Of a stretch of DNA of 56,948 nucleotides, positions 1-56,948 are shown piece by piece; positions within the stretch are counted from its first letter, which is position 1, and every line of letters starts with the position of its first letter. The stretch is from the NCBI GenBank assembly GCA_030536575.1, contig JAUNPS010000030.1:1-56948 (forward strand). Reading direction: 5' to 3'. Under the pieces are notes generated by a model. The model saw nothing but the letters and a program-made list of their open reading frames with translations. It was not told the origin of the DNA and did not search any database. The stretch comes from Eubacteriales bacterium (GTDB lineage: Bacteria > Bacillota > Clostridia > Lachnospirales > Lachnospiraceae). The position numbers were made by a program, and so were the translations under genes.

Positions 1-37
1 AATAAATAAAAAAAATAAAAATAAAATAAAATTTATG

Positions 38-66
38 TTTCTTTTGCTGAAAAATTCTGTTATAAT
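38..66 (+). promoter_or_regulatory. Probable promoter of the mgl operon
   Basis: A perfect TATAAT (61-66) is preceded by TGT, giving an extended -10, and by a weak -35 TTTCTT (38-43) 17 bases upstream. The sequence before it is almost pure A/T and could act as an UP element. The start codon of mglB lies about 50 bases downstream behind AGGAGG. Confidence 0.6.
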
Positions 67-118
67 ATAGGCACGAGACGAACTGATCCACAGGTTCAAA
101 GACAAGGAGGATTTTCAA

Positions 119-1222
119 ATGAAAATGAAACGCAAATTAGCAGCACTTCTGACCGGAGCCATGGTACTCGGACTTGGCACAGGCGCATGCGTAGCGAACG
201 CAGAGACCAGCGACCTGAACGTAGCAGTATTCTACTATACCTACAGCGACACCTACATTTCCAGCGTTCGTACCGCCCTGGACGCCGCCTTCGACGAAGC
301 TGGCGTAACCTACCAGGACTACGACAGTAACAGTAACCAGACCACCCAGAACGAGCAGATCGACACCGCCATCACCATGGGCGCCAACCTCCTGATCGTC
401 AACATCGTAACCTCCGGCTCCGTAGACGCCTCCCAGCAGGTCGTAGACAAAGCCTCCGCAGCCGGCATCCCGGTCATCTTCTTTAACCGCGCCGTGGAAT
501 CCAACGACGACGAAGGAACCGTTCTTGGCAGCTACGATCAGTGCGCATTCGTCGGCACCGACGCCCCGGAAGCAGGCCATATGCAGGGCCAGATGATCGG
601 AAACTATATTGTGGAAAACTTCGAAGACATCGACTTAAACGGCGACGGTGAGATCAGCTACGCGATGTTCATGGGCCAGTTAGGAAACGTAGAAGCCATC
701 TACCGTACCCAGTACGCAGTTGAAGACGCGAACGCCATCCTGGAAGAAGCGGAGAAACCTGTCCTGAAATATTTTGACGAATCGAACACCGACTGCTACC
801 AGGTAGACCAGGACGGAAACTGGAGCGCAGCAGCAGCGAATAACTATATGGTAACCAACCTCTCCCAGTATAATGAAGAGAGCGGAAACATGATCGAACT
901 CGTCATCTGTAACAACGACTCCATGGCAGAAGGCGCCATCTCCGCCCTGAACAACAGCGGTTATAACCTCGGCGACGGCGAAAGCACCACCATCCCCGTA
1001 TTTGGCGTAGACGCCACCGACGCAGCAAAACAGCTCATCGCCGAAGGCAAGATGATCGGTACGATCAAACAGGATGCCGAAGGTATGGCAGCAGCCATCG
1101 CAGACCTGACCATGAATGTGGCAGACGGCAAAGAACTGATGGCCGACACCGAAGACTATAACATTTCCGAAACCGTAAGCAATAAAATCTTTATCCCCTA
1201 TGGCGAATACACCGGAGAATAA
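119..1222 (+). CDS. mglB: Galactose/glucose-type ABC transporter substrate-binding protein (MglB-like)
   Basis: The 367-residue protein begins with a signal sequence (basic residues 2-6, hydrophobic core to about 22, ANA/E site at 28; a Cys at 24 leaves open lipid anchoring, though the lipobox is poor). The rest is a type I periplasmic-binding-protein fold that would capture a hexose outside the cell and deliver it to the MglAC complex. Around residue 171 the stretch DLNGDGEIS matches the EF-hand-like calcium loop known from galactose-binding protein, which favours galactose/glucose over ribose. AGGAGG lies 9 bases before the ATG. It is first in the mglB-mglA-mglC operon, separated from mglA by a GC-rich hairpin. 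Exact sugar cannot be read from the sequence. Confidence 0.88.
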   Translation: MKMKRKLAALLTGAMVLGLGTGACVANAETSDLNVAVFYYTYSDTYISSVRTALDAAFDEAGVTYQDYDSNSNQTTQNEQIDTAITMGANLLIVNIVTSGSVDASQQVVDKASAAGIPVIFFNRAVESNDDEGTVLGSYDQCAFVGTDAPEAGHMQGQMIGNYIVENFEDIDLNGDGEISYAMFMGQLGNVEAIYRTQYAVEDANAILEEAEKPVLKYFDESNTDCYQVDQDGNWSAAAANNYMVTNLSQYNEESGNMIELVICNNDSMAEGAISALNNSGYNLGDGESTTIPVFGVDATDAAKQLIAEGKMIGTIKQDAEGMAAAIADLTMNVADGKELMADTEDYNISETVSNKIFIPYGEYTGE

Positions 1223-1240
1223 TCAAACACAGAGAAAGCG

Positions 1241-1280
1241 AAAGGGAGCGGCCGCCGGTAAAAAGGCGGCCCTTTCTCTT
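1241..1280 (+). terminator. Intercistronic hairpin between mglB and mglA
   Basis: GGCCGCC (1250-1256) pairs perfectly with GGCGGCC (1265-1271) around an A-rich loop, followed by CTTTCTCTTT rather than a clean T-run. In binding-protein operons such hairpins usually stabilise or partially terminate the message, so that the binding protein is made in excess. That role is inferred. Confidence 0.6.
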
Positions 1281-1309
1281 TGGCTGGCACCACGTTAGGA
1301 GGTTCGTAA

Positions 1310-2812
1310 ATGGCAGAGACGGTTTTATTACAGATGACGGGGATCAGCAAAGAATTCCCCGGCGTAAAAGCATTGAACAATGTCTCCCTGACCGTGAAAA
1401 AGGGCACCGTCCATGCGCTGATGGGGGAGAACGGGGCCGGTAAGTCCACGCTGATGAAATGTCTGTTCGGCATCTACGGAAAAGACAGCGGAACCATTCT
1501 GCTGGAAGGAAAAGAAGTCAATTTTAAAAATTCGAAAGAAGCCCTGGAAAGCGGGATCGCCATGGTGCATCAGGAACTGAACCAGGCCCTAAAACGAAGC
1601 GTGATGGATAACCTGTGGCTTGGCCGGTATCCTATGACGCTGGGCGGCTTTATGGTCGATCAGAAGAAAATGTATCAGGATACGAAACAGGTCATGGACG
1701 AACTGGGAATCAAGGTAGACCCCAAACGCATCATGAGCACGATGCCGGTTTCCCAGCGCCAGATGGTAGAGATTGCGAAAGCAGTTTCCTACAATGCAAA
1801 AGTGATTGTATTTGATGAGCCCACCTCCTCCCTGAACGAACAGGAAGTCGAGCACCTGTTCGAAATCATCAACATGCTTCGGGACAGGGGCTGCGGGATC
1901 ATCTACATTTCCCATAAAATGGCGGAAATTCTCCGGATTTCCGACGAAGTGACCGTGATGCGGGACGGCTGCTGGGTCGCCACGGAGCCGGCGGAAAAGC
2001 TGACCACGGAAAAAATCATCAAGCTGATGGTAGGCCGTGAGCTGGGCCAGCAGTTCCCGCCAAAGACCAACAAACCGGGCGAAGTAGCCCTGGAAGTGGA
2101 GAATCTGACAGCCCAGTATTCCCTGCTAAAAGATGTGTCCTTTAAAGTACGGAAAGGTGAGATCGTCGGCCTTGCCGGGCTGGACGGCAGCGGGCGGACG
2201 GAAACCCTGGAAAACATGTTCGGGATCGCTACACGGAAATCCGGCTCCATCAAATTAAACGGCAAAGAATGCCGAAACCGGAATTCCGGCGAATCCATCA
2301 AAAACGGCTTCGCCCTCCTGACGGAAGAGCGCCGGGCCACCGGAATCTTCGGCGTGCTGAACATCCGGGAAAACACCGTTATCTCCAGCCTGAAAAAGCA
2401 CCTGCGCCACGGGATCTACCTGGATAACCGCAGCATGAAAAAAGACACCCAGTGGTCTATCGACGCCATGCGGACAAAGACCCCTTCCCAGGAGACTCAG
2501 ATCCGCGCCCTCTCCGGAGGAAACCAGCAGAAGGTCATCCTTGGGCGGTGGCTTTTGACCGAGCCGGAAGTCCTGCTTCTGGACGAGCCCACCCGCGGCA
2601 TCGACGTAGGGGCGAAATACGAGATCTATCAGCTCATCATTGACCTGGCGAACCGGGGAAAGGTCGTCATGGTAGTTTCTTCGGAAATGCCGGAGCTTTT
2701 GGGGATCTGCGACCGGATTCTGGTCATGTCCGGGGGACGGCTGGCCGGAGAAGTGGACGCGGGAACCACGACCCAGGAAGAAATTATGCACCTGGCAACG
2801 AAATACGTATAA
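1310..2812 (+). CDS. mglA: Sugar ABC transporter ATP-binding protein (MglA-like)
   Basis: A 500-residue protein made of two fused ABC ATPase domains, the architecture of the carbohydrate uptake transporter-2 family (MglA, RbsA, XylG). Domain 1 has Walker [10 protein letters not shown] (39-47), signature [12 protein letters not shown] and Walker [11 protein letters not shown]. Domain 2 has a degenerate P-loop GLDGSGRTE but a good signature LSGGNQQKV and Walker [11 protein letters not shown]; this asymmetry is normal for the family. It powers import through MglC. Start ATG follows AGGAGG; the stop is 15 bases before the mglC ATG, so the two are translated from one message. Confidence 0.92.
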
Positions 2813-2827
2813 AAGGAGGCTTTGTTC

Positions 2828-3898
2828 ATGAACCCCATTGCAAATATCAAAAATCGATATGCAGATTATAAAAGCCTGGATGGCCAGGACAAGAAAACTT
2901 TCTGGAAAGAAACGCTGCTGAACAATGCGATGTACATCCTTCTGGTGATCGCCGTCATTTACACGGCCATCCGGAACCCGAATTTCCTGAAAGCCAATTC
3001 CATCATTAATATCATCAGCCTTTCGGCGGCGAACATCCCGATCGCCTGCGGAATCGCAGGCTGTATCGTGCTGACCGGTACAGACCTTTCCGCCGGGCGT
3101 GTAGTAGGCCTGACAGCCTGTATCTCCGCCTCGCTGCTTCAGTCAGCGACCTATGCCACAAAGATGTTCCCGAACCTGCCGGTTCTGCCGATTCCGCTGG
3201 TTATTCTGATCATCATGCTGGTAGGCGCGGTTATCGGATTCGTAAACGGATTTTTCGTAGCGAAATTTAAACTCCATCCTTTCATCGTAACGCTGGCCAC
3301 ACAGCTCATCACGAACGGGCTCCTTCTGATGTACATTATGCTGAATGGAAATAATGGACAGCCGCTGTCGGGCCTGGACGAGTCCTTTAAGAAATTTGTA
3401 ACGGGCAGCATTCTGCGGGTAGGCGGCGTGGCTGTTCCGAATTATGTCTGGTACGCGATCATTGTCGTGATCATCATGTGGTTTATCTGGAACAAGACCC
3501 GCTTTGGCAAGAACATGTTTGCCGTGGGCTCGAATCCGGAAGCGGCGAACGTATCCGGCGTCAATGTGATGAAAACCACGATCATGGTACATACCCTGGC
3601 AGGCATCTGCTATGGCATCACCGGCTTCATCGAGTCCGCGCGAATCGGTTCGAATACGGCGACCACGGGTCTGAACTATGAGTGTGACGCGATTGCGGCC
3701 TGCGTTATCGGCGGCGTGTCTTTCGTAGGCGGTACTGGAAAGATTAGCGGCGTTGTGCTCGGCGTAATCCTGCTGCGCATCATCTTCGTTGCATTGAACT
3801 TCCTGTCAATCAGCGCAAACCTGCAGTATGTGATCAAAGGCCTGATCATCCTGGTCGCCTGTGCGATTGATATGAGAAAATATCTGGTTCGAAAATAA
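2828..3898 (+). CDS. mglC: Sugar ABC transporter permease (MglC-like)
   Basis: A 356-residue polytopic membrane protein with about 8-10 hydrophobic segments, including the family stretch ACGIAGCIVLTGTDLSAGR and a late CVIGGVSFVGGTGKISGVV region typical of BPD-transporter-2 permeases (MglC/RbsC). It forms the membrane channel for the sugar brought by MglB and is energised by MglA. AAAAGGAGG precedes the ATG at 2828 by 8 bases; an in-frame TTG at 2822 is too near that ribosome site to be preferred. It is the last gene of the operon and is followed by a strong terminator. Confidence 0.9.
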   Translation: MNPIANIKNRYADYKSLDGQDKKTFWKETLLNNAMYILLVIAVIYTAIRNPNFLKANSIINIISLSAANIPIACGIAGCIVLTGTDLSAGRVVGLTACISASLLQSATYATKMFPNLPVLPIPLVILIIMLVGAVIGFVNGFFVAKFKLHPFIVTLATQLITNGLLLMYIMLNGNNGQPLSGLDESFKKFVTGSILRVGGVAVPNYVWYAIIVVIIMWFIWNKTRFGKNMFAVGSNPEAANVSGVNVMKTTIMVHTLAGICYGITGFIESARIGSNTATTGLNYECDAIAACVIGGVSFVGGTGKISGVVLGVILLRIIFVALNFLSISANLQYVIKGLIILVACAIDMRKYLVRK

Positions 3899-3907
3899 AC
3901 GTTTGAG

Positions 3908-3937
3908 GGCAGGGCAGCCAAAAGCCCTGCCTTTTTT
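3908..3937 (+). terminator. Rho-independent terminator of mglBAC
   Basis: GGCAGGGC (3908-3915) pairs perfectly with GCCCTGCC (3924-3931) and is followed directly by six T. Confidence 0.9.
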
Positions 3938-3942
3938 GACGG

Positions 3943-3971
3943 TTGCACATCTGAAGAAAGTACGCTATACT
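3943..3971 (+). promoter_or_regulatory. Promoter of lrgAB
   Basis: TTGCAC (3943-3948) and TATACT (3966-3971) are 17 bases apart, a near-consensus sigma-A promoter placed between the mgl terminator and lrgA. Confidence 0.75.
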
Positions 3972-4009
3972 GGGCTGGAAATGGAAAATCTGAAAGAGAG
4001 GAAATGGAT

Positions 4010-4375
4010 ATGAAGCTGCTCTATCAATTCGGCGTAATCCTGGCCGTCACCTTTCTGGGAGAAGTCCTCCATGGGCTTTTGCCCCTCCCGGTTCCGGCCA
4101 GTATCTACGGCCTGGTCCTGATGCTGCTTGCGCTGTGCACCAAAATCATAAAACTGGAGAATGTAAAAATTGCCGCCGATTTCCTGCTGGAAATCATGCC
4201 TCCGATGTTTATTCCCGCCGCGGTGGGGCTTTTGACCGCCTGGGCGGGCCTGAAGGAAATCCTGGTTCCGGTGGTCGTGATTACCGTAGTGACGACTGTC
4301 CTGGTGATGGTGGTCACGGGACGGGTTTCCCAGGCGGTGATCCGTCTGAAGAAAGGCGGTGAGGAGCGTGAATGA
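4010..4375 (+). CDS. lrgA: LrgA/CidA-family membrane protein
   Basis: A small (121-residue) membrane protein with four hydrophobic segments and the family block LPLPVPASIYGL. LrgA/CidA proteins are holin-like; with LrgB they have been linked to murein hydrolase control and, in later work, to transport of pyruvate or similar overflow acids. The ATG at 4010 is chosen over the ATG at 4004 because GAGAGG (3996-4001) is 8 bases from it and only 2 from the other. It overlaps lrgB by 17 bases, so the pair is translationally coupled. Which of the two proposed roles holds here cannot be told from the sequence. Confidence 0.85.
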   Translation: MKLLYQFGVILAVTFLGEVLHGLLPLPVPASIYGLVLMLLALCTKIIKLENVKIAADFLLEIMPPMFIPAAVGLLTAWAGLKEILVPVVVITVVTTVLVMVVTGRVSQAVIRLKKGGEERE

Positions 4376-5060
4376 ATTTCTTGCGGAATCCCTGTATTTC
4401 GGAATGGCCCTCAGCCTGATCGGCTACGGCGCGGGGCTGGCCCTGAAAAAGAAATTCCGGTACGGATTCCTGAATCCGCTGCTGATTTCGATCATTTTCG
4501 TGATCGTAGTCCTGAAAGTCCTGGATATCGACTACGAAACCTATAATGCCTCGGCGAAATATTTAAGCTATCTGCTGACTCCCGCCACGGTCTGCCTGGC
4601 AGTGCCGCTGTACCAGCAGATTTCCCTGCTGAAAGAAAACCTTCTTGCTGTGGTTCTGGGAATCGTCTCCGGCGTGCTGGCAAGCCTGGGCGGCGTACTG
4701 GTGCTGGCTATGGCCTTCGGGCTCACCCACGAACAGTATGTGACCCTTTTACCGAAGTCCATCACGACGGCCATCGGGCTTGGCGTGTCGGAAGAACTGG
4801 GCGGCATTACGACCATCACGGTAGCGGTCATCATTGTGACAGGTGTTTTGGGCAATGTGATCGGGGAAACGGTATGCAGGATCTTTAAAATCAGCGAACC
4901 CATTGCGGTGGGCCTGGCCTTCGGGACAAGTTCCCATGCCATCGGCACCTCAAAAGCCCTGGAACTGGGGGAAATTCAGGGGGCTATGAGCAGTTTGGCG
5001 ATTGCGGTGGCCGGGCTGCTGACCGTTGTGCTGGCTTCCGTCTTCGCAAATTTTCTTTAG
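4359..5060 (+). CDS. lrgB: LrgB-family membrane protein
   Basis: A hydrophobic protein of about 230 residues matching Lrg[21 protein letters not shown] and the late block [19 protein letters not shown] are characteristic. It would partner LrgA in the membrane. The start is uncertain: GTG at 4359 or GTG at 4368 are both in frame, and the ribosome site GAGGAG (4361-4366) lies between them. No terminator was seen before the next promoter at 5126. Confidence 0.87.
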
Positions 5061-5125
5061 TCTTCCGCCGGATTATTCAAAACGATTTGAAGAAGAAATT
5101 TCCGGGAGAAAAATTGGCAGCCCCA

Positions 5126-5153
5126 TTGACAACAGTCGGTTTTTGAGTATAAT
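5126..5153 (+). promoter_or_regulatory. Promoter of the TetR-family gene
   Basis: A consensus TTGACA (5126-5131) and TATAAT (5148-5153) separated by 16 bases, about 60 bases ahead of the regulator's start. Confidence 0.8.
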
Positions 5154-5162
5154 ATAAAACAA

Positions 5163-5190
5163 ATGTTGCACAATGAACGAAACACAACAT
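5163..5190 (+). promoter_or_regulatory. Inverted repeat, possible TetR operator
   Basis: ATGTTG (5163-5168) and CAACAT (5185-5190) form an inverted repeat just downstream of the -10, in the 5' leader of the TetR gene. This is where an autorepressor of the family often binds; the assignment is inferred from position and symmetry only. Confidence 0.4.
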
Positions 5191-5216
5191 AAAGTACGAG
5201 AAAGGAAGGAACGAAT

Positions 5217-5825
5217 ATGCCTCCGAAACCAAAGTTTACGAGAGAAGAAATGGTTGCCGCCGCGCTTGACTTAGTTGGAGAGAAAGGGATGGAGGCGCTG
5301 ACGGCCCGGAATCTGGGAGACAGGCTGGGTACTTCCTCCCGCCCGATTTTTACAATGTTTAAGAATATGGAGGAAGTGCAGGAGGCGGTGCGCGAGGCTG
5401 TCGTTTGGCGCTACGACGAGTTTGCGAAGAAAGCGATGCAGTATACGCCCGCCTTCAAACAGTTTGGGATGCAGATGGTTTTATTTGCCATGGAAGAACC
5501 GAACCTGTATCGGCTGATGTTTCTGGACGGCGGCGGGAAGCAGCGGAATTTTGAACAGGTATTTGCGGATCTTGGAGAGACCGCAGTGGTTTGTCTGGAA
5601 ATTTTGCAGCGGGACTATGGACTGACAGCCAGGGAGGCTAAAATGCTTTTTCAGCACGTATGGATTCATACTTATGGCGTTGCAACCTTGTGTGCCACGA
5701 AGATGTGCAGCTTCTCCTTTGAGGAGATCAATGATCTGCTTGGACAGGATTTTATGGCAATGCTGGCGCGGATCAAGTCAGGCGGAATCTATCAGGCAAC
5801 ACCGCAGCCCGTAGAAAAAATGTAA
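5217..5825 (+). CDS. TetR/AcrR-family transcriptional regulator
   Basis: A 202-residue protein with an N-terminal helix-turn-helix (about 8-55; EMVAAALDLVGEKGMEALT, then LGDRLGTSSRPIFTMFKN) followed by an all-helical ligand-binding half of the TetR_C type. It presumably binds DNA as a dimer and releases it upon ligand binding; the ligand is unknown. No efflux pump sits next to it: upstream is lrgAB, downstream, after its own promoter, the RloA/RloB pair. An inverted repeat in its leader suggests autoregulation. The start follows AAGGAAGGAACGAAT. Confidence 0.85.
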   Translation: MPPKPKFTREEMVAAALDLVGEKGMEALTARNLGDRLGTSSRPIFTMFKNMEEVQEAVREAVVWRYDEFAKKAMQYTPAFKQFGMQMVLFAMEEPNLYRLMFLDGGGKQRNFEQVFADLGETAVVCLEILQRDYGLTAREAKMLFQHVWIHTYGVATLCATKMCSFSFEEINDLLGQDFMAMLARIKSGGIYQATPQPVEKM

Positions 5826-5950
5826 AATCGGTAACGGGTCGGCATAGACCGCATCCTGCCTGTGTGTGATAGGGGCACGGCTGCCTCCAATAAGATAGGA
5901 TATTTTAAATGGAGTTTTTGCACAATTTTAGCAAAAAATAATAATAAAAC

Positions 5951-5979
5951 TTGATTCGGCCAATTTTAAATGCTATACT
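5951..5979 (+). promoter_or_regulatory. Promoter of the RloA/RloB pair
   Basis: TTGATT (5951-5956) and an extended -10 TGCTATACT (TATACT 5974-5979) with 17-base spacing. Just upstream, TTTTTGC (5915-5921) and GCAAAAA (5931-5937) make a perfect inverted repeat that could be an operator or the end of the tetR transcript. Confidence 0.7.
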
Positions 5980-6022
5980 GTAAGCAGAAAACGAGAATAC
6001 TAGGAATGGGAGGTATTCGTTT

Positions 6023-7201
6023 ATGCTGATTCAGTTTACGATGGAGAATCATAGATCAATTAAGAGCAGTGCTGTGGTCAGCTTTCTGGCATCCAAGGAT
6101 AAGTCTTTGGAAGAATATCTGCTTCATCCGGATGGAAAGAAATCCTTGCTGCCCGCGATTGCCATTTACGGTGCGAACGCTGCCGGAAAGAGCAATGTGC
6201 TTCATGCCATGATGACCATGAAGGATATGGTCATAGGGGATGCGGCAAAGGTGTCCAAGGGGCAGAAGCTGCCCTGGGAACCTTTTGGTGGAAATAAGGA
6301 ACCTACTTCCTTTGAAATCGTGTTTCTTTATCAAGGTGTCCGGTATGCCTATGGTTTTTCCTTCGATGCCAGGAAGATATATTCCGAGTATCTCTACCAT
6401 TGGCCCAATGGCCGGGAGGCTCTGATTTTTTCCAGAGAAAACAGCGTGTATGAGTTTCGGGAAAATGTCAGCGAACAGATTACTCTCAGTAACCGCACTT
6501 CGGACAACAAGCTTTATCTAGTGTCTTCCAATGACTGGAATCTTCCTCAGACGGAGAAGGCCTACAAGTGGTTTCTGGAAAAGCTGACTATCCTGATGGA
6601 AGAAGAACCGGCTACATCTGAGACGGTGGCGCAGATCATCAGCGGAGATGATAAGAAAGCCCGCATCTTGAAGGAACTTCTGATTGCAGACCTGGGCATT
6701 ACCAATGTGGGCGTGAAGAAATTTTCGGGAAAGACGCCTGTGATTATGACCACCCACCGAATCATTCATGAGGATGGAAGCATAGAACATTTTCGGCTTC
6801 TAATGGATCAGGAATCTGCCGGAACCCAGCAATTTTTCGCCCGTATCGGGGGCTGGCTTCAGGCACTGGAAAATGGCGCCCTTTTGGTAGTGGACGAAAT
6901 TGAAGACAGCCTCCATCCGCTTCTGACCAGGCGGCTGATTGAGATGGTACAGGATCAAACGGTTAATACCAGGGGCGCGCAGCTGCTGTTCACAACCCAT
7001 GATGCAATGCTGCTTGATTTGAACTTCTTACGTCGGGATCAGATTTGGTTTGCGGAAAAGAATGACAAGACTTGTGCTACCGAGCTGTTTTCGCTGGCCT
7101 CCTTTTCACCGAGAAAGGGAGAGAACGTGCGCAAGGGGTATCTGCAGGGACGGTTTGGTGCCATTCCCTTTATCGGAGGTGACGGCGCATGGCAAAGATG
7201 A
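6023..7201 (+). CDS. AAA-family ATPase, RloA/AbiLi-like
   Basis: A 392-residue ATPase of the RecF/ABC-like AAA group (COG1106 type). It has Walker A GANAAGKSN (50-58), a signature-like ESAGTQ, Walker B LLVVDEIEDSLHP and a switch histidine in LLFTTHD. In known systems such ATPases are paired with RloB (restriction-linked ORFs) or form AbiL abortive-infection modules, where the ATPase is thought to sense or control the partner effector. The pair overlaps by 13 bases, supporting joint action. GGGAGGT precedes the ATG by 9 bases. Base composition is lower in GC than flanking genes, consistent with horizontal gain. The defence role is inferred from the family, not shown here. Confidence 0.85.
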   Translation: MLIQFTMENHRSIKSSAVVSFLASKDKSLEEYLLHPDGKKSLLPAIAIYGANAAGKSNVLHAMMTMKDMVIGDAAKVSKGQKLPWEPFGGNKEPTSFEIVFLYQGVRYAYGFSFDARKIYSEYLYHWPNGREALIFSRENSVYEFRENVSEQITLSNRTSDNKLYLVSSNDWNLPQTEKAYKWFLEKLTILMEEEPATSETVAQIISGDDKKARILKELLIADLGITNVGVKKFSGKTPVIMTTHRIIHEDGSIEHFRLLMDQESAGTQQFFARIGGWLQALENGALLVVDEIEDSLHPLLTRRLIEMVQDQTVNTRGAQLLFTTHDAMLLDLNFLRRDQIWFAEKNDKTCATELFSLASFSPRKGENVRKGYLQGRFGAIPFIGGDGAWQR

Positions 7202-7818
7202 GAAAAGAGTACAATCCCGACAGACCAGCCAGACGCAAGCGCAGGCCAATCATTTATATTATCTGCGAGGGCAAGGAGACGGAGACACTTTATTTCAAGC
7301 ATTTTCGTTCCCGTAACTGCCTGGTAGATATTATCCCAATCTCATCCAAGCATAAGGCAGCCGAACATCTGGTAAAACACGCAAAATCTTTGATTTCACA
7401 GTCAACCTTTTATCCCAAGGATGGCGATCAGCTTTGGTGTGTATTTGACTGCGATGACAACAAAAATGCGGAATTACAGGCGGCTATGGAATATGCGCAG
7501 AAGCATGGATATCAGATCGCATACTCCAATCCTTCCTTTGAGTATTGGTATCTGATCCATTTTGAAAAGCGGAACGGACATTTGAAGGATTCGGATGCGG
7601 TGATCGAAATATTGAAAAGCCGGAGCTATCTGGAGAGTTACGAAAAGAGCAGCGATGTGTTTGATAAGCTGCTGCCGCATCAGGCAGAGGCGATCGTGCG
7701 TGCCAAGGAGCGGGTGGAGCAGTTGGGACGTGATCTTACGCCTCTTCTCAGCCGGGACAGCAACCCGGTAACAACCGTATATGAGCTGGTGGAGTACCTG
7801 AACAGTAAACAGGCATAA
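7189..7818 (+). CDS. rloB: RloB-like protein (AbiLii-type effector candidate)
   Basis: A 209-residue protein with the RloB hallmarks: a basic N-terminus, IIYIICEGKETETLYF near residue 25, an acidic WCVFDCDDN strand near residue 85, the NPSFEYWYLIHFE block and a C-terminal NPVTTVYELVEYL. The E-x-E and D-x-D arrangement resembles a TOPRIM-like nuclease core, which is my inference. Family members occur with AAA ATPases in type I restriction loci and in AbiL phage-defence pairs. GGAGGT at 7175-7180 lies inside the upstream gene, so translation is coupled to the ATPase. No restriction-modification genes are present beside it. Confidence 0.85.
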   Translation: MAKMRKEYNPDRPARRKRRPIIYIICEGKETETLYFKHFRSRNCLVDIIPISSKHKAAEHLVKHAKSLISQSTFYPKDGDQLWCVFDCDDNKNAELQAAMEYAQKHGYQIAYSNPSFEYWYLIHFEKRNGHLKDSDAVIEILKSRSYLESYEKSSDVFDKLLPHQAEAIVRAKERVEQLGRDLTPLLSRDSNPVTTVYELVEYLNSKQA

Positions 7819-7913
7819 TCCATTACCCCAAAAACATGCGCTTTATCGGACAAAAGTCTGGTACGGCGCACGTTTTTGCGTTATACTGAAAAAAAGACCA
7901 AAGGGGGAATTTT

Positions 7914-10451
7914 ATGAGCCGAGAAGTAAGCACCGGCATGCCCGGCATCGACCGCGCCATCGACAAACTGCGCCTGGGAGACAACGTAGTCTGGCAGGTA
8001 GACACCCTGTCCGACTACCGGAAAATTGTGGAACCCTACGTCCGCCAGGCGATGGCCGACGGCCGGGAGCTGTATTACATCCGCTTCGGAACCCATGATC
8101 CGGTGATCCGAAACCTGGAAGGAATCCGGGTCTGCGAAGTGGACGCGTCCCGCGGCTTCGAGTATTTTGCGACCAAAATCCACCGGATCATCGAGAAAGC
8201 CGGGCTGGAGGCCTTTTACATCTTCGACTGCCTGACCGACCTGCTGAAATACTGGTACTCCGACCTGATGATCGGAAATTTTTTCCGGGTCACCTGCCCG
8301 TACCTGTTCGAGCTGGACACGATTGCTTATTTCGCGCTGATCCGGGATTCCCACACCACGGAAACGATCAGCCGGATCCGCGACACCACCCAGGTGCTTC
8401 TGGATCTTTATAATGAAAGCGGAAATTATTACGTCCACCCGCTGAAGGTGTGGGAGCGCTATTCGCCGACGATGTTTTTCCCGCATAAGCTGGTGGGAGA
8501 CGAGGCTGAGTGCATATCGGCGAGCTTCGACGCATCGGTGCTGTTTGGCCGTTTCACGCTGAACACCGGCCGTCTGGATTACTGGGATATCACCTTTGAG
8601 GAGGCGAACCGGGCGCTGGCGGGCTCCACGGAAGAAAAGGAGAAGTACAAGGATCTGCTGCTGGAACTGCTCCTTGGAAAAGAGTCCCGGATGCTGAACC
8701 TTTGCAGGCACTATTTTTCCCTCCGCGACCTGTTAAACATCAAGCGGCGGGAGATTGGGACAGGCATGATCGGCGGAAAATCCATCGGCATGCTTCTGGC
8801 CCGGAAAATCCTGGAGCGCGACCCGAAGAAACGCTTCGCGCCGATCCTGGAAATGCACGATTCCTTCTATATGGGCGTGGACGTATATTATACGTATATT
8901 GTGCTGAATAACTGCTGGACTCTGCGCACAAAGCAGAAGACCGAAGAAGGGTACTACAAATATGCGGACGAGCTGCGGGAGCGCCTTCTGACGGGAGAAT
9001 TTTCCGAAGCGATGAAGGAGCAGTTTCGCCAGGTACTGGAATATTACGGCCAGTCCCCGATCATCGTGCGTTCGAGTTCGCTCCTGGAAGATAATTTTGG
9101 CAATGCCTTCGCCGGGAAATACGACAGCGTGTTCTGCGCCAACCAGGGCACGCCGGAAGAACGGCTCGCCGACTTCATTCATGCGGTGCAGCAGGTCTAT
9201 GCCAGCACCATGAACCGGGACGCCCTCCAATACCGCCAGGACCGCGGCCTGATGGACCGGGACGAGCAGATGGCCCTTCTGATCCAGCGGGTATCCGGCG
9301 ACCACTACGGCGACTTCTTCTTCCCCCACATGGCAGGCGTGGGAAATTCTGCGAATCTGTACGTGTGGGACGAACACACGGATGTGAACGCAGGCATGCT
9401 GCGGCTGGTATTCGGCCTTGGAACCAGGGCGGTCGACCGCATTGACGGGGATTATCCCAGAATCGTGAACCTGGACGACCCGTGCCGGGAGCCGCTGATC
9501 TCGAATGGGGACGAGCGGAAATTCTCTCAGCATTACATGGATTTGATCAATACGAAGCTGAACGCCTGGTCTCACTACAGCATTGACCGGATGATGGAAA
9601 CGGATATGCACATGGATAAATCTCTGTTCGTGCGGAAAGACTGGAATACCAGCAAGCGGAAGCGGGAGCTGGGGATCCCAGGGGACGCTTATATTGTGGA
9701 TTTTCAGAAATTGCTGCGGGAAACGAACTTTGCGGATATGATGAAGGCAATCTTAAAGCGGCTGTCCGGTGCCTATGATTATCCGGTAGATATCGAATTC
9801 TGCGTGAATTTTGACGAGAAAAATAATTACCGGATCAATCTGCTCCAGTGCCGTCCATTGCAGACCAGGGGCCTTGGAAAAACGGTGGAAATGCCGGACG
9901 AAAAGAATGTGAAGTATTGTCTGATGAGCACGCGCGGGAATTTCATGGGCGGAAATGTTCATTATAAAGTGGACTATATTGTCTATGTGAAAGTGCGGGA
10001 ATATCTGAAGCTTTCGGAGCAGGACCGCTACGGGGTGGCCAGGCAGATCGGCGAGCTGAACCGGAATCTGAAAGGAAAGCATGCGATCCTGATTGGCCAT
10101 GGAAGGTGGGGGACGACTACCACGTCCCTTGGTGTTCCGGTGAATTTCACGGAGCTGATGCACATGCAGGCCATTTTCGAAGTGTCCTACACAGAAGGAC
10201 ATTTGATGCCGGAGCTTTCTTATGGGAGCCATTTCTTCCAGGATCTGGTGGAGTCCGGCGTGTTCTACGGGGCGGTTTTCGATGGAGATGAAAATGTACA
10301 TTTTGACGGAGAATATCTGCGCAGCCAGGAGAATCATATGCAGGAATTTTCGGATGGCCGGTACAGCGAGGTGATCCAGGTGATCCGAAGCGAGGGGATG
10401 GAACTGTATTCGGATACGGTGACGCAGAAAATGATGTGTGTGATCGTGTAA
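7914..10451 (+). CDS. PEP/pyruvate-binding (PPDK N-terminal-like) protein with degenerate KaiC-like N-domain
   Basis: An 845-residue protein. Residues about 270-680 match the ATP-grasp nucleotide-binding half of PEP synthase/pyruvate phosphate dikinase: a MIGGKSIGMLLARKIL lid block, IIVRSSSLLEDNFGNAFAGK, and an IEFCVNFD...NLLQCRPL end. The swivelling phosphohistidine domain and the PEP-utilising barrel are both missing, so it cannot be a complete PEP synthase. The first 240 residues begin STGMPGIDRAIDKLRLGDN, reminiscent of KaiC/RAD55 proteins but without the GKT/S of a P-loop. The C-terminal 150 residues are unassigned. It stands alone between its own leader and a bidirectional terminator facing gdhA. 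Function unknown; a regulatory or sensor role in pyruvate metabolism is conceivable. Confidence 0.75.
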   Translation: MSREVSTGMPGIDRAIDKLRLGDNVVWQVDTLSDYRKIVEPYVRQAMADGRELYYIRFGTHDPVIRNLEGIRVCEVDASRGFEYFATKIHRIIEKAGLEAFYIFDCLTDLLKYWYSDLMIGNFFRVTCPYLFELDTIAYFALIRDSHTTETISRIRDTTQVLLDLYNESGNYYVHPLKVWERYSPTMFFPHKLVGDEAECISASFDASVLFGRFTLNTGRLDYWDITFEEANRALAGSTEEKEKYKDLLLELLLGKESRMLNLCRHYFSLRDLLNIKRREIGTGMIGGKSIGMLLARKILERDPKKRFAPILEMHDSFYMGVDVYYTYIVLNNCWTLRTKQKTEEGYYKYADELRERLLTGEFSEAMKEQFRQVLEYYGQSPIIVRSSSLLEDNFGNAFAGKYDSVFCANQGTPEERLADFIHAVQQVYASTMNRDALQYRQDRGLMDRDEQMALLIQRVSGDHYGDFFFPHMAGVGNSANLYVWDEHTDVNAGMLRLVFGLGTRAVDRIDGDYPRIVNLDDPCREPLISNGDERKFSQHYMDLINTKLNAWSHYSIDRMMETDMHMDKSLFVRKDWNTSKRKRELGIPGDAYIVDFQKLLRETNFADMMKAILKRLSGAYDYPVDIEFCVNFDEKNNYRINLLQCRPLQTRGLGKTVEMPDEKNVKYCLMSTRGNFMGGNVHYKVDYIVYVKVREYLKLSEQDRYGVARQIGELNRNLKGKHAILIGHGRWGTTTTSLGVPVNFTELMHMQAIFEVSYTEGHLMPELSYGSHFFQDLVESGVFYGAVFDGDENVHFDGEYLRSQENHMQEFSDGRYSEVIQVIRSEGMELYSDTVTQKMMCVIV

Positions 10452-10457
10452 TAAAAA

Positions 10458-10495
10458 GCCGCACTGTCCGGAAACAGACAGTGCGGCGCATTTTT
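10458..10495. terminator. Bidirectional terminator between convergent genes
   Basis: An 11-base perfect stem (10458-10468 with 10477-10487) flanked by A5 on the left and T5 on the right, serving the ATP-grasp gene on + and gdhA on -. Confidence 0.9.
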
Positions 10496-10513
10496 ATGCG
10501 TTTTGTGTGAATA

Positions 10514-11866
<1,353 letters not shown>

Positions 11867-11894
11867 TCACTAAAGTAAATTTTTTTCGAACAAC

Positions 11895-11923
11895 ATTATA
11901 GCAGAAGGTGAAGGAAAATGCAA
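11895..11923 (-). promoter_or_regulatory. Promoter of gdhA
   Basis: On the minus strand TTGCAT (11923-11918) and TATAAT (11900-11895) are 17 bases apart, about 50 bases before the gdhA start. Confidence 0.8.
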
Positions 11924-12040
11924 TATAATGTTCAAAATATGCAGGATAGAAGTTTTTGGGAGGGGCGGGCCATGGTCGGTGTCGAAATCGAAAGAAAATC
12001 GCAAGAAAACTTAAATTTTTAATAAGTTTCGCCCGGAAGG

Positions 12041-12069
12041 TATACAAATTCGGATAAATTCTGTATAAT
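12041..12069 (+). promoter_or_regulatory. Promoter of the P-type ATPase gene
   Basis: TATACA (12041-12046) and TATAAT (12064-12069), spacer 17. The predicted transcript start falls near 12076, only a few bases before the ATG at 12079, which argues for the downstream start at 12145. Confidence 0.6.
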
Positions 12070-12144
12070 ACTATTCATATGGAAATTTCATCCCGAAAAG
12101 GAAGATTTTTTCGGAACCGACCACATGAGAAATCGAGGGAACGA

Positions 12145-15069
12145 ATGGACACGAAAAAGTATAATGAAGGATCGCAGCAGGATCTGCAGGAACAGGAAGT
12201 CGTAGAGGGAGAAGTCCTGGAACCGGAAGGCCAGGAGCGTCCTGATGGCAGCGAAGTACCGGAAGCAGACGAGACCATTGAGGAACCCGTGATGGCCGAT
12301 GCAGAGGAACCTCCGGCGGCGGAACCAGAGCCGGAACCGGAGACTGAGCCGGAAAAACAGAAAGAATCCCGCTTCCACCTCGTCCCGCTGAAAAGAAAAC
12401 GAAAAACGACGGCTCCCGAAGAGACAGGCCAGGAAGCCGCCGCCCTGGAAGCCGTACCCGCCGTGCGGCCGCCGGTTTTAAGCCCCGATGGAGACGCACA
12501 GCCGGAAGCCGGGGAAATCGCCGTGGCAGGCCAGGGGGAAGGCAGGCCGGAAACCGAAATCCCAGGCCAGGAAGCAGAGCCGGGATACGAAAGCGAAGCC
12601 GCGAAGCCCGCAGCAGAGGGCGGGGAACCAGACGCCGGGGCAGATGCGGAATCCGCCGAAGAAGAACCCGAAGAACCGGACCCCGACGAGATCGCCGACC
12701 CCGACATCCTGGGACTGACCCAGGCCCAGGTCGACAAGCGCGTCCGCCTCGGAAAAGTGAACGACACCGGGGAAAATATTTTTAAAACCAAAAAAGAAAT
12801 CATCAAAGACCACACCCTGACCTACTTTAACTTCTTAAACCTGGCCCTGGGCTGCCTGATCCTGATCTCCGGCCAGATTAAGAACATCACCTTCATGGGC
12901 GTCATTATCATTAACTCCTTAATCGGAATCGCCCAGGAGATGAAAGTCAAGAACCTGGTCGATAAACTCTCCGTGATCACCGCCTCGAAGGCCCGGGTGA
13001 TCCGCGACGAAAAAGAACAGGAGATCCCCATCCAGGAAGTGGTGGTAGACGACGTCATGCGCCTTTCCACCGGCGACCAGGTCTGCGCCGACAGCGTCGT
13101 CCTGGAGTCCAACGGCCTGGAAGTGAACGAATCCATGCTCACCGGCGAATCGAAGCCCGTCCGGAAAAAAGCAGGCGACCGCCTGATGTCCGGCAGCTTC
13201 TTAACCGCAGGCACCGGAACCGTCCAGGTGGTGCACGTAGGCGAAGATAACTACGCCTACCAGCTCATGAAAAAGGCGAAGACCAAGAAGCGCGCCACCT
13301 CTGAAATGCAGCGGACGATCAAACGGATCATTAAGATCGTCGGCGTCGTGATCATCCCGATCGGGATCCTGCTTTACCGCTCCCAGCGGATTGCCAGCGG
13401 CGCGAATTTCTCCGATGCCCTGGTCAGCACCGTGGCAGGGATCATCGGCATGATTCCGGAAGGTCTGGTGCTTCTGACCAGCATTTCCTTTATCTTAGGC
13501 GTCGGCCGTCTGGCGAAAAAGCGTGCCCTGGTTCAGGAGATGGAGGCCATCGAAGCTCTCGCCAGGGTAAACGTCCTTTGCCTGGACAAGACCGGCACCA
13601 TCACCACCGGAAAACTGGAAGTCGTCAAAGTCCTGGGGGTAAACGGAACCGAAGAATCCAGGATCGAACAGATCATGAACCACATGGCCTTTGCCTTTGA
13701 CGACGTAAACAGCACCCAGGAAGCCCTGATGGAATACTTCGTCCGCCGGGAAAACTGGAAACCCACCGAGAGGATACCCTTCTCCTCCGACCGGAAATAC
13801 CGGGCCATCCGCTATGCGGGCCAGGGCTGCTTCGTTCTGGGCGCGCCGGACTTCCTGATCGAAGAAGATTTCGAACTGAAAGAACAGGTGGAGCATTTTT
13901 CCGAAGAGGGCCTGCGCGTCCTTCTTCTGGGAACCTGCGAAGACATTTCATCGGAAGACGGAAAGGTCACCGGCGTCCAGCCCATCGGCCTGATCGTGAT
14001 TTCCGACTGCATCCGTCCGGAAGCCATGGACACCTTCCGGTACTTTAAAGAACAGAATGTGGATATCAAGGTGATTTCCGGCGATAATCCGGTGACCGTT
14101 TCCCAGATTGCCGTGAAAGCCGGACTGGAAGGCGGCGAGCGCTATGTGGACGCCCAGACCCTTCCCACCGACCCTAAAGAGCTGGCGGAAGTGGTGGATC
14201 AGTATTCCGTGTTCGGACGCGTGAAGCCGGAGCAGAAGCAGCAGCTTGTACGGGCCTACCAGGCGAATAAAAAAGTCGTCGGCATGGTCGGCGACGGCGT
14301 GAACGATGTCCTGGCCTTAAAAGACGCGGACTGCGGGATCGCCATGGCGGCGGGCAGCGACGCGGCCAAGCAGGTGGCTCATATCGTCCTTTTGGATTCG
14401 AATTTCGCCTGCTTAAAGAACATTGTCAGCGAAGGGCGCATGATCATCACGAACATTGAACGTGTCAGCTCCCTGTACCTGACCAAGACGATCTATTCCA
14501 TGATCCTGTGCATCATTTTTATTTTCCTGGAACGGGAATATCCCTTTATTCCGATCCAGCTTTCCTGGATGAGCACCGTAGCCATTGGCATCCCGAGCTT
14601 CATCCTGACGCTGGAGCGGGTAGAAGCGGTGAACAGCAGCGGATTTCTGCGCTATGTCATGCGCTACGCAGTCCCGTCGGCACTTACCATGGTCATCTGT
14701 ATGCTGTTTATTCAGCTCTTCCGGCCTTTCTGGGGGAGCGACGATACGATGACCTCTACGATGAATCTGCTTGTGGGGACAGCGGTCAGCATGATCCTGC
14801 TTTGGCGGGTCTGCCAGCCCATGAATCTGCTGCGGCGGACGCTGTGCATCAGTGTGGCGGTTATCTTCATGACCGGAGTCCTGCTGGTGCCGGGACTTTT
14901 GGGGATTTACCCGATTTTCCGCTGGGAAGTGGCCTTCGTGATCCCGATGATCTGCATGGCGTCCCAGTTGACACGGTTATTTAGCTGGATGATTAAAAAA
15001 GCCTATCAGTTTAAGAACTGGCTGATCTGCAGTCTGAAGAGCCTGCGGGAAAAGATGAATATTGGCTGA
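12145..15069 (+). CDS. P-type cation-transporting ATPase with long acidic N-terminal extension
   Basis: A 974-residue E1-E2 ATPase. The canonical part starts at about residue 190 (GLTQAQVDKR) and has the TGES actuator motif, the phosphorylation site CLDKTGTITTGK, GMVGDGVNDVLALKDAD and the membrane motif GMIPEGL. Overall it resembles streptococcal cation exporters of the CaxP type, so calcium efflux is a reasonable but unproven guess. Residues 1-189 are a low-complexity tail rich in Glu, Pro and Ala with one basic patch (LKRKRK), unusual for the family and presumably cytoplasmic. ATG 12145 is preferred because it has GAGGGA before it; an upstream ATG at 12079 would add 22 residues. A secreted protein gene follows after 39 bases. 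Confidence 0.88.
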   Translation: MDTKKYNEGSQQDLQEQEVVEGEVLEPEGQERPDGSEVPEADETIEEPVMADAEEPPAAEPEPEPETEPEKQKESRFHLVPLKRKRKTTAPEETGQEAAALEAVPAVRPPVLSPDGDAQPEAGEIAVAGQGEGRPETEIPGQEAEPGYESEAAKPAAEGGEPDAGADAESAEEEPEEPDPDEIADPDILGLTQAQVDKRVRLGKVNDTGENIFKTKKEIIKDHTLTYFNFLNLALGCLILISGQIKNITFMGVIIINSLIGIAQEMKVKNLVDKLSVITASKARVIRDEKEQEIPIQEVVVDDVMRLSTGDQVCADSVVLESNGLEVNESMLTGESKPVRKKAGDRLMSGSFLTAGTGTVQVVHVGEDNYAYQLMKKAKTKKRATSEMQRTIKRIIKIVGVVIIPIGILLYRSQRIASGANFSDALVSTVAGIIGMIPEGLVLLTSISFILGVGRLAKKRALVQEMEAIEALARVNVLCLDKTGTITTGKLEVVKVLGVNGTEESRIEQIMNHMAFAFDDVNSTQEALMEYFVRRENWKPTERIPFSSDRKYRAIRYAGQGCFVLGAPDFLIEEDFELKEQVEHFSEEGLRVLLLGTCEDISSEDGKVTGVQPIGLIVISDCIRPEAMDTFRYFKEQNVDIKVISGDNPVTVSQIAVKAGLEGGERYVDAQTLPTDPKELAEVVDQYSVFGRVKPEQKQQLVRAYQANKKVVGMVGDGVNDVLALKDADCGIAMAAGSDAAKQVAHIVLLDSNFACLKNIVSEGRMIITNIERVSSLYLTKTIYSMILCIIFIFLEREYPFIPIQLSWMSTVAIGIPSFILTLERVEAVNSSGFLRYVMRYAVPSALTMVICMLFIQLFRPFWGSDDTMTSTMNLLVGTAVSMILLWRVCQPMNLLRRTLCISVAVIFMTGVLLVPGLLGIYPIFRWEVAFVIPMICMASQLTRLFSWMIKKAYQFKNWLICSLKSLREKMNIG

Positions 15070-15108
15070 GAGATCCGGCATAAATTGCAAAATAAGGAGG
15101 AAAGAAGC

Positions 15109-16713
15109 ATGAAAAAGAGATATTTCGTACTGATGCTGCTTGTGGGAGCGCTTTCCGTGAACAGCGCAGCCTTTGCGGAGGAAGAGGAAGCCCCGAAGTA
15201 TACGGCGGGCAATGCGGTGGACCTGATGAAAGAAGACCTGCTGGCCATGGCCGAAGAAGCCTCGGAAGACGTAGCCAGCGTCCGCTCCGAGATGGACATG
15301 GGAATGGAGCTGGAAATCGCGATCACCGGCGAAGAAGCCACCAGCATGCAGATGAACATGACGATGGATGCGCAGATGGTAAACGAAGAAATTTTCGAGC
15401 CTTACGCTTCCCATCAGACCTCGGCGATGAACCTCAGCATCATGGGACAGTCCCAGTCCGAGAACACGGAAACCTATATCCGGGAGGAAGACGGCGAGAG
15501 AGTGCGGTATGAAGGCTACGTGGTGAACGGCGAAGTGACCGACTGGTATCGGAGCAGTTACACGGCGGGCGATACGGATTCCTTTTTCCTGGAAAGCCGG
15601 GCGATTCTGGAGCAGGAGCTTTTTGAACTGAATCCGGAAACCGTACTGGACGCAGAGGGGAATGAATATTATGTACTTACCGGAGAAGTGAACCTGCAGG
15701 AAGACATGGAAGAAGACGGGCTTTCCGCGGACGTTGTGGATCTGATGGAAGAACTGCAGGACAGCTTCGGCGAAGGAAGCCTGAATCTGCCGGAAACGGT
15801 GACGATGGAGCTTTACGTGAGCACGGATGACATGCGTCTGCGGGAAATTGCCATGGATCTTTCAGGAATCGAGGGAAGCGTGGACGAAGACGGCATGACC
15901 ATGGAAATGAAGTTCACCAAACTGGCGGTAAACGTCCTGTTAAGCGATTATAATGCAGTCGAAGAGATTGTTTTCCCGGAAAATCTGGACGAGAGCGAAG
16001 AGGACGACTGGGAAACCGAATATGAAGACGAAACCGACTGGTTCGAAGGGACCGAAGTGAGCATTGAAACAGAGCTTGCAGAAGAAACAGAATTCATCGG
16101 GACGGACGAGCCCGCCGAAGTGACCGGAGATCAGGATAAACAGGCCCTGGCTGAAGAATTTGGCGTTGCCGGCTTTAAAGACACCACCGACACCAGCGTG
16201 AACTTCACCGCGAAAGGAACCGTTTCCGACCCGGCCGGACTTTTCGAAATGGGAAAGGCTTACCTGTACAATCCGGAATCCGATATGTATGAGCAGGTGG
16301 GGCTTCAGGTGACCGGAGTCACAGGCGGCGAGAAAGCTGCCGCGCTGGTAAACGAACTTCTGAACGCAGAAGGCAGCTACTATTCGTTCTCAGCCCTTCG
16401 GAACTATGAAGAATACCGCGTCTTAAATTACGACCTGTATCTGCCGAAAGACCTGACCGATTCCGAATACGGCCTTTACAGCCCGGCCTGCATGTTAGAA
16501 GTGGTAGGCGCGGACGGCGACTGGCTGGAGTACAATGGACAGGGCTACTATGCATCCACCTATACGATCTATGACGACGATGGGGAGTACCATGCAGGCG
16601 ATACGGTACATTGTCAGGCGATTCTGATCATGCCGGCCGATCTGACGGAATATGCGCTGCAGTTTGGCCCGTATGGCTTAGACGATCTGTTTTTCGTTGC
16701 CATTCATGAATAA
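15109..16713 (+). CDS. Secreted DUF6612-like protein
   Basis: A 534-residue protein with a signal peptide (KKR, hydrophobic core, cleavage after AFA near residue 22). The first 280 mature residues resemble the DUF6612 lipoprotein-like family (TEMDMGMELEIAI, SMQMNMTMDAQM, VTMELYVSTDDMRLREI). A Glu/Asp/Thr-rich linker around 300-340 leads to a C-terminal region with no clear match. AAGGAGG lies 9 bases before the ATG, so the in-frame codons upstream are not used. It is probably co-transcribed with the P-type ATPase and ends at a strong terminator. Function unknown; no lipobox is visible, so it is likely released or held by other means. Confidence 0.75.
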   Translation: MKKRYFVLMLLVGALSVNSAAFAEEEEAPKYTAGNAVDLMKEDLLAMAEEASEDVASVRSEMDMGMELEIAITGEEATSMQMNMTMDAQMVNEEIFEPYASHQTSAMNLSIMGQSQSENTETYIREEDGERVRYEGYVVNGEVTDWYRSSYTAGDTDSFFLESRAILEQELFELNPETVLDAEGNEYYVLTGEVNLQEDMEEDGLSADVVDLMEELQDSFGEGSLNLPETVTMELYVSTDDMRLREIAMDLSGIEGSVDEDGMTMEMKFTKLAVNVLLSDYNAVEEIVFPENLDESEEDDWETEYEDETDWFEGTEVSIETELAEETEFIGTDEPAEVTGDQDKQALAEEFGVAGFKDTTDTSVNFTAKGTVSDPAGLFEMGKAYLYNPESDMYEQVGLQVTGVTGGEKAAALVNELLNAEGSYYSFSALRNYEEYRVLNYDLYLPKDLTDSEYGLYSPACMLEVVGADGDWLEYNGQGYYASTYTIYDDDGEYHAGDTVHCQAILIMPADLTEYALQFGPYGLDDLFFVAIHE

Positions 16714-16742
16714 CAGCGAAGCAGAAAAGAACATGTAGAAAG

Positions 16743-16781
16743 CCCGTCGGCAGAGCTAAGAGGTTCTGTCGGCGGGTTTTT
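16743..16781 (+). terminator. Rho-independent terminator
   Basis: A 12-base stem with two G-U pairs (16743-16754 with 16765-16776) followed by five T, ending the ATPase/DUF6612 unit. Confidence 0.85.
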
Positions 16782-16875
16782 AAACGCAGATAAGCCATTC
16801 CACGCCTTAAGTGAGCATAGCCAGTAAGCCGCACAGAGGTCTGCATTTTTGAGCACATAGCGAATTTTTATACAG

Positions 16876-16910
16876 AAAAAGCCTGCTCCCGGTTTTCCAG
16901 GCGCAGGCTT
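16876..16910 (-). terminator. Rho-independent terminator of argG
   Basis: Read on the minus strand, AAGCCTGC pairs with GCAGGCTT (16903-16910 with 16879-16886) and is followed by a T-run. It lies 7 bases past the argG stop. Confidence 0.85.
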
Positions 16911-16916
16911 GAGAGA

Positions 16917-18143
16917 TTATTTCGTTTCTTTTTCTACTTCGGCCATTTTCATAGCTCTTACTTTCAGCGGCAGGCCGAACAGTGTGATGAATCCGCTCGC
17001 ATCGTGGTGGTCATACAGATCGCCGGTGGTGAAGGAAGCCAGGGATTCATTATACAGGCTGTAGGGAGAAGTCGTACCGGCCTTGATGATATTGCCCTTG
17101 TACAGTTTAAATTTCACTTCGCCGGTCACATATTCCTGAGTCACATCCACGAAAGCCTGAATCGCTTCCCGAAGCGGTGTAAACCATTTTCCTTCGTAAA
17201 CAATCTGTGCGAACTGGCTGCCCAGTTTTTTCTTCGTCTCCAGCGTATCCCGATCCAGGATCAGCTCCTCTAACTGGTCATGCGCCTCCATCAGGATCGT
17301 GCCGCCCGGCGTCTCATAAACTCCGCGGGATTTCATACCGACCACACGGTTTTCTACAATGTCTACAATTCCAATTCCGTGTTTTCCGCCCAGCGCATTC
17401 AGCTCCGTAATGATCTCCGAAACCTTCATCGCTTTTCCGTTTAAGGAAACCGGAACGCCCTTTTCAAAGGTCATGGTAACGAATTCGCCTTCCTCCGGCG
17501 CTTTTTCCGGGGTCACGCCCAGCACCAGCATGTCGTCATAGTTCGGCATGTTCGCCGGATCTTCCAGCTCCAGGCCCTCATGGCTGATATGCCACAGGTT
17601 CCGGTCGCGGCTGTAGCTGTGCTTCGTATCGAAAGGCAGGTTAATGCCATGTTTCTGGCAGTATTCAATCTCATCTTCCCGGGACTGCATCGTCCAGACG
17701 TCGGTCATCCGCCAGGGAGCGATGATCTTCAGATCCGGAGCCAGAGCCTTGATGCCAAGCTCGAAACGGATCTGGTCATTTCCTTTTCCGGTCGCGCCGT
17801 GGCAGATGGCAGAAGCGCCTTCTTTCCGAGCAATTTCCACCAGGCGTTTCGCGATGGCAGGACGCGCCATGGAAGTACCCAGCAGGTATTTGTGTTCGTA
17901 AACGGCTCCTGCCTTTACGCAGGGCATGATGTATTCGTCGCAGAATTCGTCGATGATGTTTTCAATATATAATTTGGAAGCTCCGGATAATTTCGCTCTC
18001 TCTTCCAGGCCGTCCAATTCATTTCCCTGCCCGCAGTCGATGCAGCAGCAGATCACTTCGTAGTCAAAATTTTCTTTCAGCCAGGGGATAATCGCGGTGG
18101 TATCCAGACCGCCGGAATATGCCAAAACGACTTTTTCTTTCAT
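16917..18143 (-). CDS. argG: Argininosuccinate synthase
   Basis: A 408-residue enzyme with the PP-loop AYSGGLDT (8-15) of the ATP pyrophosphatase family, plus the blocks [15 protein letters not shown] and [15 protein letters not shown]. It joins citrulline and aspartate with ATP to give argininosuccinate, the penultimate step of arginine synthesis. It is transcribed away from argCJBD; the two promoters face each other across about 100 bases containing ArgR-box-like palindromes. argF and argH are not in the window, so the pathway is completed elsewhere. AAGGAGGAATACTC precedes the start. Confidence 0.95.
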
Positions 18144-18196
18144 ATGAGTATTCCTCCTTAAAGTATTCCGGGCTGTTTGCCCTTCGGTTCTTTCCT

Positions 18197-18225
18197 AATA
18201 TACATCAATTATCATAATTATGCAA
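18197..18225 (-). promoter_or_regulatory. argG promoter with overlapping ARG-box-like sequence
   Basis: On the minus strand TTGCAT (18225-18220) and TATATT (18202-18197) are 17 bases apart. The -35 and spacer read TTGCATAATTATGATAAT, similar to the imperfect palindromes bound by ArgR/AhrC. Confidence 0.7.
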
Positions 18226-18262
18226 GAGGGAATCTGAAATTTGTGAAAGATGTAAAAAAGGC

Positions 18263-18300
18263 TTGCATAATATGCATTAAAAATGTATAATTATGCGTAT
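18263..18300 (+). promoter_or_regulatory. argCJBD promoter with two ARG-box-like palindromes
   Basis: TTGCAT (18264-18269) and TATAAT (18286-18291) are 16 bases apart. Both elements lie inside palindrome-like boxes: TTGCATAATATGCATTA (18263-18279) and ATGTATAATTATGCGTAT (18283-18300). This is the layout expected for arginine-dependent repression by ArgR; no argR gene is in the window. Confidence 0.75.
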
Positions 18301-18426
18301 GAAGAAATACTTTACAGAACGAAAAAACTGGTATATGATAGTGAATAGACTTTCCGGGCAGAGAAAAAGGGTTCGGAAGTGTGCATAAAGATGACAGAAA
18401 ACCAGTTGAAAAAGGAGTTTGAGAAC

Positions 18427-19467
18427 ATGATAAAAGCAGGAATCATCGGAGCGACAGGCTACGCCGGAGGGGAAATCGTCCGGCTGCTGCTGGGCCATAA
18501 AGATACGGAGATCAAATGGTTTGGCTCCAGAAGCTACATTGACCAGAAATACAGCAGCGTTTACCAGAACATGTTTCAGATCGTGGACGCGGCGTGCATG
18601 GATGACAATATGGAAGCACTGGCCGACGAAGTAGACGTGATCTTCACCGCCACCCCCCAGGGTCTGTGCGCCTCCCTTGTGAACGAACGCATCCTCTCAA
18701 AAGCGAAAGTGATCGACCTGAGCGCAGATTTCCGGATCAAAAATGTCAAAACTTACGAAGAATGGTACAAAATCGAGCACAAATCCCCCCAGTTTATCGG
18801 GGAAGCCGTCTACGGCCTCTGCGAGATTAACCGGGAAGCGATTAAAAAAGCCTGCCTGGTGGCGAATCCGGGCTGTTATCCCACCTGCAGCACCCTTTCC
18901 ATTTATCCAATGTTAAAGGAAGGGCTGATTGACCCGGATACCATCATCATCGATGCGAAATCCGGTACTTCCGGGGCAGGCCGCGGCGCGAAAGTGGCGA
19001 ACTTGTACTGTGAAGTGAATGAGAATATCAAGGCCTACGGCGTAGCCAGCCACCGGCACACCCCGGAGATCGAAGAGCAGCTCGGTTACGCGGCCGGAAA
19101 AGAGCTCCGCCTGAACTTTACCCCGCATCTGGTTCCCATGAACCGGGGCATCCTGGTGACCGCCTATGCGAGCCTGACGAAAGACGTTACTTATGAAGAA
19201 GTCAAGGCCGCTTACGACAAGTATTATACCCAGGAGCAATTTGTCCGCGTCCTGGAAAAAGACGTCTGCCCGGAAACAAAATGGGTGGAAGGCAGCAACT
19301 ACGTGGACGTCAACTTTAAAATTGACCCCAGAACCCACCGCCTGATCATGATGGGCGCCATGGATAACCTGGTCAAAGGAGCTGCCGGACAGGCTGTCCA
19401 GAATATGAACCTGTTGTTTGGTCTTCCGGAAAACGAAGGGCTGCAGCAGGCGCCGATGTTCCCATAA
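18427..19467 (+). CDS. argC: N-acetyl-gamma-glutamyl-phosphate reductase
   Basis: A 346-residue NADPH-dependent reductase making N-acetylglutamate semialdehyde. It begins with the Rossmann motif GIIGATGYAGGE and carries the catalytic cysteine in NPGCYPTC (Cys150). AAGGAG sits 9 bases before the ATG at 18427, so the 16 extra in-frame codons upstream are unlikely to be used. First gene of argC-argJ-argB-argD; a small hairpin (TTCCGC/GCGGAA) without a T-run lies between it and argJ. Confidence 0.95.
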   Translation: MIKAGIIGATGYAGGEIVRLLLGHKDTEIKWFGSRSYIDQKYSSVYQNMFQIVDAACMDDNMEALADEVDVIFTATPQGLCASLVNERILSKAKVIDLSADFRIKNVKTYEEWYKIEHKSPQFIGEAVYGLCEINREAIKKACLVANPGCYPTCSTLSIYPMLKEGLIDPDTIIIDAKSGTSGAGRGAKVANLYCEVNENIKAYGVASHRHTPEIEEQLGYAAGKELRLNFTPHLVPMNRGILVTAYASLTKDVTYEEVKAAYDKYYTQEQFVRVLEKDVCPETKWVEGSNYVDVNFKIDPRTHRLIMMGAMDNLVKGAAGQAVQNMNLLFGLPENEGLQQAPMFP

Positions 19468-19554
19468 AATGCGGGAAACGGCATACCGCCGTCCCGGAAC
19501 TTCCCTTTTCCGCTTTGCGGAAGAGAATACTTCGATTGGAAAGAGGAGATTTAC

Positions 19555-20775
19555 ATGAAAGAAATTAATGGCGGAGTAACCGCAGCAAAAGGCTTCAAAG
19601 CCATCGGTATTTTTGCCGGAATCAAAAAAGACCGCAAGGACATGGCCATGGTAGCCAGCGACGTTCCCTGCGTCTGCGCCGGAACCTTCACGACTAACGT
19701 TGTAAAAGCCGCCCCGGTCAAATGGGATCAGGACGTCGTCTATCACTATCCCACGGCGAAAGCAGTCGTCGTAAACAGCGGTGTGGCAAACGCATGCACG
19801 GGAGAAGAGGGCTATGGATATTGCAGAGACACAGCGGCAAAGGCTGCAGAGCTGCTTGGCGTATCGGAGCATGAAATCCTGGTAGCCTCCACGGGCGTTA
19901 TCGGCCGCCAGATTCCGATTGACCTCATTAAAAAGGGCGTGGAAACCATGGTTCCGATGCTTTCCGACTCCACACAGGCCGGAACCCTGGCAGCGGAAGC
20001 CATCATGACCACCGATACCGTAAAAAAAGAAGTAGCCGTAGAACTGACCCTGGGCGGAAAAACCGTCACCATCGGCGGCATGTGCAAGGGCTCCGGAATG
20101 ATTCACCCGAACATGTGCACGATGCTGGGCTTTGTGACCACGGACGCCGCCATTTCGAAAGAAATGCTGCAGAAAGCATTGAGTGCTGATATCCAGGACA
20201 CCTTTAACATGATTTCCGTAGACGGCGACACCTCCACCAATGACACCGTCCTGCTTCTGGCAAACGGCATGGCTGGAAATCCGGAAATTACCGAAGAAAA
20301 TGAAGATTACCAGGCCTTTGCAAAGGCATTGAATTACGTAAACACCATCCTGGCGAAAAAAATGGCGGGAGACGGCGAGGGCGCGACAGCCCTGTTCGAG
20401 TGTAAAGTGGTAAATGCTGCCTCGAAAGCGGAAGCCAAAATCCTGGCCAAATCCGTCATCACTTCCAGCCTGACAAAGGCGGCCATTTTCGGCCACGACG
20501 CCAACTGGGGCCGCATCCTGTGCGCACTGGGGTATTCCGGCGTCCAGTTCGACCCGGAGAAGGTTGACCTGTACTTTGAAAGCGCTGCCGGGAAAATCCA
20601 GATCATTGAAAACGGCGTGGACACCGGATACAGCGAAGAAGAAGCCACGAAAATCCTTTCCGAAAAAGAAGTGACCGCGATTGCGGATATGAAAATGGGC
20701 GAAGCGGCCGCGACGGCCTGGGGCTGCGACCTGACCTACGACTATGTGAAGATCAATGCGGATTACCGCTCTTAA
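19555..20775 (+). CDS. argJ: Ornithine acetyltransferase / N-acetylglutamate synthase
   Basis: A 406-residue ArgJ, which transfers the acetyl group from N-acetylornithine to glutamate and so recycles it; bifunctional members also use acetyl-CoA. The protein self-cleaves before the nucleophilic threonine, here Thr189 in HPNMCTMLGF; the residue before it is Cys instead of the more usual Ala, which should still allow cleavage. GHDANWGRI near the C-terminus is typical. Having argJ explains the absence of argA/argE. AGAGGAG precedes the ATG. Confidence 0.95.
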   Translation: MKEINGGVTAAKGFKAIGIFAGIKKDRKDMAMVASDVPCVCAGTFTTNVVKAAPVKWDQDVVYHYPTAKAVVVNSGVANACTGEEGYGYCRDTAAKAAELLGVSEHEILVASTGVIGRQIPIDLIKKGVETMVPMLSDSTQAGTLAAEAIMTTDTVKKEVAVELTLGGKTVTIGGMCKGSGMIHPNMCTMLGFVTTDAAISKEMLQKALSADIQDTFNMISVDGDTSTNDTVLLLANGMAGNPEITEENEDYQAFAKALNYVNTILAKKMAGDGEGATALFECKVVNAASKAEAKILAKSVITSSLTKAAIFGHDANWGRILCALGYSGVQFDPEKVDLYFESAAGKIQIIENGVDTGYSEEEATKILSEKEVTAIADMKMGEAAATAWGCDLTYDYVKINADYRS

Positions 20776-20823
20776 AAAGCGCCGCCTGTGCGGCATTCAA
20801 AAGCGAAAAGAGGAGAATGAAAA

Positions 20824-21723
20824 ATGGAAACAATGGAAAACTGGCTGCAGAAAGCGAACGTCCTGAATGAGGCCCTTCCCTATATCCAGCGCTTTCACGG
20901 CAAAACCATCGTTGTAAAATACGGCGGAAGCGCTATGGTAGACCACGAGCTGAAGAAAAATGTGATCCGTGATGTGGCCCTGTTAAAACTGGTCGGATTC
21001 CGACCCATCATCGTCCACGGCGGCGGCAAGGAAATCACCCGCTGGGTGAATAAAGTCGGCCTGGAAACCCAGTTCGTCAACGGCCTGCGCGTCACGGACA
21101 AAGCCACCATGGAAGTGGCGGAAATGGTTTTAAACCGCGTGAACAAAGGCCTGGTCTCCATGATGGAAAAAGTGGGCGTCAAAGCCGTCGGCATCAGCGG
21201 AAAAGACGGTTCCCTGCTGCGGGTTGATAAAAAGCTTTCCGGCGGGAAAGATATCGGCTATGTGGGCGAGGTGAAACAGGTAAACACCGAACTTCTGAAT
21301 ACCCTGCTTGACAGCGGGTTTGTGCCGGTGATCTGCCCGGTGGGTTCCGACGACGAATACCATTCCTTTAATGTCAATGCGGACGATGCGGCCTGTGCCA
21401 TCGCGACGGCGGTGGGCGCGGCGAAACTGGCATTTTTGACAGACATTGAAGGGGTATACCGGGACCCCCTGGATAAATCCAGCCTGATTTCCGAGCTGAC
21501 GATCCCGGAGGCGGAGGAGCTTCTGGCCAGCGGGAATGTGGGCGGCGGGATGCTCCCGAAGATCCAGAACTGCATAGACGCCATCAAGGCCGGGGTTTCC
21601 AGAGTCCATATCCTGGACGGAAGGATCGAACATTGCCTGCTGCTGGAATTTTTCACCAACAGAGGCGTCGGCACGGCGATTATCGGAGATGAGGAGGAAC
21701 GCTATTATGAAACCAATGCATGA
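20824..21723 (+). CDS. argB: Acetylglutamate kinase
   Basis: A 299-residue amino-acid kinase that phosphorylates N-acetylglutamate. KYGGSAM, the substrate loop [11 protein letters not shown] and the late [11 protein letters not shown] block are visible. The N-terminal helix (about 20 residues before the first strand) is of the kind found in arginine-inhibited hexameric enzymes, so feedback control by arginine is likely but inferred. Its 3' end overlaps argD by 17 bases. Confidence 0.95.
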
Positions 21724-22897
21724 ATATATGGACGAGACGGAACAGGCTGTCCTGCATACGTATAACCGTTTCCCGGTGGTTCTGGAAAAAGGGGACGGCG
21801 TGTATCTGACGGATACGGACGGGAAAGAATACCTGGATTTCGGCGCGGGAATCGCGGTCTTTGCGCTGGGGTATCATTACCAGGACTATGACGAGGCCCT
21901 GAAGGAGCAGATTGACAAACTGATCCACACGTCGAACCTGTATTACAATGTTCCTCTGGCGGATGCGGCGCAGAAGCTTGTAAAAGCCAGCGGCATGAGC
22001 AAAGTGTTCTTTACGAACAGCGGGACGGAAGCCATCGAAGGGGCGATTAAAGCCGCCAGAAAATATGCGTGGAACAAAGACCACCGCACCGACCACGAAA
22101 TCATTGCGATGAACCACTCCTTCCACGGCAGAAGCGTGGGGGCCCTTTCCGTTACCGGGAATCCGCATTACCAGGAAGCGTTCAAGCCACTGATGGGCGG
22201 CGTGAAATTCGCGGATTTTAACGATCTGGAGAGCGTGCGCGCCTGCGTGACAGACCGGACCTGCGCGATCATTCTGGAAACCGTTCAGGGAGAAGGGGGG
22301 ATTTACCCGGCAGATCCTGACTTTTTGAAAGGCGTCAAGGCAATCTGTGAAGAAAACGACATTCTGCTGATCCTGGACGAAATTCAGTGTGGAATGGGAC
22401 GGACGGGAAGCATGTTTGCCTGGCAGGACTACGGCGTAGAGCCGGATATCATGACCTGTGCGAAAGCGCTGGGCTGCGGCGTTCCGGTGGGGGCGTTTGT
22501 CCTGAATGAGAAGACGGCTGCGGCGTCGCTGGTTCCGGGAGACCATGGGACGACCTATGGCGGGAATCCGTTCGCCTGCGCGGCGGTTTCGAAAGTGTTC
22601 GACCTGTTCGAAAAGAACCGCATTGTCGAGCATGTGCGGGAGATTACGCCGTATTTTGAGGAAAAGCTGGATGCCCTGGTGGAAAAATATGAGTTTTTGA
22701 CCAAACGAAGAGGAAAAGGCCTGATGCAGGGCTTAGTTGTAAAAGACCGTCCGGTGGGCGAGATTGTGAAGAAAGCGCTGGAAAACGGGCTGATCGTGCT
22801 TTCGGCCGGGAGCGATGTGATCCGGCTGGTGCCGCCGCTTGTGATTGGAGAAGAAGAGATTGATGAAATGATTCAGAAGCTGGAAGCAAGCTTCTGA
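21707..22897 (+). CDS. argD: Acetylornithine aminotransferase
   Basis: A 396-residue class III PLP-dependent aminotransferase converting N-acetylglutamate semialdehyde to N-acetylornithine. It shows [24 protein letters not shown], the PLP-aspartate region [14 protein letters not shown] and the lysine-bearing [15 protein letters not shown] 21707 is chosen because GAGGAGG (21690-21696, inside argB) lies 10 bases before it; earlier in-frame starts have no ribosome site. Last gene of the operon, ended by a bidirectional terminator. Confidence 0.95.
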
Positions 22898-22964
22898 CTG
22901 GAAACAAAAGAGCGCCTGGCTGCCCGTTCGGATCACCGTTGGCGCTCAATACCCTTAAAGCAGG

Positions 22965-23002
22965 AAAATGCCGCCCAAGTTTCAACCGGGGCGGCATTTT
23001 TT
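22965..23002. terminator. Bidirectional terminator between argD and the Big2 gene
   Basis: AATGCCGCCC (22967-22976) pairs perfectly with GGGCGGCATT (22989-22998), with A-rich sequence to the left and six T in all to the right. Confidence 0.9.
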
Positions 23003-23004
23003 GC

Positions 23005-24069
23005 CTATTTTGCAGTAAATGTGATTTCCGTGTCATTGAGGTTCAGACGGTAAACGTAATCTTTCTTTAATTTTACGCTCTTTCCGTCCTCATCGTAGAG
23101 TTTTACGACAGCAGTTTTACTGCCTTTTGTTACCGTACATTTGGCTGTATAATGTACCGAGGAAAAGGACCACATGTCCGGGTTGTCTTCGTCGTCGCCG
23201 ACGTAGTCGTCACAGGCAGCCTCGCTGACGTAGAACGTTGCAGTTTTATCTGAGAATTTCAGGGCTTTGTCAAAGTCCCGATTCGCATACTGCAGGAGGT
23301 AGATCTGGGTTTTCGTTGGCTTCAAATTCAGGGTGACGCTGATGGAATTCGAACCGGATGTTCCGCTTGCTTTTGTGAATTTTATTTTGGATTCCGGATT
23401 GTTCTGATAAGCATAGTCCGAAATTTTCGCTAGAACCTCCGAGACGCGCAGGTAGTTGGGGACAATGAGCTTGTCGGAAGAACCTAAAAATCCATAAATG
23501 ACGCCTTTTTTCACAAGGATTTCCTGATTGTAATAGGTGGCTGCCTTTTGAAGCAGGGATACAATGTTGCTGGAGGTTACCTTCTTATTATAATATTTTT
23601 CGAGGGCTTTCGCGGCGGAATTCAGCTTTTTATAAGTCGTCGTGGTGCCGAGTGTGCCTTTCTTTTTTACCGTCAGGGTACAGGTATAGGTTTTCTTTTT
23701 GTAGGTGACGGTGATTTTGGTGGTTCCGGCTTTTTTCGCGGTTACGACGCCGGTTTTCTTCCCGACCGTAGCCACACTGGGTTTGCTGCTGGTAAAGGTA
23801 AGGGATAACTGATCCCCGGTTTTGTAGACGTGTCCGGACTCATAAGGAGAGTTCTTCTGATAGAAGAAATAGGGGCTGAGGTCGAAGGTCTGGCCGGCGT
23901 CGATGATGATTTTTCGGTCGGTGGTGTAGCGGGGGACGCTGCTGATATCCAGCCACCAGCCGGTCATGGTGAATTTTGCGGCTTCTGCGGTTCCGGATGG
24001 GATCAGGCAGAGGGCGGCCAGAAGCAGCGCTGCCGCCAGATAGTTTTTCCATTTTTTTAGTGATTTCAT
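23005..24069 (-). CDS. Secreted Big2 (bacterial Ig-like) domain protein
   Basis: A 354-residue exported protein: signal peptide 1-31 (KKWK, long Leu/Ala core, cleavage near TAEAA), then a Big2 Ig-like domain at about 70-135 (LTFTSSKPSVATVGKKTG, AGTTKITVTYKKKTY) and a C-terminal domain of about 210 residues with no recognised family. Big2 domains usually serve as spacers or adhesion modules on surface proteins, but no sorting signal or anchor is visible. AAAGGAGG precedes the ATG. A truncated paralogue with the same two-part layout lies 0.7 kb away on the same strand. Function unknown. Confidence 0.8.
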   Translation of the reverse strand: MKSLKKWKNYLAAALLLAALCLIPSGTAEAAKFTMTGWWLDISSVPRYTTDRKIIIDAGQTFDLSPYFFYQKNSPYESGHVYKTGDQLSLTFTSSKPSVATVGKKTGVVTAKKAGTTKITVTYKKKTYTCTLTVKKKGTLGTTTTYKKLNSAAKALEKYYNKKVTSSNIVSLLQKAATYYNQEILVKKGVIYGFLGSSDKLIVPNYLRVSEVLAKISDYAYQNNPESKIKFTKASGTSGSNSISVTLNLKPTKTQIYLLQYANRDFDKALKFSDKTATFYVSEAACDDYVGDDEDNPDMWSFSSVHYTAKCTVTKGSKTAVVKLYDEDGKSVKLKKDYVYRLNLNDTEITFTAK

Positions 24070-24105
24070 AACAAATGCCTCCTTTAACTCAAAATATTTG
24101 CTATA

Positions 24106-24135
24106 ATTTTAGCATTTTGTCTAGGAAATTGTCAA
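24106..24135 (-). promoter_or_regulatory. Promoter of the Big2 gene
   Basis: On the minus strand TTGACA (24135-24130) and an extended -10 TGCTAAAAT (TAAAAT 24111-24106), spacer 18. Confidence 0.65.
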
Positions 24136-24292
24136 CGAAATCCTGGAAAATGCGGGAGGTTTTCGACGGCACGGTGACGTTCGGTGATGTCTTAGTGGTT
24201 AAAAACGAGAAAAGCTGGCGGCGTGCGAACTGTAATGTATAAAGCGGCTGCCCTTCGCGCACACTAAAGAAAAAACGGAAAGGAGCATTCCC

Positions 24293-24721
24293 ATGCTAGG
24301 AATCTTCATTGCCCTCCTCTCAGGCGCCCTCATGAGCATCCAGGGCGTCTTCAACACCGAAGCCACCAAAGCCACCAGCCTTTGGGTCTCCACCAGCTTC
24401 GTCCAATTCTCCGCCCTCATCGTCTGCCTGATCGCCTGGTTCTTCACCGGGCGCGACAGCTTCGCCTCCCTCCTTGCCATGCCCCACAAATGGGCGCTCC
24501 TTGGCGGCGTCATCGGCGCCTTCATCACCGTGACCGTTATCCGCAGCGTCGCCGCCCTGGGCCCGGCCCGCTCCGCCATGCTCATCGTCGTCTCCCAGCT
24601 CCTGGTCTCCTACCTCATCGAGCTTCTGGGATGGTTTGGCGTCGACAAACAGCCCTTCGAGTGGAGAAAAGCGGGCGGCATGCTCCTTGCGATCATCGGG
24701 ATTGTTATCTTTAAATGGTAA
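24293..24721 (+). CDS. DMT-superfamily membrane protein (YdcZ/DUF606-like)
   Basis: A 142-residue protein of four to five hydrophobic segments matching the short DMT family (YdcZ type): GALMSIQGVFNTEATK at the start and LGPARSAMLIVVSQLLVSYLIE. Such proteins are half the size of EamA transporters and probably work as dimers; the substrate is unknown. GGAAAGGAG precedes the ATG. It is a single gene on + between two minus-strand Big2 genes, and its codons are unusually C-rich compared with those neighbours. Confidence 0.8.
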   Translation: MLGIFIALLSGALMSIQGVFNTEATKATSLWVSTSFVQFSALIVCLIAWFFTGRDSFASLLAMPHKWALLGGVIGAFITVTVIRSVAALGPARSAMLIVVSQLLVSYLIELLGWFGVDKQPFEWRKAGGMLLAIIGIVIFKW

Positions 24722-24730
24722 ACGGACATG

Positions 24731-24762
24731 AAAAAGCCGCCCTGGCGCAAAACCAAGGCGGC
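24731..24762 (-). terminator. Terminator downstream of the Big2 pseudogene
   Basis: GCCGCC (24736-24741) pairs with GGCGGC (24757-24762), extended by TGG/CCA. Read on the minus strand it is followed by T5. On the plus strand only a short T3 follows, so it may serve the small membrane-protein gene weakly. Confidence 0.7.
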
Positions 24763-24771
24763 CTTTCAAAG

Positions 24772-25719
24772 TTAGCTTGCCGTGAAGGAGACAGTCGAGC
24801 CGTCTATATCAAGGGTATAAACGGTATTTTTCTTCAATTTGACTTTTTTCCGTTCTAACGTATCTTCATAGAGGGTAATCACAGCATTTTTACTCCCTTT
24901 TGTCATCGTACAGTAGGCTACGTACTCATTGGTATCCTCATAGCCGATCCGGAAGGTTGCCTTTTGGAAAGAAAGCTTCAGGGCGCCAGCTCCCTGTGCC
25001 TCCCCCTCATGTTCGAGATACTGTGTGAGGTAGATTTGGGTTTGGGTCGGTTTTTTGCTCAGTGTTACGCTGATGGAGGAGGAACCGGCCTTCCCGCTTG
25101 CTTTTGTAACTTTAAAGTCGCCGCGGGGATCGTTCGAACACGCATATTCATAAACGTTTCTGACCGTGGCTGAAGCGCGGGGCTCATTGGGAAGGATCAG
25201 TTTGGTGGAAGAGCCCAGAAAACCGCCGGATGTTACGCCTTTTTTCACAAGCAGGAGCTGATTTTCGTAAGTCACGGTCTTTTGCAGCAGGGATACGATA
25301 TTCTTGGAAGTGACTTTTGTACTGCTGTATTTTTCGAGGGCGTTTGCGGCGGAAAGCAGCTTTTTATAGGTGGTCGTGCTGCCAAGGCTGCCTTTTTTCT
25401 TTACGGTCAGGGTACAGGAATAGGTTTTCTTCTTGTAGGTGACGGTGATTTTCGCGGTTCCGGCTTTTTTCGTGGTGACGATCCCGGTTTTTTTGCCGAC
25501 GGCCGCGACCGTTGGTTTGCTGCTGGTAAAAGTAAGGTTCAGATTCGCGTTTTCTGCGGAAAATTGTCCGTCTGCGGTAAAGAAATAGGTCAGGTTAAAG
25601 CTTCGGCCTGCTTCGACGGTGATTTTCCGGCTGGACAGAGGAGTCGAAGGGGCTCCCCAGCCCTGGGTAAGCGATGTCCACCATCCGGCGCTGGCGGCCT
25701 GGGCATTCGCCTCCCTTTT
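24772..25719 (-). pseudogene. Truncated Big2-domain protein, paralogue lacking start and signal peptide
   Basis: The minus-strand frame is open for about 316 codons from 25719 to 24772 and encodes a close paralogue of the neighbouring Big2 protein: ANAQAASAGWW (like the mature N-terminus there), a Big2 domain (LTFTSSKPTVAAVGKKTG), then the same C-terminal domain. No in-frame ATG, GTG or TTG occurs before the GTG at 25275, which is deep inside the protein. A TGA stop (25720-25722) ends the frame just upstream, and the signal peptide is missing. AGGGAGG is followed by an ATG (25706-25704) in another frame. It looks like a deletion from the ribosome site into the mature region. A truncated product from the internal GTG (167 residues) is possible but would not be exported. 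Confidence 0.7.
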
Positions 25720-25839
25720 TCAAAAATATTTATAAATATTTTAGCATGTTGCCGAATAAAAGACAAATAATATAAAAAGGAAATATTTCACGCGGCTCTC
25801 GAAATCGTAATATTTCAGTGGTAAAATTGTAAAAAAGAG

Positions 25840-25868
25840 TTGTAATTTTTGTGATATTCGTATAGAAT
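25840..25868 (+). promoter_or_regulatory. Promoter of the comEA-comEC operon
   Basis: TTGTAA (25840-25845) and TAGAAT (25863-25868) with a 17-base spacer, in an A/T-rich stretch 57 bases ahead of comEA. Confidence 0.6.
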
Positions 25869-25924
25869 AAGAATATCTGTATAAGGGGGCTTTTGACCGA
25901 AAGGTGAAAGGATTATACAGAAAT

Positions 25925-26506
25925 ATGAGAAAATTAATGCATACGATTCGATGTTTCTGGCTTCTGTGCATTGCCCTTACCGGCTGCGCCAGGAGTCCGG
26001 AATCTTATCTGATAAGCGATACGCGCACACCCGCCGTTTCGGAAAGCACCAGCGAACGCATCCCGGAACCCGGCACCGAAACCGCCGCTTCCGGCTTCCT
26101 GTACGTACACGTATGCGGCGAAGTCGAACATCCCGGCGTATACGAGCTCCCCGCAGGGAGCCGAACCTACGAGGCTATCCAGCTCGCCGGCGGCCTCACC
26201 GCCTCCGCCGCGAAAGAAGCCGTAAACCAGGCCTCCCTTCTGACCGACGGCCAGCAGATCGTCGTCCCTTCCTACGAAGAACAGGCATCTGCCGCCCTCA
26301 CAGAATCCGGAACTGGCCTCGTGAACCTGAATCAGGCTTCGGCCGCCGAACTGATGACCCTTCCGGGCATCGGCGAAGCGAAAGCCGCCGATATCATTGC
26401 CTATCGGGAAGCTCAGGGCGGTTTTGCAAGCATCGAGGAGATCAAAAACGTAAGCGGCATCAAAGATGCCCTTTTCAATAAGATCAAAGACAAAATCGTA
26501 GTCTAA
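25925..26506 (+). CDS. comEA: ComEA-family DNA-binding lipoprotein
   Basis: A 193-residue protein with a lipobox (ALTGC, Cys21), so probably lipid-anchored outside the membrane, unlike the transmembrane-anchored ComEA of Bacillus. An SLBB domain (about 57-115; LYVHVCGEVEHPGVYELPAG) is followed by a helix-hairpin-helix pair (about 133-193; VNLNQASAAELMTLPGIGEAKA) that binds double-stranded DNA. In competent bacteria ComEA passes DNA to the ComEC channel, encoded four genes downstream. ATG 25925 is chosen because it leaves a proper lipoprotein signal; AAAGGA is 12 bases before it. Confidence 0.88.
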   Translation: MRKLMHTIRCFWLLCIALTGCARSPESYLISDTRTPAVSESTSERIPEPGTETAASGFLYVHVCGEVEHPGVYELPAGSRTYEAIQLAGGLTASAAKEAVNQASLLTDGQQIVVPSYEEQASAALTESGTGLVNLNQASAAELMTLPGIGEAKAADIIAYREAQGGFASIEEIKNVSGIKDALFNKIKDKIVV

Positions 26507-26518
26507 AGGAGAATTGGC

Positions 26519-27208
26519 ATGGCGAAAAGAGTATTGGTAGTGGATGATGAAAAACTGATCGTGAAAGGAATCCGCTTCAGCCTGGAGCAGGACGGCATGG
26601 AAGTGGACTGTGCTTACGACGGCGAAGAAGCATTGAAAATGGTAAAAGAGCGGGAATACGATATCGTCCTTCTGGACGTCATGCTCCCGAAACTCACCGG
26701 CTTCGAAGTCTGCCAGCAGATCCGGGAATTTTCCACCGTACCCGTCGTCATGCTGACCGCCAAAGGGGACGACATGGATAAAATCCTGGGCCTGGAGTAC
26801 GGCGCGGACGACTACATTACGAAACCCTTTAACATTTTGGAGGTTAAAGCCCGCATCAAAGCCGTCATGCGGCGCACCGGGAAAAAAGCCTCCGAGCAGG
26901 AGAAGAGCAAAGTAGTGGAAGTCGGCGATCTGGTACTGGACTGCGAAGGCCGCCGCGTCAGCATTGCAGGCCGGGAGATTAACCTGACTGCCAAAGAGTT
27001 CGACGTTTTAGAACTCCTCGTCTTTAACCCGAACAAAGTATACAGCAGAGAAAACCTCCTGAACATCGTCTGGGGCTACGAATACCCTGGAGACGTCCGG
27101 ACCGTGGATGTACATATCCGAAGACTGCGCGAAAAGATCGAAGAAAATCCCAGCGAACCCAAATACGTACACACCAAATGGGGCGTGGGCTATTACTTCC
27201 AGCATTGA
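26519..27208 (+). CDS. OmpR/PhoB-family response regulator
   Basis: A 229-residue regulator with a receiver domain (DDE at 10-12, phosphoacceptor Asp in DIVLLDVMLPKLTG, conserved Lys in DYITKPF) and a winged-helix DNA-binding domain (LTAKEFDVLELLVFNPNKVYSRENLL, DVHIRRLREKI). It is followed after 15 bases by its histidine kinase. Similar to the YycF/WalR and PhoP groups, but its target genes cannot be read here. TAAAGGAG precedes the ATG; the gene is 12 bases after comEA. Confidence 0.92.
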   Translation: MAKRVLVVDDEKLIVKGIRFSLEQDGMEVDCAYDGEEALKMVKEREYDIVLLDVMLPKLTGFEVCQQIREFSTVPVVMLTAKGDDMDKILGLEYGADDYITKPFNILEVKARIKAVMRRTGKKASEQEKSKVVEVGDLVLDCEGRRVSIAGREINLTAKEFDVLELLVFNPNKVYSRENLLNIVWGYEYPGDVRTVDVHIRRLREKIEENPSEPKYVHTKWGVGYYFQH

Positions 27209-27223
27209 TCCCAAGGAGAAACC

Positions 27224-28663
27224 GTGCGGAAAATACGAAATCATAAATGGATCAGAAAATACGGAAAGAGCCTTCAGTTCCGTATTTTCATTATTTTTAT
27301 CCTGGTCGGGGTCATTCCCATCTGGCTGATGAAATACGGAATGCTCCGCGGGTTCGAAGAACAGGCGGTCCGCCAGCGGCGCGACATGGTGCATAACCAA
27401 TGCATTGCGATCGCGGATCAGCTTGGCGACAGCGGTTATCTGGACGGGACGGCCGACGAAGTGGTGGAAATGGAGCTGACCCAGCTCGCCACCCTCTACA
27501 GCGGGCGGATCGTCATTGTAAACAGCGCCTTTCGCATTGTCCGGGACACCTACGGCCTGGACGAGCAGAAAATCATGGTGTCCGAAGAAGTCCTGAAATG
27601 CTTCCAGGGCGAAGATACCCTCGTCGTCGACCAGAGCAGCAAGTTCATCGAAATGACCGTGCCGATCCGGGACTCCGTAACCAGGGAAGTGATCGGCGTG
27701 ATGATCGTCAGTACGCCCACGACGGACATTCAGGAGAACCGGGAAGCCCTTGGAAGCAAAGTGCTCGCCCTGCAGCTCATCCTGACCGTGCTCATTTTTG
27801 CAGTTGCCTTTTATGCGTCCCGTATGCTGGTAAAGCCCTTCGGAAAAGTAACCCAGTCCCTGGACGAACTGACCGGAGGCTTTCTGGAAGAAGACATTTC
27901 CATTCCGGACTACACGGAAACCCAGCTTCTCTCCGAAGCCTATAACCGGATGAAAGGCCGGATGAAAGCCCTGGACGACTCCCGGCAGGAATTTGTCTCG
28001 AACGTGTCCCATGAGCTGAAGACGCCCATCACCTCCATGAAGGTTCTGGCGGACTCCCTGCTTATGCAGGAAGATGTCCCGGCAGAACTGTACAAGGAAT
28101 TTATGACCGACATTGCAGAAGAAATCGACCGGGAGAATAAGATTATCAACGACCTGCTCTCCCTGGTAAAAATGGACAAAAAGTCCTCGGACGTGAACAT
28201 CCAGGAAACGAATATCAACGAACTTCTGGATCTGATCATCAAGCGCCTGAAACCCATTGCCGAGAAACAGAACATCGATCTTCTGCTGGAAAACTTCAAA
28301 CCCGTGACCGCCCAGGTGGACGAGACAAAACTCACCCTGGCCATCTCGAACCTGGTGGAAAACGCCATCAAATACAACACCGAGAACGGCTGGGTACACG
28401 TTTCTGTCAATGCCGACCACAAATATTTTTACGTAAAAGTCGAAGACTCCGGAATCGGCATCCCGGAAGAGGCTCAGGAACATATCTTCGAGCGTTTCTA
28501 CCGGGTGGATAAATCCCATTCCAGAGAGATCGGTGGCACCGGATTGGGGCTCGCCATCACCAGAAGCGCCGTCCTGATGCACCGGGGCGCGATCAAAGTA
28601 TACAGCAAGGAAGGGGAGGGCACGACATTTACCGTGCGGATTCCGCTTCAATATGTGGATTAG
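27224..28663 (+). CDS. Sensor histidine kinase
   Basis: A 479-residue membrane kinase starting at GTG behind AAGGAG. Transmembrane segment 1 (about 17-40), an extracytoplasmic sensor of about 145 residues, segment 2 (about 185-205), HAMP, then the dimerisation domain with the phospho-His in FVSNVSHELKTPI, an N-box NLVENAIKYN, G1 DSGIGIPEEAQ and G2 GTGLGLAI. It should phosphorylate the upstream regulator. Its stimulus is unknown; the GerMN lipoprotein that follows after 12 bases is a candidate partner at the membrane surface. Confidence 0.92.
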   Translation: MRKIRNHKWIRKYGKSLQFRIFIIFILVGVIPIWLMKYGMLRGFEEQAVRQRRDMVHNQCIAIADQLGDSGYLDGTADEVVEMELTQLATLYSGRIVIVNSAFRIVRDTYGLDEQKIMVSEEVLKCFQGEDTLVVDQSSKFIEMTVPIRDSVTREVIGVMIVSTPTTDIQENREALGSKVLALQLILTVLIFAVAFYASRMLVKPFGKVTQSLDELTGGFLEEDISIPDYTETQLLSEAYNRMKGRMKALDDSRQEFVSNVSHELKTPITSMKVLADSLLMQEDVPAELYKEFMTDIAEEIDRENKIINDLLSLVKMDKKSSDVNIQETNINELLDLIIKRLKPIAEKQNIDLLLENFKPVTAQVDETKLTLAISNLVENAIKYNTENGWVHVSVNADHKYFYVKVEDSGIGIPEEAQEHIFERFYRVDKSHSREIGGTGLGLAITRSAVLMHRGAIKVYSKEGEGTTFTVRIPLQYVD

Positions 28664-28675
28664 CAGGAGGGCACG

Positions 28676-29701
28676 ATGAAAAAGCTTCTATATGGAATCT
28701 TGGCCGTTCTGGCCGCATTGCTCCTTTCCGCATGCCAGCAGCAGACCCAGGAGGCCTTTGGCTACCAGATTAATTATGTAAACGAAGAGGGCATCCGGCT
28801 GGTGGAAGAATCCTACACCCCGGAGGCGAAAGAGGGCGAAGCCCTGATCCAGGAACTGCTGGATCGGATGCGCGTCCCCCAGTACAATGGCGACTACCAC
28901 AGCGCGATCCCGGACAGCGTGGAAATCCGAAGCCTTACCCTGGCGGAAAAAAACGTTGCCCTGGACTTTAACAGCGCCTATTATGAGATGGAAGCCCTTG
29001 TAGAGATCATGATGCGTACCGCCGTAGTGGAAACCCTCTGCCAGGTTCCCGAAGTGGACAGCGTCACCTTCACCGTGGAAGGGGAGCCGCTGATCGATTC
29101 GATGGGAACCGCCGTGGGGCAGATGAACAGCGATACCTTTATTGACACGAAAGGCGCAGGGATTAATTCCTACGCTTACGCATCCCTTTCTCTTTATTTC
29201 GCAAGCCCCGACGGGGACCGCGTTGTGAAAGAAATGCGGAATGTCCATTATTCCACAAACACGTCTTTGGAAAAGGTCGTTGTGGAGCAGCTCATTTCCG
29301 GTCCGGTAAACCAGCGTCTGGGCCGCATTGCACCGGCAGGGACGAAGATCCTTGGCGTTACCCAGGAAGACGGGGTGTGCACCGTGAACCTGGACAGTAC
29401 CTTTAATCAGGCGGTTGCGGAGGGCAATGTGACGCCGGAAGCAGCTATCTACGCGATTGTAAACGCCCTTTGTGACACCTGTGATATTGAAAAAGTCCAA
29501 TTCCAGATCGACGGCGAATCCGGCCTGAAATTCCGGGATACCGTAAATCTGGTAGCACCTTTTGAACGAAACGAAGACCTGATCCTGGGGGTGGAAGCTC
29601 CGGAATCCGCGGCGGATACCGGCAGTTCCGAGGCCGCTACCGGCGAACTGGAACCCTCCATCGGCATTGATCAGGTCATAAAAGGAGGATCCGCTTCTTG
29701 A
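28676..29701 (+). CDS. GerMN-domain lipoprotein
   Basis: A 341-residue lipoprotein (lipobox LLLSAC, Cys20) with two GerMN domains (about 50-145 and 190-300; the second includes VVEQLISGPVNQRLGRIAP). GerMN domains occur in the germination protein GerM and in lipoproteins coupled to two-component systems such as LpqB. Its place directly after a kinase fits that second type, suggesting it modulates or is sensed by the kinase; this is inference. The C-terminal 30 residues are Ala/Ser/Glu-rich. It overlaps the comEC start codon by 4 bases. Confidence 0.85.
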   Translation: MKKLLYGILAVLAALLLSACQQQTQEAFGYQINYVNEEGIRLVEESYTPEAKEGEALIQELLDRMRVPQYNGDYHSAIPDSVEIRSLTLAEKNVALDFNSAYYEMEALVEIMMRTAVVETLCQVPEVDSVTFTVEGEPLIDSMGTAVGQMNSDTFIDTKGAGINSYAYASLSLYFASPDGDRVVKEMRNVHYSTNTSLEKVVVEQLISGPVNQRLGRIAPAGTKILGVTQEDGVCTVNLDSTFNQAVAEGNVTPEAAIYAIVNALCDTCDIEKVQFQIDGESGLKFRDTVNLVAPFERNEDLILGVEAPESAADTGSSEAATGELEPSIGIDQVIKGGSAS

Positions 29702-32034
29702 GAAGAAGACCACTTGTAATCGGTTTTCTGCTGATGGTTTTCAGCATCTGGGTCGGGGAGGCCTGCGGCTGGCTCGTCAAAGTCCAGCCGCCTCCCGCAG
29801 AGCTGGAAGGAGAGGAAATCATCCTTTCCGGAACCATTTACAGACGGGAAACCAAATCCGAAAAATTTCTGATTTATCTGAAAGACATTTCCATCGAATC
29901 CGAAAATCTACCAAGTTCTACAAAAGGAATCCTATACACGACAGAGAAAAACGGCTGCCGGATCGGAAGCCAGATCAAGGCCAAAGGCATCTGCTATTTT
30001 CCGCAGCCAGCGTCCAATCCAGGCCAATTCGATCAAAAAACTTATTATCAGGCAAAACAAATCAGTTTTTTCCTGCAAAAAGCCGAGATTCTGGAAGCAA
30101 CCGATTTCTACAGCCATACCAAAGAAGCCCTGACATCCTTTCGTGAAATTCTGAAGGGACGCCTGACAGCAGCACTGGAAAGCCTGGGGGAAACGCGGGA
30201 CAGCGGCGTTCTGGCAGCCATGCTCTTAGGCGATCAGACACTTCTGGAAGAAGATACGCGAAGCCTTTTCCAAAGCGGCGGAATCTCGCATATTCTTGCA
30301 ATTTCCGGGCTCCACACCTCCATCATCGGAATGGCGGTCTATGGCCTTCTGCGCGCGATCCTTGGCGGCTTTGCGCTCCCGGCAGCAGTCAGCGGCGCAT
30401 TTATGATCTTTTACGGCTGGTTTACAGGCGGAAGCGTCTCCACTATGCGGGCAGTCGTTATGTTCCTGATCTATCTGGGGGCGCAGGTGCGCGGACGGGA
30501 TTACGACCGATGGTCTGCATGGGCCTTCGGCGGAATCCTAATGCTTTTGCGGGAACCCCTCCAACTATTCCAATGTGGTTTCCAGCTCACCATGCTTTCC
30601 GTAGCCGGAATCGAGTTTTCCCACAATCTTTCCCGGAAAGCCCCGGCTTCTATAAAGTTTTCTCGGAAAGCCCCGGCTTCCACAAAGCATTCCCGGAACC
30701 CTCTGGCTTCCCTAAAGCATTCCCAGAAAGCCCCGGTTTCCACAAAGCTTTCCCGCATCTGGAACAAACTTTCCCCAGGCCTTCTGCTTCAGGCCTTCAC
30801 CTTACCCTGCACCCTCTACTGGTTTTACGAACTCCCGCTTTACGGCCTTTTCCTAAACCTGTTCATCCTTCCGCTCATGCCTGCCGTCCTGCTGTCCAGC
30901 GCAGCCGGAATGCTGGCAGCCCTTATCTCCGCCGCAGCCGGCCAGTTCCTCCTTTCGCCCGCCCATTACATCCTCTCGTTTTCCGAATTCCTATGCGCCC
31001 TTTCCGAAAAATTACCCTGTGGAAAACTTCTGTGCGGCGCGCCGCACCCTATCGCAATCCTTCTTTATTACATTGGTCTTATTTCACTCCTGACCTTGCC
31101 GCGCCGTCTCGGACACCGCCCCAAAATAACCCTCAAAATAGCCAGCACCTTGCTGACCGCCGCCTCCATCCTCTGTTTCCTTTATCCCGCCTTAACCAAC
31201 GGCGGAAACCTTCAAAAAGACCTGCCATACCTCCTAACCGACGCTCCCGGCGAACTTCAGCTCACCTTCCTCGATGTCGGCCAGGGCGACTGCATTTTCA
31301 TCCGCTCCCCCGAAGGCGTCACCTGGCTCATCGACGGCGGAAGCAGCACCGAAACATCCGTCGGCAAATACCGCATCCAGCCATTCCTGAAACAGCAGGG
31401 CATTAGCCGCCTAAACTACCTCATCGCCACCCACATGGACGCCGACCACATAAACGGCATCCGTGAACTCCTCCAAAACCCCGACAACCTCACCATCCAA
31501 AACCTCATCCTGCACGAAACCGCCCTCCAGGACGAACAAGGCCAAACCCTGCAAACCCTTGCCGCCGCCTCCAACATCCCAGTCACTTATCTATCCCAGA
31601 ACCAGGGATTCGCCTGCAAATCCCTGCGCCTCACCTGCCTGTGGCCGCCCCAATCCAGTCCCGTCGCCGACAAAAACCAAAACTCCCTGGTCTTCCAGCT
31701 AACCTATGGCACCTTCACAGCCCTCCTCACTGGCGACCTGGAAAAAGAAGCCGAGACCGCCCTCCTCGCCTCCGGCCTCCTAACCCCAGCCTGGCTCCTC
31801 AAAGCCGGCCACCACGGCTCCAAAAACGCCAGCTCCACCGCCTTCCTAACCGCCCTCCAACCCGCCCTCACCATCCTATCCTACGGCCAAAACAACCGCT
31901 ACGGCCACCCCAGCCCCGAAACCCTCTCCCGCCTTGCCGCAATCCACACCCAAATCCTCTCCACCGCCACCTCCGGCGCCATCACCCTCCGCACCACCGG
32001 CACCTCCGCCACCCTCGAAACCTACCTCCCCTAA
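29698..32034 (+). CDS. comEC: ComEC/Rec2-family DNA internalisation protein
   Basis: A 778-residue membrane protein forming the DNA-uptake channel. It has an N-terminal soluble OB-like part (about 40-140), the Competence membrane core (GISHILAISGLHTSIIG and several helices), and a C-terminal metallo-beta-lactamase-like domain (LTFLDVGQGDCIFIRSPEG, THMDADHINGI, KAGHHGSKNASS) proposed to degrade the non-transported strand. The start is TTG with AAGGAGG 9 bases ahead. Residues 312-351 are four tandem copies of a 10-residue, Ser/Lys-rich unit inserted in a loop, an odd feature. The last third of the coding strand is strikingly C-rich and G-poor. Confidence 0.9.
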   Translation: MRRRPLVIGFLLMVFSIWVGEACGWLVKVQPPPAELEGEEIILSGTIYRRETKSEKFLIYLKDISIESENLPSSTKGILYTTEKNGCRIGSQIKAKGICYFPQPASNPGQFDQKTYYQAKQISFFLQKAEILEATDFYSHTKEALTSFREILKGRLTAALESLGETRDSGVLAAMLLGDQTLLEEDTRSLFQSGGISHILAISGLHTSIIGMAVYGLLRAILGGFALPAAVSGAFMIFYGWFTGGSVSTMRAVVMFLIYLGAQVRGRDYDRWSAWAFGGILMLLREPLQLFQCGFQLTMLSVAGIEFSHNLSRKAPASIKFSRKAPASTKHSRNPLASLKHSQKAPVSTKLSRIWNKLSPGLLLQAFTLPCTLYWFYELPLYGLFLNLFILPLMPAVLLSSAAGMLAALISAAAGQFLLSPAHYILSFSEFLCALSEKLPCGKLLCGAPHPIAILLYYIGLISLLTLPRRLGHRPKITLKIASTLLTAASILCFLYPALTNGGNLQKDLPYLLTDAPGELQLTFLDVGQGDCIFIRSPEGVTWLIDGGSSTETSVGKYRIQPFLKQQGISRLNYLIATHMDADHINGIRELLQNPDNLTIQNLILHETALQDEQGQTLQTLAAASNIPVTYLSQNQGFACKSLRLTCLWPPQSSPVADKNQNSLVFQLTYGTFTALLTGDLEKEAETALLASGLLTPAWLLKAGHHGSKNASSTAFLTALQPALTILSYGQNNRYGHPSPETLSRLAAIHTQILSTATSGAITLRTTGTSATLETYLP
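30631..30750 (+). repeat. Four 30-bp tandem repeats inside comEC
   Basis: Four consecutive 30-base units start at 30631, 30661, 30691 and 30721. Each begins TCYCRGAA and contains a GCTTC/GTTTC...AAAG core. They keep the frame and encode SRKAPASIKF, SRKAPASTKH, SRNPLASLKH and SQKAPVSTKL. Being a multiple of three, copy number could change without breaking the gene. Confidence 0.9.
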
Positions 32035-32261
32035 GCAATACCTATATTTGACCAGCAACTGGGAGGAATGGTCACTTTGGAGAAACAGCCGCAGAGAGAT
32101 GGAAATCTTGCGGGGACGTGTTTCGAGGGGCGCACTTAGGGCGAATCGAGATCGCCCCTTACGGAGTCTTAGGCGCGAAGGCATTCCTGAGCGTCTTAGC
32201 CGCAGTTAGGGGAAGCTTGATGAGACCGTTGCCCCGTTCCCCGAAAGGTTTTCATCGATAC
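32035..32261 (+). other. Structured intergenic segment between comEC and dgt
   Basis: No convincing gene. Visible inverted repeats: TGACCA (32049-32054) with TGGTCA (32069-32074); GGGCGA and TCGCCC around a 7-base loop near 32140-32158; and CTTAGGCGC with GCGTCTTAG further on (one mismatch, one G-U). No T-run follows, so this is not a simple terminator. It resembles a palindromic interspersed element or a structured RNA. Confidence 0.5.
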
Positions 32262-32362
32262 GGCGGCGTCCTCCTATCATCAGGTAAATTCATCTTGGCG
32301 GCGTCCTCCTATCACCAGGTAAATTCATCCCGACGGAGTCCTCCTTAATTTAACTCCTCATC
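32262..32362 (+). repeat. 35-bp-period direct repeats upstream of dgt
   Basis: Units start at 32262 and 32297, identical over 33 bases except one (GGCGGCGTCCTCCTATCA, then C/TCAGGTAAATTCATC). A third, decayed unit starts at 32332 (GACGGAGTCCTCCT). Each carries CCTCCT, complementary to a Shine-Dalgarno sequence. Confidence 0.85.
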
Positions 32363-32416
32363 ATTTTCAAAAATTTTGAAAATTTAAGAGATTTCTCTCA
32401 AATAATTTGCTATAAT
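32363..32416 (+). promoter_or_regulatory. dgt promoter region with 21-base palindrome
   Basis: An extended -10 TGCTATAAT (TATAAT 32411-32416) lies 42 bases before dgt; the -35 is weak. Immediately upstream, ATTTTCAAAA and TTTTGAAAAT (32363-32383) form a perfect palindrome about a central A, possibly an operator or UP-like element. Confidence 0.6.
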
Positions 32417-32457
32417 AAACCAAACAACCATTCGTCCCCACCCGAAAGGAGCCCCCC

Positions 32458-33465
32458 ATGACCATCCGCGAACTCACCGAACAACGCGAACAAACCACCC
32501 TAAGCCCCTACGCCGCCCTAAGCCTCCACACCCGCGGCCGCCAAACCACCGAAAAACCCTGCGACATCCGCCCCGCCTACCAACGCGACCGCGACCGCAT
32601 CCTCCACTGCAAATCCTTCCGCCGCCTAAAACACAAAACCCAAGTCTTCATCAACCCCCAAGGCGACCACTACCGCGACCGCCTCACCCACACCCTGGAA
32701 GTCGCCCAAATCGCCCGCACCATCGCCCGCGCCCTGCGCCTAAACGAAGACCTCACCGAAGCCATCGCCCTTGGCCATGACCTCGGTCACACCCCCTTTG
32801 GCCACTCCGGCGAACGGGCCCTGAACGAAATCTGCCCCCTGGGCTTCGCCCACTACGCCCAAAGCGTCCGCGTTGTCGAACTCCTGGAGAAAAAAGGCAA
32901 AGGCCTAAACCTCACCTGGGAAGTCCGCGACGGCATCAAAAACCACCGCACCAGCGGCACCCCCAGCACCATGGAAGGCAAAGTCGTCCGTCTCTCCGAC
33001 AAAATCGCCTACATCAACCACGACATCGACGACGCCGAGCGCGCCGGTATCCTCCGGGAAGAAGAAATTCCCCTGGAATACCGCCAGGTTCTGGGCTACA
33101 CCATCCGCGAACGCCTAAACACCGTGATCCACGACATTGTGGACAACAGCATGGATAAGCCGGACATCATCCTGTCCCAGGACATGGAACGCACCATCCG
33201 CGAACTCCGCATTTTCATGTTCGACCACGTTTACAAGAACCCGAAAGCAAAAACCGAAGAAACCAAAGTCGTCAACATGCTCCAGCAGCTCTACCTCTAC
33301 TACAGCCAGCACATGGAAGCCATCCCCCAGGAATACCGCAGCCTCATCGAAGAAAGAGGCGAGCCCCAGGAGCGCGTCGTCTGCGACTACATCGCCGGAA
33401 TGACCGACGAATACGCGATCACGAAATTTTCCGAAATTTACGTCCCCAAAGCCTGGATGACATAA
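32458..33465 (+). CDS. dgt: dGTPase-like HD-domain phosphohydrolase
   Basis: A 335-residue protein of the type 2 deoxyguanosinetriphosphate triphosphohydrolase family. The HD metal ligands are visible in RLTHTLEVAQ and GHDLGHTPFGHSGE, with a later conserved YINHDIDDA. Such enzymes cleave dNTPs to deoxynucleoside plus triphosphate and tune nucleotide pools; the substrate of this branch is often uncertain. AAAGGAG precedes the ATG. dnaG begins 11 bases after its stop, as in many Clostridia, so it heads the dnaG-rpoD operon. The first 500 bases are extremely C-rich. Confidence 0.9.
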   Translation: MTIRELTEQREQTTLSPYAALSLHTRGRQTTEKPCDIRPAYQRDRDRILHCKSFRRLKHKTQVFINPQGDHYRDRLTHTLEVAQIARTIARALRLNEDLTEAIALGHDLGHTPFGHSGERALNEICPLGFAHYAQSVRVVELLEKKGKGLNLTWEVRDGIKNHRTSGTPSTMEGKVVRLSDKIAYINHDIDDAERAGILREEEIPLEYRQVLGYTIRERLNTVIHDIVDNSMDKPDIILSQDMERTIRELRIFMFDHVYKNPKAKTEETKVVNMLQQLYLYYSQHMEAIPQEYRSLIEERGEPQERVVCDYIAGMTDEYAITKFSEIYVPKAWMT

Positions 33466-33476
33466 AGGAGCAGCCT

Positions 33477-35237
33477 ATGTATTACGCAGAAGAACTGGTA
33501 GAAGAAGTCAGAGAAAAAAATGATATCGTCGACGTGATTTCCGGCTATGTGAAATTGCAGCGAAAAGGCACCTCCTATTTCGGACTGTGCCCCTTCCACA
33601 ACGAAAAATCCCCCTCCTTTTCCGTAAGCCCGGACAAACAGATGTATTACTGCTTCGGCTGCGGAGCCGGAGGGAACGTCTATACCTTCCTCATGGAATA
33701 CGAAAACTATTCCTTCCCGGAAGCCGTCAAATACCTGGCCGACCGCGCCGGAATCAGCCTGCCGGAGCGCGAATACACCGAAGAAGAAAAAAAGGCGGCG
33801 GATATCCGCACCCAGATCCTGGAGCTGAACAAAATGGCAGCCAACTATTTTTATTACCAGCTCCGCACCGAAAACGGCAGGCAGGCCATGGATTACTTAA
33901 AAGGCCGCGCCCTCTCAGACGAAACCATCAAAGGCTTCGCCCTGGGCTTTGCCAACAAATACAGCAACGACCTATACCGCTACCTGAAAAGCAAAGGCAT
34001 TTCCGATGAACTCCTGCGGGAATCCGGCCTGATGAACGTGGACGAAAAACACGGCATGTACGATAAATTCTGGAACCGCGTCATGTTCCCCATCCAGGAC
34101 GTCAACGGCCGCGTCATCGGCTTCGGCGGCCGCGTCATGGGCGACGGAAAGCCCAAATACCTGAATTCCCCGGAGACCCGCGTCTTCGACAAGAGCCGGA
34201 ACCTCTACGGACTTCACATTGCCCGGACATCCCGTAAGAAATACCTTCTGGTCTGCGAGGGCTACATGGATGTAATCTCCATGCACCAGGCCGGTTTTAA
34301 AAACGCGGTCGCCTCCCTGGGCACCGCATTGACTACCCAGCACGCCACCTTACTGAAACGCTACACAAACGAAGTCATCCTGACCTACGACAGCGACGAA
34401 GCAGGCATCCGCGCCGCCCTCCGCGCCATCCCGATCGTAAAATCCGCCGGACTCAGCGCCAAAGTCCTGAACATGCGCCCCTACAAAGACCCCGACGAAT
34501 TCATCAAAGCCCTTGGCGCAGAAGCCTTCCAGGAGCGCATCGACCAGGCCGAAAACAGCTTCCTCTTCGAAATCTCCGCCATGGAGCAGGACTATAACCT
34601 GAAAGACCCGGAAGGAAAAACTGACTTCTTCCGCGCCGTAGCCCGGAAACTCACAGAATTCGACCAGGAACTCGAACGGGAAAACTACATCCAGGCCGTA
34701 GCGGAAAAATACCAGACCGGCTTCGACAGCCTCCGGAAACTGGTAAACCGCACCGCACTTTTGACCAATCCCCAGCCGCGCCGGGAATCCGCCCGCCCCG
34801 AACCGAAAAAAAAGTCCGGCGGCGACGGGATGAAAAAATCCCAGCGGCTCCTTCTGACCTGGCTGATCGAAAACAAAGGCCTCTACGAAAAAGTCAAAAA
34901 CTGGGTGAGTCCCCAGGATTTTACCGAACCGCTTTACCGGCAGGTGGCCGAAGAACTTTTCCAGCAGTTGGAAGCGGGAGAGGTGAACCCAGCCCGCATT
35001 GCCAACCACTACGAAGACCCGGAGCAGCAGCGGGAAGTTGCCTCCCTGTTCAACACCACATTGCGCGTGGAAACCCCTGAAGAGAAAGAAAAAGCCCTGA
35101 AAGAAACGCTGTACCGCGTTCTGACCAACAGCATCGAATACCGTACCTCCAATCTGGAACCCACCGACATGGCCGGACTCCAGCAGCTTATTAATATGAA
35201 GAGACGCCTTCAGGATCTGGGAAAAATGCACGTATAG
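33477..35237 (+). CDS. dnaG: DNA primase
   Basis: A 586-residue primase making RNA primers at the replication fork. The N-terminal CHC2 zinc site uses Cys38, His41, Cys59 and Cys62 ([22 protein letters not shown]). The TOPRIM catalytic core follows ([29 protein letters not shown]), then a helical C-terminal region that contacts the helicase. Its length is normal. It lies between dgt and the sigma factor, the classic macromolecular-synthesis arrangement. Confidence 0.95.
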
Positions 35238-35334
35238 TCCGAATTTCCGAAAGATGAATATTCCGGCCTTTTGCGGAAAAAATGAAATTAGAAAGCCGAA
35301 AAAACGGCAAACGACCCACGAAAGGCGGCAATCT

Positions 35335-36180
35335 ATGGAATATCAGGACAGTACGGCAGACGACATGATCCGCATGTATCTGAAAGAAATCGGCAGGATC
35401 CCCCTGCTGTCAGAGGAAGAAGAAATGCGCCTGGCAAGGCTGATGCACGAAGGAGATACACAGGCAAAAGAACGCCTGGCAGAGGCGAACCTGCGCCTTG
35501 TGGTCAGCGTGGCCAGGCATTACCGCAGCCGGGGCCTGTCCTTCCTGGATCTGATCCAGGAGGGCAATCTGGGGCTGATCAAGGCGGTAGAACGGTACGA
35601 TTACCGGAAAGGCTACAAATTCAGCACCTACGCCACCTGGTGGATTCGCCAGGCTATCACCCGCGCCATTGCAGACCAGGGCCGAACCATCCGGATTCCC
35701 GTCCATATGGTCGAAACCATGAACCGCACCAGGCGCACGGCCAGAGAACTGACCCTGACGCTTGGAAGAGAACCCTCCCCGGAAGAAATCGCCAAAGCCA
35801 TGGACACCACCCCCGAACGGATTCGGGAAGTCATGAAATTATTGCAGGAACCCGTTTCCCTGGAAACGCCGGTGGGCGAAGAAGAAGAGAGCCATCTTAG
35901 CGACTACATCAAAGACGAACGGCTTCCCCAGCCCGGCGACGAGGCGGCTTCCAGATTATTGCAGGAACAGATCGAAAGTGTGATGAAGAGCCTCTCCGAG
36001 CGGGAACGCCAGGTTTTAAGCCTTCGGTTTGGCCTGGAAGACGGGAAGCCCCGCACCCTGGAAGAAGTAGGACGCAATTTTAACGTCACCAGAGAGCGCG
36101 TGCGCCAAATCGAAACCAAAGCCCTCCGGAAACTCCGGCATCCCAGCCGCAGCCGGAAACTGCGGGACTTTTTAGAATAA
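35335..36180 (+). CDS. rpoD: RNA polymerase sigma factor, RpoD-like, lacking region 1.1
   Basis: A 281-residue sigma-70 factor with regions 1.2 ([20 protein letters not shown]), 2 ([35 protein letters not shown]), 3 and 4.2 ([20 protein letters not shown]), all at primary-sigma quality. Its position right after dnaG suggests it is the housekeeping factor, yet the N-terminal region 1.1 (about 80 residues) usual in RpoD is absent. The ATG at 35335 has AAAGGCGG before it; the 27 upstream in-frame codons do not resemble region 1.1. A group 2 (RpoS/HrdB-like) factor is the alternative. Confidence 0.85.
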
Positions 36181-36192
36181 AAGGAGCAGACA

Positions 36193-36885
36193 ATGCAGTT
36201 ATCAATTCGCATGAAAAACGTAAGCAGCCTGGTAACACCTGGCGAATGCCTGGCCGATATCGGCACCGACCACGGCTACATCCCCATTGAACTGGTGCGC
36301 GAAGGCCGGGTCAAACGGGCGCTCGCCATGGATATCAACGAAGGGCCGCTTCTTCGGGCCGAAGAAAATATCCGGCGTTTCGGCCTGGAAAAGCAGATTG
36401 AGACCCGGTTAAGCGACGGGGCAAAAGCCCTGAAACGAAACGAAGCAGACCGCGCCGTGATTGCCGGAATGGGCGGCGGCTTAGTCATAAAAATCCTGAC
36501 AGAGGGAGCAGAAGTCTTTGAAACCGTGCAGGAACTGATCTTGCAGCCCCAGTCCGAGCTGTCCAGAGTCCGGAAATTTTTACAGGGACATGCATACCGG
36601 ATCGACGCGGAAAATATGGTGATAGATGAAGGAAAATATTACCCGATGATGCGGGCAGTCCATGGAAGCATGGAACCATTGTCCGAAGAAGAAGCTTTAT
36701 ACGGCCCCCTTCTATTAAAAAACGGCAACCCCGTCCTGCGAAGATTTCTGGAAAAAGAACAGAAAAATTTCGAAAACATCCTGCGGGGACTTAAGAAAGA
36801 AACCGGAGAAAACGCCGCCAGGCGCATTTCCGAAATCGAAGAACGGCTGTCCCTGATTCAAAAAGCAAAGGAGAGAATGAAATGA
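36193..36885 (+). CDS. trmK: tRNA (adenine-22-N1)-methyltransferase
   Basis: A 230-residue SAM-dependent methyltransferase of the TrmK (YqfN) family, which methylates A22 of tRNA. The SAM-binding block ADIGTDHGYIPIELV is clear, followed by VIAGMGGGLVIKIL and LILQPQSE. A C-terminal helical region (about 180-230) is likely coiled. The gene sits between rpoD and the NIF3 gene as in Bacillus, and its stop overlaps the next start (ATGA). Confidence 0.92.
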   Translation: MQLSIRMKNVSSLVTPGECLADIGTDHGYIPIELVREGRVKRALAMDINEGPLLRAEENIRRFGLEKQIETRLSDGAKALKRNEADRAVIAGMGGGLVIKILTEGAEVFETVQELILQPQSELSRVRKFLQGHAYRIDAENMVIDEGKYYPMMRAVHGSMEPLSEEEALYGPLLLKNGNPVLRRFLEKEQKNFENILRGLKKETGENAARRISEIEERLSLIQKAKERMK

Positions 36886-37670
36886 ACGGAAAAGACCTGA
36901 TTCGAAAATTAGAAGAAACCTACCCCAAAAGCTATGCGGAACCCTGGGATAATCCGGGACTGCAGGCCGGAAGAAGCGAAAAAGAGATCCGAAAGGTGTA
37001 CATAGCCCTGGATGCCAACGAAGAGGCGATTGAAGGAGCCATTGCAAAAGGAGCCGACCTGCTTTTGACTCATCATCCGCTTCTGATGAGCGGCATCAAA
37101 CGTGTTGCGGAAGAAGACCTGGCCGGACACCGTCTCATCCGGCTGATTGCGAACGATGTGACGTCCTATGCCATGCACACGAACTATGACATTGTAACGA
37201 TGGCGCCGCTGGCTTCCGAAATTCTGGGCCTGACAGATGCGGAAATCCTGGCGGAGACAGGAAGCGATCCCCAAACCGGTGAGAGCATCGGATTTGGGCG
37301 GATTGGAAAATTGCCCGCAAAAATGACGCTGGAAGCCTGCGCAAAGCTCGTAAAAGAAAAATTTGGCCTGGAAACGGTAAAAATCTGGGGCAGCCCGGAA
37401 ACGCTCGTCGAGCGGGCCGCGATCTCGCCCGGATCCGGAAAAAGCATGATCGCCGACGCCCTGGCGAAAAAAGCTCAGGTACTGATCAGCGGCGATTTCG
37501 GCCATCACGAAGGACTGGACGCGGCGGATCAGGGACTTTGTATCATCGACGCAGGACATTACGGCCTGGAACACATTTTCATAGAGCATATGGCCGGATA
37601 TTTCCAGGAACATTTCCCGGAGATCCAGGTGGAAAAAGCGCCGCTGCACCACCCATTTCAAGTAATATAG
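36882..37670 (+). CDS. NIF3-like dinuclear metal protein
   Basis: A 262-residue NIF3/DUF34 protein (YbgI/YqfO type). Metal ligands are seen in LLLTHHPLLMSG, MHTNYD and the C-terminal DAGHYGLEHIFIEH. It is the short form, without the inserted PII-like domain of the Bacillus homologue. The older label GTP cyclohydrolase I type 2 is doubtful, and the family's function is unsettled. It overlaps trmK by 4 bases and precedes the nucleoside kinase. Confidence 0.88.
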   Translation: MNGKDLIRKLEETYPKSYAEPWDNPGLQAGRSEKEIRKVYIALDANEEAIEGAIAKGADLLLTHHPLLMSGIKRVAEEDLAGHRLIRLIANDVTSYAMHTNYDIVTMAPLASEILGLTDAEILAETGSDPQTGESIGFGRIGKLPAKMTLEACAKLVKEKFGLETVKIWGSPETLVERAAISPGSGKSMIADALAKKAQVLISGDFGHHEGLDAADQGLCIIDAGHYGLEHIFIEHMAGYFQEHFPEIQVEKAPLHHPFQVI

Positions 37671-37684
37671 AAAGGACTGACAGA

Positions 37685-39352
37685 ATGAACAAACCGCTTA
37701 TTTGCGTCCGTGTGGGGGACATGACAAAAACCTATCCCGCGGGAATCTCCTACGGGGAAATTGCAGCAGATTTTCAGGAAGAGAACCAACCGGATATTGT
37801 ACTGGTAAAAGCAGACGGAAGACTTCAGGAACTGCATCGGCAGGCGAAAAAAGACTGCACGTTGGAATTCCTGACCGTTGCAGACCGCATCGGATTCCGG
37901 GCATATCAGCGAAGCATGACGCTTTTGATGCTGAAAGCTGTCTACCATGTGGCGGGCCACGAAAACATTGAAAAAGTCGGCGTCCATTTTGCCATCGGAA
38001 ACGGTTTCTACTGTACCCTGGAAGGAAAGCAGGAACTGACCGAAGCCTTTTTAGAAAAAGTAAAAGCCTACATGCACTCCCTGGTGGAGCAGAAAATCCT
38101 CATCGAAAAACGGAGCGTAGAGACATCCGACGCCATCGCCCTGTTCCGGGACTACGGCATGAAAGACAAAGAAAAACTGTTTCATTACCGCCGGGTTTCG
38201 AATGTAAACCTCTATAATCTGGATGGCTTCGAAGATTACTATTACGGCTATATGGTGCCGCACACCGGTGTGCTCAGACAATTCGACCTTTGCCTGTACG
38301 ACGAAGGCTTCATGCTCCTGATGCCAAGACCTGCCCAGCCGGAAGAACTTCCAGTGTGGACGCCCAGGGAGAAAATCTTCTATGTCCAAAAAGAATCGCT
38401 GAAATGGGGAGAAATGTTGGAAGTCTCCACCGTAGGCGATATGAACGAATACATTGTCAATAAAGATGCAGGGGAACTGGTACTGATCGCAGAAGCCCTT
38501 CAGGAAAAGAAAATATCCGAAATGGCCGCGCAGATTGCCCGGAATCCGGAGAAAAAACTCATCATGATCGCCGGGCCGACCTCCTCCGGAAAAACCACCT
38601 TTTCCCACCGGCTCGCAATCCAGCTCGCCGTCCATGGCCTGAAGCCCCATCCCGTCCCGGTGGACGACTATTTTGTAAACCGGGAAGACACGCCTTTGGA
38701 TGAAGAAGGAAAACCGAACTACGAATGCTTGGAAGCCATCGACGTCGAAAAATTTAACGAAGACATGAACCGTCTCCTTGCCGGGGAAAAAGTGGAACTT
38801 CCCACCTTTAATTTCAAAACCGGAAAGCGGGAATACAAAGGAAAATTCCGGCAGCTTGGAAAAGACGACATTCTCGTCATCGAAGGCATCCATTGCCTGA
38901 ACGACCGCCTTTCCTACAGCCTGCCGCGGGAAACCAAAACCAAAATCTACATCAGCGCCCTGACCCAGCTCAACGTCGACGAGCACAACCGCATTCCCAC
39001 CACAGACGGCCGCCTGATCCGCCGGATTGTCCGCGATGCAAGGACACGCGGAACATCCGCGAAAAACACTATCGCCATGTGGCCCTCCGTGCGCCGGGGA
39101 GAAGAATCCTACATCTTTCCGTATCAGGAAGAAGCGGATCTGATGTTTAATTCCGCGCTGATCTACGAATTGTCCGTACTGAAAATGTACGCAGAGCCGT
39201 TGCTTTACGGGATTGGCGAAGAAGAACCGGAATATCAGGAAGCAAAACGGCTCCTGAAATTCATGGATTATTTCGTGGGGATTCCGGACGACAGCATTCC
39301 GAAAAACTCTATCCTGCGGGAATTCATCGGGGGCGGCTGCTTCCACGTATAA
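37685..39352 (+). CDS. Uridine kinase-like nucleoside kinase with TGS and ThrRS-N2-like domains
   Basis: A 555-residue fusion. Residues 1-60 look like a TGS domain. Residues about 65-180 resemble the second N-terminal domain of threonyl-tRNA synthetase (HVAGHENIEKVGVHFAIGNG). From about 290 on there is a P-loop uridine kinase (GPTSSGKTTFSHRLA, then VIEGIHCLND). This fusion is known in Clostridia and Bacteroidetes; the kinase should phosphorylate uridine/cytidine, while the role of the synthetase-like part is unknown. The frame is open upstream, but AAAGGACTGACAG precedes ATG 37685, matching the TGS start. Confidence 0.88.
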   Translation: MNKPLICVRVGDMTKTYPAGISYGEIAADFQEENQPDIVLVKADGRLQELHRQAKKDCTLEFLTVADRIGFRAYQRSMTLLMLKAVYHVAGHENIEKVGVHFAIGNGFYCTLEGKQELTEAFLEKVKAYMHSLVEQKILIEKRSVETSDAIALFRDYGMKDKEKLFHYRRVSNVNLYNLDGFEDYYYGYMVPHTGVLRQFDLCLYDEGFMLLMPRPAQPEELPVWTPREKIFYVQKESLKWGEMLEVSTVGDMNEYIVNKDAGELVLIAEALQEKKISEMAAQIARNPEKKLIMIAGPTSSGKTTFSHRLAIQLAVHGLKPHPVPVDDYFVNREDTPLDEEGKPNYECLEAIDVEKFNEDMNRLLAGEKVELPTFNFKTGKREYKGKFRQLGKDDILVIEGIHCLNDRLSYSLPRETKTKIYISALTQLNVDEHNRIPTTDGRLIRRIVRDARTRGTSAKNTIAMWPSVRRGEESYIFPYQEEADLMFNSALIYELSVLKMYAEPLLYGIGEEEPEYQEAKRLLKFMDYFVGIPDDSIPKNSILREFIGGGCFHV

Positions 39353-39415
39353 ACAAAGAGCTGCCTTGCTTTGAAGAAATAAAGAAATCCGCGTAGTCGG
39401 TATCCAATTCCGTAA

Positions 39416-39452
39416 GTCGTACTCTGTTAGAGTATCGAGCGTGGATTGAAAC
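39416..39452 (+). repeat. Solitary CRISPR-repeat-like element (I-C-like)
   Basis: This 37-base stretch starts GTCG, contains a perfect TACTCT-GTT-AGAGTA hairpin (39420-39434) and ends GCGTGGATTGAAAC, the 3' handle of type I-C-like repeats. There is no second full copy. A weaker match (GTCGCCTGTCGGCGTG then ATTCGAAC, 39475-39498) follows after 22 bases, shorter than a normal spacer. No cas gene is in the window. Best read as a lone repeat or array remnant. Confidence 0.45.
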
Positions 39453-39532
39453 AAAGAAATCAAAATAAGTGGAAGTCGCCTGTCGGCGTGATTCGAACCC
39501 GGCAGCGCTTTCCGCGGAAAGGGAACCATCCT

Positions 39533-41029
39533 ATGAAAAAATACGTCATGGCACTGGATGCCGGCACCACCAGCAACCGCTGCATCCTCTTCAACGAAAG
39601 CGGCCAGATCGTCAGCCTGGCCCAGAAAGAATTCACCCAATACTTCCCCCAGCCCGGCTGGGTCGAGCACGACCCGAACGAAATCTGGTCCACCCAGCTT
39701 GGCGTAGCCGTGGAAGCCATGCAGAAAGCGGGTGTATCCGCCGAAAACATTTCCGCCATCGGCATTACAAACCAGCGCGAAACGGCCATTGTCTGGGACA
39801 AAAATACCGGAGAACCTGTCTACCGCGCCATCGTCTGGCAATGCCGCCGCACCGCGGAAATCTGCGACCAGCTCAAAGCCAAAGGCCTGACCGAAACCAT
39901 CCGCCAGAAAACAGGACTGGTCATTGACGCCTACTTCTCCGCCACCAAAATCAAATGGATCCTCGACTACGTTCCGGGCGCCAGAGCGCGCGCCGAACGC
40001 GGCGAACTGCTCTTTGGCACCGTGGAAACCTGGCTGATCTGGAAACTCACCCGCGGAGCTGTTCACGTCACCGACTACTCAAACGCCTCCCGTACCATGC
40101 TCTTTAACATCCAAACCCTGGACTGGGACGACGACATTTTAAAAGAGCTGGATATCCCGCGCTCTATGCTTCCCCAGGTCCGCCCGTCAAGCGGCATCTA
40201 CGGTCATTCCGACCCTATGTTTTTCGGCGGCATGATCCCCATTTCCGGAGCCGCAGGAGACCAGCAGGCCGCCCTTTTCGGCCAAACCTGCTTCCAGCCC
40301 GGCGAAGCTAAAAATACATACGGCACCGGCTGCTTCCTCTTGATGAACACCGGAGAGAAGCCCGTCTATTCTGACAATGGCCTTGTGACCACCATTGCCT
40401 GGGGCATCGACGGGAAAATCAATTACGCCCTGGAAGGCTCCATTTTCGTTGCCGGGGCTGCTGTCCAGTGGCTGCGCGACGAAGTGCATCTGATCGAATC
40501 CGCCGCGGATTCCGAGCGTCTGGCGACCGAGGTGGAAGATACGAACGGCTGCTATGTCGTTCCCGCCTTTACTGGCCTTGGCGCACCCCATTGGGACGCT
40601 TACGCCAGAGGAACCATTGTTGGCATCACCAGAGGCGTAAACCGTTCTCATATCGTGCGCGCGACCCTGGAATCCGTTGCTTATCAGGTTCAGGACGTCT
40701 TAAAGGCCATGGAGGCCGATTCCGGCATCCACCTGACCTCCCTGAAAGTGGACGGCGGCGCCAGCGCCAACAACTTCCTCATGCAGACCCAGGCCGATAT
40801 CACCGGCTCCCCTGTCAAGAGGCCCGTCTGCGTCGAAACGACCGCTATGGGAGCCGCTTACCTGGCCGGACTTGCCACCGGCTACTGGCAAAATAAAGAC
40901 GAAGTCCTGCAAAACTGGGCTGTCGACCGCATCTTTACGCCTGCCATCGACGCCATGGCCCGCCAAAAGAAGCTGGCAGGATGGGAAAAAGCTGTGAAAT
41001 GCGCCTATGGCTGGGCGAAAGAAGATTAA
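39533..41029 (+). CDS. glpK: Glycerol kinase
   Basis: A 498-residue FGGY-family kinase of normal length, phosphorylating glycerol to glycerol-3-phosphate. It begins [17 protein letters not shown] and shows the substrate blocks QRETAIVWD and [14 protein letters not shown], the FGGY signature region, and [13 protein letters not shown]. The frame is open 29 codons upstream through the CRISPR-like element, but AAAGGGAACC before ATG 39533 and the family start fix the N-terminus. No glpF or glpD is adjacent, and no CRE or antiterminator was recognised. The terminator is not obvious. Confidence 0.95.
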
Positions 41030-41122
41030 TCCAAAAAATCCTCTAAATTGGTCAATAAACTCCAAAAATAAGCCAGTTATGACACAAAGGACGAAAGTTA
41101 GATTCGGGGGTGGTTTTGAATA

Positions 41123-41151
41123 TTGATTTCGTGACATATTCAGGTTATAAT
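41123..41151 (+). promoter_or_regulatory. Probable promoter of the polysaccharide operon leader
   Basis: TTGATT (41123-41128) and TATAAT (41146-41151) with a 17-base spacer. Transcription would start near 41158, about 910 bases before the first gene. Confidence 0.7.
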
Positions 41152-41440
41152 AAAGGCGTTAAAAAGAACTTGGAGATGTTGGGATGATTATGGTGAAGGG
41201 TGAGAGGATGAGATGAGAAAAGGAAATGTTCAGTGAGATGGGCCGCGGGGGCGGTGGCTTGGTGGACGTTTTCTTTTTTTTGCGGTAAGGTGGGGAGGAC
41301 GACTAATGTCTACCCGAAATTTTCAGTGAGGGTTTTGTGGGCTATGATGACCGGAAAACTCATGGGTTATGAGGTTATGGAGACATAATAAGGGCTTGAA
41401 AACGGCATTTAGGATAGACATGCAGTGTAGAGTGATAACT

Positions 41441-41599
41441 TTATTTTTACACGAAATGGAGAGGGTGGCTCTCACAGCTGGCGAGGTGAAAAGCTATTTT
41501 TACACGAAATCTGATAGCTAGTTTCGAGGGAGGAAAGGCTGATTCCTACATTCAGGGTAGAGGTCAGCAGATAGTGATAAGTCTATTTTAACACGAAAT
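41441..41599 (+). repeat. Recurring 17-base motif in the leader
   Basis: The motif CTATTTTTACACGAAAT appears at 41441-41457 (first base T), 41494-41510 and 41583-41599 (one change, TTTTAA). A shortened form CTACCCGAAAT is at 41310-41320. Copies 1 and 3 are both preceded by AGTGATAA, so the repeating unit is longer than the core. Confidence 0.8.
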
Positions 41600-41683
41600 T
41601 GGAAGAGTGAGTTGGTAGGAGCTGTGGGAGAAAATAGCGGAATATCAAGATTTTTTGATGAGTGATAGAAACATGAGGACGGG

Positions 41684-41827
41684 TCTATCCCAAGAGATTT
41701 AGTGGAGAAATAGAGGCTGAAAAGTGGAAGCGGTAGCCGAAAGAACTCTATCCTAAATGGATTATTGTAGAGAATAAAAAAGCTGAGAGTTCATGGGTTT
41801 ATCCTATAAGGATTAGTTGGAGATTAT
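41684..41827 (+). repeat. Second imperfect repeat family in the leader
   Basis: Three copies begin near 41684 (TCTATCCCAAGAGATTTAG), 41747 (TCTATCCTAAATGGATTATT) and 41798 (TTTATCCTATAAGGATTAG). Each is followed by a G/A-rich GGAGA-like run. The second and third copies each contain a short ATCC...GGAT palindrome. Confidence 0.65.
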
Positions 41828-42035
41828 AGCGGAGTTTCGAGTGGGTTATGAGAATATGGAGAGCTGTTTTCCACACTGAGATGACTGGAATTCCAGAGGG
41901 AAATGCCACTGAAATAATTCCCGATAATTTCGGCTAGACCTGTCAAGATAAAGGAACGCTTTCATTAATATAGAAGATTCTGCACTGTGAGAAGCTTCAA
42001 GGATGATCACCACAGACGTTGATTATAGATAAAAC

Positions 42036-42054
42036 TTCCCGGCTCTTTCGGGAG
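42036..42054 (+). promoter_or_regulatory. Small hairpin just before the ugd ribosome site
   Basis: TCCCG (42037-42041) pairs with CGGGA (42049-42053), extended by a T-G pair, and ends a few bases before the ribosome site GAGGA and ATG 42071. It has no T-run; it may affect translation or message stability. Confidence 0.45.
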
Positions 42055-42070
42055 AAATGAGGACTCAATT

Positions 42071-43321
42071 ATGAAAAAGAATTACACAATTGCGGTTGCC
42101 GGTACTGGATATGTTGGCCTTTCAATCGCCACACTGCTGTCCCAGCATCATAAAGTTTATGCTGTGGATATCATCCCGGAAAAGGTAGAAATGATCAATA
42201 ACCGTAAGTCTCCGATTCAGGATGAGTATATAGAAAAATATCTGGCCGAGAAGAAACTGGATCTGTCCGCTACGCTGGACGCAAAGCTCGCTTACAGCAA
42301 CGCGGATTTTGTTGTAATTGCTGCGCCTACTAACTATGATTCTTCAACACAGCATTTTGATACATCTGCAGTTGAAGCTGTGATCAAGCTGGTCATGGAA
42401 TACAATCCGGACGCCATCATGGTCATCAAGTCTACGATTCCGGTTGGGTATACCAAGAGCATCCGTGAAAAAACAGGCAGCAAAAATATCATCTTCAGTC
42501 CTGAGTTTTTAAGAGAATCCAAGGCTCTTTATGACAACTTGTGGCCCAGCAGGATAATCGTGGGTACAGATATGGAAGACGAGCAATTGGTCGAGGTTGC
42601 CCATGAGTTTGCTGAGCTGCTCCAGGAGGGTGCTATCAAAGAGAATATCGATACACTGTTTATGGGCTTCACCGAGGCTGAAGCGGTTAAATTATTTGCC
42701 AATACATATCTAGCATTAAGAGTTTCCTATTTCAATGAACTGGATACCTACGCTGAGATGAAAGGATTGAATACTCAGCAGATCATAGATGGGGTATGCC
42801 TCGACCCGCGTATCGGTACACACTACAACAACCCGAGCTTCGGTTACGGCGGTTACTGCCTGCCAAAGGATACCAAGCAGTTATTGGCTAACTATTCGGA
42901 TGTGCCGGAGAACCTGATTGAAGCAATCGTTGAGAGTAATAGAACGAGGAAAGATTTCATTGCCGACCGTGTGCTGAAAATGGCTGGATACTACGATTAC
43001 TATAACCGAGGGGACTATAAGGCCGATGAAGAAAAGAACTGTGTAATCGGTGTATACCGACTGACCATGAAGAGTAATTCTGATAACTTCCGCCAGAGTA
43101 GTATCCAAGGTGTCATGAAACGCATCAAGGCCAAAGGCGCAACAGTGGTTATCTATGAACCGACGCTGGAAGATGGTAGCACATTCTTCGGAAGTTTGGT
43201 TGTCAATGATCTGGGGAAATTCAAGGATATGAGTCAAGCAATTATCGCTAACCGGTATGACAAGTGTCTGGATGATGTGAAAGAGAAAGTGTATACGAGA
43301 GACTTGTTCGGCAGGGATTGA
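42071..43321 (+). CDS. ugd: UDP-glucose 6-dehydrogenase
   Basis: A 416-residue nucleotide-sugar dehydrogenase that oxidises UDP-glucose to UDP-glucuronate, a capsule precursor. It has the Rossmann motif [32 protein letters not shown] and the catalytic cysteine in [15 protein letters not shown]. Size and sequence fit the short (about 390-420) form found in capsule operons. First gene of the polysaccharide operon, behind the 0.9-kb leader. Confidence 0.93.
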
Positions 43322-43359
43322 GAATGTTTTTTATGAGCAAACGAAGGAGGGATGAGCAA

Positions 43360-44148
43360 ATGCACACATTACCAAACAATGAATCTTATAAGCGTACTGT
43401 GGACAAGTCTGCAATCCCTACCTGTAATATTTTAGGTGTTGACATTGCAGCTATTGATATGGAATGGTTGCTTGACTACCTCAACAACAATATTCACATT
43501 CTGTCAGGAGATTATATATGTGTGTCTAATGTGCATACCACAGTGACAGCATATGAAGATGAGGGATACCGCAAGATACAAAACGGTGGAATTATGGCGA
43601 TACCGGATGGCGGCCCTCTTTCTTCAGTCGGTCAAAAACGTGGTTTTAAGAACATGAAACGTACTACAGGGCCGAGCTTAATGGGAGAAATTTTCAAGAT
43701 TTCTGTATCCAAAGGGTATCGGCACTATTTTTATGGATCAACAGATGAGACTCTTGAAAAGCTCTATTCTGTTCTGACGGAGACATATCCAGGAATCCAA
43801 ATCACTGGGATGTACAGCCCGCCCTTTCGTCCAATGACAGAAGAGGAGGACAAATCTATTATAGAGCGGATTAATGAAACAAATCCGGATTTCATATGGA
43901 TTGGACTTGGCGCACCAAAGCAGGAGAAGTGGATGGCTGCGCATCAGGGATGTGTAAACGGATTGATGATTGGCGTAGGTGCTGGGTTTGATTATTACGC
44001 TGGTAATATTGAACGGGCACCAGAGTGGATGCAGAAAAGCAATCTAGAGTGGGTATACAGACTTTTGCAAGATCCAAAGAGATTGTTTGGAAGGTACTGG
44101 CATACGAACACGAAGTTCATTTGGAACGCAGTTGTGAAGGGAAAGTAG
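43360..44148 (+). CDS. WecG/TagA/CpsF-family glycosyltransferase (GT26)
   Basis: A 262-residue enzyme of the WecG/TagA group, which adds an N-acetylmannosamine-type sugar to a lipid-linked first sugar. Family blocks include VSNVHTTVTAYED, IPDGGPL, RTTGPSLM and WIGLGAPKQEKWM. Residues LFGRYWHTNTKFI close the protein. ATG 43360 is chosen because AAGGAGG (43344-43350) is 9 bases before it; the frame runs back to a TTG at 43318 overlapping ugd. A committed lipid-carrier sugar-phosphate transferase is not seen in the window. Confidence 0.88.
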   Translation: MHTLPNNESYKRTVDKSAIPTCNILGVDIAAIDMEWLLDYLNNNIHILSGDYICVSNVHTTVTAYEDEGYRKIQNGGIMAIPDGGPLSSVGQKRGFKNMKRTTGPSLMGEIFKISVSKGYRHYFYGSTDETLEKLYSVLTETYPGIQITGMYSPPFRPMTEEEDKSIIERINETNPDFIWIGLGAPKQEKWMAAHQGCVNGLMIGVGAGFDYYAGNIERAPEWMQKSNLEWVYRLLQDPKRLFGRYWHTNTKFIWNAVVKGK

Positions 44149-44159
44149 AGGTGATAGCT

Positions 44160-45944
44160 GTGAGCAATGATAAAAAACAGAACATCTTAATTGTACACAA
44201 CTACTATCAGATTCCGGGAGGAGAAGATACTGTCGTAGCCAATGAGAAGAAGATGCTTGAAGATCATGGACATAAGGTGATTCTGTACAGTAGAAATAAT
44301 GCGGAATTAAAACAGATGTCGAAGCTACAGAAGCTTGTTCTTCCAATCACTACCATCTTTAATCCTAGAACATATAAGGAAATTAAAAGATTGATAAAAT
44401 TAGAGAACATAGAGATTGTTCATGTACATAATACTCTCAATCTGGTAAGCCCTGCGGTGTACTATGCTGCGAGAGCAATGAAGGTTCCAGTGGTGCAGAC
44501 GGTGCATAATTTCCGCCTGCTGTGTCCCGGGGCAACACTTTATCGGGATGGTCATATCTGCGAGGACTGCTTGGAGAGAGGGCTTTGGTGTGCGGTAAAG
44601 CATAAATGCTACCGTGGAAGCAGAATACAGACATTGGCCTGTGTGCTGAGTACATGGTTTCATCGGATAACGGGAATTTATGGGAAAATTAACTATATCT
44701 GCCTGACGGAATTCAATAAAAGTAAGTTATTAGAATTAAAGCAGATCAAACCGGAAAAAGTTTTTGTAAAACCGAATTTTGTTGAAAGCAAAGGTGGTTT
44801 TGTTTCAGGGGAAAACCGGAAGAATCAGTTTGTTTTTGCGGGCAGATTGGATAAGTTGAAGGGAATTGATATTCTTTTTGAAGCATGGAAGAGAATGGGA
44901 GATACCGCGCCGGAGTTGGTTGTATGTGGAACTGGTTCGATGGAAGAATGGTGTAAATCGTTTGTTCAGCAAAATCGAGTAAATGTTGAGTTGCGAGGGT
45001 TTGTGTCCAATGATGAGGTTTTAGAGATAATAGCAAATAGTAGGGCACTTGTATTACCTACCCAGTTGTATGAGGGATTCCCAATGAATATTGTAGAAGC
45101 ATTTTGTGTTGGAACGCCTGTTATTTGTTCTGATCTTGGGAATGCTGGGAATGTTGTTGAAGATGGAATAAACGGTGTAAAGTTTCAATGTGACTCCCCC
45201 AGTGCGTTGATTCAAGCAGTTAGAAGATTTGAACAAATGGATCGAAAAATGCTTGGGGAAAACGCATTTCAGAAATATAAAATGTGTTATGAACAGGATG
45301 GAAATTGTAAAATGATGGACAACGTTTATACACGCATTTCTTCCGGGGGGGGGTATAGAGTAAAGAGATGTATTTCTTGTTACAATGCTGAAAGCGAATA
45401 CAATTTTGTCCCAGAGGAAAAAAGGAAAAATCAATTCGCTTTCGTTGGTAGATTGGATAAATTGAAGGGCATTGATATTCTTTTTGAAGCATGGAAAAAA
45501 ATGGGGGATACTGCACCAAAGTTAATTGTTTGCGGAACAGGACCGATGGAAGAATGGTGTAACTCGTTTGTCCAGAAAAACCGAGTAAATATTGAGATGA
45601 GAGGGTTTGTCCCTAATACAGAAGCCCGGAAGTTGATTGCAAACAGTAAGGCCCTTGTATTGCCGACACAGTGGTATGAAGGTTTCCCAATGAGCATAGT
45701 GGAAGCATTTTCTGTTGGAACACCGGTGGTGTGCTCTGATCTCGGGAATACGGGAAGTATTGTCGAAGAAGGGATAACAGGGCGTAAGTTCAGACCAGAT
45801 TCAGCGGATAGCCTAATACTTGCTATAAATCAGTGTAAAGGATTGAATGAAAGCACGTTACGAGAATATCAGATAAAGTACACTTCAGAAAAAAATTATA
45901 AGACACTAATTGATATATATGCAAAGACGGAGAGAAATAAATGA
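44160..45944 (+). CDS. GT4 glycosyltransferase with duplicated C-terminal domain and G9 tract
   Basis: A 594-residue protein. Residues 1-210 are a GT-B N-terminal domain (NYYQIPGGEDTVV, VQTVHNFRLLCPGAT). Residues about 220-395 are a GT4 C-terminal domain (FAGRLDKLKGIDILFEAW, then YEGFPMNIVEAF with the conserved Glu). Residues about 422-594 repeat that domain (FVGRLDKLKGIDILFEAW, YEGFPMSIVEAF), offset by 202 residues, with clear nucleotide similarity. Gly396-Gly398 between the copies are a G9 homopolymer; one G more or less gives a stop within a few codons and a normal-size 400-residue enzyme. GTG start at 44160 with AGAGGTGATAG before it. The next gene overlaps (ATGA). Confidence 0.88.
   Translation: MSNDKKQNILIVHNYYQIPGGEDTVVANEKKMLEDHGHKVILYSRNNAELKQMSKLQKLVLPITTIFNPRTYKEIKRLIKLENIEIVHVHNTLNLVSPAVYYAARAMKVPVVQTVHNFRLLCPGATLYRDGHICEDCLERGLWCAVKHKCYRGSRIQTLACVLSTWFHRITGIYGKINYICLTEFNKSKLLELKQIKPEKVFVKPNFVESKGGFVSGENRKNQFVFAGRLDKLKGIDILFEAWKRMGDTAPELVVCGTGSMEEWCKSFVQQNRVNVELRGFVSNDEVLEIIANSRALVLPTQLYEGFPMNIVEAFCVGTPVICSDLGNAGNVVEDGINGVKFQCDSPSALIQAVRRFEQMDRKMLGENAFQKYKMCYEQDGNCKMMDNVYTRISSGGGYRVKRCISCYNAESEYNFVPEEKRKNQFAFVGRLDKLKGIDILFEAWKKMGDTAPKLIVCGTGPMEEWCNSFVQKNRVNIEMRGFVPNTEARKLIANSKALVLPTQWYEGFPMSIVEAFSVGTPVVCSDLGNTGSIVEEGITGRKFRPDSADSLILAINQCKGLNESTLREYQIKYTSEKNYKTLIDIYAKTERNK
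45345..45353 (+). repeat. G9 homopolymer at the GT4 domain junction
   Basis: Nine G encode exactly three glycines in frame. The following bases TATAGAGTAA give TAG one codon on in one alternative frame and TAA within three codons in the other. Confidence 0.95.
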
Positions 45945-46465
45945 ACGAAGCGTTTAAGCAGGATTGGAAAAGATATAAGCGAAGCGAGTGGTCAAGAAAG
46001 TGCCTGTTTGATTTGTTAAAAAGTCAAACAATGAAATATATTTTGGCTGGTAGATTAAGTAATAGCCCAAATATTCTCGCAAAAGTATGGGGGGGGGTAC
46101 AGAAGCATTTGGGACATAAGATGGGGTGCGAAATCGGATGGGAGAATGTAGGCCCTGGTCTCGTCTTATCCCATCCGTATGGTATTACTGTAAATGGCGG
46201 AGCAAAGATTGGTAAAGATTGTACCTTGTTTAAAGGGTGCACAATTGGAAGTATCCGAGGCGGGAAGAATGCAGGAGTTCCTACTTTAGGAGATAGAGTA
46301 GCTGTTTGTTGTAATGCTATGGTATGTGGAAATATTACAGTTGGAAATGATGTACTTATAGCTGCAGGAGCGTATGTTAATTTTAATGTTCCGGATAACA
46401 GTATAGTATTAGGAAATCCTGGGACAATCCATCATAAAAAAAATCCGTCTAAATTTTATTTGTAA
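45941..46465 (+). CDS. Serine acetyltransferase-like (hexapeptide) acyltransferase
   Basis: A 174-residue left-handed beta-helix protein of the CysE/SAT-like group: CEIGWENVGPGLVLSHPYGI, then hexapeptide repeats (GAKIGKDCTLFKGCTIGS, NITVGNDVLIAAGAYVNFN) and a VLGNPG end. In polysaccharide loci such short SAT-like proteins O-acetylate sugars rather than make cysteine; that is inferred from context. A G9 tract (46089-46097) encodes part of VWGGVQ at residues 49-53; loss or gain of one G would cause early termination (under 75 residues). Overlaps the previous gene by 4 bases. Confidence 0.85.
   Translation: MNEAFKQDWKRYKRSEWSRKCLFDLLKSQTMKYILAGRLSNSPNILAKVWGGVQKHLGHKMGCEIGWENVGPGLVLSHPYGITVNGGAKIGKDCTLFKGCTIGSIRGGKNAGVPTLGDRVAVCCNAMVCGNITVGNDVLIAAGAYVNFNVPDNSIVLGNPGTIHHKKNPSKFYL
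46089..46097 (+). repeat. G9 homopolymer in the SAT-like acyltransferase
   Basis: Nine G starting in the Trp codon TGG at residue 50. In this sequence the gene is in frame (ON). With G10 a TAA follows eight codons later; with G8 a TAG follows about 20 codons later. Confidence 0.95.
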
Positions 46466-46474
46466 GGAATCGAT

Positions 46475-47581
46475 ATGAAAATTGGTATTATGGTTTTGAG
46501 CATTGGCTCATTTGGGAAAAAAGGTTTTTATAATCTTCAGGAGATAGGACTGGCGAAGGCAATGGATGCGCTCTGCGATGAGACGAAAGTATATAAGCTA
46601 GTTCCAATGTCTGAGGAAGGGAAAGAAGAACATATTGAGGGAACACGGCACGCTTTCATTCGCAGCTTGCCATCGAAGCGGGTGGGGACAAACGGAGTCC
46701 CTGATATGGAATTGCTAGAGCGGGATTTGGATGCCCTAATTTGTTTTTCAGATACACAGCTTATGCTTCCAAAAGTTTATCGCTGGGCAAAGAAATATCA
46801 CATTCCGCTGTTCCCTTATATTGGCGTGGTGGAAAGTCACAGTACTAATCCGTTGAAGAAAGCTGTGATTGATATGTTGTTTCTGCGAAATGTTGCAGTA
46901 TATCGAAAGTGCCATTGTTTTGTGAAAACGCTGTCAGTCAGAGAAAGGTTGACTAGGGCAGGAGTGCAAGGGGTAACGGTTGTGCCAGTGGGACTGGATT
47001 CAGATTTGCTTCATGCGGATTATGAACATGTTTGTGTATCGAAATTGAAGAAAAAGTATGGTTATCGGGAAGCAGATAAGGTCCTTCTTTTTATCGGCAG
47101 GCTGATTGACGAGAAGCAGCCTGTGAAAATGATTGATATTTTGGCAGAAATCCGACAGAAGGATGCTTCTTACAAGCTGCTGATGGTGGGCACGGGAGAA
47201 TTGAAAGATGCAGTGGAAGCCAGAATCCAGAAGCTGGGTGTGCAGGATGATGTGCAGATGGTGGAGCGTATTCCAAACAGTGATATTTGGGAACTATATC
47301 GATTTGCGGATGCCTTGGTGAATCTGAACCAGCAGGAAATTTTCGGTATGGCCATTCTGGAGGCTATGTACTATGGTTGCAAGGTGGTGGCTTGGAATGC
47401 TCCCGGACCGAATCTGATTGTTGAGAGTGGTGTTTCCGGCTGGATTGCATCCAATGAAAAGGGAATTATTGCCGGAATCATTGATGACAAAAAGATGCAG
47501 GAGGATGCGCATCTTCGAATTGTGGAGCATTTTTTATGGAAAAATGCTGCGGAAAAAGTATTTCACGAGATAGCGTCCTGA
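46475..47581 (+). CDS. GT4-family glycosyltransferase
   Basis: A 368-residue GT-B enzyme. The C-terminal half has FIGRLIDEKQPVKMIDIL, LMVGTGELKDAVEA and a nucleotide-sugar block NLNQQEIFGMAILEAMYYG with the conserved E-x7-E. The N-terminal half (IGIMVLSIGSFGKKGFYN) is less typical and gives no acceptor information. Donor and linkage cannot be stated. AAGGAATCGAT precedes the ATG; the gene lies 9 bases after the acyltransferase. Confidence 0.88.
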   Translation: MKIGIMVLSIGSFGKKGFYNLQEIGLAKAMDALCDETKVYKLVPMSEEGKEEHIEGTRHAFIRSLPSKRVGTNGVPDMELLERDLDALICFSDTQLMLPKVYRWAKKYHIPLFPYIGVVESHSTNPLKKAVIDMLFLRNVAVYRKCHCFVKTLSVRERLTRAGVQGVTVVPVGLDSDLLHADYEHVCVSKLKKKYGYREADKVLLFIGRLIDEKQPVKMIDILAEIRQKDASYKLLMVGTGELKDAVEARIQKLGVQDDVQMVERIPNSDIWELYRFADALVNLNQQEIFGMAILEAMYYGCKVVAWNAPGPNLIVESGVSGWIASNEKGIIAGIIDDKKMQEDAHLRIVEHFLWKNAAEKVFHEIAS

Positions 47582-47598
47582 TAAATAGGAGGAGAGTT

Positions 47599-48445
47599 AT
47601 GTTAGAGGTAAAAGTATTTGGCGGCTTGGGAAATCAGATGTTCCAGTATGCATTTTATCGCTATTTATTGCAAAATAATGATGTTATGCTGAATATCAGT
47701 GACTATTTAGTTCATCGCCATCATCAAGGATTCGAGTTGGACAGAGTATTTAATTTATCTGGTTCGTACTACAATAAAGAAGAAAGTCATATAGCTATTC
47801 ATGCAAATAGTGTAATCATTCGGCTGTTGCAGAAGCTATTACGAGCTCGGATTGCCAGAGAGGCTGAGTACTATGAGCATAAGGAAGTTTCCTTTGTTCC
47901 GGATATTCAATTTCATACGGATGTATATTTTGTCGGCTTTTGGCAAGATGTCAGATATGTTGAACCGATAAAGGCTGACTTGCTGAAAGATTTCTCTTTT
48001 GCGAAATTGGACAAACGGAATGCTGATTTTATGAACAGCATTGCGGACCGGGAAACGGTTTCAGTACATGTTCGGCGTGGAGACTATCTTACGTCGGCAT
48101 CACTAGGTAACGTTTGCAATAATGAATATTATTCCAAAGCTATTGAGTTTATTCAGGAGCACGTTAAGAATCCCTTATTTGTTTTTTTCTCGGATGACAT
48201 TGAATGGTGCAAAGAGAATTTTAACCACATAGATGCCAAATATGTGGATTGGAATTCGGGGGGGGGGTTCTTATCGGGATATGCAGCTGATGACTATGTG
48301 CAAGAACTGTATTATTGCAAACAGTAGCTTCAGTTGGTGGGGAGCTTATCTCAATCAAAATGTGAATATTGTGATATGTCCGGAGCAATGGAATGCAGCG
48401 TATCAGCTTAACAGATTAAAGTGTGAAACGTGGACGGCACTTTGA
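47599..48445 (+). pseudogene. GT11 alpha-1,2-fucosyltransferase-like gene, frameshifted (phase OFF) at a G10 tract
   Basis: From ATG 47599 (AGGAGG before it) the frame encodes a GT11 enzyme: VFGGLGNQMFQYAFYRYL at the start and the GDP-fucose motif HVRRGDY at 157-163. At residue 220 the frame enters G10 (48258-48267) and ends at 48327, giving 242 residues with a non-family tail. With nine G the frame would continue as SYRDMQLMTMCKNCIIANSS then FSWWGAYLNQN, the conserved GT11 end, to 48445 (281 residues, normal length). The rest of the gene shows no decay, so it is better called a phase-variable OFF allele than a dead gene. Galactosyl or fucosyl transfer is the family activity; acceptor unknown. 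Confidence 0.88.
48258..48267 (+). repeat. G10 homopolymer causing the GT11 frameshift
   Basis: Ten G, longest homopolymer of G noticed in the window. Nine G would be in frame with the downstream conserved region. Confidence 0.95.
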
Positions 48446-48666
48446 TGTCATTTTAACAGGAATGTATGGCGCTGCATACTGTAAAAAGCTCCGCATTCAC
48501 AGTTGAATTACAAATAAATATCGGTATCTCGCTCCCTTACAGGACAACCGATGTTGACGCAGGAAAATTCCCACGCGCAGACTGCATTCATAGTTCGTGG
48601 CGTTTGCATGGAGAATAATCTATTTTGTGAATGTTGAAATTGTTGTTAATTTAGGAGAATAAAGTT

Positions 48667-49869
48667 ATGAGAGTTCTGATGATACCATCTTTTTTTCGAA
48701 ATACAGAGTATCGATCATCGGGGAGTTTCTTTACAGATCAGGCCATTCTTATGCAGGAGCGGGGACATACAGTTTCCATCATATATGCAGATACCTACTC
48801 AATCAAATACATAGGGGATTACCTGAACTACAAAGAGTATGATGAAATATTGAGTGGGGTTCCTGTGCATCGTGACAAGGCATTTACGCCTTTTAAACGC
48901 AAGGGGTTTCTGGGAAATCAACGGCGATTTGTGCGGTGCTGCTTAAAAATTGTGAAAAAGAATTATCCGAATCAATTCCCCTTTGATATTATCCACGCCC
49001 AGAATTGTGTCTGGGCAGGTGCTGCGGCTCGGGCTTTGTCAGAACGGTACGGTGTGCCATACGTCGTAACAGAGCATTCCTCCATGTATGAGCTGGCAAC
49101 GGAAAAAGACCTAGCCCTTGTTAGAAAGAATGTTCAGCTTGCTTTGGACGGAGCTAGCGGAGTAATTTGCGTCAGTGACAAATTACGGAGCGTCGTCCAA
49201 AAATATACATCGAATGAGATTTTGGTCATTGGCAACGTGGTCGATGTACAGTCATATTCGCTGATTGACAGGAAAATGAATAAGGAGAAGCCCTTTGTTT
49301 TTACTTCTGTTGCTTTTTTGCAAACTGAGAATCGAATTAAATTAAAGGGGATTGACCTGTTGATTCAAGGATTTCAACGCTTTGCTGAAAAGAATCCCAA
49401 TGCAATACTGAAAATCATCGGTGTACCGAAAAAAATCACGATGGTGTCGGAACTTGTTTTGGCTGCGGGCTTGAAGGATAAGGTACAGATTATTGAGCCG
49501 TTGGACAGAGAAAAAATCTTTGAAGAATACAAAAAAACAAACTGCTTTGTGTTGCTTGGAAAATATGAAACATTTGGGTTGGTTTATGCAGAGGCTATGG
49601 CAACGGGACTTCCTGTTATCGCCACAGACGTAGGGATTGTGTCAGAAATCATTTCTGATGCTTCAGGAGAAATCTGCAAGGAAAGAACTCCGGAATGCGT
49701 GGAAAATGCACTCTTGAATGTTTATTTGAAATATCAGCAATACAATCCACATGAGTTGAGGCAAACAATCACCTCACGCTATTCCAAAGAAATCGTGGGA
49801 AAACAAATTGAGGATGCCTATATACGTGCAGTACATAGTGACATTAACGATGGAAGGAAAACAAAATGA
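48667..49869 (+). CDS. GT4-family glycosyltransferase
   Basis: A 400-residue GT-B enzyme. The N-terminal half starts MRVLMIPSFFRNTEYRSSG and has DIIHAQNCVWAGAAA and VTEHSSMYE; the C-terminal half has LKGIDLLIQGFQRF, LKIIGVPKK and KYETFGLVYAEAMATGLP with the catalytic-site Glu. Similar to colanic-acid/exopolysaccharide GT4 enzymes. It is preceded by 221 bases with no gene, which include an imperfect repeat (GCATTCACAGTT near 48490 and GCATTCATAGTT near 48583), and by TTAGGAG. Its stop overlaps the next start (ATGA). Confidence 0.88.
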   Translation: MRVLMIPSFFRNTEYRSSGSFFTDQAILMQERGHTVSIIYADTYSIKYIGDYLNYKEYDEILSGVPVHRDKAFTPFKRKGFLGNQRRFVRCCLKIVKKNYPNQFPFDIIHAQNCVWAGAAARALSERYGVPYVVTEHSSMYELATEKDLALVRKNVQLALDGASGVICVSDKLRSVVQKYTSNEILVIGNVVDVQSYSLIDRKMNKEKPFVFTSVAFLQTENRIKLKGIDLLIQGFQRFAEKNPNAILKIIGVPKKITMVSELVLAAGLKDKVQIIEPLDREKIFEEYKKTNCFVLLGKYETFGLVYAEAMATGLPVIATDVGIVSEIISDASGEICKERTPECVENALLNVYLKYQQYNPHELRQTITSRYSKEIVGKQIEDAYIRAVHSDINDGRKTK

Positions 49870-50399
49870 ATTTGAAACAAAAAATATTCAAGTTGGCGTT
49901 TGTGCTTGCAGACAAAATACTTCCTCCATACAATCATTGCAGATGGGGGAATGCAATTAAAAACTGCTTTGCCAAACGTCATATGAAGTACGTTGGCAGT
50001 AATGTTCATTGGGGGAAAAATCTTCATGTACCGAATGATTTTTCAATCGGGGATTTCTCTGGCGTGGGAAATAACGCTTATATTGGCTATGGTGTGACAT
50101 TGGGAAATCATGTGATGATGGGAAGAAACGTCACAATCTTCACGTCAAATCACAATACAGATCGAGTCGATGTACCTATGAGTGAGCAGGGAATGTCACG
50201 GGTTTCTCCGCTATGTATTGAAGATGATGTGTGGATTTGTGAAAGCGTCATAATTACTCCGAAATGCTGTCGAATTGGCGAAGGAAGCATTTTGGCAGCA
50301 GGTTCAGTGGTCACAAAGGATGTGCAGCCGTACTCTGTTGTTGGAGGGAATCCGGCAAAGCTGATTAGAATGAGAAAGGGGGGAACAATTAGTGAGTGA
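49866..50399 (+). CDS. Hexapeptide-repeat acyltransferase (LbH)
   Basis: A 177-residue left-handed beta-helix acyltransferase of the maltose/galactoside O-acetyltransferase-like group (IGDFSGVGNNAYIGYGVTLG, VMMGRNVTIFTSNHNTD, ILAAGSVVTKDV, VVGGNPAKLIRMRKG). It probably O-acetylates a sugar of the polymer. A G6 run near the 3' end encodes KGG and is too short to rank with the G9-G10 tracts. It overlaps the next gene by 8 bases. Confidence 0.86.
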   Translation: MNLKQKIFKLAFVLADKILPPYNHCRWGNAIKNCFAKRHMKYVGSNVHWGKNLHVPNDFSIGDFSGVGNNAYIGYGVTLGNHVMMGRNVTIFTSNHNTDRVDVPMSEQGMSRVSPLCIEDDVWICESVIITPKCCRIGEGSILAAGSVVTKDVQPYSVVGGNPAKLIRMRKGGTISE

Positions 50400-51123
50400 T
50401 ATTTTAGTCAGTATTATTACTGTATGCTATAACAGCGAGAAAACAATCGAACGAACGATTTTATCTGTACTGAATCAGACGTACAAGAATATAGAGTATA
50501 TCATTGTGGACGGACTGTCTCAAGATCATACATTGGATATTGTCGCAAAGCATCAAAAGGACTTTGGAGATCGGTTAAAGGTTATTTCGGAAAAAGATAA
50601 TGGAATTTATGATGCAATGAATAAGGGTATTCGGAATGTCCGAGGACAATTGGTCGGAATTATCAACAGTGATGACTACTACGAGAGTACCGCTGTGGAG
50701 CGTATGGTTGAGGCAATGACCAGCGACTCATATCAAATACTGTATGGTTTGTTAAGAAAGACCCATAATGGCGTGGAATATCAGGTTATGATGACAAAGC
50801 ATGAGAATTTGGAAAATGTTATGATTCCACATCCCACCTGTTTTATTACAAAAAAGCTGTATACGGATTTGGGCATGTATAATACGAATTACAAATCCTG
50901 CGCGGATTATGATTTTATGCTAACGATGAAAGAGAAACCAAATGTCCGCTTCATTCCTGTATATCAGGTAATCGCTACATTTGAGGAAACGAACGGTATG
51001 TCATCTAAAGCCTCTGCCCACAGAGAGGTGCTGAAAATGAAAAAAGAGCGTAAGCTGATAAGTAATAAGCAGTTTTTGATTGGGGAAATGAAGATTGTGC
51101 TAAAGGCACTGATCAGCAAATGA
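50392..51123 (+). CDS. GT2-family glycosyltransferase
   Basis: A 243-residue GT-A enzyme. It begins VSIITVCYNSEKTIERTI, has EYIIVDGLSQDHTLDI, the metal-binding area GIINSDDYY, and a later SCADYDFMLTMK. It resembles WcaA-like enzymes in capsule loci that add hexoses to the repeat unit. Start is GTG within the previous gene's end; translation is coupled. Confidence 0.9.
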   Translation: MSDILVSIITVCYNSEKTIERTILSVLNQTYKNIEYIIVDGLSQDHTLDIVAKHQKDFGDRLKVISEKDNGIYDAMNKGIRNVRGQLVGIINSDDYYESTAVERMVEAMTSDSYQILYGLLRKTHNGVEYQVMMTKHENLENVMIPHPTCFITKKLYTDLGMYNTNYKSCADYDFMLTMKEKPNVRFIPVYQVIATFEETNGMSSKASAHREVLKMKKERKLISNKQFLIGEMKIVLKALISK

Positions 51124-51144
51124 AGCACATAAGAGGGCAGAACA

Positions 51145-51708
51145 ATGAATAAGATTTGTAGATTAATGAATCGACTATTTAATACAGCTATCTTAAAAAG
51201 ACAGGGCGTTGAACATGGTGATAACATTAAAATTAATGGCCGCATATTCATACAAAACGGCGGAGAAATTTCAATTGGAAACGATGTGAAGATTAATTCG
51301 TCGATTAAAGCCAATCCGACGTCAGGAGTAATTACAAAACTCTGTACTGACAGAAATGGAAAAGTCAAAATCGGAAATCGTGTAGGGATTTCAAATGCCA
51401 CTATTTTTGCTTTCGGTGAAATAACCATTGAGGATGACGTGGATATAGGAGCGGGAGCGAAAATATTTGATTCGGATTTTCATAGCGTAGATTTTTCTGA
51501 ACGAAAAAATAATGTTGGAGTTAAAGTCAAGCCTGTAAAAATTTGTGAAGGCGCATTTATTGGTGCAGAAGCAATTATTTTGAAAGGTGTTACGGTAGGA
51601 AAGCACAGTGTCGTTGGAGCTGGATCTGTAGTGACCAAGAATATTCCAGATTATGAAATCTGGGGGGGCAATCCGGCCAGATATATAGGCATATGCAATG
51701 GACGCTAG
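51145..51708 (+). CDS. Hexapeptide-repeat acyltransferase (LbH)
   Basis: A 187-residue beta-helix acyltransferase, third such gene in the locus (GGEISIGNDVKINSSIKANP, GEITIEDDVDIGAGAKIFDS, FIGAEAIILKGVTVGKHSVV, WGGNPARYIG). A putative O-acetyl donor for the polymer. A G7 run (51662-51668) encodes the conserved WGG motif. After the stop, 132 bases without a gene precede the polymerase. Confidence 0.86.
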   Translation: MNKICRLMNRLFNTAILKRQGVEHGDNIKINGRIFIQNGGEISIGNDVKINSSIKANPTSGVITKLCTDRNGKVKIGNRVGISNATIFAFGEITIEDDVDIGAGAKIFDSDFHSVDFSERKNNVGVKVKPVKICEGAFIGAEAIILKGVTVGKHSVVGAGSVVTKNIPDYEIWGGNPARYIGICNGR

Positions 51709-51840
51709 CAGGGACAAATTGATTCTTTGTACACAAATGAGCGTGAATCAGTATCTAGTGGAATACAATGAAATTGTTGACGGAAATGTCATTATGTGAT
51801 AAATCACCATAGATGGAAAAATAAATGAGGAAGTAGTGTA

Positions 51841-53091
51841 ATGAGAAGTAGAGAGGTCAATATGAATGGGATGTTCACAATAAGAAAAAGTACCCTAATG
51901 ATTGTGATTGTCATGATACTGATGCACAATGTATTCTATCTGGCACCAAATTCATTTGGCCCTATAAGCTATGCGGATTTTCTGTTCCTGTTTTCAATTG
52001 GCGTTGTCTTCTATTATTTTACCAAAGATAGAAGGATGCTCTTTAGGGGGAATTTTGCAAGGCTTGTTTGGATGGTACCGATGCTGATATTCCTGTCCAG
52101 TTTCGCAGCCTGGTACAATTACGGACAGCCGATTACTAGCGGCATACTGACCCAAAGATATTGGTTTTCCACGATTTTTTTATATTTTTTCTTCGTATAT
52201 ATGATTGAAGATGGAAAGCTGGATTATGATTTCTTTTTTAGAATATTGAACGGCATTGTTATTGTGGAATTGATTCTGTATTTCACGCAGTTTTTCATTG
52301 GCGATACATTTATGTTTTTGAATATCAATCATAATTATCGTTATGGAACGCTTCGCCTTTACTGTAATACCAATTATATGGTTTTGGCAGCATTGAATGC
52401 CTTATTCAGGGGGTGTTCTGAAAAAAAAAGCCGGGTATTCAATTTTGCATTGACAGCTGCTGTGATTTTGTATTTCTTTCTTGTCAATAAGGGAAGAAGT
52501 GCAACAATAGGTTTCATGATTGGATTAGCTATGGTGGTTCTTTTCAGTCCTGTCAGAATGAGATATAAAATTTTGATTGGAGCTATTGCGTTTGTAATTG
52601 GCTTGAATTACCTTTGGACATCAACACTTGTCCAGGACTTCTGGGGTGTTGTGGTTGGAGGTCAGATGGATGGTACTTACAATGTCCGTCTGAGAAGTCA
52701 GGAATTTTATATGAAGAAATGGCAAAGTTCTCCTGTTGCATTCATATTGGGATATGGCTATGGTAATTCAAAGATAGGTGCCTCAATGGTCGCCACAGGA
52801 GCTTCGCAAGGATTTGGATATGCGGATAATGGCTTATACGGTTTTGTTTCGTGTTATGGTGTGGTAGGATTATTGTGGTATCTTTTGTTTTGTAGTAAAA
52901 GAGTACTTGCGTGGTGGAAAGCAAGAGATGGAAAAGGAGTTATTGTCTTGGCTTCTTTAATTATGATGCTGACGCAGTATAAAACAATAGTATCTTATTT
53001 CTACACACAACATTCTTTTGAAGCGGTTATGGTTATGACTGTAATCGAATTGATTCTGAGAGAGAAGAATGGAATGACAACGGAGGATTAG
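51841..53091 (+). CDS. O-antigen/capsule polymerase (Wzy-like) membrane protein
   Basis: A 416-residue membrane protein with about 10-11 hydrophobic segments and a large external loop containing YNVRLRSQEFYMKKWQSSP, the pattern of Wzy/O-antigen ligase-like proteins (Wzy are poorly conserved, so the call rests on topology and context). It would link repeat units delivered by the flippase encoded downstream. Start could be ATG 51841 (GAGGAAG before it) or ATG 51862. One base separates it from the next gene. Confidence 0.75.
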   Translation: MRSREVNMNGMFTIRKSTLMIVIVMILMHNVFYLAPNSFGPISYADFLFLFSIGVVFYYFTKDRRMLFRGNFARLVWMVPMLIFLSSFAAWYNYGQPITSGILTQRYWFSTIFLYFFFVYMIEDGKLDYDFFFRILNGIVIVELILYFTQFFIGDTFMFLNINHNYRYGTLRLYCNTNYMVLAALNALFRGCSEKKSRVFNFALTAAVILYFFLVNKGRSATIGFMIGLAMVVLFSPVRMRYKILIGAIAFVIGLNYLWTSTLVQDFWGVVVGGQMDGTYNVRLRSQEFYMKKWQSSPVAFILGYGYGNSKIGASMVATGASQGFGYADNGLYGFVSCYGVVGLLWYLLFCSKRVLAWWKARDGKGVIVLASLIMMLTQYKTIVSYFYTQHSFEAVMVMTVIELILREKNGMTTED

Positions 53092-53092
53092 C

Positions 53093-54283
53093 ATGAGCAG
53101 ATTTGGAATCATCGTCATTGGTTACAATCGGGCGGAAAGCGTTGAAAGACTTTTGAGAGGACTGTGCGATGCTTCTTATGATGGCGATTCGGTTACACTG
53201 ATTATCAGCATCGATAAGAGCGATACTACAGCGGTATGTGAAGTTGCCCGGAGTTTCAATTGGAAATACGGGGAGAAAATTGTTGAGGAGCAGATAGAAC
53301 GACTAGGCCTAAAGAACCATATCCTAAAATGCGGCTCATATATGGAAAAGTACGGACTGGACGCTGTCGCGGTGTTTGAAGATGACATCTACCCTGCCAA
53401 GGCTTTCTATGAGTACATGAAACAAACTGTGAATCAGTACCAGGATAATCCGGATATTGCAGGAATTTCTTTGTATGGACCGCAAATGAACAAAGGAGCT
53501 GGTTTACCGTTTGTCCCCAGACCCTCAAAATACGATGTGTTCTTTGTGCAGTATGCGGAATCGTGGGGGCAGGTATGGCTAAGGAAACAGTGGGCACAAT
53601 TTGCGCAATGGCTCACGACAGAGAATAACGATGACTTTGAACGCGGAGAAATACCACCTTTTGTATGTGGATTCGGAAAAAAATCCTGGCTGAAGTATCA
53701 CATAAAGTACTGCATTGAGAAGAATAAGTATTTTGTATATCCGTACAGGTCGTACAGTACATGTTTCTGTGATGCCGGTGAGCATAGCGGCGGAGACATC
53801 ACATTATATCAAACGTCTCTGGAAGAAAGCACATCCCGTGATTTGCGGCTTCCTGACTCTCTGGAGGATGCGGTGGTGTATGACGCATTTTTTGAAGCTA
53901 TTGACAGAACACATACCATATGCTTTGATCTGTATGGGGAAAAAGACATCTATACCGGATATCAAAAACTGGTTACCTGCCGCAGTAATCTGCCGTATCG
54001 GTGTATCGGTACATACGGGCTGCAGATGAAGCCTCATGAGATGAATTACTTCTTGGAAATCCCCGGAAACGGCATTTATGTGTACGACTTGAAAGAAAAA
54101 GGTGTAGCAAATAAGAAATCAGTTGATCCTTTAGGAAGACTGAACTATTATAATTTGTATAATCCGAATACGCACACTGCTTTCGCTTTGTATACACACC
54201 TTCTGAAAAAACAGATTAATTATATGTGGGGAAGAAGAAAAAATTTGGTGAGAAAGATCAGGCGTAAGCTCCATCTTTCGTAA
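53093..54283 (+). CDS. GT-A-like glycosyltransferase (GT2/GNT-I-like)
   Basis: A 396-residue protein beginning FGIIVIGYNRAESVERLLRG, with IISIDKSDTT and an acidic AVAVFEDDIYPAKAFYEYM resembling the D-x-D area of GT2/GT13-like enzymes. A central block (YAESWGQVWLRKQW, VCGFGKKSWLKYH) matches proteins often found in polysaccharide loci; the last 120 residues are unassigned. Soluble, with no membrane segment. Donor unknown. Confidence 0.72.
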   Translation: MSRFGIIVIGYNRAESVERLLRGLCDASYDGDSVTLIISIDKSDTTAVCEVARSFNWKYGEKIVEEQIERLGLKNHILKCGSYMEKYGLDAVAVFEDDIYPAKAFYEYMKQTVNQYQDNPDIAGISLYGPQMNKGAGLPFVPRPSKYDVFFVQYAESWGQVWLRKQWAQFAQWLTTENNDDFERGEIPPFVCGFGKKSWLKYHIKYCIEKNKYFVYPYRSYSTCFCDAGEHSGGDITLYQTSLEESTSRDLRLPDSLEDAVVYDAFFEAIDRTHTICFDLYGEKDIYTGYQKLVTCRSNLPYRCIGTYGLQMKPHEMNYFLEIPGNGIYVYDLKEKGVANKKSVDPLGRLNYYNLYNPNTHTAFALYTHLLKKQINYMWGRRKNLVRKIRRKLHLS

Positions 54284-54311
54284 CCAGAATTATGAAAGGA
54301 ACTCATATTTG

Positions 54312-55841
54312 ATGAACGAAAAACAATCAAGAACCCAGAATGCCAAAAGGAATATTTTCTGGGGGATTGTACAGAAAATGATAGGCTTGTTTTGCCCGTT
54401 TTTAGTGCGTACAGCTATGATTTATTTTTTAGGATCATTATACGTTGGGTTAAATGGTCTGTTTACTTCCATACTTCAGGTACTTAGCCTTGCAGAGTTG
54501 GGATTTGGAGAGGCAATGGTATTCAGCATGTACAAGCCGATTGCCGAAGATAACAAAGAAGAAATCTGTGCTCTTCTTGCATTATACAAAAAGATTTATA
54601 CAATTATCGGCACAGTGGTTTTTGCTGTGGGAATGATGCTTCTTCCCTTCTTGAGTACGCTGTTTGAGGGCGATGTGCCTGAGGGTGTTAATATTTACAT
54701 ACTCTATTTCATCTACTTAGTGAATACGTGCCTAAGCTACTTCTTATTTGCCTATAAGAGTTCGCTTTTTGTAGCGAGTCAGAGAACCGATATCAAAACC
54801 AACATCGGTACGATTACAATGCTTGCCATGTATGCACTGCAGCTGGTATCGGTGTTGATGTTCCAGAATTACTATTTGTACTGTATTGCTATTCCGGTCA
54901 CGACGGTCATCAATAATTTAATGATCGAATACAGGGCAAAGAAACTCTATCCAGAGTATATTCCCGTCGGAAAGGTTTCCGATGATCAGATCCAGGACAT
55001 TAAAAAAAGAGTGACGGGGCTTTTTATCTACAAAGTATGCGGCGTCTTCCGCAATTCCTTTGACAGCATCATCATCTCTGCGTTTCTGGGTCTGACGATT
55101 TTGGCGCAGTATCAGAACTACTACTTTATTCTGAATAGTATAACCGGATTTATGCTCATCATTACATCAAGTATTGTGGCAGGTGTTGGAAACTCCATGG
55201 AATCCGAGAGCCGCGAAAAGAACTATAGGGATTTTACGAAGTTCCAGTACATCTATATGTGGCTTACCAGCTGGTGCACAGTCTGCCTGTTTTGCCTGTA
55301 TCAGCCGTTTATGGCGCTTTGGGTAGGGGAGAATCTTGTATTTCCGACTGAAATAATGGCGATTTTCTGCATTTATTTTTTTACTTCGCAAATGGTCAAT
55401 ATCTGTTATGTTTATCGTCAAGCCGCCGGATTATGGTGGCAGGATCGGTATCGCCCCATTGTTGAATCGGTAGCCAATCTGACGTTGAATATCGCTTTGG
55501 TGAAATTGATTGGTGTTAGCGGTGTGCTGCTGTCTACTATTGTCTGCCTTGTTTTTATTAACTGTGTGTGGGGAGCACGAATCCTATTCAAACACTATTT
55601 TGTTGAAGTCTCTGAAAAGGGGTATCTATTTAGGCTTGCCTATTATGCACTTATTACGGTTTTCGGATGCACCCTTTCAATGGCTGTTGCGAGACTGTTT
55701 GCTGCCGAAGGAATTATGACGCTTTTTGTACGAGCGGTAATTTGCTGTATAATTCCGAACATTGTGTTTTGGGTATTCGCAAGTATTTTACCGGAGCGCA
55801 AAGAGGCAGTTGCGCTTATTAAAAAAATGATTTCTCGTTAG
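54312..55841 (+). CDS. Wzx-type polysaccharide flippase (MOP superfamily)
   Basis: A 509-residue protein with 12 or more hydrophobic segments, of the RfbX/PST group that flips lipid-linked repeat units to the outer face of the membrane. Typical features are an early LGSLYVGLNGLFTSILQVLS and a late RQAAGLWWQDRYRPI. ATG 54312 is preferred over the adjacent TTG at 54309; AAAGGAA is 11 bases upstream. With the Wzy-like protein it defines a Wzx/Wzy-dependent pathway. Confidence 0.87.
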   Translation: MNEKQSRTQNAKRNIFWGIVQKMIGLFCPFLVRTAMIYFLGSLYVGLNGLFTSILQVLSLAELGFGEAMVFSMYKPIAEDNKEEICALLALYKKIYTIIGTVVFAVGMMLLPFLSTLFEGDVPEGVNIYILYFIYLVNTCLSYFLFAYKSSLFVASQRTDIKTNIGTITMLAMYALQLVSVLMFQNYYLYCIAIPVTTVINNLMIEYRAKKLYPEYIPVGKVSDDQIQDIKKRVTGLFIYKVCGVFRNSFDSIIISAFLGLTILAQYQNYYFILNSITGFMLIITSSIVAGVGNSMESESREKNYRDFTKFQYIYMWLTSWCTVCLFCLYQPFMALWVGENLVFPTEIMAIFCIYFFTSQMVNICYVYRQAAGLWWQDRYRPIVESVANLTLNIALVKLIGVSGVLLSTIVCLVFINCVWGARILFKHYFVEVSEKGYLFRLAYYALITVFGCTLSMAVARLFAAEGIMTLFVRAVICCIIPNIVFWVFASILPERKEAVALIKKMISR

Positions 55842-55855
55842 ATTGGAGGTACAGA

Positions 55856-56530
55856 ATGAATTTTGAAGAATGTCTATATTCAAGGCGAACTGTTAGAAAA
55901 TATGAAGACAGGAATATTTCTGAAGAAGAATTGAACGAAATTTTGAAAGCCGGTATGTATGCACCGAGTGCATGCAATTTTCAGGCATGGAAGTTCATTG
56001 TCATCGATGACCAGAGCAAAAAAGAGTTGCTTGAAAACCCCATTATCAACGGTGCCCCTATATGTGTTATGGTGGTGTACAGAAATGATCTGTATGTCAG
56101 TGGAAGAGAGCATTTTGATTACATACAGAGTGCATCCGCAGCTATCGAGAATATATTGCTGTGTGCGCATAACCGTGGTGTTGGATGCTGTTGGATTTGT
56201 CACTATCCTGATGAAGAAAAGGTGAGAAAGGCTTTCCACATCCCTGATAATTTCGCTGTAGTAGGCTGTATTGCTATGGGGTATCCACTGATTGGAGAGG
56301 AGAATTCTAAGCAGAATATGGAGTACCATTATGGAAATGAGAAGGACTTTTTGCAACATAAAAGAAGATTTACACCCGAACAAGTGATTTGCAGAAATCA
56401 GTTTGCTCACATAGAAAATGACTGCTGTGATGCAAAATATCCGGATAAAAATATGTGGGACAAGAGAAGGAAAAACGAGAAACGTCATGAATTTAAAGAA
56501 GCAGTAAAGAAGCTGCTCAAGAGAAGTTGA
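55856..56530 (+). CDS. Nitroreductase-family flavoprotein
   Basis: A 224-residue protein with the FMN-binding nitroreductase fold in residues 1-175: CLYSRRTVRKYEDRNISEEE, MYAPSACNFQAWKFIVIDD, and ENILLCAHNRGVGCCWICH. The C-terminal tail is Lys/Arg-rich. It may reduce or desaturate something in the sugar pathway or be a passenger; its inclusion in a capsule operon is unusual. GGAGG precedes the ATG, 14 bases after the flippase stop. Confidence 0.85.
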   Translation: MNFEECLYSRRTVRKYEDRNISEEELNEILKAGMYAPSACNFQAWKFIVIDDQSKKELLENPIINGAPICVMVVYRNDLYVSGREHFDYIQSASAAIENILLCAHNRGVGCCWICHYPDEEKVRKAFHIPDNFAVVGCIAMGYPLIGEENSKQNMEYHYGNEKDFLQHKRRFTPEQVICRNQFAHIENDCCDAKYPDKNMWDKRRKNEKRHEFKEAVKKLLKRS

Positions 56531-56531
56531 T

Positions 56532-56909
56532 ATGGAGCAGAAAATATTATTGAAAACTAAAGCGCAATTTGCAACTTTTGTAGAATCCTATTGCGCACCA
56601 TTACGGCAATACTATTCATCGTCAGCGTCAAAGGTGTATTTCCCGGAAAAGGTTTCTTCCTGTTATTCTGACGAAATTGCCAATATCGAAAATTTTGCCA
56701 GACCGTTGTGGGCTTTATCTGGTTTATTTCAGTACACAGATGATACAGAATCTGTAAAAACAGTTCTGGATATGATTAAGCATGGTGTTTCGGAAGATGA
56801 CCCTTTGTATTGGGGAGAAATTCAACCGTATAGCCAGATTATTGTTGAATTGCCCAGTATCGCGTTGTTTTTGTATGTTCATAAGGAGTATTACAGGGTT
56901 CTTTCATGA
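56532..56909 (+). CDS. DUF2264-like protein, N-terminal fragment ending at an in-frame stop
   Basis: The 125 residues resemble the N-terminus of DUF2264 proteins (about 600 residues, alpha/alpha-barrel, possibly glycan-active): FARPLWALSGLF, WGEIQPYSQIIVELPSIAL. A TGA at 56907-56909 stops it early, but the same frame stays open to the window's end (KNFKDAKTLNLSR), so this may be a nonsense mutation in a longer gene. The window edge prevents a decision. The ribosome site is weak; the start is 1 base after the nitroreductase stop. Confidence 0.6.
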   Translation: MEQKILLKTKAQFATFVESYCAPLRQYYSSSASKVYFPEKVSSCYSDEIANIENFARPLWALSGLFQYTDDTESVKTVLDMIKHGVSEDDPLYWGEIQPYSQIIVELPSIALFLYVHKEYYRVLS

Positions 56910-56948
56910 AAAAATTTTAAAGATGCAAAAACATTGAATTTATCTAGG

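What the first reader, a model, noticed from the sequence alone, without database searches (positions are those of the whole stretch)
45345..45353. G9 at the seam of a duplicated GT4 domain: a possible length switch rather than an on/off switch
Seen: G9 encodes Gly396-398 between two copies of the GT-B C-terminal domain, and both other frames stop within three codons. So G9 gives a 594-residue enzyme with two C-domains, while G8 or G10 gives about 400 residues, the normal size of a GT4. Inference: slippage would toggle between two enzyme forms, perhaps with different donor use or activity. I know of no described switch of this design.
Basis: partly seen in the sequence, partly recalled or inferred. 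Interest (0 to 1): 0.86.

Follow-up and report, generated by a model that had tools for sequence, protein, structure and literature searches.

The report
G-tract gating a duplicated sugar-transferase domain
A run of nine Gs in a gut-type bacterium's sugar-chain gene sits where a normal enzyme would end and a second copy of its donor-binding half begins, so a one-base slip should switch between a long and a normal-length enzyme; similar G runs at gene ends and domain seams occur elsewhere in this genome and in relatives.

Summary
G9 lies at 45345-45353, encodes Gly396-398 and joins two diverged copies (62% aa, 77% nt identical) of a GT-B C-terminal domain. Either other register stops within two codons of the glycines, leaving 399-400 residues with a complete GT4 fold. 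AlphaFold puts the tract in a disordered linker just after the last helix of the first C-domain. The second C-domain keeps 14 of 14 C-domain residues that are invariant in a 30-sequence alignment. The locus has three runs of G9 or longer (0 of 1000 shuffles reach three). The seam logic recurs: in a second polysaccharide locus of this genome, three of four tracts sit at the end of a glycosyltransferase directly before a diverged copy. The three other duplicated-C homologues found also carry a G run (8, 6, 8), but at the N|C seam, out of register as assembled. A length switch is the best reading; the tract should also gate coupling to the downstream acetyltransferase. Slippage itself is not shown (no reads, no strains). 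The kind is known: C-terminal phase variation with predicted fusions (Helicobacter canadensis, Neisseria); an HsdS tract is a close analogue. The duplicated donor domain and the seam recurrence were not found in the library searches made.

The parts
44160..45944 (+). GT4 glycosyltransferase gene as assembled (GTG start, 594 aa, two C-domains)
   Evidence: Foldseek matches to GT4 structures
44160..44807 (+). N-terminal (acceptor-side) GT-B domain
   Evidence: Pfam Glyco_transf_4 at residues 20-209; query P0003
44808..45344 (+). C-domain copy 1 with the end of its linker: first 111 aa close to copy 2 (80%), last ~55 aa unlike it (33%) and most like a C1-type domain (L053, 51%); possibly a recombinant
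45345..45353 (+). G9 tract, Gly396-398, at the natural C-terminus of copy 1
   Evidence: disordered stretch 397-413 after helix 379-394 in the AlphaFold model
45354..45419 (+). Remnant of an N-C linker belonging to copy 2 (partly homologous to copy 1's linker, apparently with an old indel)
   Evidence: alignment; reading of the sequence
45420..45941 (+). C-domain copy 2; no ATG or GTG in its frame between the tract and the domain (by reading)
45941..46465 (+). Hexapeptide acetyltransferase-like gene; its ATG overlaps the stop of the 594-aa frame (ATGA)
46089..46097 (+). Second G9 tract, in frame near codon 50 of the acetyltransferase-like gene
47599..48327 (+). GT11-family (fucosyltransferase-like) gene, truncated as assembled; conserved NSSFSWWGA motif continues in a neighbouring register
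48258..48267 (+). G10 tract in the GT11 gene

Best explanation
The G9 is a slippage-prone tract at the 3' end of a complete GT4 coding region, upstream of a second C-terminal (donor-binding) domain. In the assembled register the ribosome reads through the tract, makes N-Ca-Cb (594 aa), and ends in an ATGA overlap that couples translation to the acetyltransferase gene. In the other two registers it stops directly after the tract, makes the ordinary N-Ca enzyme (399-400 aa), and leaves Cb, about 580 nt up to the acetyltransferase start, untranslated. So it works as C-terminal phase variation: the core enzyme stays on, while an extra donor domain and the coupling of the next gene are switched. 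Shown: anatomy, registers, integrity of both domains, recurrence of tracts at such seams. Inferred: that tract length varies in the population, that coupling matters, and that Cb changes activity or donor use.
For: Three runs G>=9 in the locus beyond chance. Tract at the exact end of the GT-B fold. Copy 2 keeps 14 of 14 C-domain residues invariant in the 30-sequence alignment, and pN is 0.20 against pS 0.75 between the copies. 4 of 22 own-genome runs of 8 or more separate glycosyltransferase paralogues 51-62% alike over 119-381 aa. Of 5 adjacent glycosyltransferase paralogue seams at 45% or more in the eight loci (with for the window), 4 have a tract. At two of these (L109 5992, 8134) the tail after the tract ends in an ATGA overlap with copy 2's start and the other registers stop 39-46 nt short of it. 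4 of 4 distinct duplicated-C loci have a G run at a seam. A homologous tract in a neighbouring gene has 7, 7 and 9 Gs in three assemblies (L036, L066, L067).
Against: No reads or conspecific strains could be examined, so slippage is not shown. One G9 in a gene of this codon usage is not rare (121 runs in 2000 shuffles). One adjacent paralogue seam in the same genome (L165, 45%) has no tract. In the three other duplicated-C loci the run is at the N|C seam, not the C|C seam, and in L066 it is only G6, a length also met in the single-C gene L046. The exact C|G-tract|C design is thus seen once in this GT4 family; the second case, another GT4 in contig C57, is out of the fused register as assembled and is cut by the contig end. 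AlphaFold pTM is 0.66, so the placing of the second C-domain is uncertain.
Confidence: 0.6

Rival explanations
1. Static fusion: the G9 is a glycine linker that happens to be all GGG, and the double-C enzyme is the only product.
For: The assembly is in the fused register; G9 runs arise 121 times in 2000 synonymous shuffles of this gene; the linker is disordered, as a simple linker would be.
Against: Two more tracts of 9-10 Gs within 3 kb, one of which truncates a conserved GT11 gene, and tracts at four paralogue seams in the genome.
Confidence: 0.2
2. The tract is mainly a gate for the downstream gene: the long register keeps translation going to the ATGA overlap of the acetyltransferase, and the extra C-domain is a passenger.
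For: ATGA overlap after copy 2; a like arrangement at L109 5992 and 8134 and at L074 8345, where the tail after the tract is only about 20 codons and adds no domain.
Against: Copy 2 is conserved in all 14 positions tested, with pN far below pS, which a mere spacer would not need. No expression data.
Confidence: 0.25
3. Assembly chimera or decaying duplicate: two strain variants were joined, or the second copy is on its way out.
For: The genome is a 100-contig assembly; copy 1 looks recombinant; the linker of copy 2 seems to hold an old indel.
Against: Assemblers do not join on nine bases (recalled); open frame kept, pN well below pS; related tract-plus-two-C arrangements exist in three other assemblies.
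Confidence: 0.07

Closest known systems
C-terminal phase variation (Snyder et al. 2010, Helicobacter canadensis, PMC2823697; N. gonorrhoeae, PMC5320596)
   Same: Homopolymeric tract late in a reading frame; the core protein is made in every register; some cases predict fusion with the next coding sequence (HCAN_0660/0661, NGK_1211/1212).
   Different: In the passages seen the tails are mostly short, or the partner is a hypothetical protein; here the added part is a diverged duplicate of the enzyme's own donor-binding domain, in a different group of bacteria.
NgoAV type I HsdS homonucleotide-tract switching (Adamczyk-Poplawska et al. 2011; title seen in a reference list; that the tract lies between modules is recalled)
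   Same: A G tract decides between alternative lengths of a modular specificity protein, with altered specificity; hsdS tract changes in carriage are listed in PMC6232127 (passages).
   Different: DNA-recognition subunit, not a glycosyltransferase; there a specificity change is reported, here none has been tested.
Classic ON/OFF phase-variable glycan genes (lgtG and pgl genes of Neisseria, passages; Campylobacter LOS and capsule genes, abstracts)
   Same: G or C tracts in surface-glycan genes; the GT11 gene of this locus fits this class.
   Different: At 45345 the product of the other registers is still a complete enzyme.
Engineered auto-assembling GT-B domains (PMC10937113; abstract and part of the introduction seen)
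   Same: Separately made N and C domains of GT-B enzymes can assemble into active, more promiscuous enzymes; the C-domain binds the donor.
   Different: Engineered; no tract-controlled natural case is mentioned in the part read.

Membership tests
CAZy GT4 / GT-B fold | Glyco_transf_4-type N domain plus Glycos_transf_1 C domain above curated cut-offs | tested here: met
   Foldseek hits to BshA, PimA, GlgM and other GT4-type structures with TMt about 0.7
CAZy GT4 / GT-B fold | Single C domain (the usual architecture, not a strict requirement) | tested here: not met
   two C domains in one frame; 6 of the 73 locus rows show two C domains directly after N, and one row (L076) shows none
C-terminal phase variation | Homopolymeric tract at the end of a complete coding region, with different C-termini by register | tested here: met
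C-terminal phase variation | Tract-length variation within a population or between strains | not testable with these tools
   one genome per species held; no reads. Only indirect: a homologous tract of a neighbouring gene has 7, 7 and 9 Gs in three species
NgoAV-type specificity switching | Tract between two homologous specificity modules, fused or unfused by register (recalled definition) | tested here: met
NgoAV-type specificity switching | Altered specificity of the alternative form | not testable with these tools
   needs enzyme assays
Split GT-B enzyme | N and C domains made as separate, assembling polypeptides | tested here: inconclusive
   L061, L066, L067 have a truncated N-domain frame and a separate C2 ORF starting with ATG; assembly of the two not tested

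The most novel reading that the evidence does not exclude
The tracts select which donor-binding domain an acceptor domain works with. In the L061/L066/L067 type the N-domain is either fused to C1 or left as a free subunit that pairs with the separately translated C2; in the window type a second C-domain is added to the same chain. Slippage would then change the sugar that is transferred, not whether the enzyme is made: a phase-variable donor switch built from a modular, partly split GT-B enzyme.
Probability: 0.12. Interest if true: 0.88.

Novelty: new variant of a known kind. Interest (0 to 1): 0.6.

Why it matters
Phase variation of surface glycans is usually read as on or off. Here the tract sits so that the enzyme is always made and only an extra donor-binding module, plus the coupling of the next gene, is switched. 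If confirmed it would give these bacteria a graded way to vary surface sugars, would show that tracts and module duplication evolve together (four seams in one genome), and would offer a direct test of whether GT-B donor domains are swapped or stacked in nature. Scans that look only for early truncating tracts would miss it.

Tried and rejected
Pure chance was rejected for the locus but not for one tract alone (whole-window control). The idea that every tract separates paralogues was rejected: 18 of 22 own-genome tracts do not at 50% or more. Of these 18, the tract at 46089 lies between two GT4 genes 32% alike, four show only short matches of 11-41 aa, and 13 show none. Of 19 tracts in three other genomes one shows similarity across it (L148, 44% over 198 aa; by an HSHGDH motif, recalled, a metallo-hydrolase rather than a glycosyltransferase); L151 had no upstream sequence to test, and the two N|C seam tracts there cannot score in that test because both C-domains lie downstream. 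The converse, that every tandem paralogue seam has a tract, was also rejected (L165). The 2.4-kb match of L040 was first taken for a third duplication but is two separate genes. A possible remnant of a C1 start after the tract was considered and dropped for a remnant of copy 2's own linker. A common origin of the tracts from a shared short sequence: no shared flank is visible among the window, L109, L061 and L067 tracts, and the string GGTGGCAGCATG occurs only at the two C57 seams among the loci scanned. But in genome G481 (L066 and L074) 7 of 7 runs of six or more Gs are followed by TA against 2 of 46 runs of four or five, 6 of 7 by TA(A)CT, and 5 of 7 are preceded by TGT, so a shared origin is not excluded there and stays unexplained. 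One search's GT11 comparison used a wrong frame and is not used; one search had the same slip for that one gene and its synonymous shuffle was redone. L074 7177 was set aside as a clean coupling example because the next gene changes frame shortly after its ATG. The search for tandem paralogues covered PF00534 and PF00535 hits and the fetched loci only. Literature: no paper of the held library joins phase variation, homopolymeric, glycosyltransferase and Lachnospiraceae, or translational coupling, phase variation, homopolymeric tract and downstream gene. PMC3232900 is not held.

Full report
Observation. The tract is real. The window holds G9 at 45345-45353 inside a 594-aa frame from GTG 44160. 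Pfam sees an N-terminal GT-B domain and two Glycos_transf_1 C-domain stretches. G9 gives Gly396-398; the other registers stop one and two codons after the glycines, leaving 399 and 400 residues (reading). The two C-domains are 77% identical in DNA over 402 nt, including part of the linker, and 61.6% in protein over 185 aa. In the AlphaFold model (30-sequence alignment, mean pLDDT 86.2, pTM 0.66) the first C-domain ends with helix 379-394, the tract opens a stretch of pLDDT below 50 (397-413), and a second Rossmann-type domain follows. Copy 2 keeps all 14 C-domain residues that are invariant in the 30-sequence alignment, including the E-x7-E pair. So the short form is a normal GT4 enzyme and the long form carries an extra intact donor-type domain.

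Chance. Between 42071 and 55841, a stretch chosen after the tracts were seen, there are three runs of nine or more Gs. None of 1000 dinucleotide shuffles (mean 0.02) and none of 1000 synonymous-codon shuffles (mean 0.14) has three. This gene alone is weaker evidence: 121 G9 runs in 2000 synonymous shuffles. For the whole window, 3 of 100 shuffles reach the observed 4 overlapping matches.

The locus. The second tract (46089) lies in the next gene, a hexapeptide acetyltransferase-like gene, in frame. The third (48258) lies in a GT11-type gene (Pfam Glyco_transf_11) that is truncated as assembled, while its conserved NSSFSWWGA end continues in a neighbouring register. That looks like ordinary on/off phase variation. 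The stop of the 594-aa frame overlaps the acetyltransferase ATG, so the register of the first tract may also decide whether translation is coupled to that gene.

Same genome, second locus. The genome (4.81 Mb, 100 contigs) has 22 runs of eight or more Gs (counted from the 43 overlapping matches). In contig C57 four lie within 5.7 kb (locus L109). Three of them sit at the end of a glycosyltransferase, directly before a diverged copy: GT2/GT2 (50.8% over 305 aa), GT4/GT4 (58.3% over 381 aa), and GT4/second C-domain only (52.1% over 119 aa, cut by the contig end). The last repeats the window's design in a different GT4, but is not in the fused register as assembled. At the two full-gene seams the assembled register runs about 20 codons on from the tract and ends in an ATGA overlap with the next gene; the other registers stop 39-46 nt short of that start. 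In relatives these genes are single: of 348 genomes searched each time, 6 (E up to 1e-50) and 10 (E up to 1e-45) had a match, and only the own genome had two. Controls: 18 of the 22 tracts do not separate paralogues at 50% or more, and one adjacent paralogue seam (L165, 45%) has no tract.

Relatives of the GT4. The whole protein was sought in 3 genomes of the genus (2 with a match) and in genome contigs (43 loci). The N-domain was sought in 397 family genomes (28 with a match), 195 relatives of G200 (6), 344 of the order (5), 149 relatives of G481 (3) and 3 of one genus (1); these sets overlap. Of 73 locus rows compared (43 and 30), 6 rows have two C-domains directly after N; by equal contig lengths they are 4 distinct loci: the window, L061, L066 and L067. 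All four have a G run at a domain seam. In L061, L066 and L067 it is G8, G6 and G8, between N and the first C-domain (C1). As assembled N is cut off shortly after it in all three, C1 is open in another frame, and C2 follows as its own ORF with an ATG. Both evolve under constraint: L066 against L067 has pS 0.67 and pN 0.10 for C1, and 0.75 and 0.13 for C2. C1 would hardly stay intact if it were never read, unless most of that divergence is older than the arrangement. By contrast 28 of 29 single-C genes scanned (29 of the 43 loci) have no G or C run longer than 6; L046 has a G6, and L074 has G7 at its 3' end, before another gene. In another gene of these loci a homologous tract has 7, 7 and 9 Gs in L036, L066 and L067, as slippage would leave.

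Evolution. Copy 1 may be recombinant: its first 111 residues are 80% identical to copy 2, the last ~55 only 33%. Those last residues are 29-51% identical to the domains that I class as C1-type (best L053) and, outside the ambiguous L065, 18-35% to C2-type ones, so the ranges overlap and the evidence is modest. Copy 2 begins with a damaged piece of an N-C linker. The simplest reading, an inference, is that a new C-module with a tract was placed between N and the resident C-domain. Unexplained: in genome G481 all 7 long G runs of two loci share the following TA, 6 of 7 TA(A)CT (2 and 1 of 46 short runs).

Mechanism. The best explanation is C-terminal phase variation: the core enzyme is always made, and slippage adds or removes the second C-domain and the coupling to the next gene. 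Shown are anatomy, registers, domain integrity and recurrence. Not shown are tract variation, protein forms and any effect on donor use. Since the C-domain of GT-B enzymes binds the donor (introduction of PMC10937113), a change in donor use is reasonable but untested.

Known kinds. C-terminal phase variation was described for H. canadensis (PMC2823697; passages) and gonococcus (PMC5320596; passages). Both predict fusion with a downstream gene in some cases; the second also cites a pglB2 fusion by a poly-A tract and lists the hsdS tract. The HsdS tract of NgoAV changes specificity according to the title of its report (reference list); its place between modules is recalled. So the design is not without precedent, and this is filed as a new variant of a known kind.

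Noticed in passing
window 48258-48267: G10 truncates a GT11 (fucosyltransferase-like) gene whose conserved end continues in a neighbouring register; looks like a classic on/off phase-variable gene caught off.
   Followed up: partly
L066 6652, 10797, 12289 and L074 5006, 7177, 8345, 10592 (genome G481): All 7 runs of six or more Gs in these two loci are followed by TA (6 of 7 by TA(A)CT) and 5 of 7 preceded by TGT, against 2 of 46 shorter G runs followed by TA: the tracts share flanks, as if copied from a common short sequence. Unexplained.
   Followed up: partly
L109 4794-4802 (contig C57): G9 inside an acyltransferase-3 gene, in frame as assembled, fourth tract of the C57 polysaccharide locus.
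   Followed up: partly
L036 10260, L066 10797, L067 10810: Homologous tract of 7, 7 and 9 Gs in a gene without a Pfam match (tested for L036), in the same kind of locus; another register is open for about 57 codons.
   Followed up: partly
L117 4565-4577 (contig C13): G13, the longest run in the genome, late in a 292-aa frame next to glycosyltransferase-2 fragments and a masked stretch.
   Followed up: no
L074 7177-8404: G7 tracts at the ends of two consecutive glycosyltransferase genes; the second gene also changes frame shortly after its ATG, near a run of six As.
   Followed up: partly
L047 6001-7206 (also L084): A GT4 homologue whose N-domain frame ends at a stop inside the N-C linker with the C-domain open in the same frame, without any run of eight or more Gs in the locus.
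   Followed up: no
L165 6496-16803 (contig C35): Three large glycosyltransferase-2 genes 45-53% alike, two of them adjacent and overlapping, without any G tract.
   Followed up: partly
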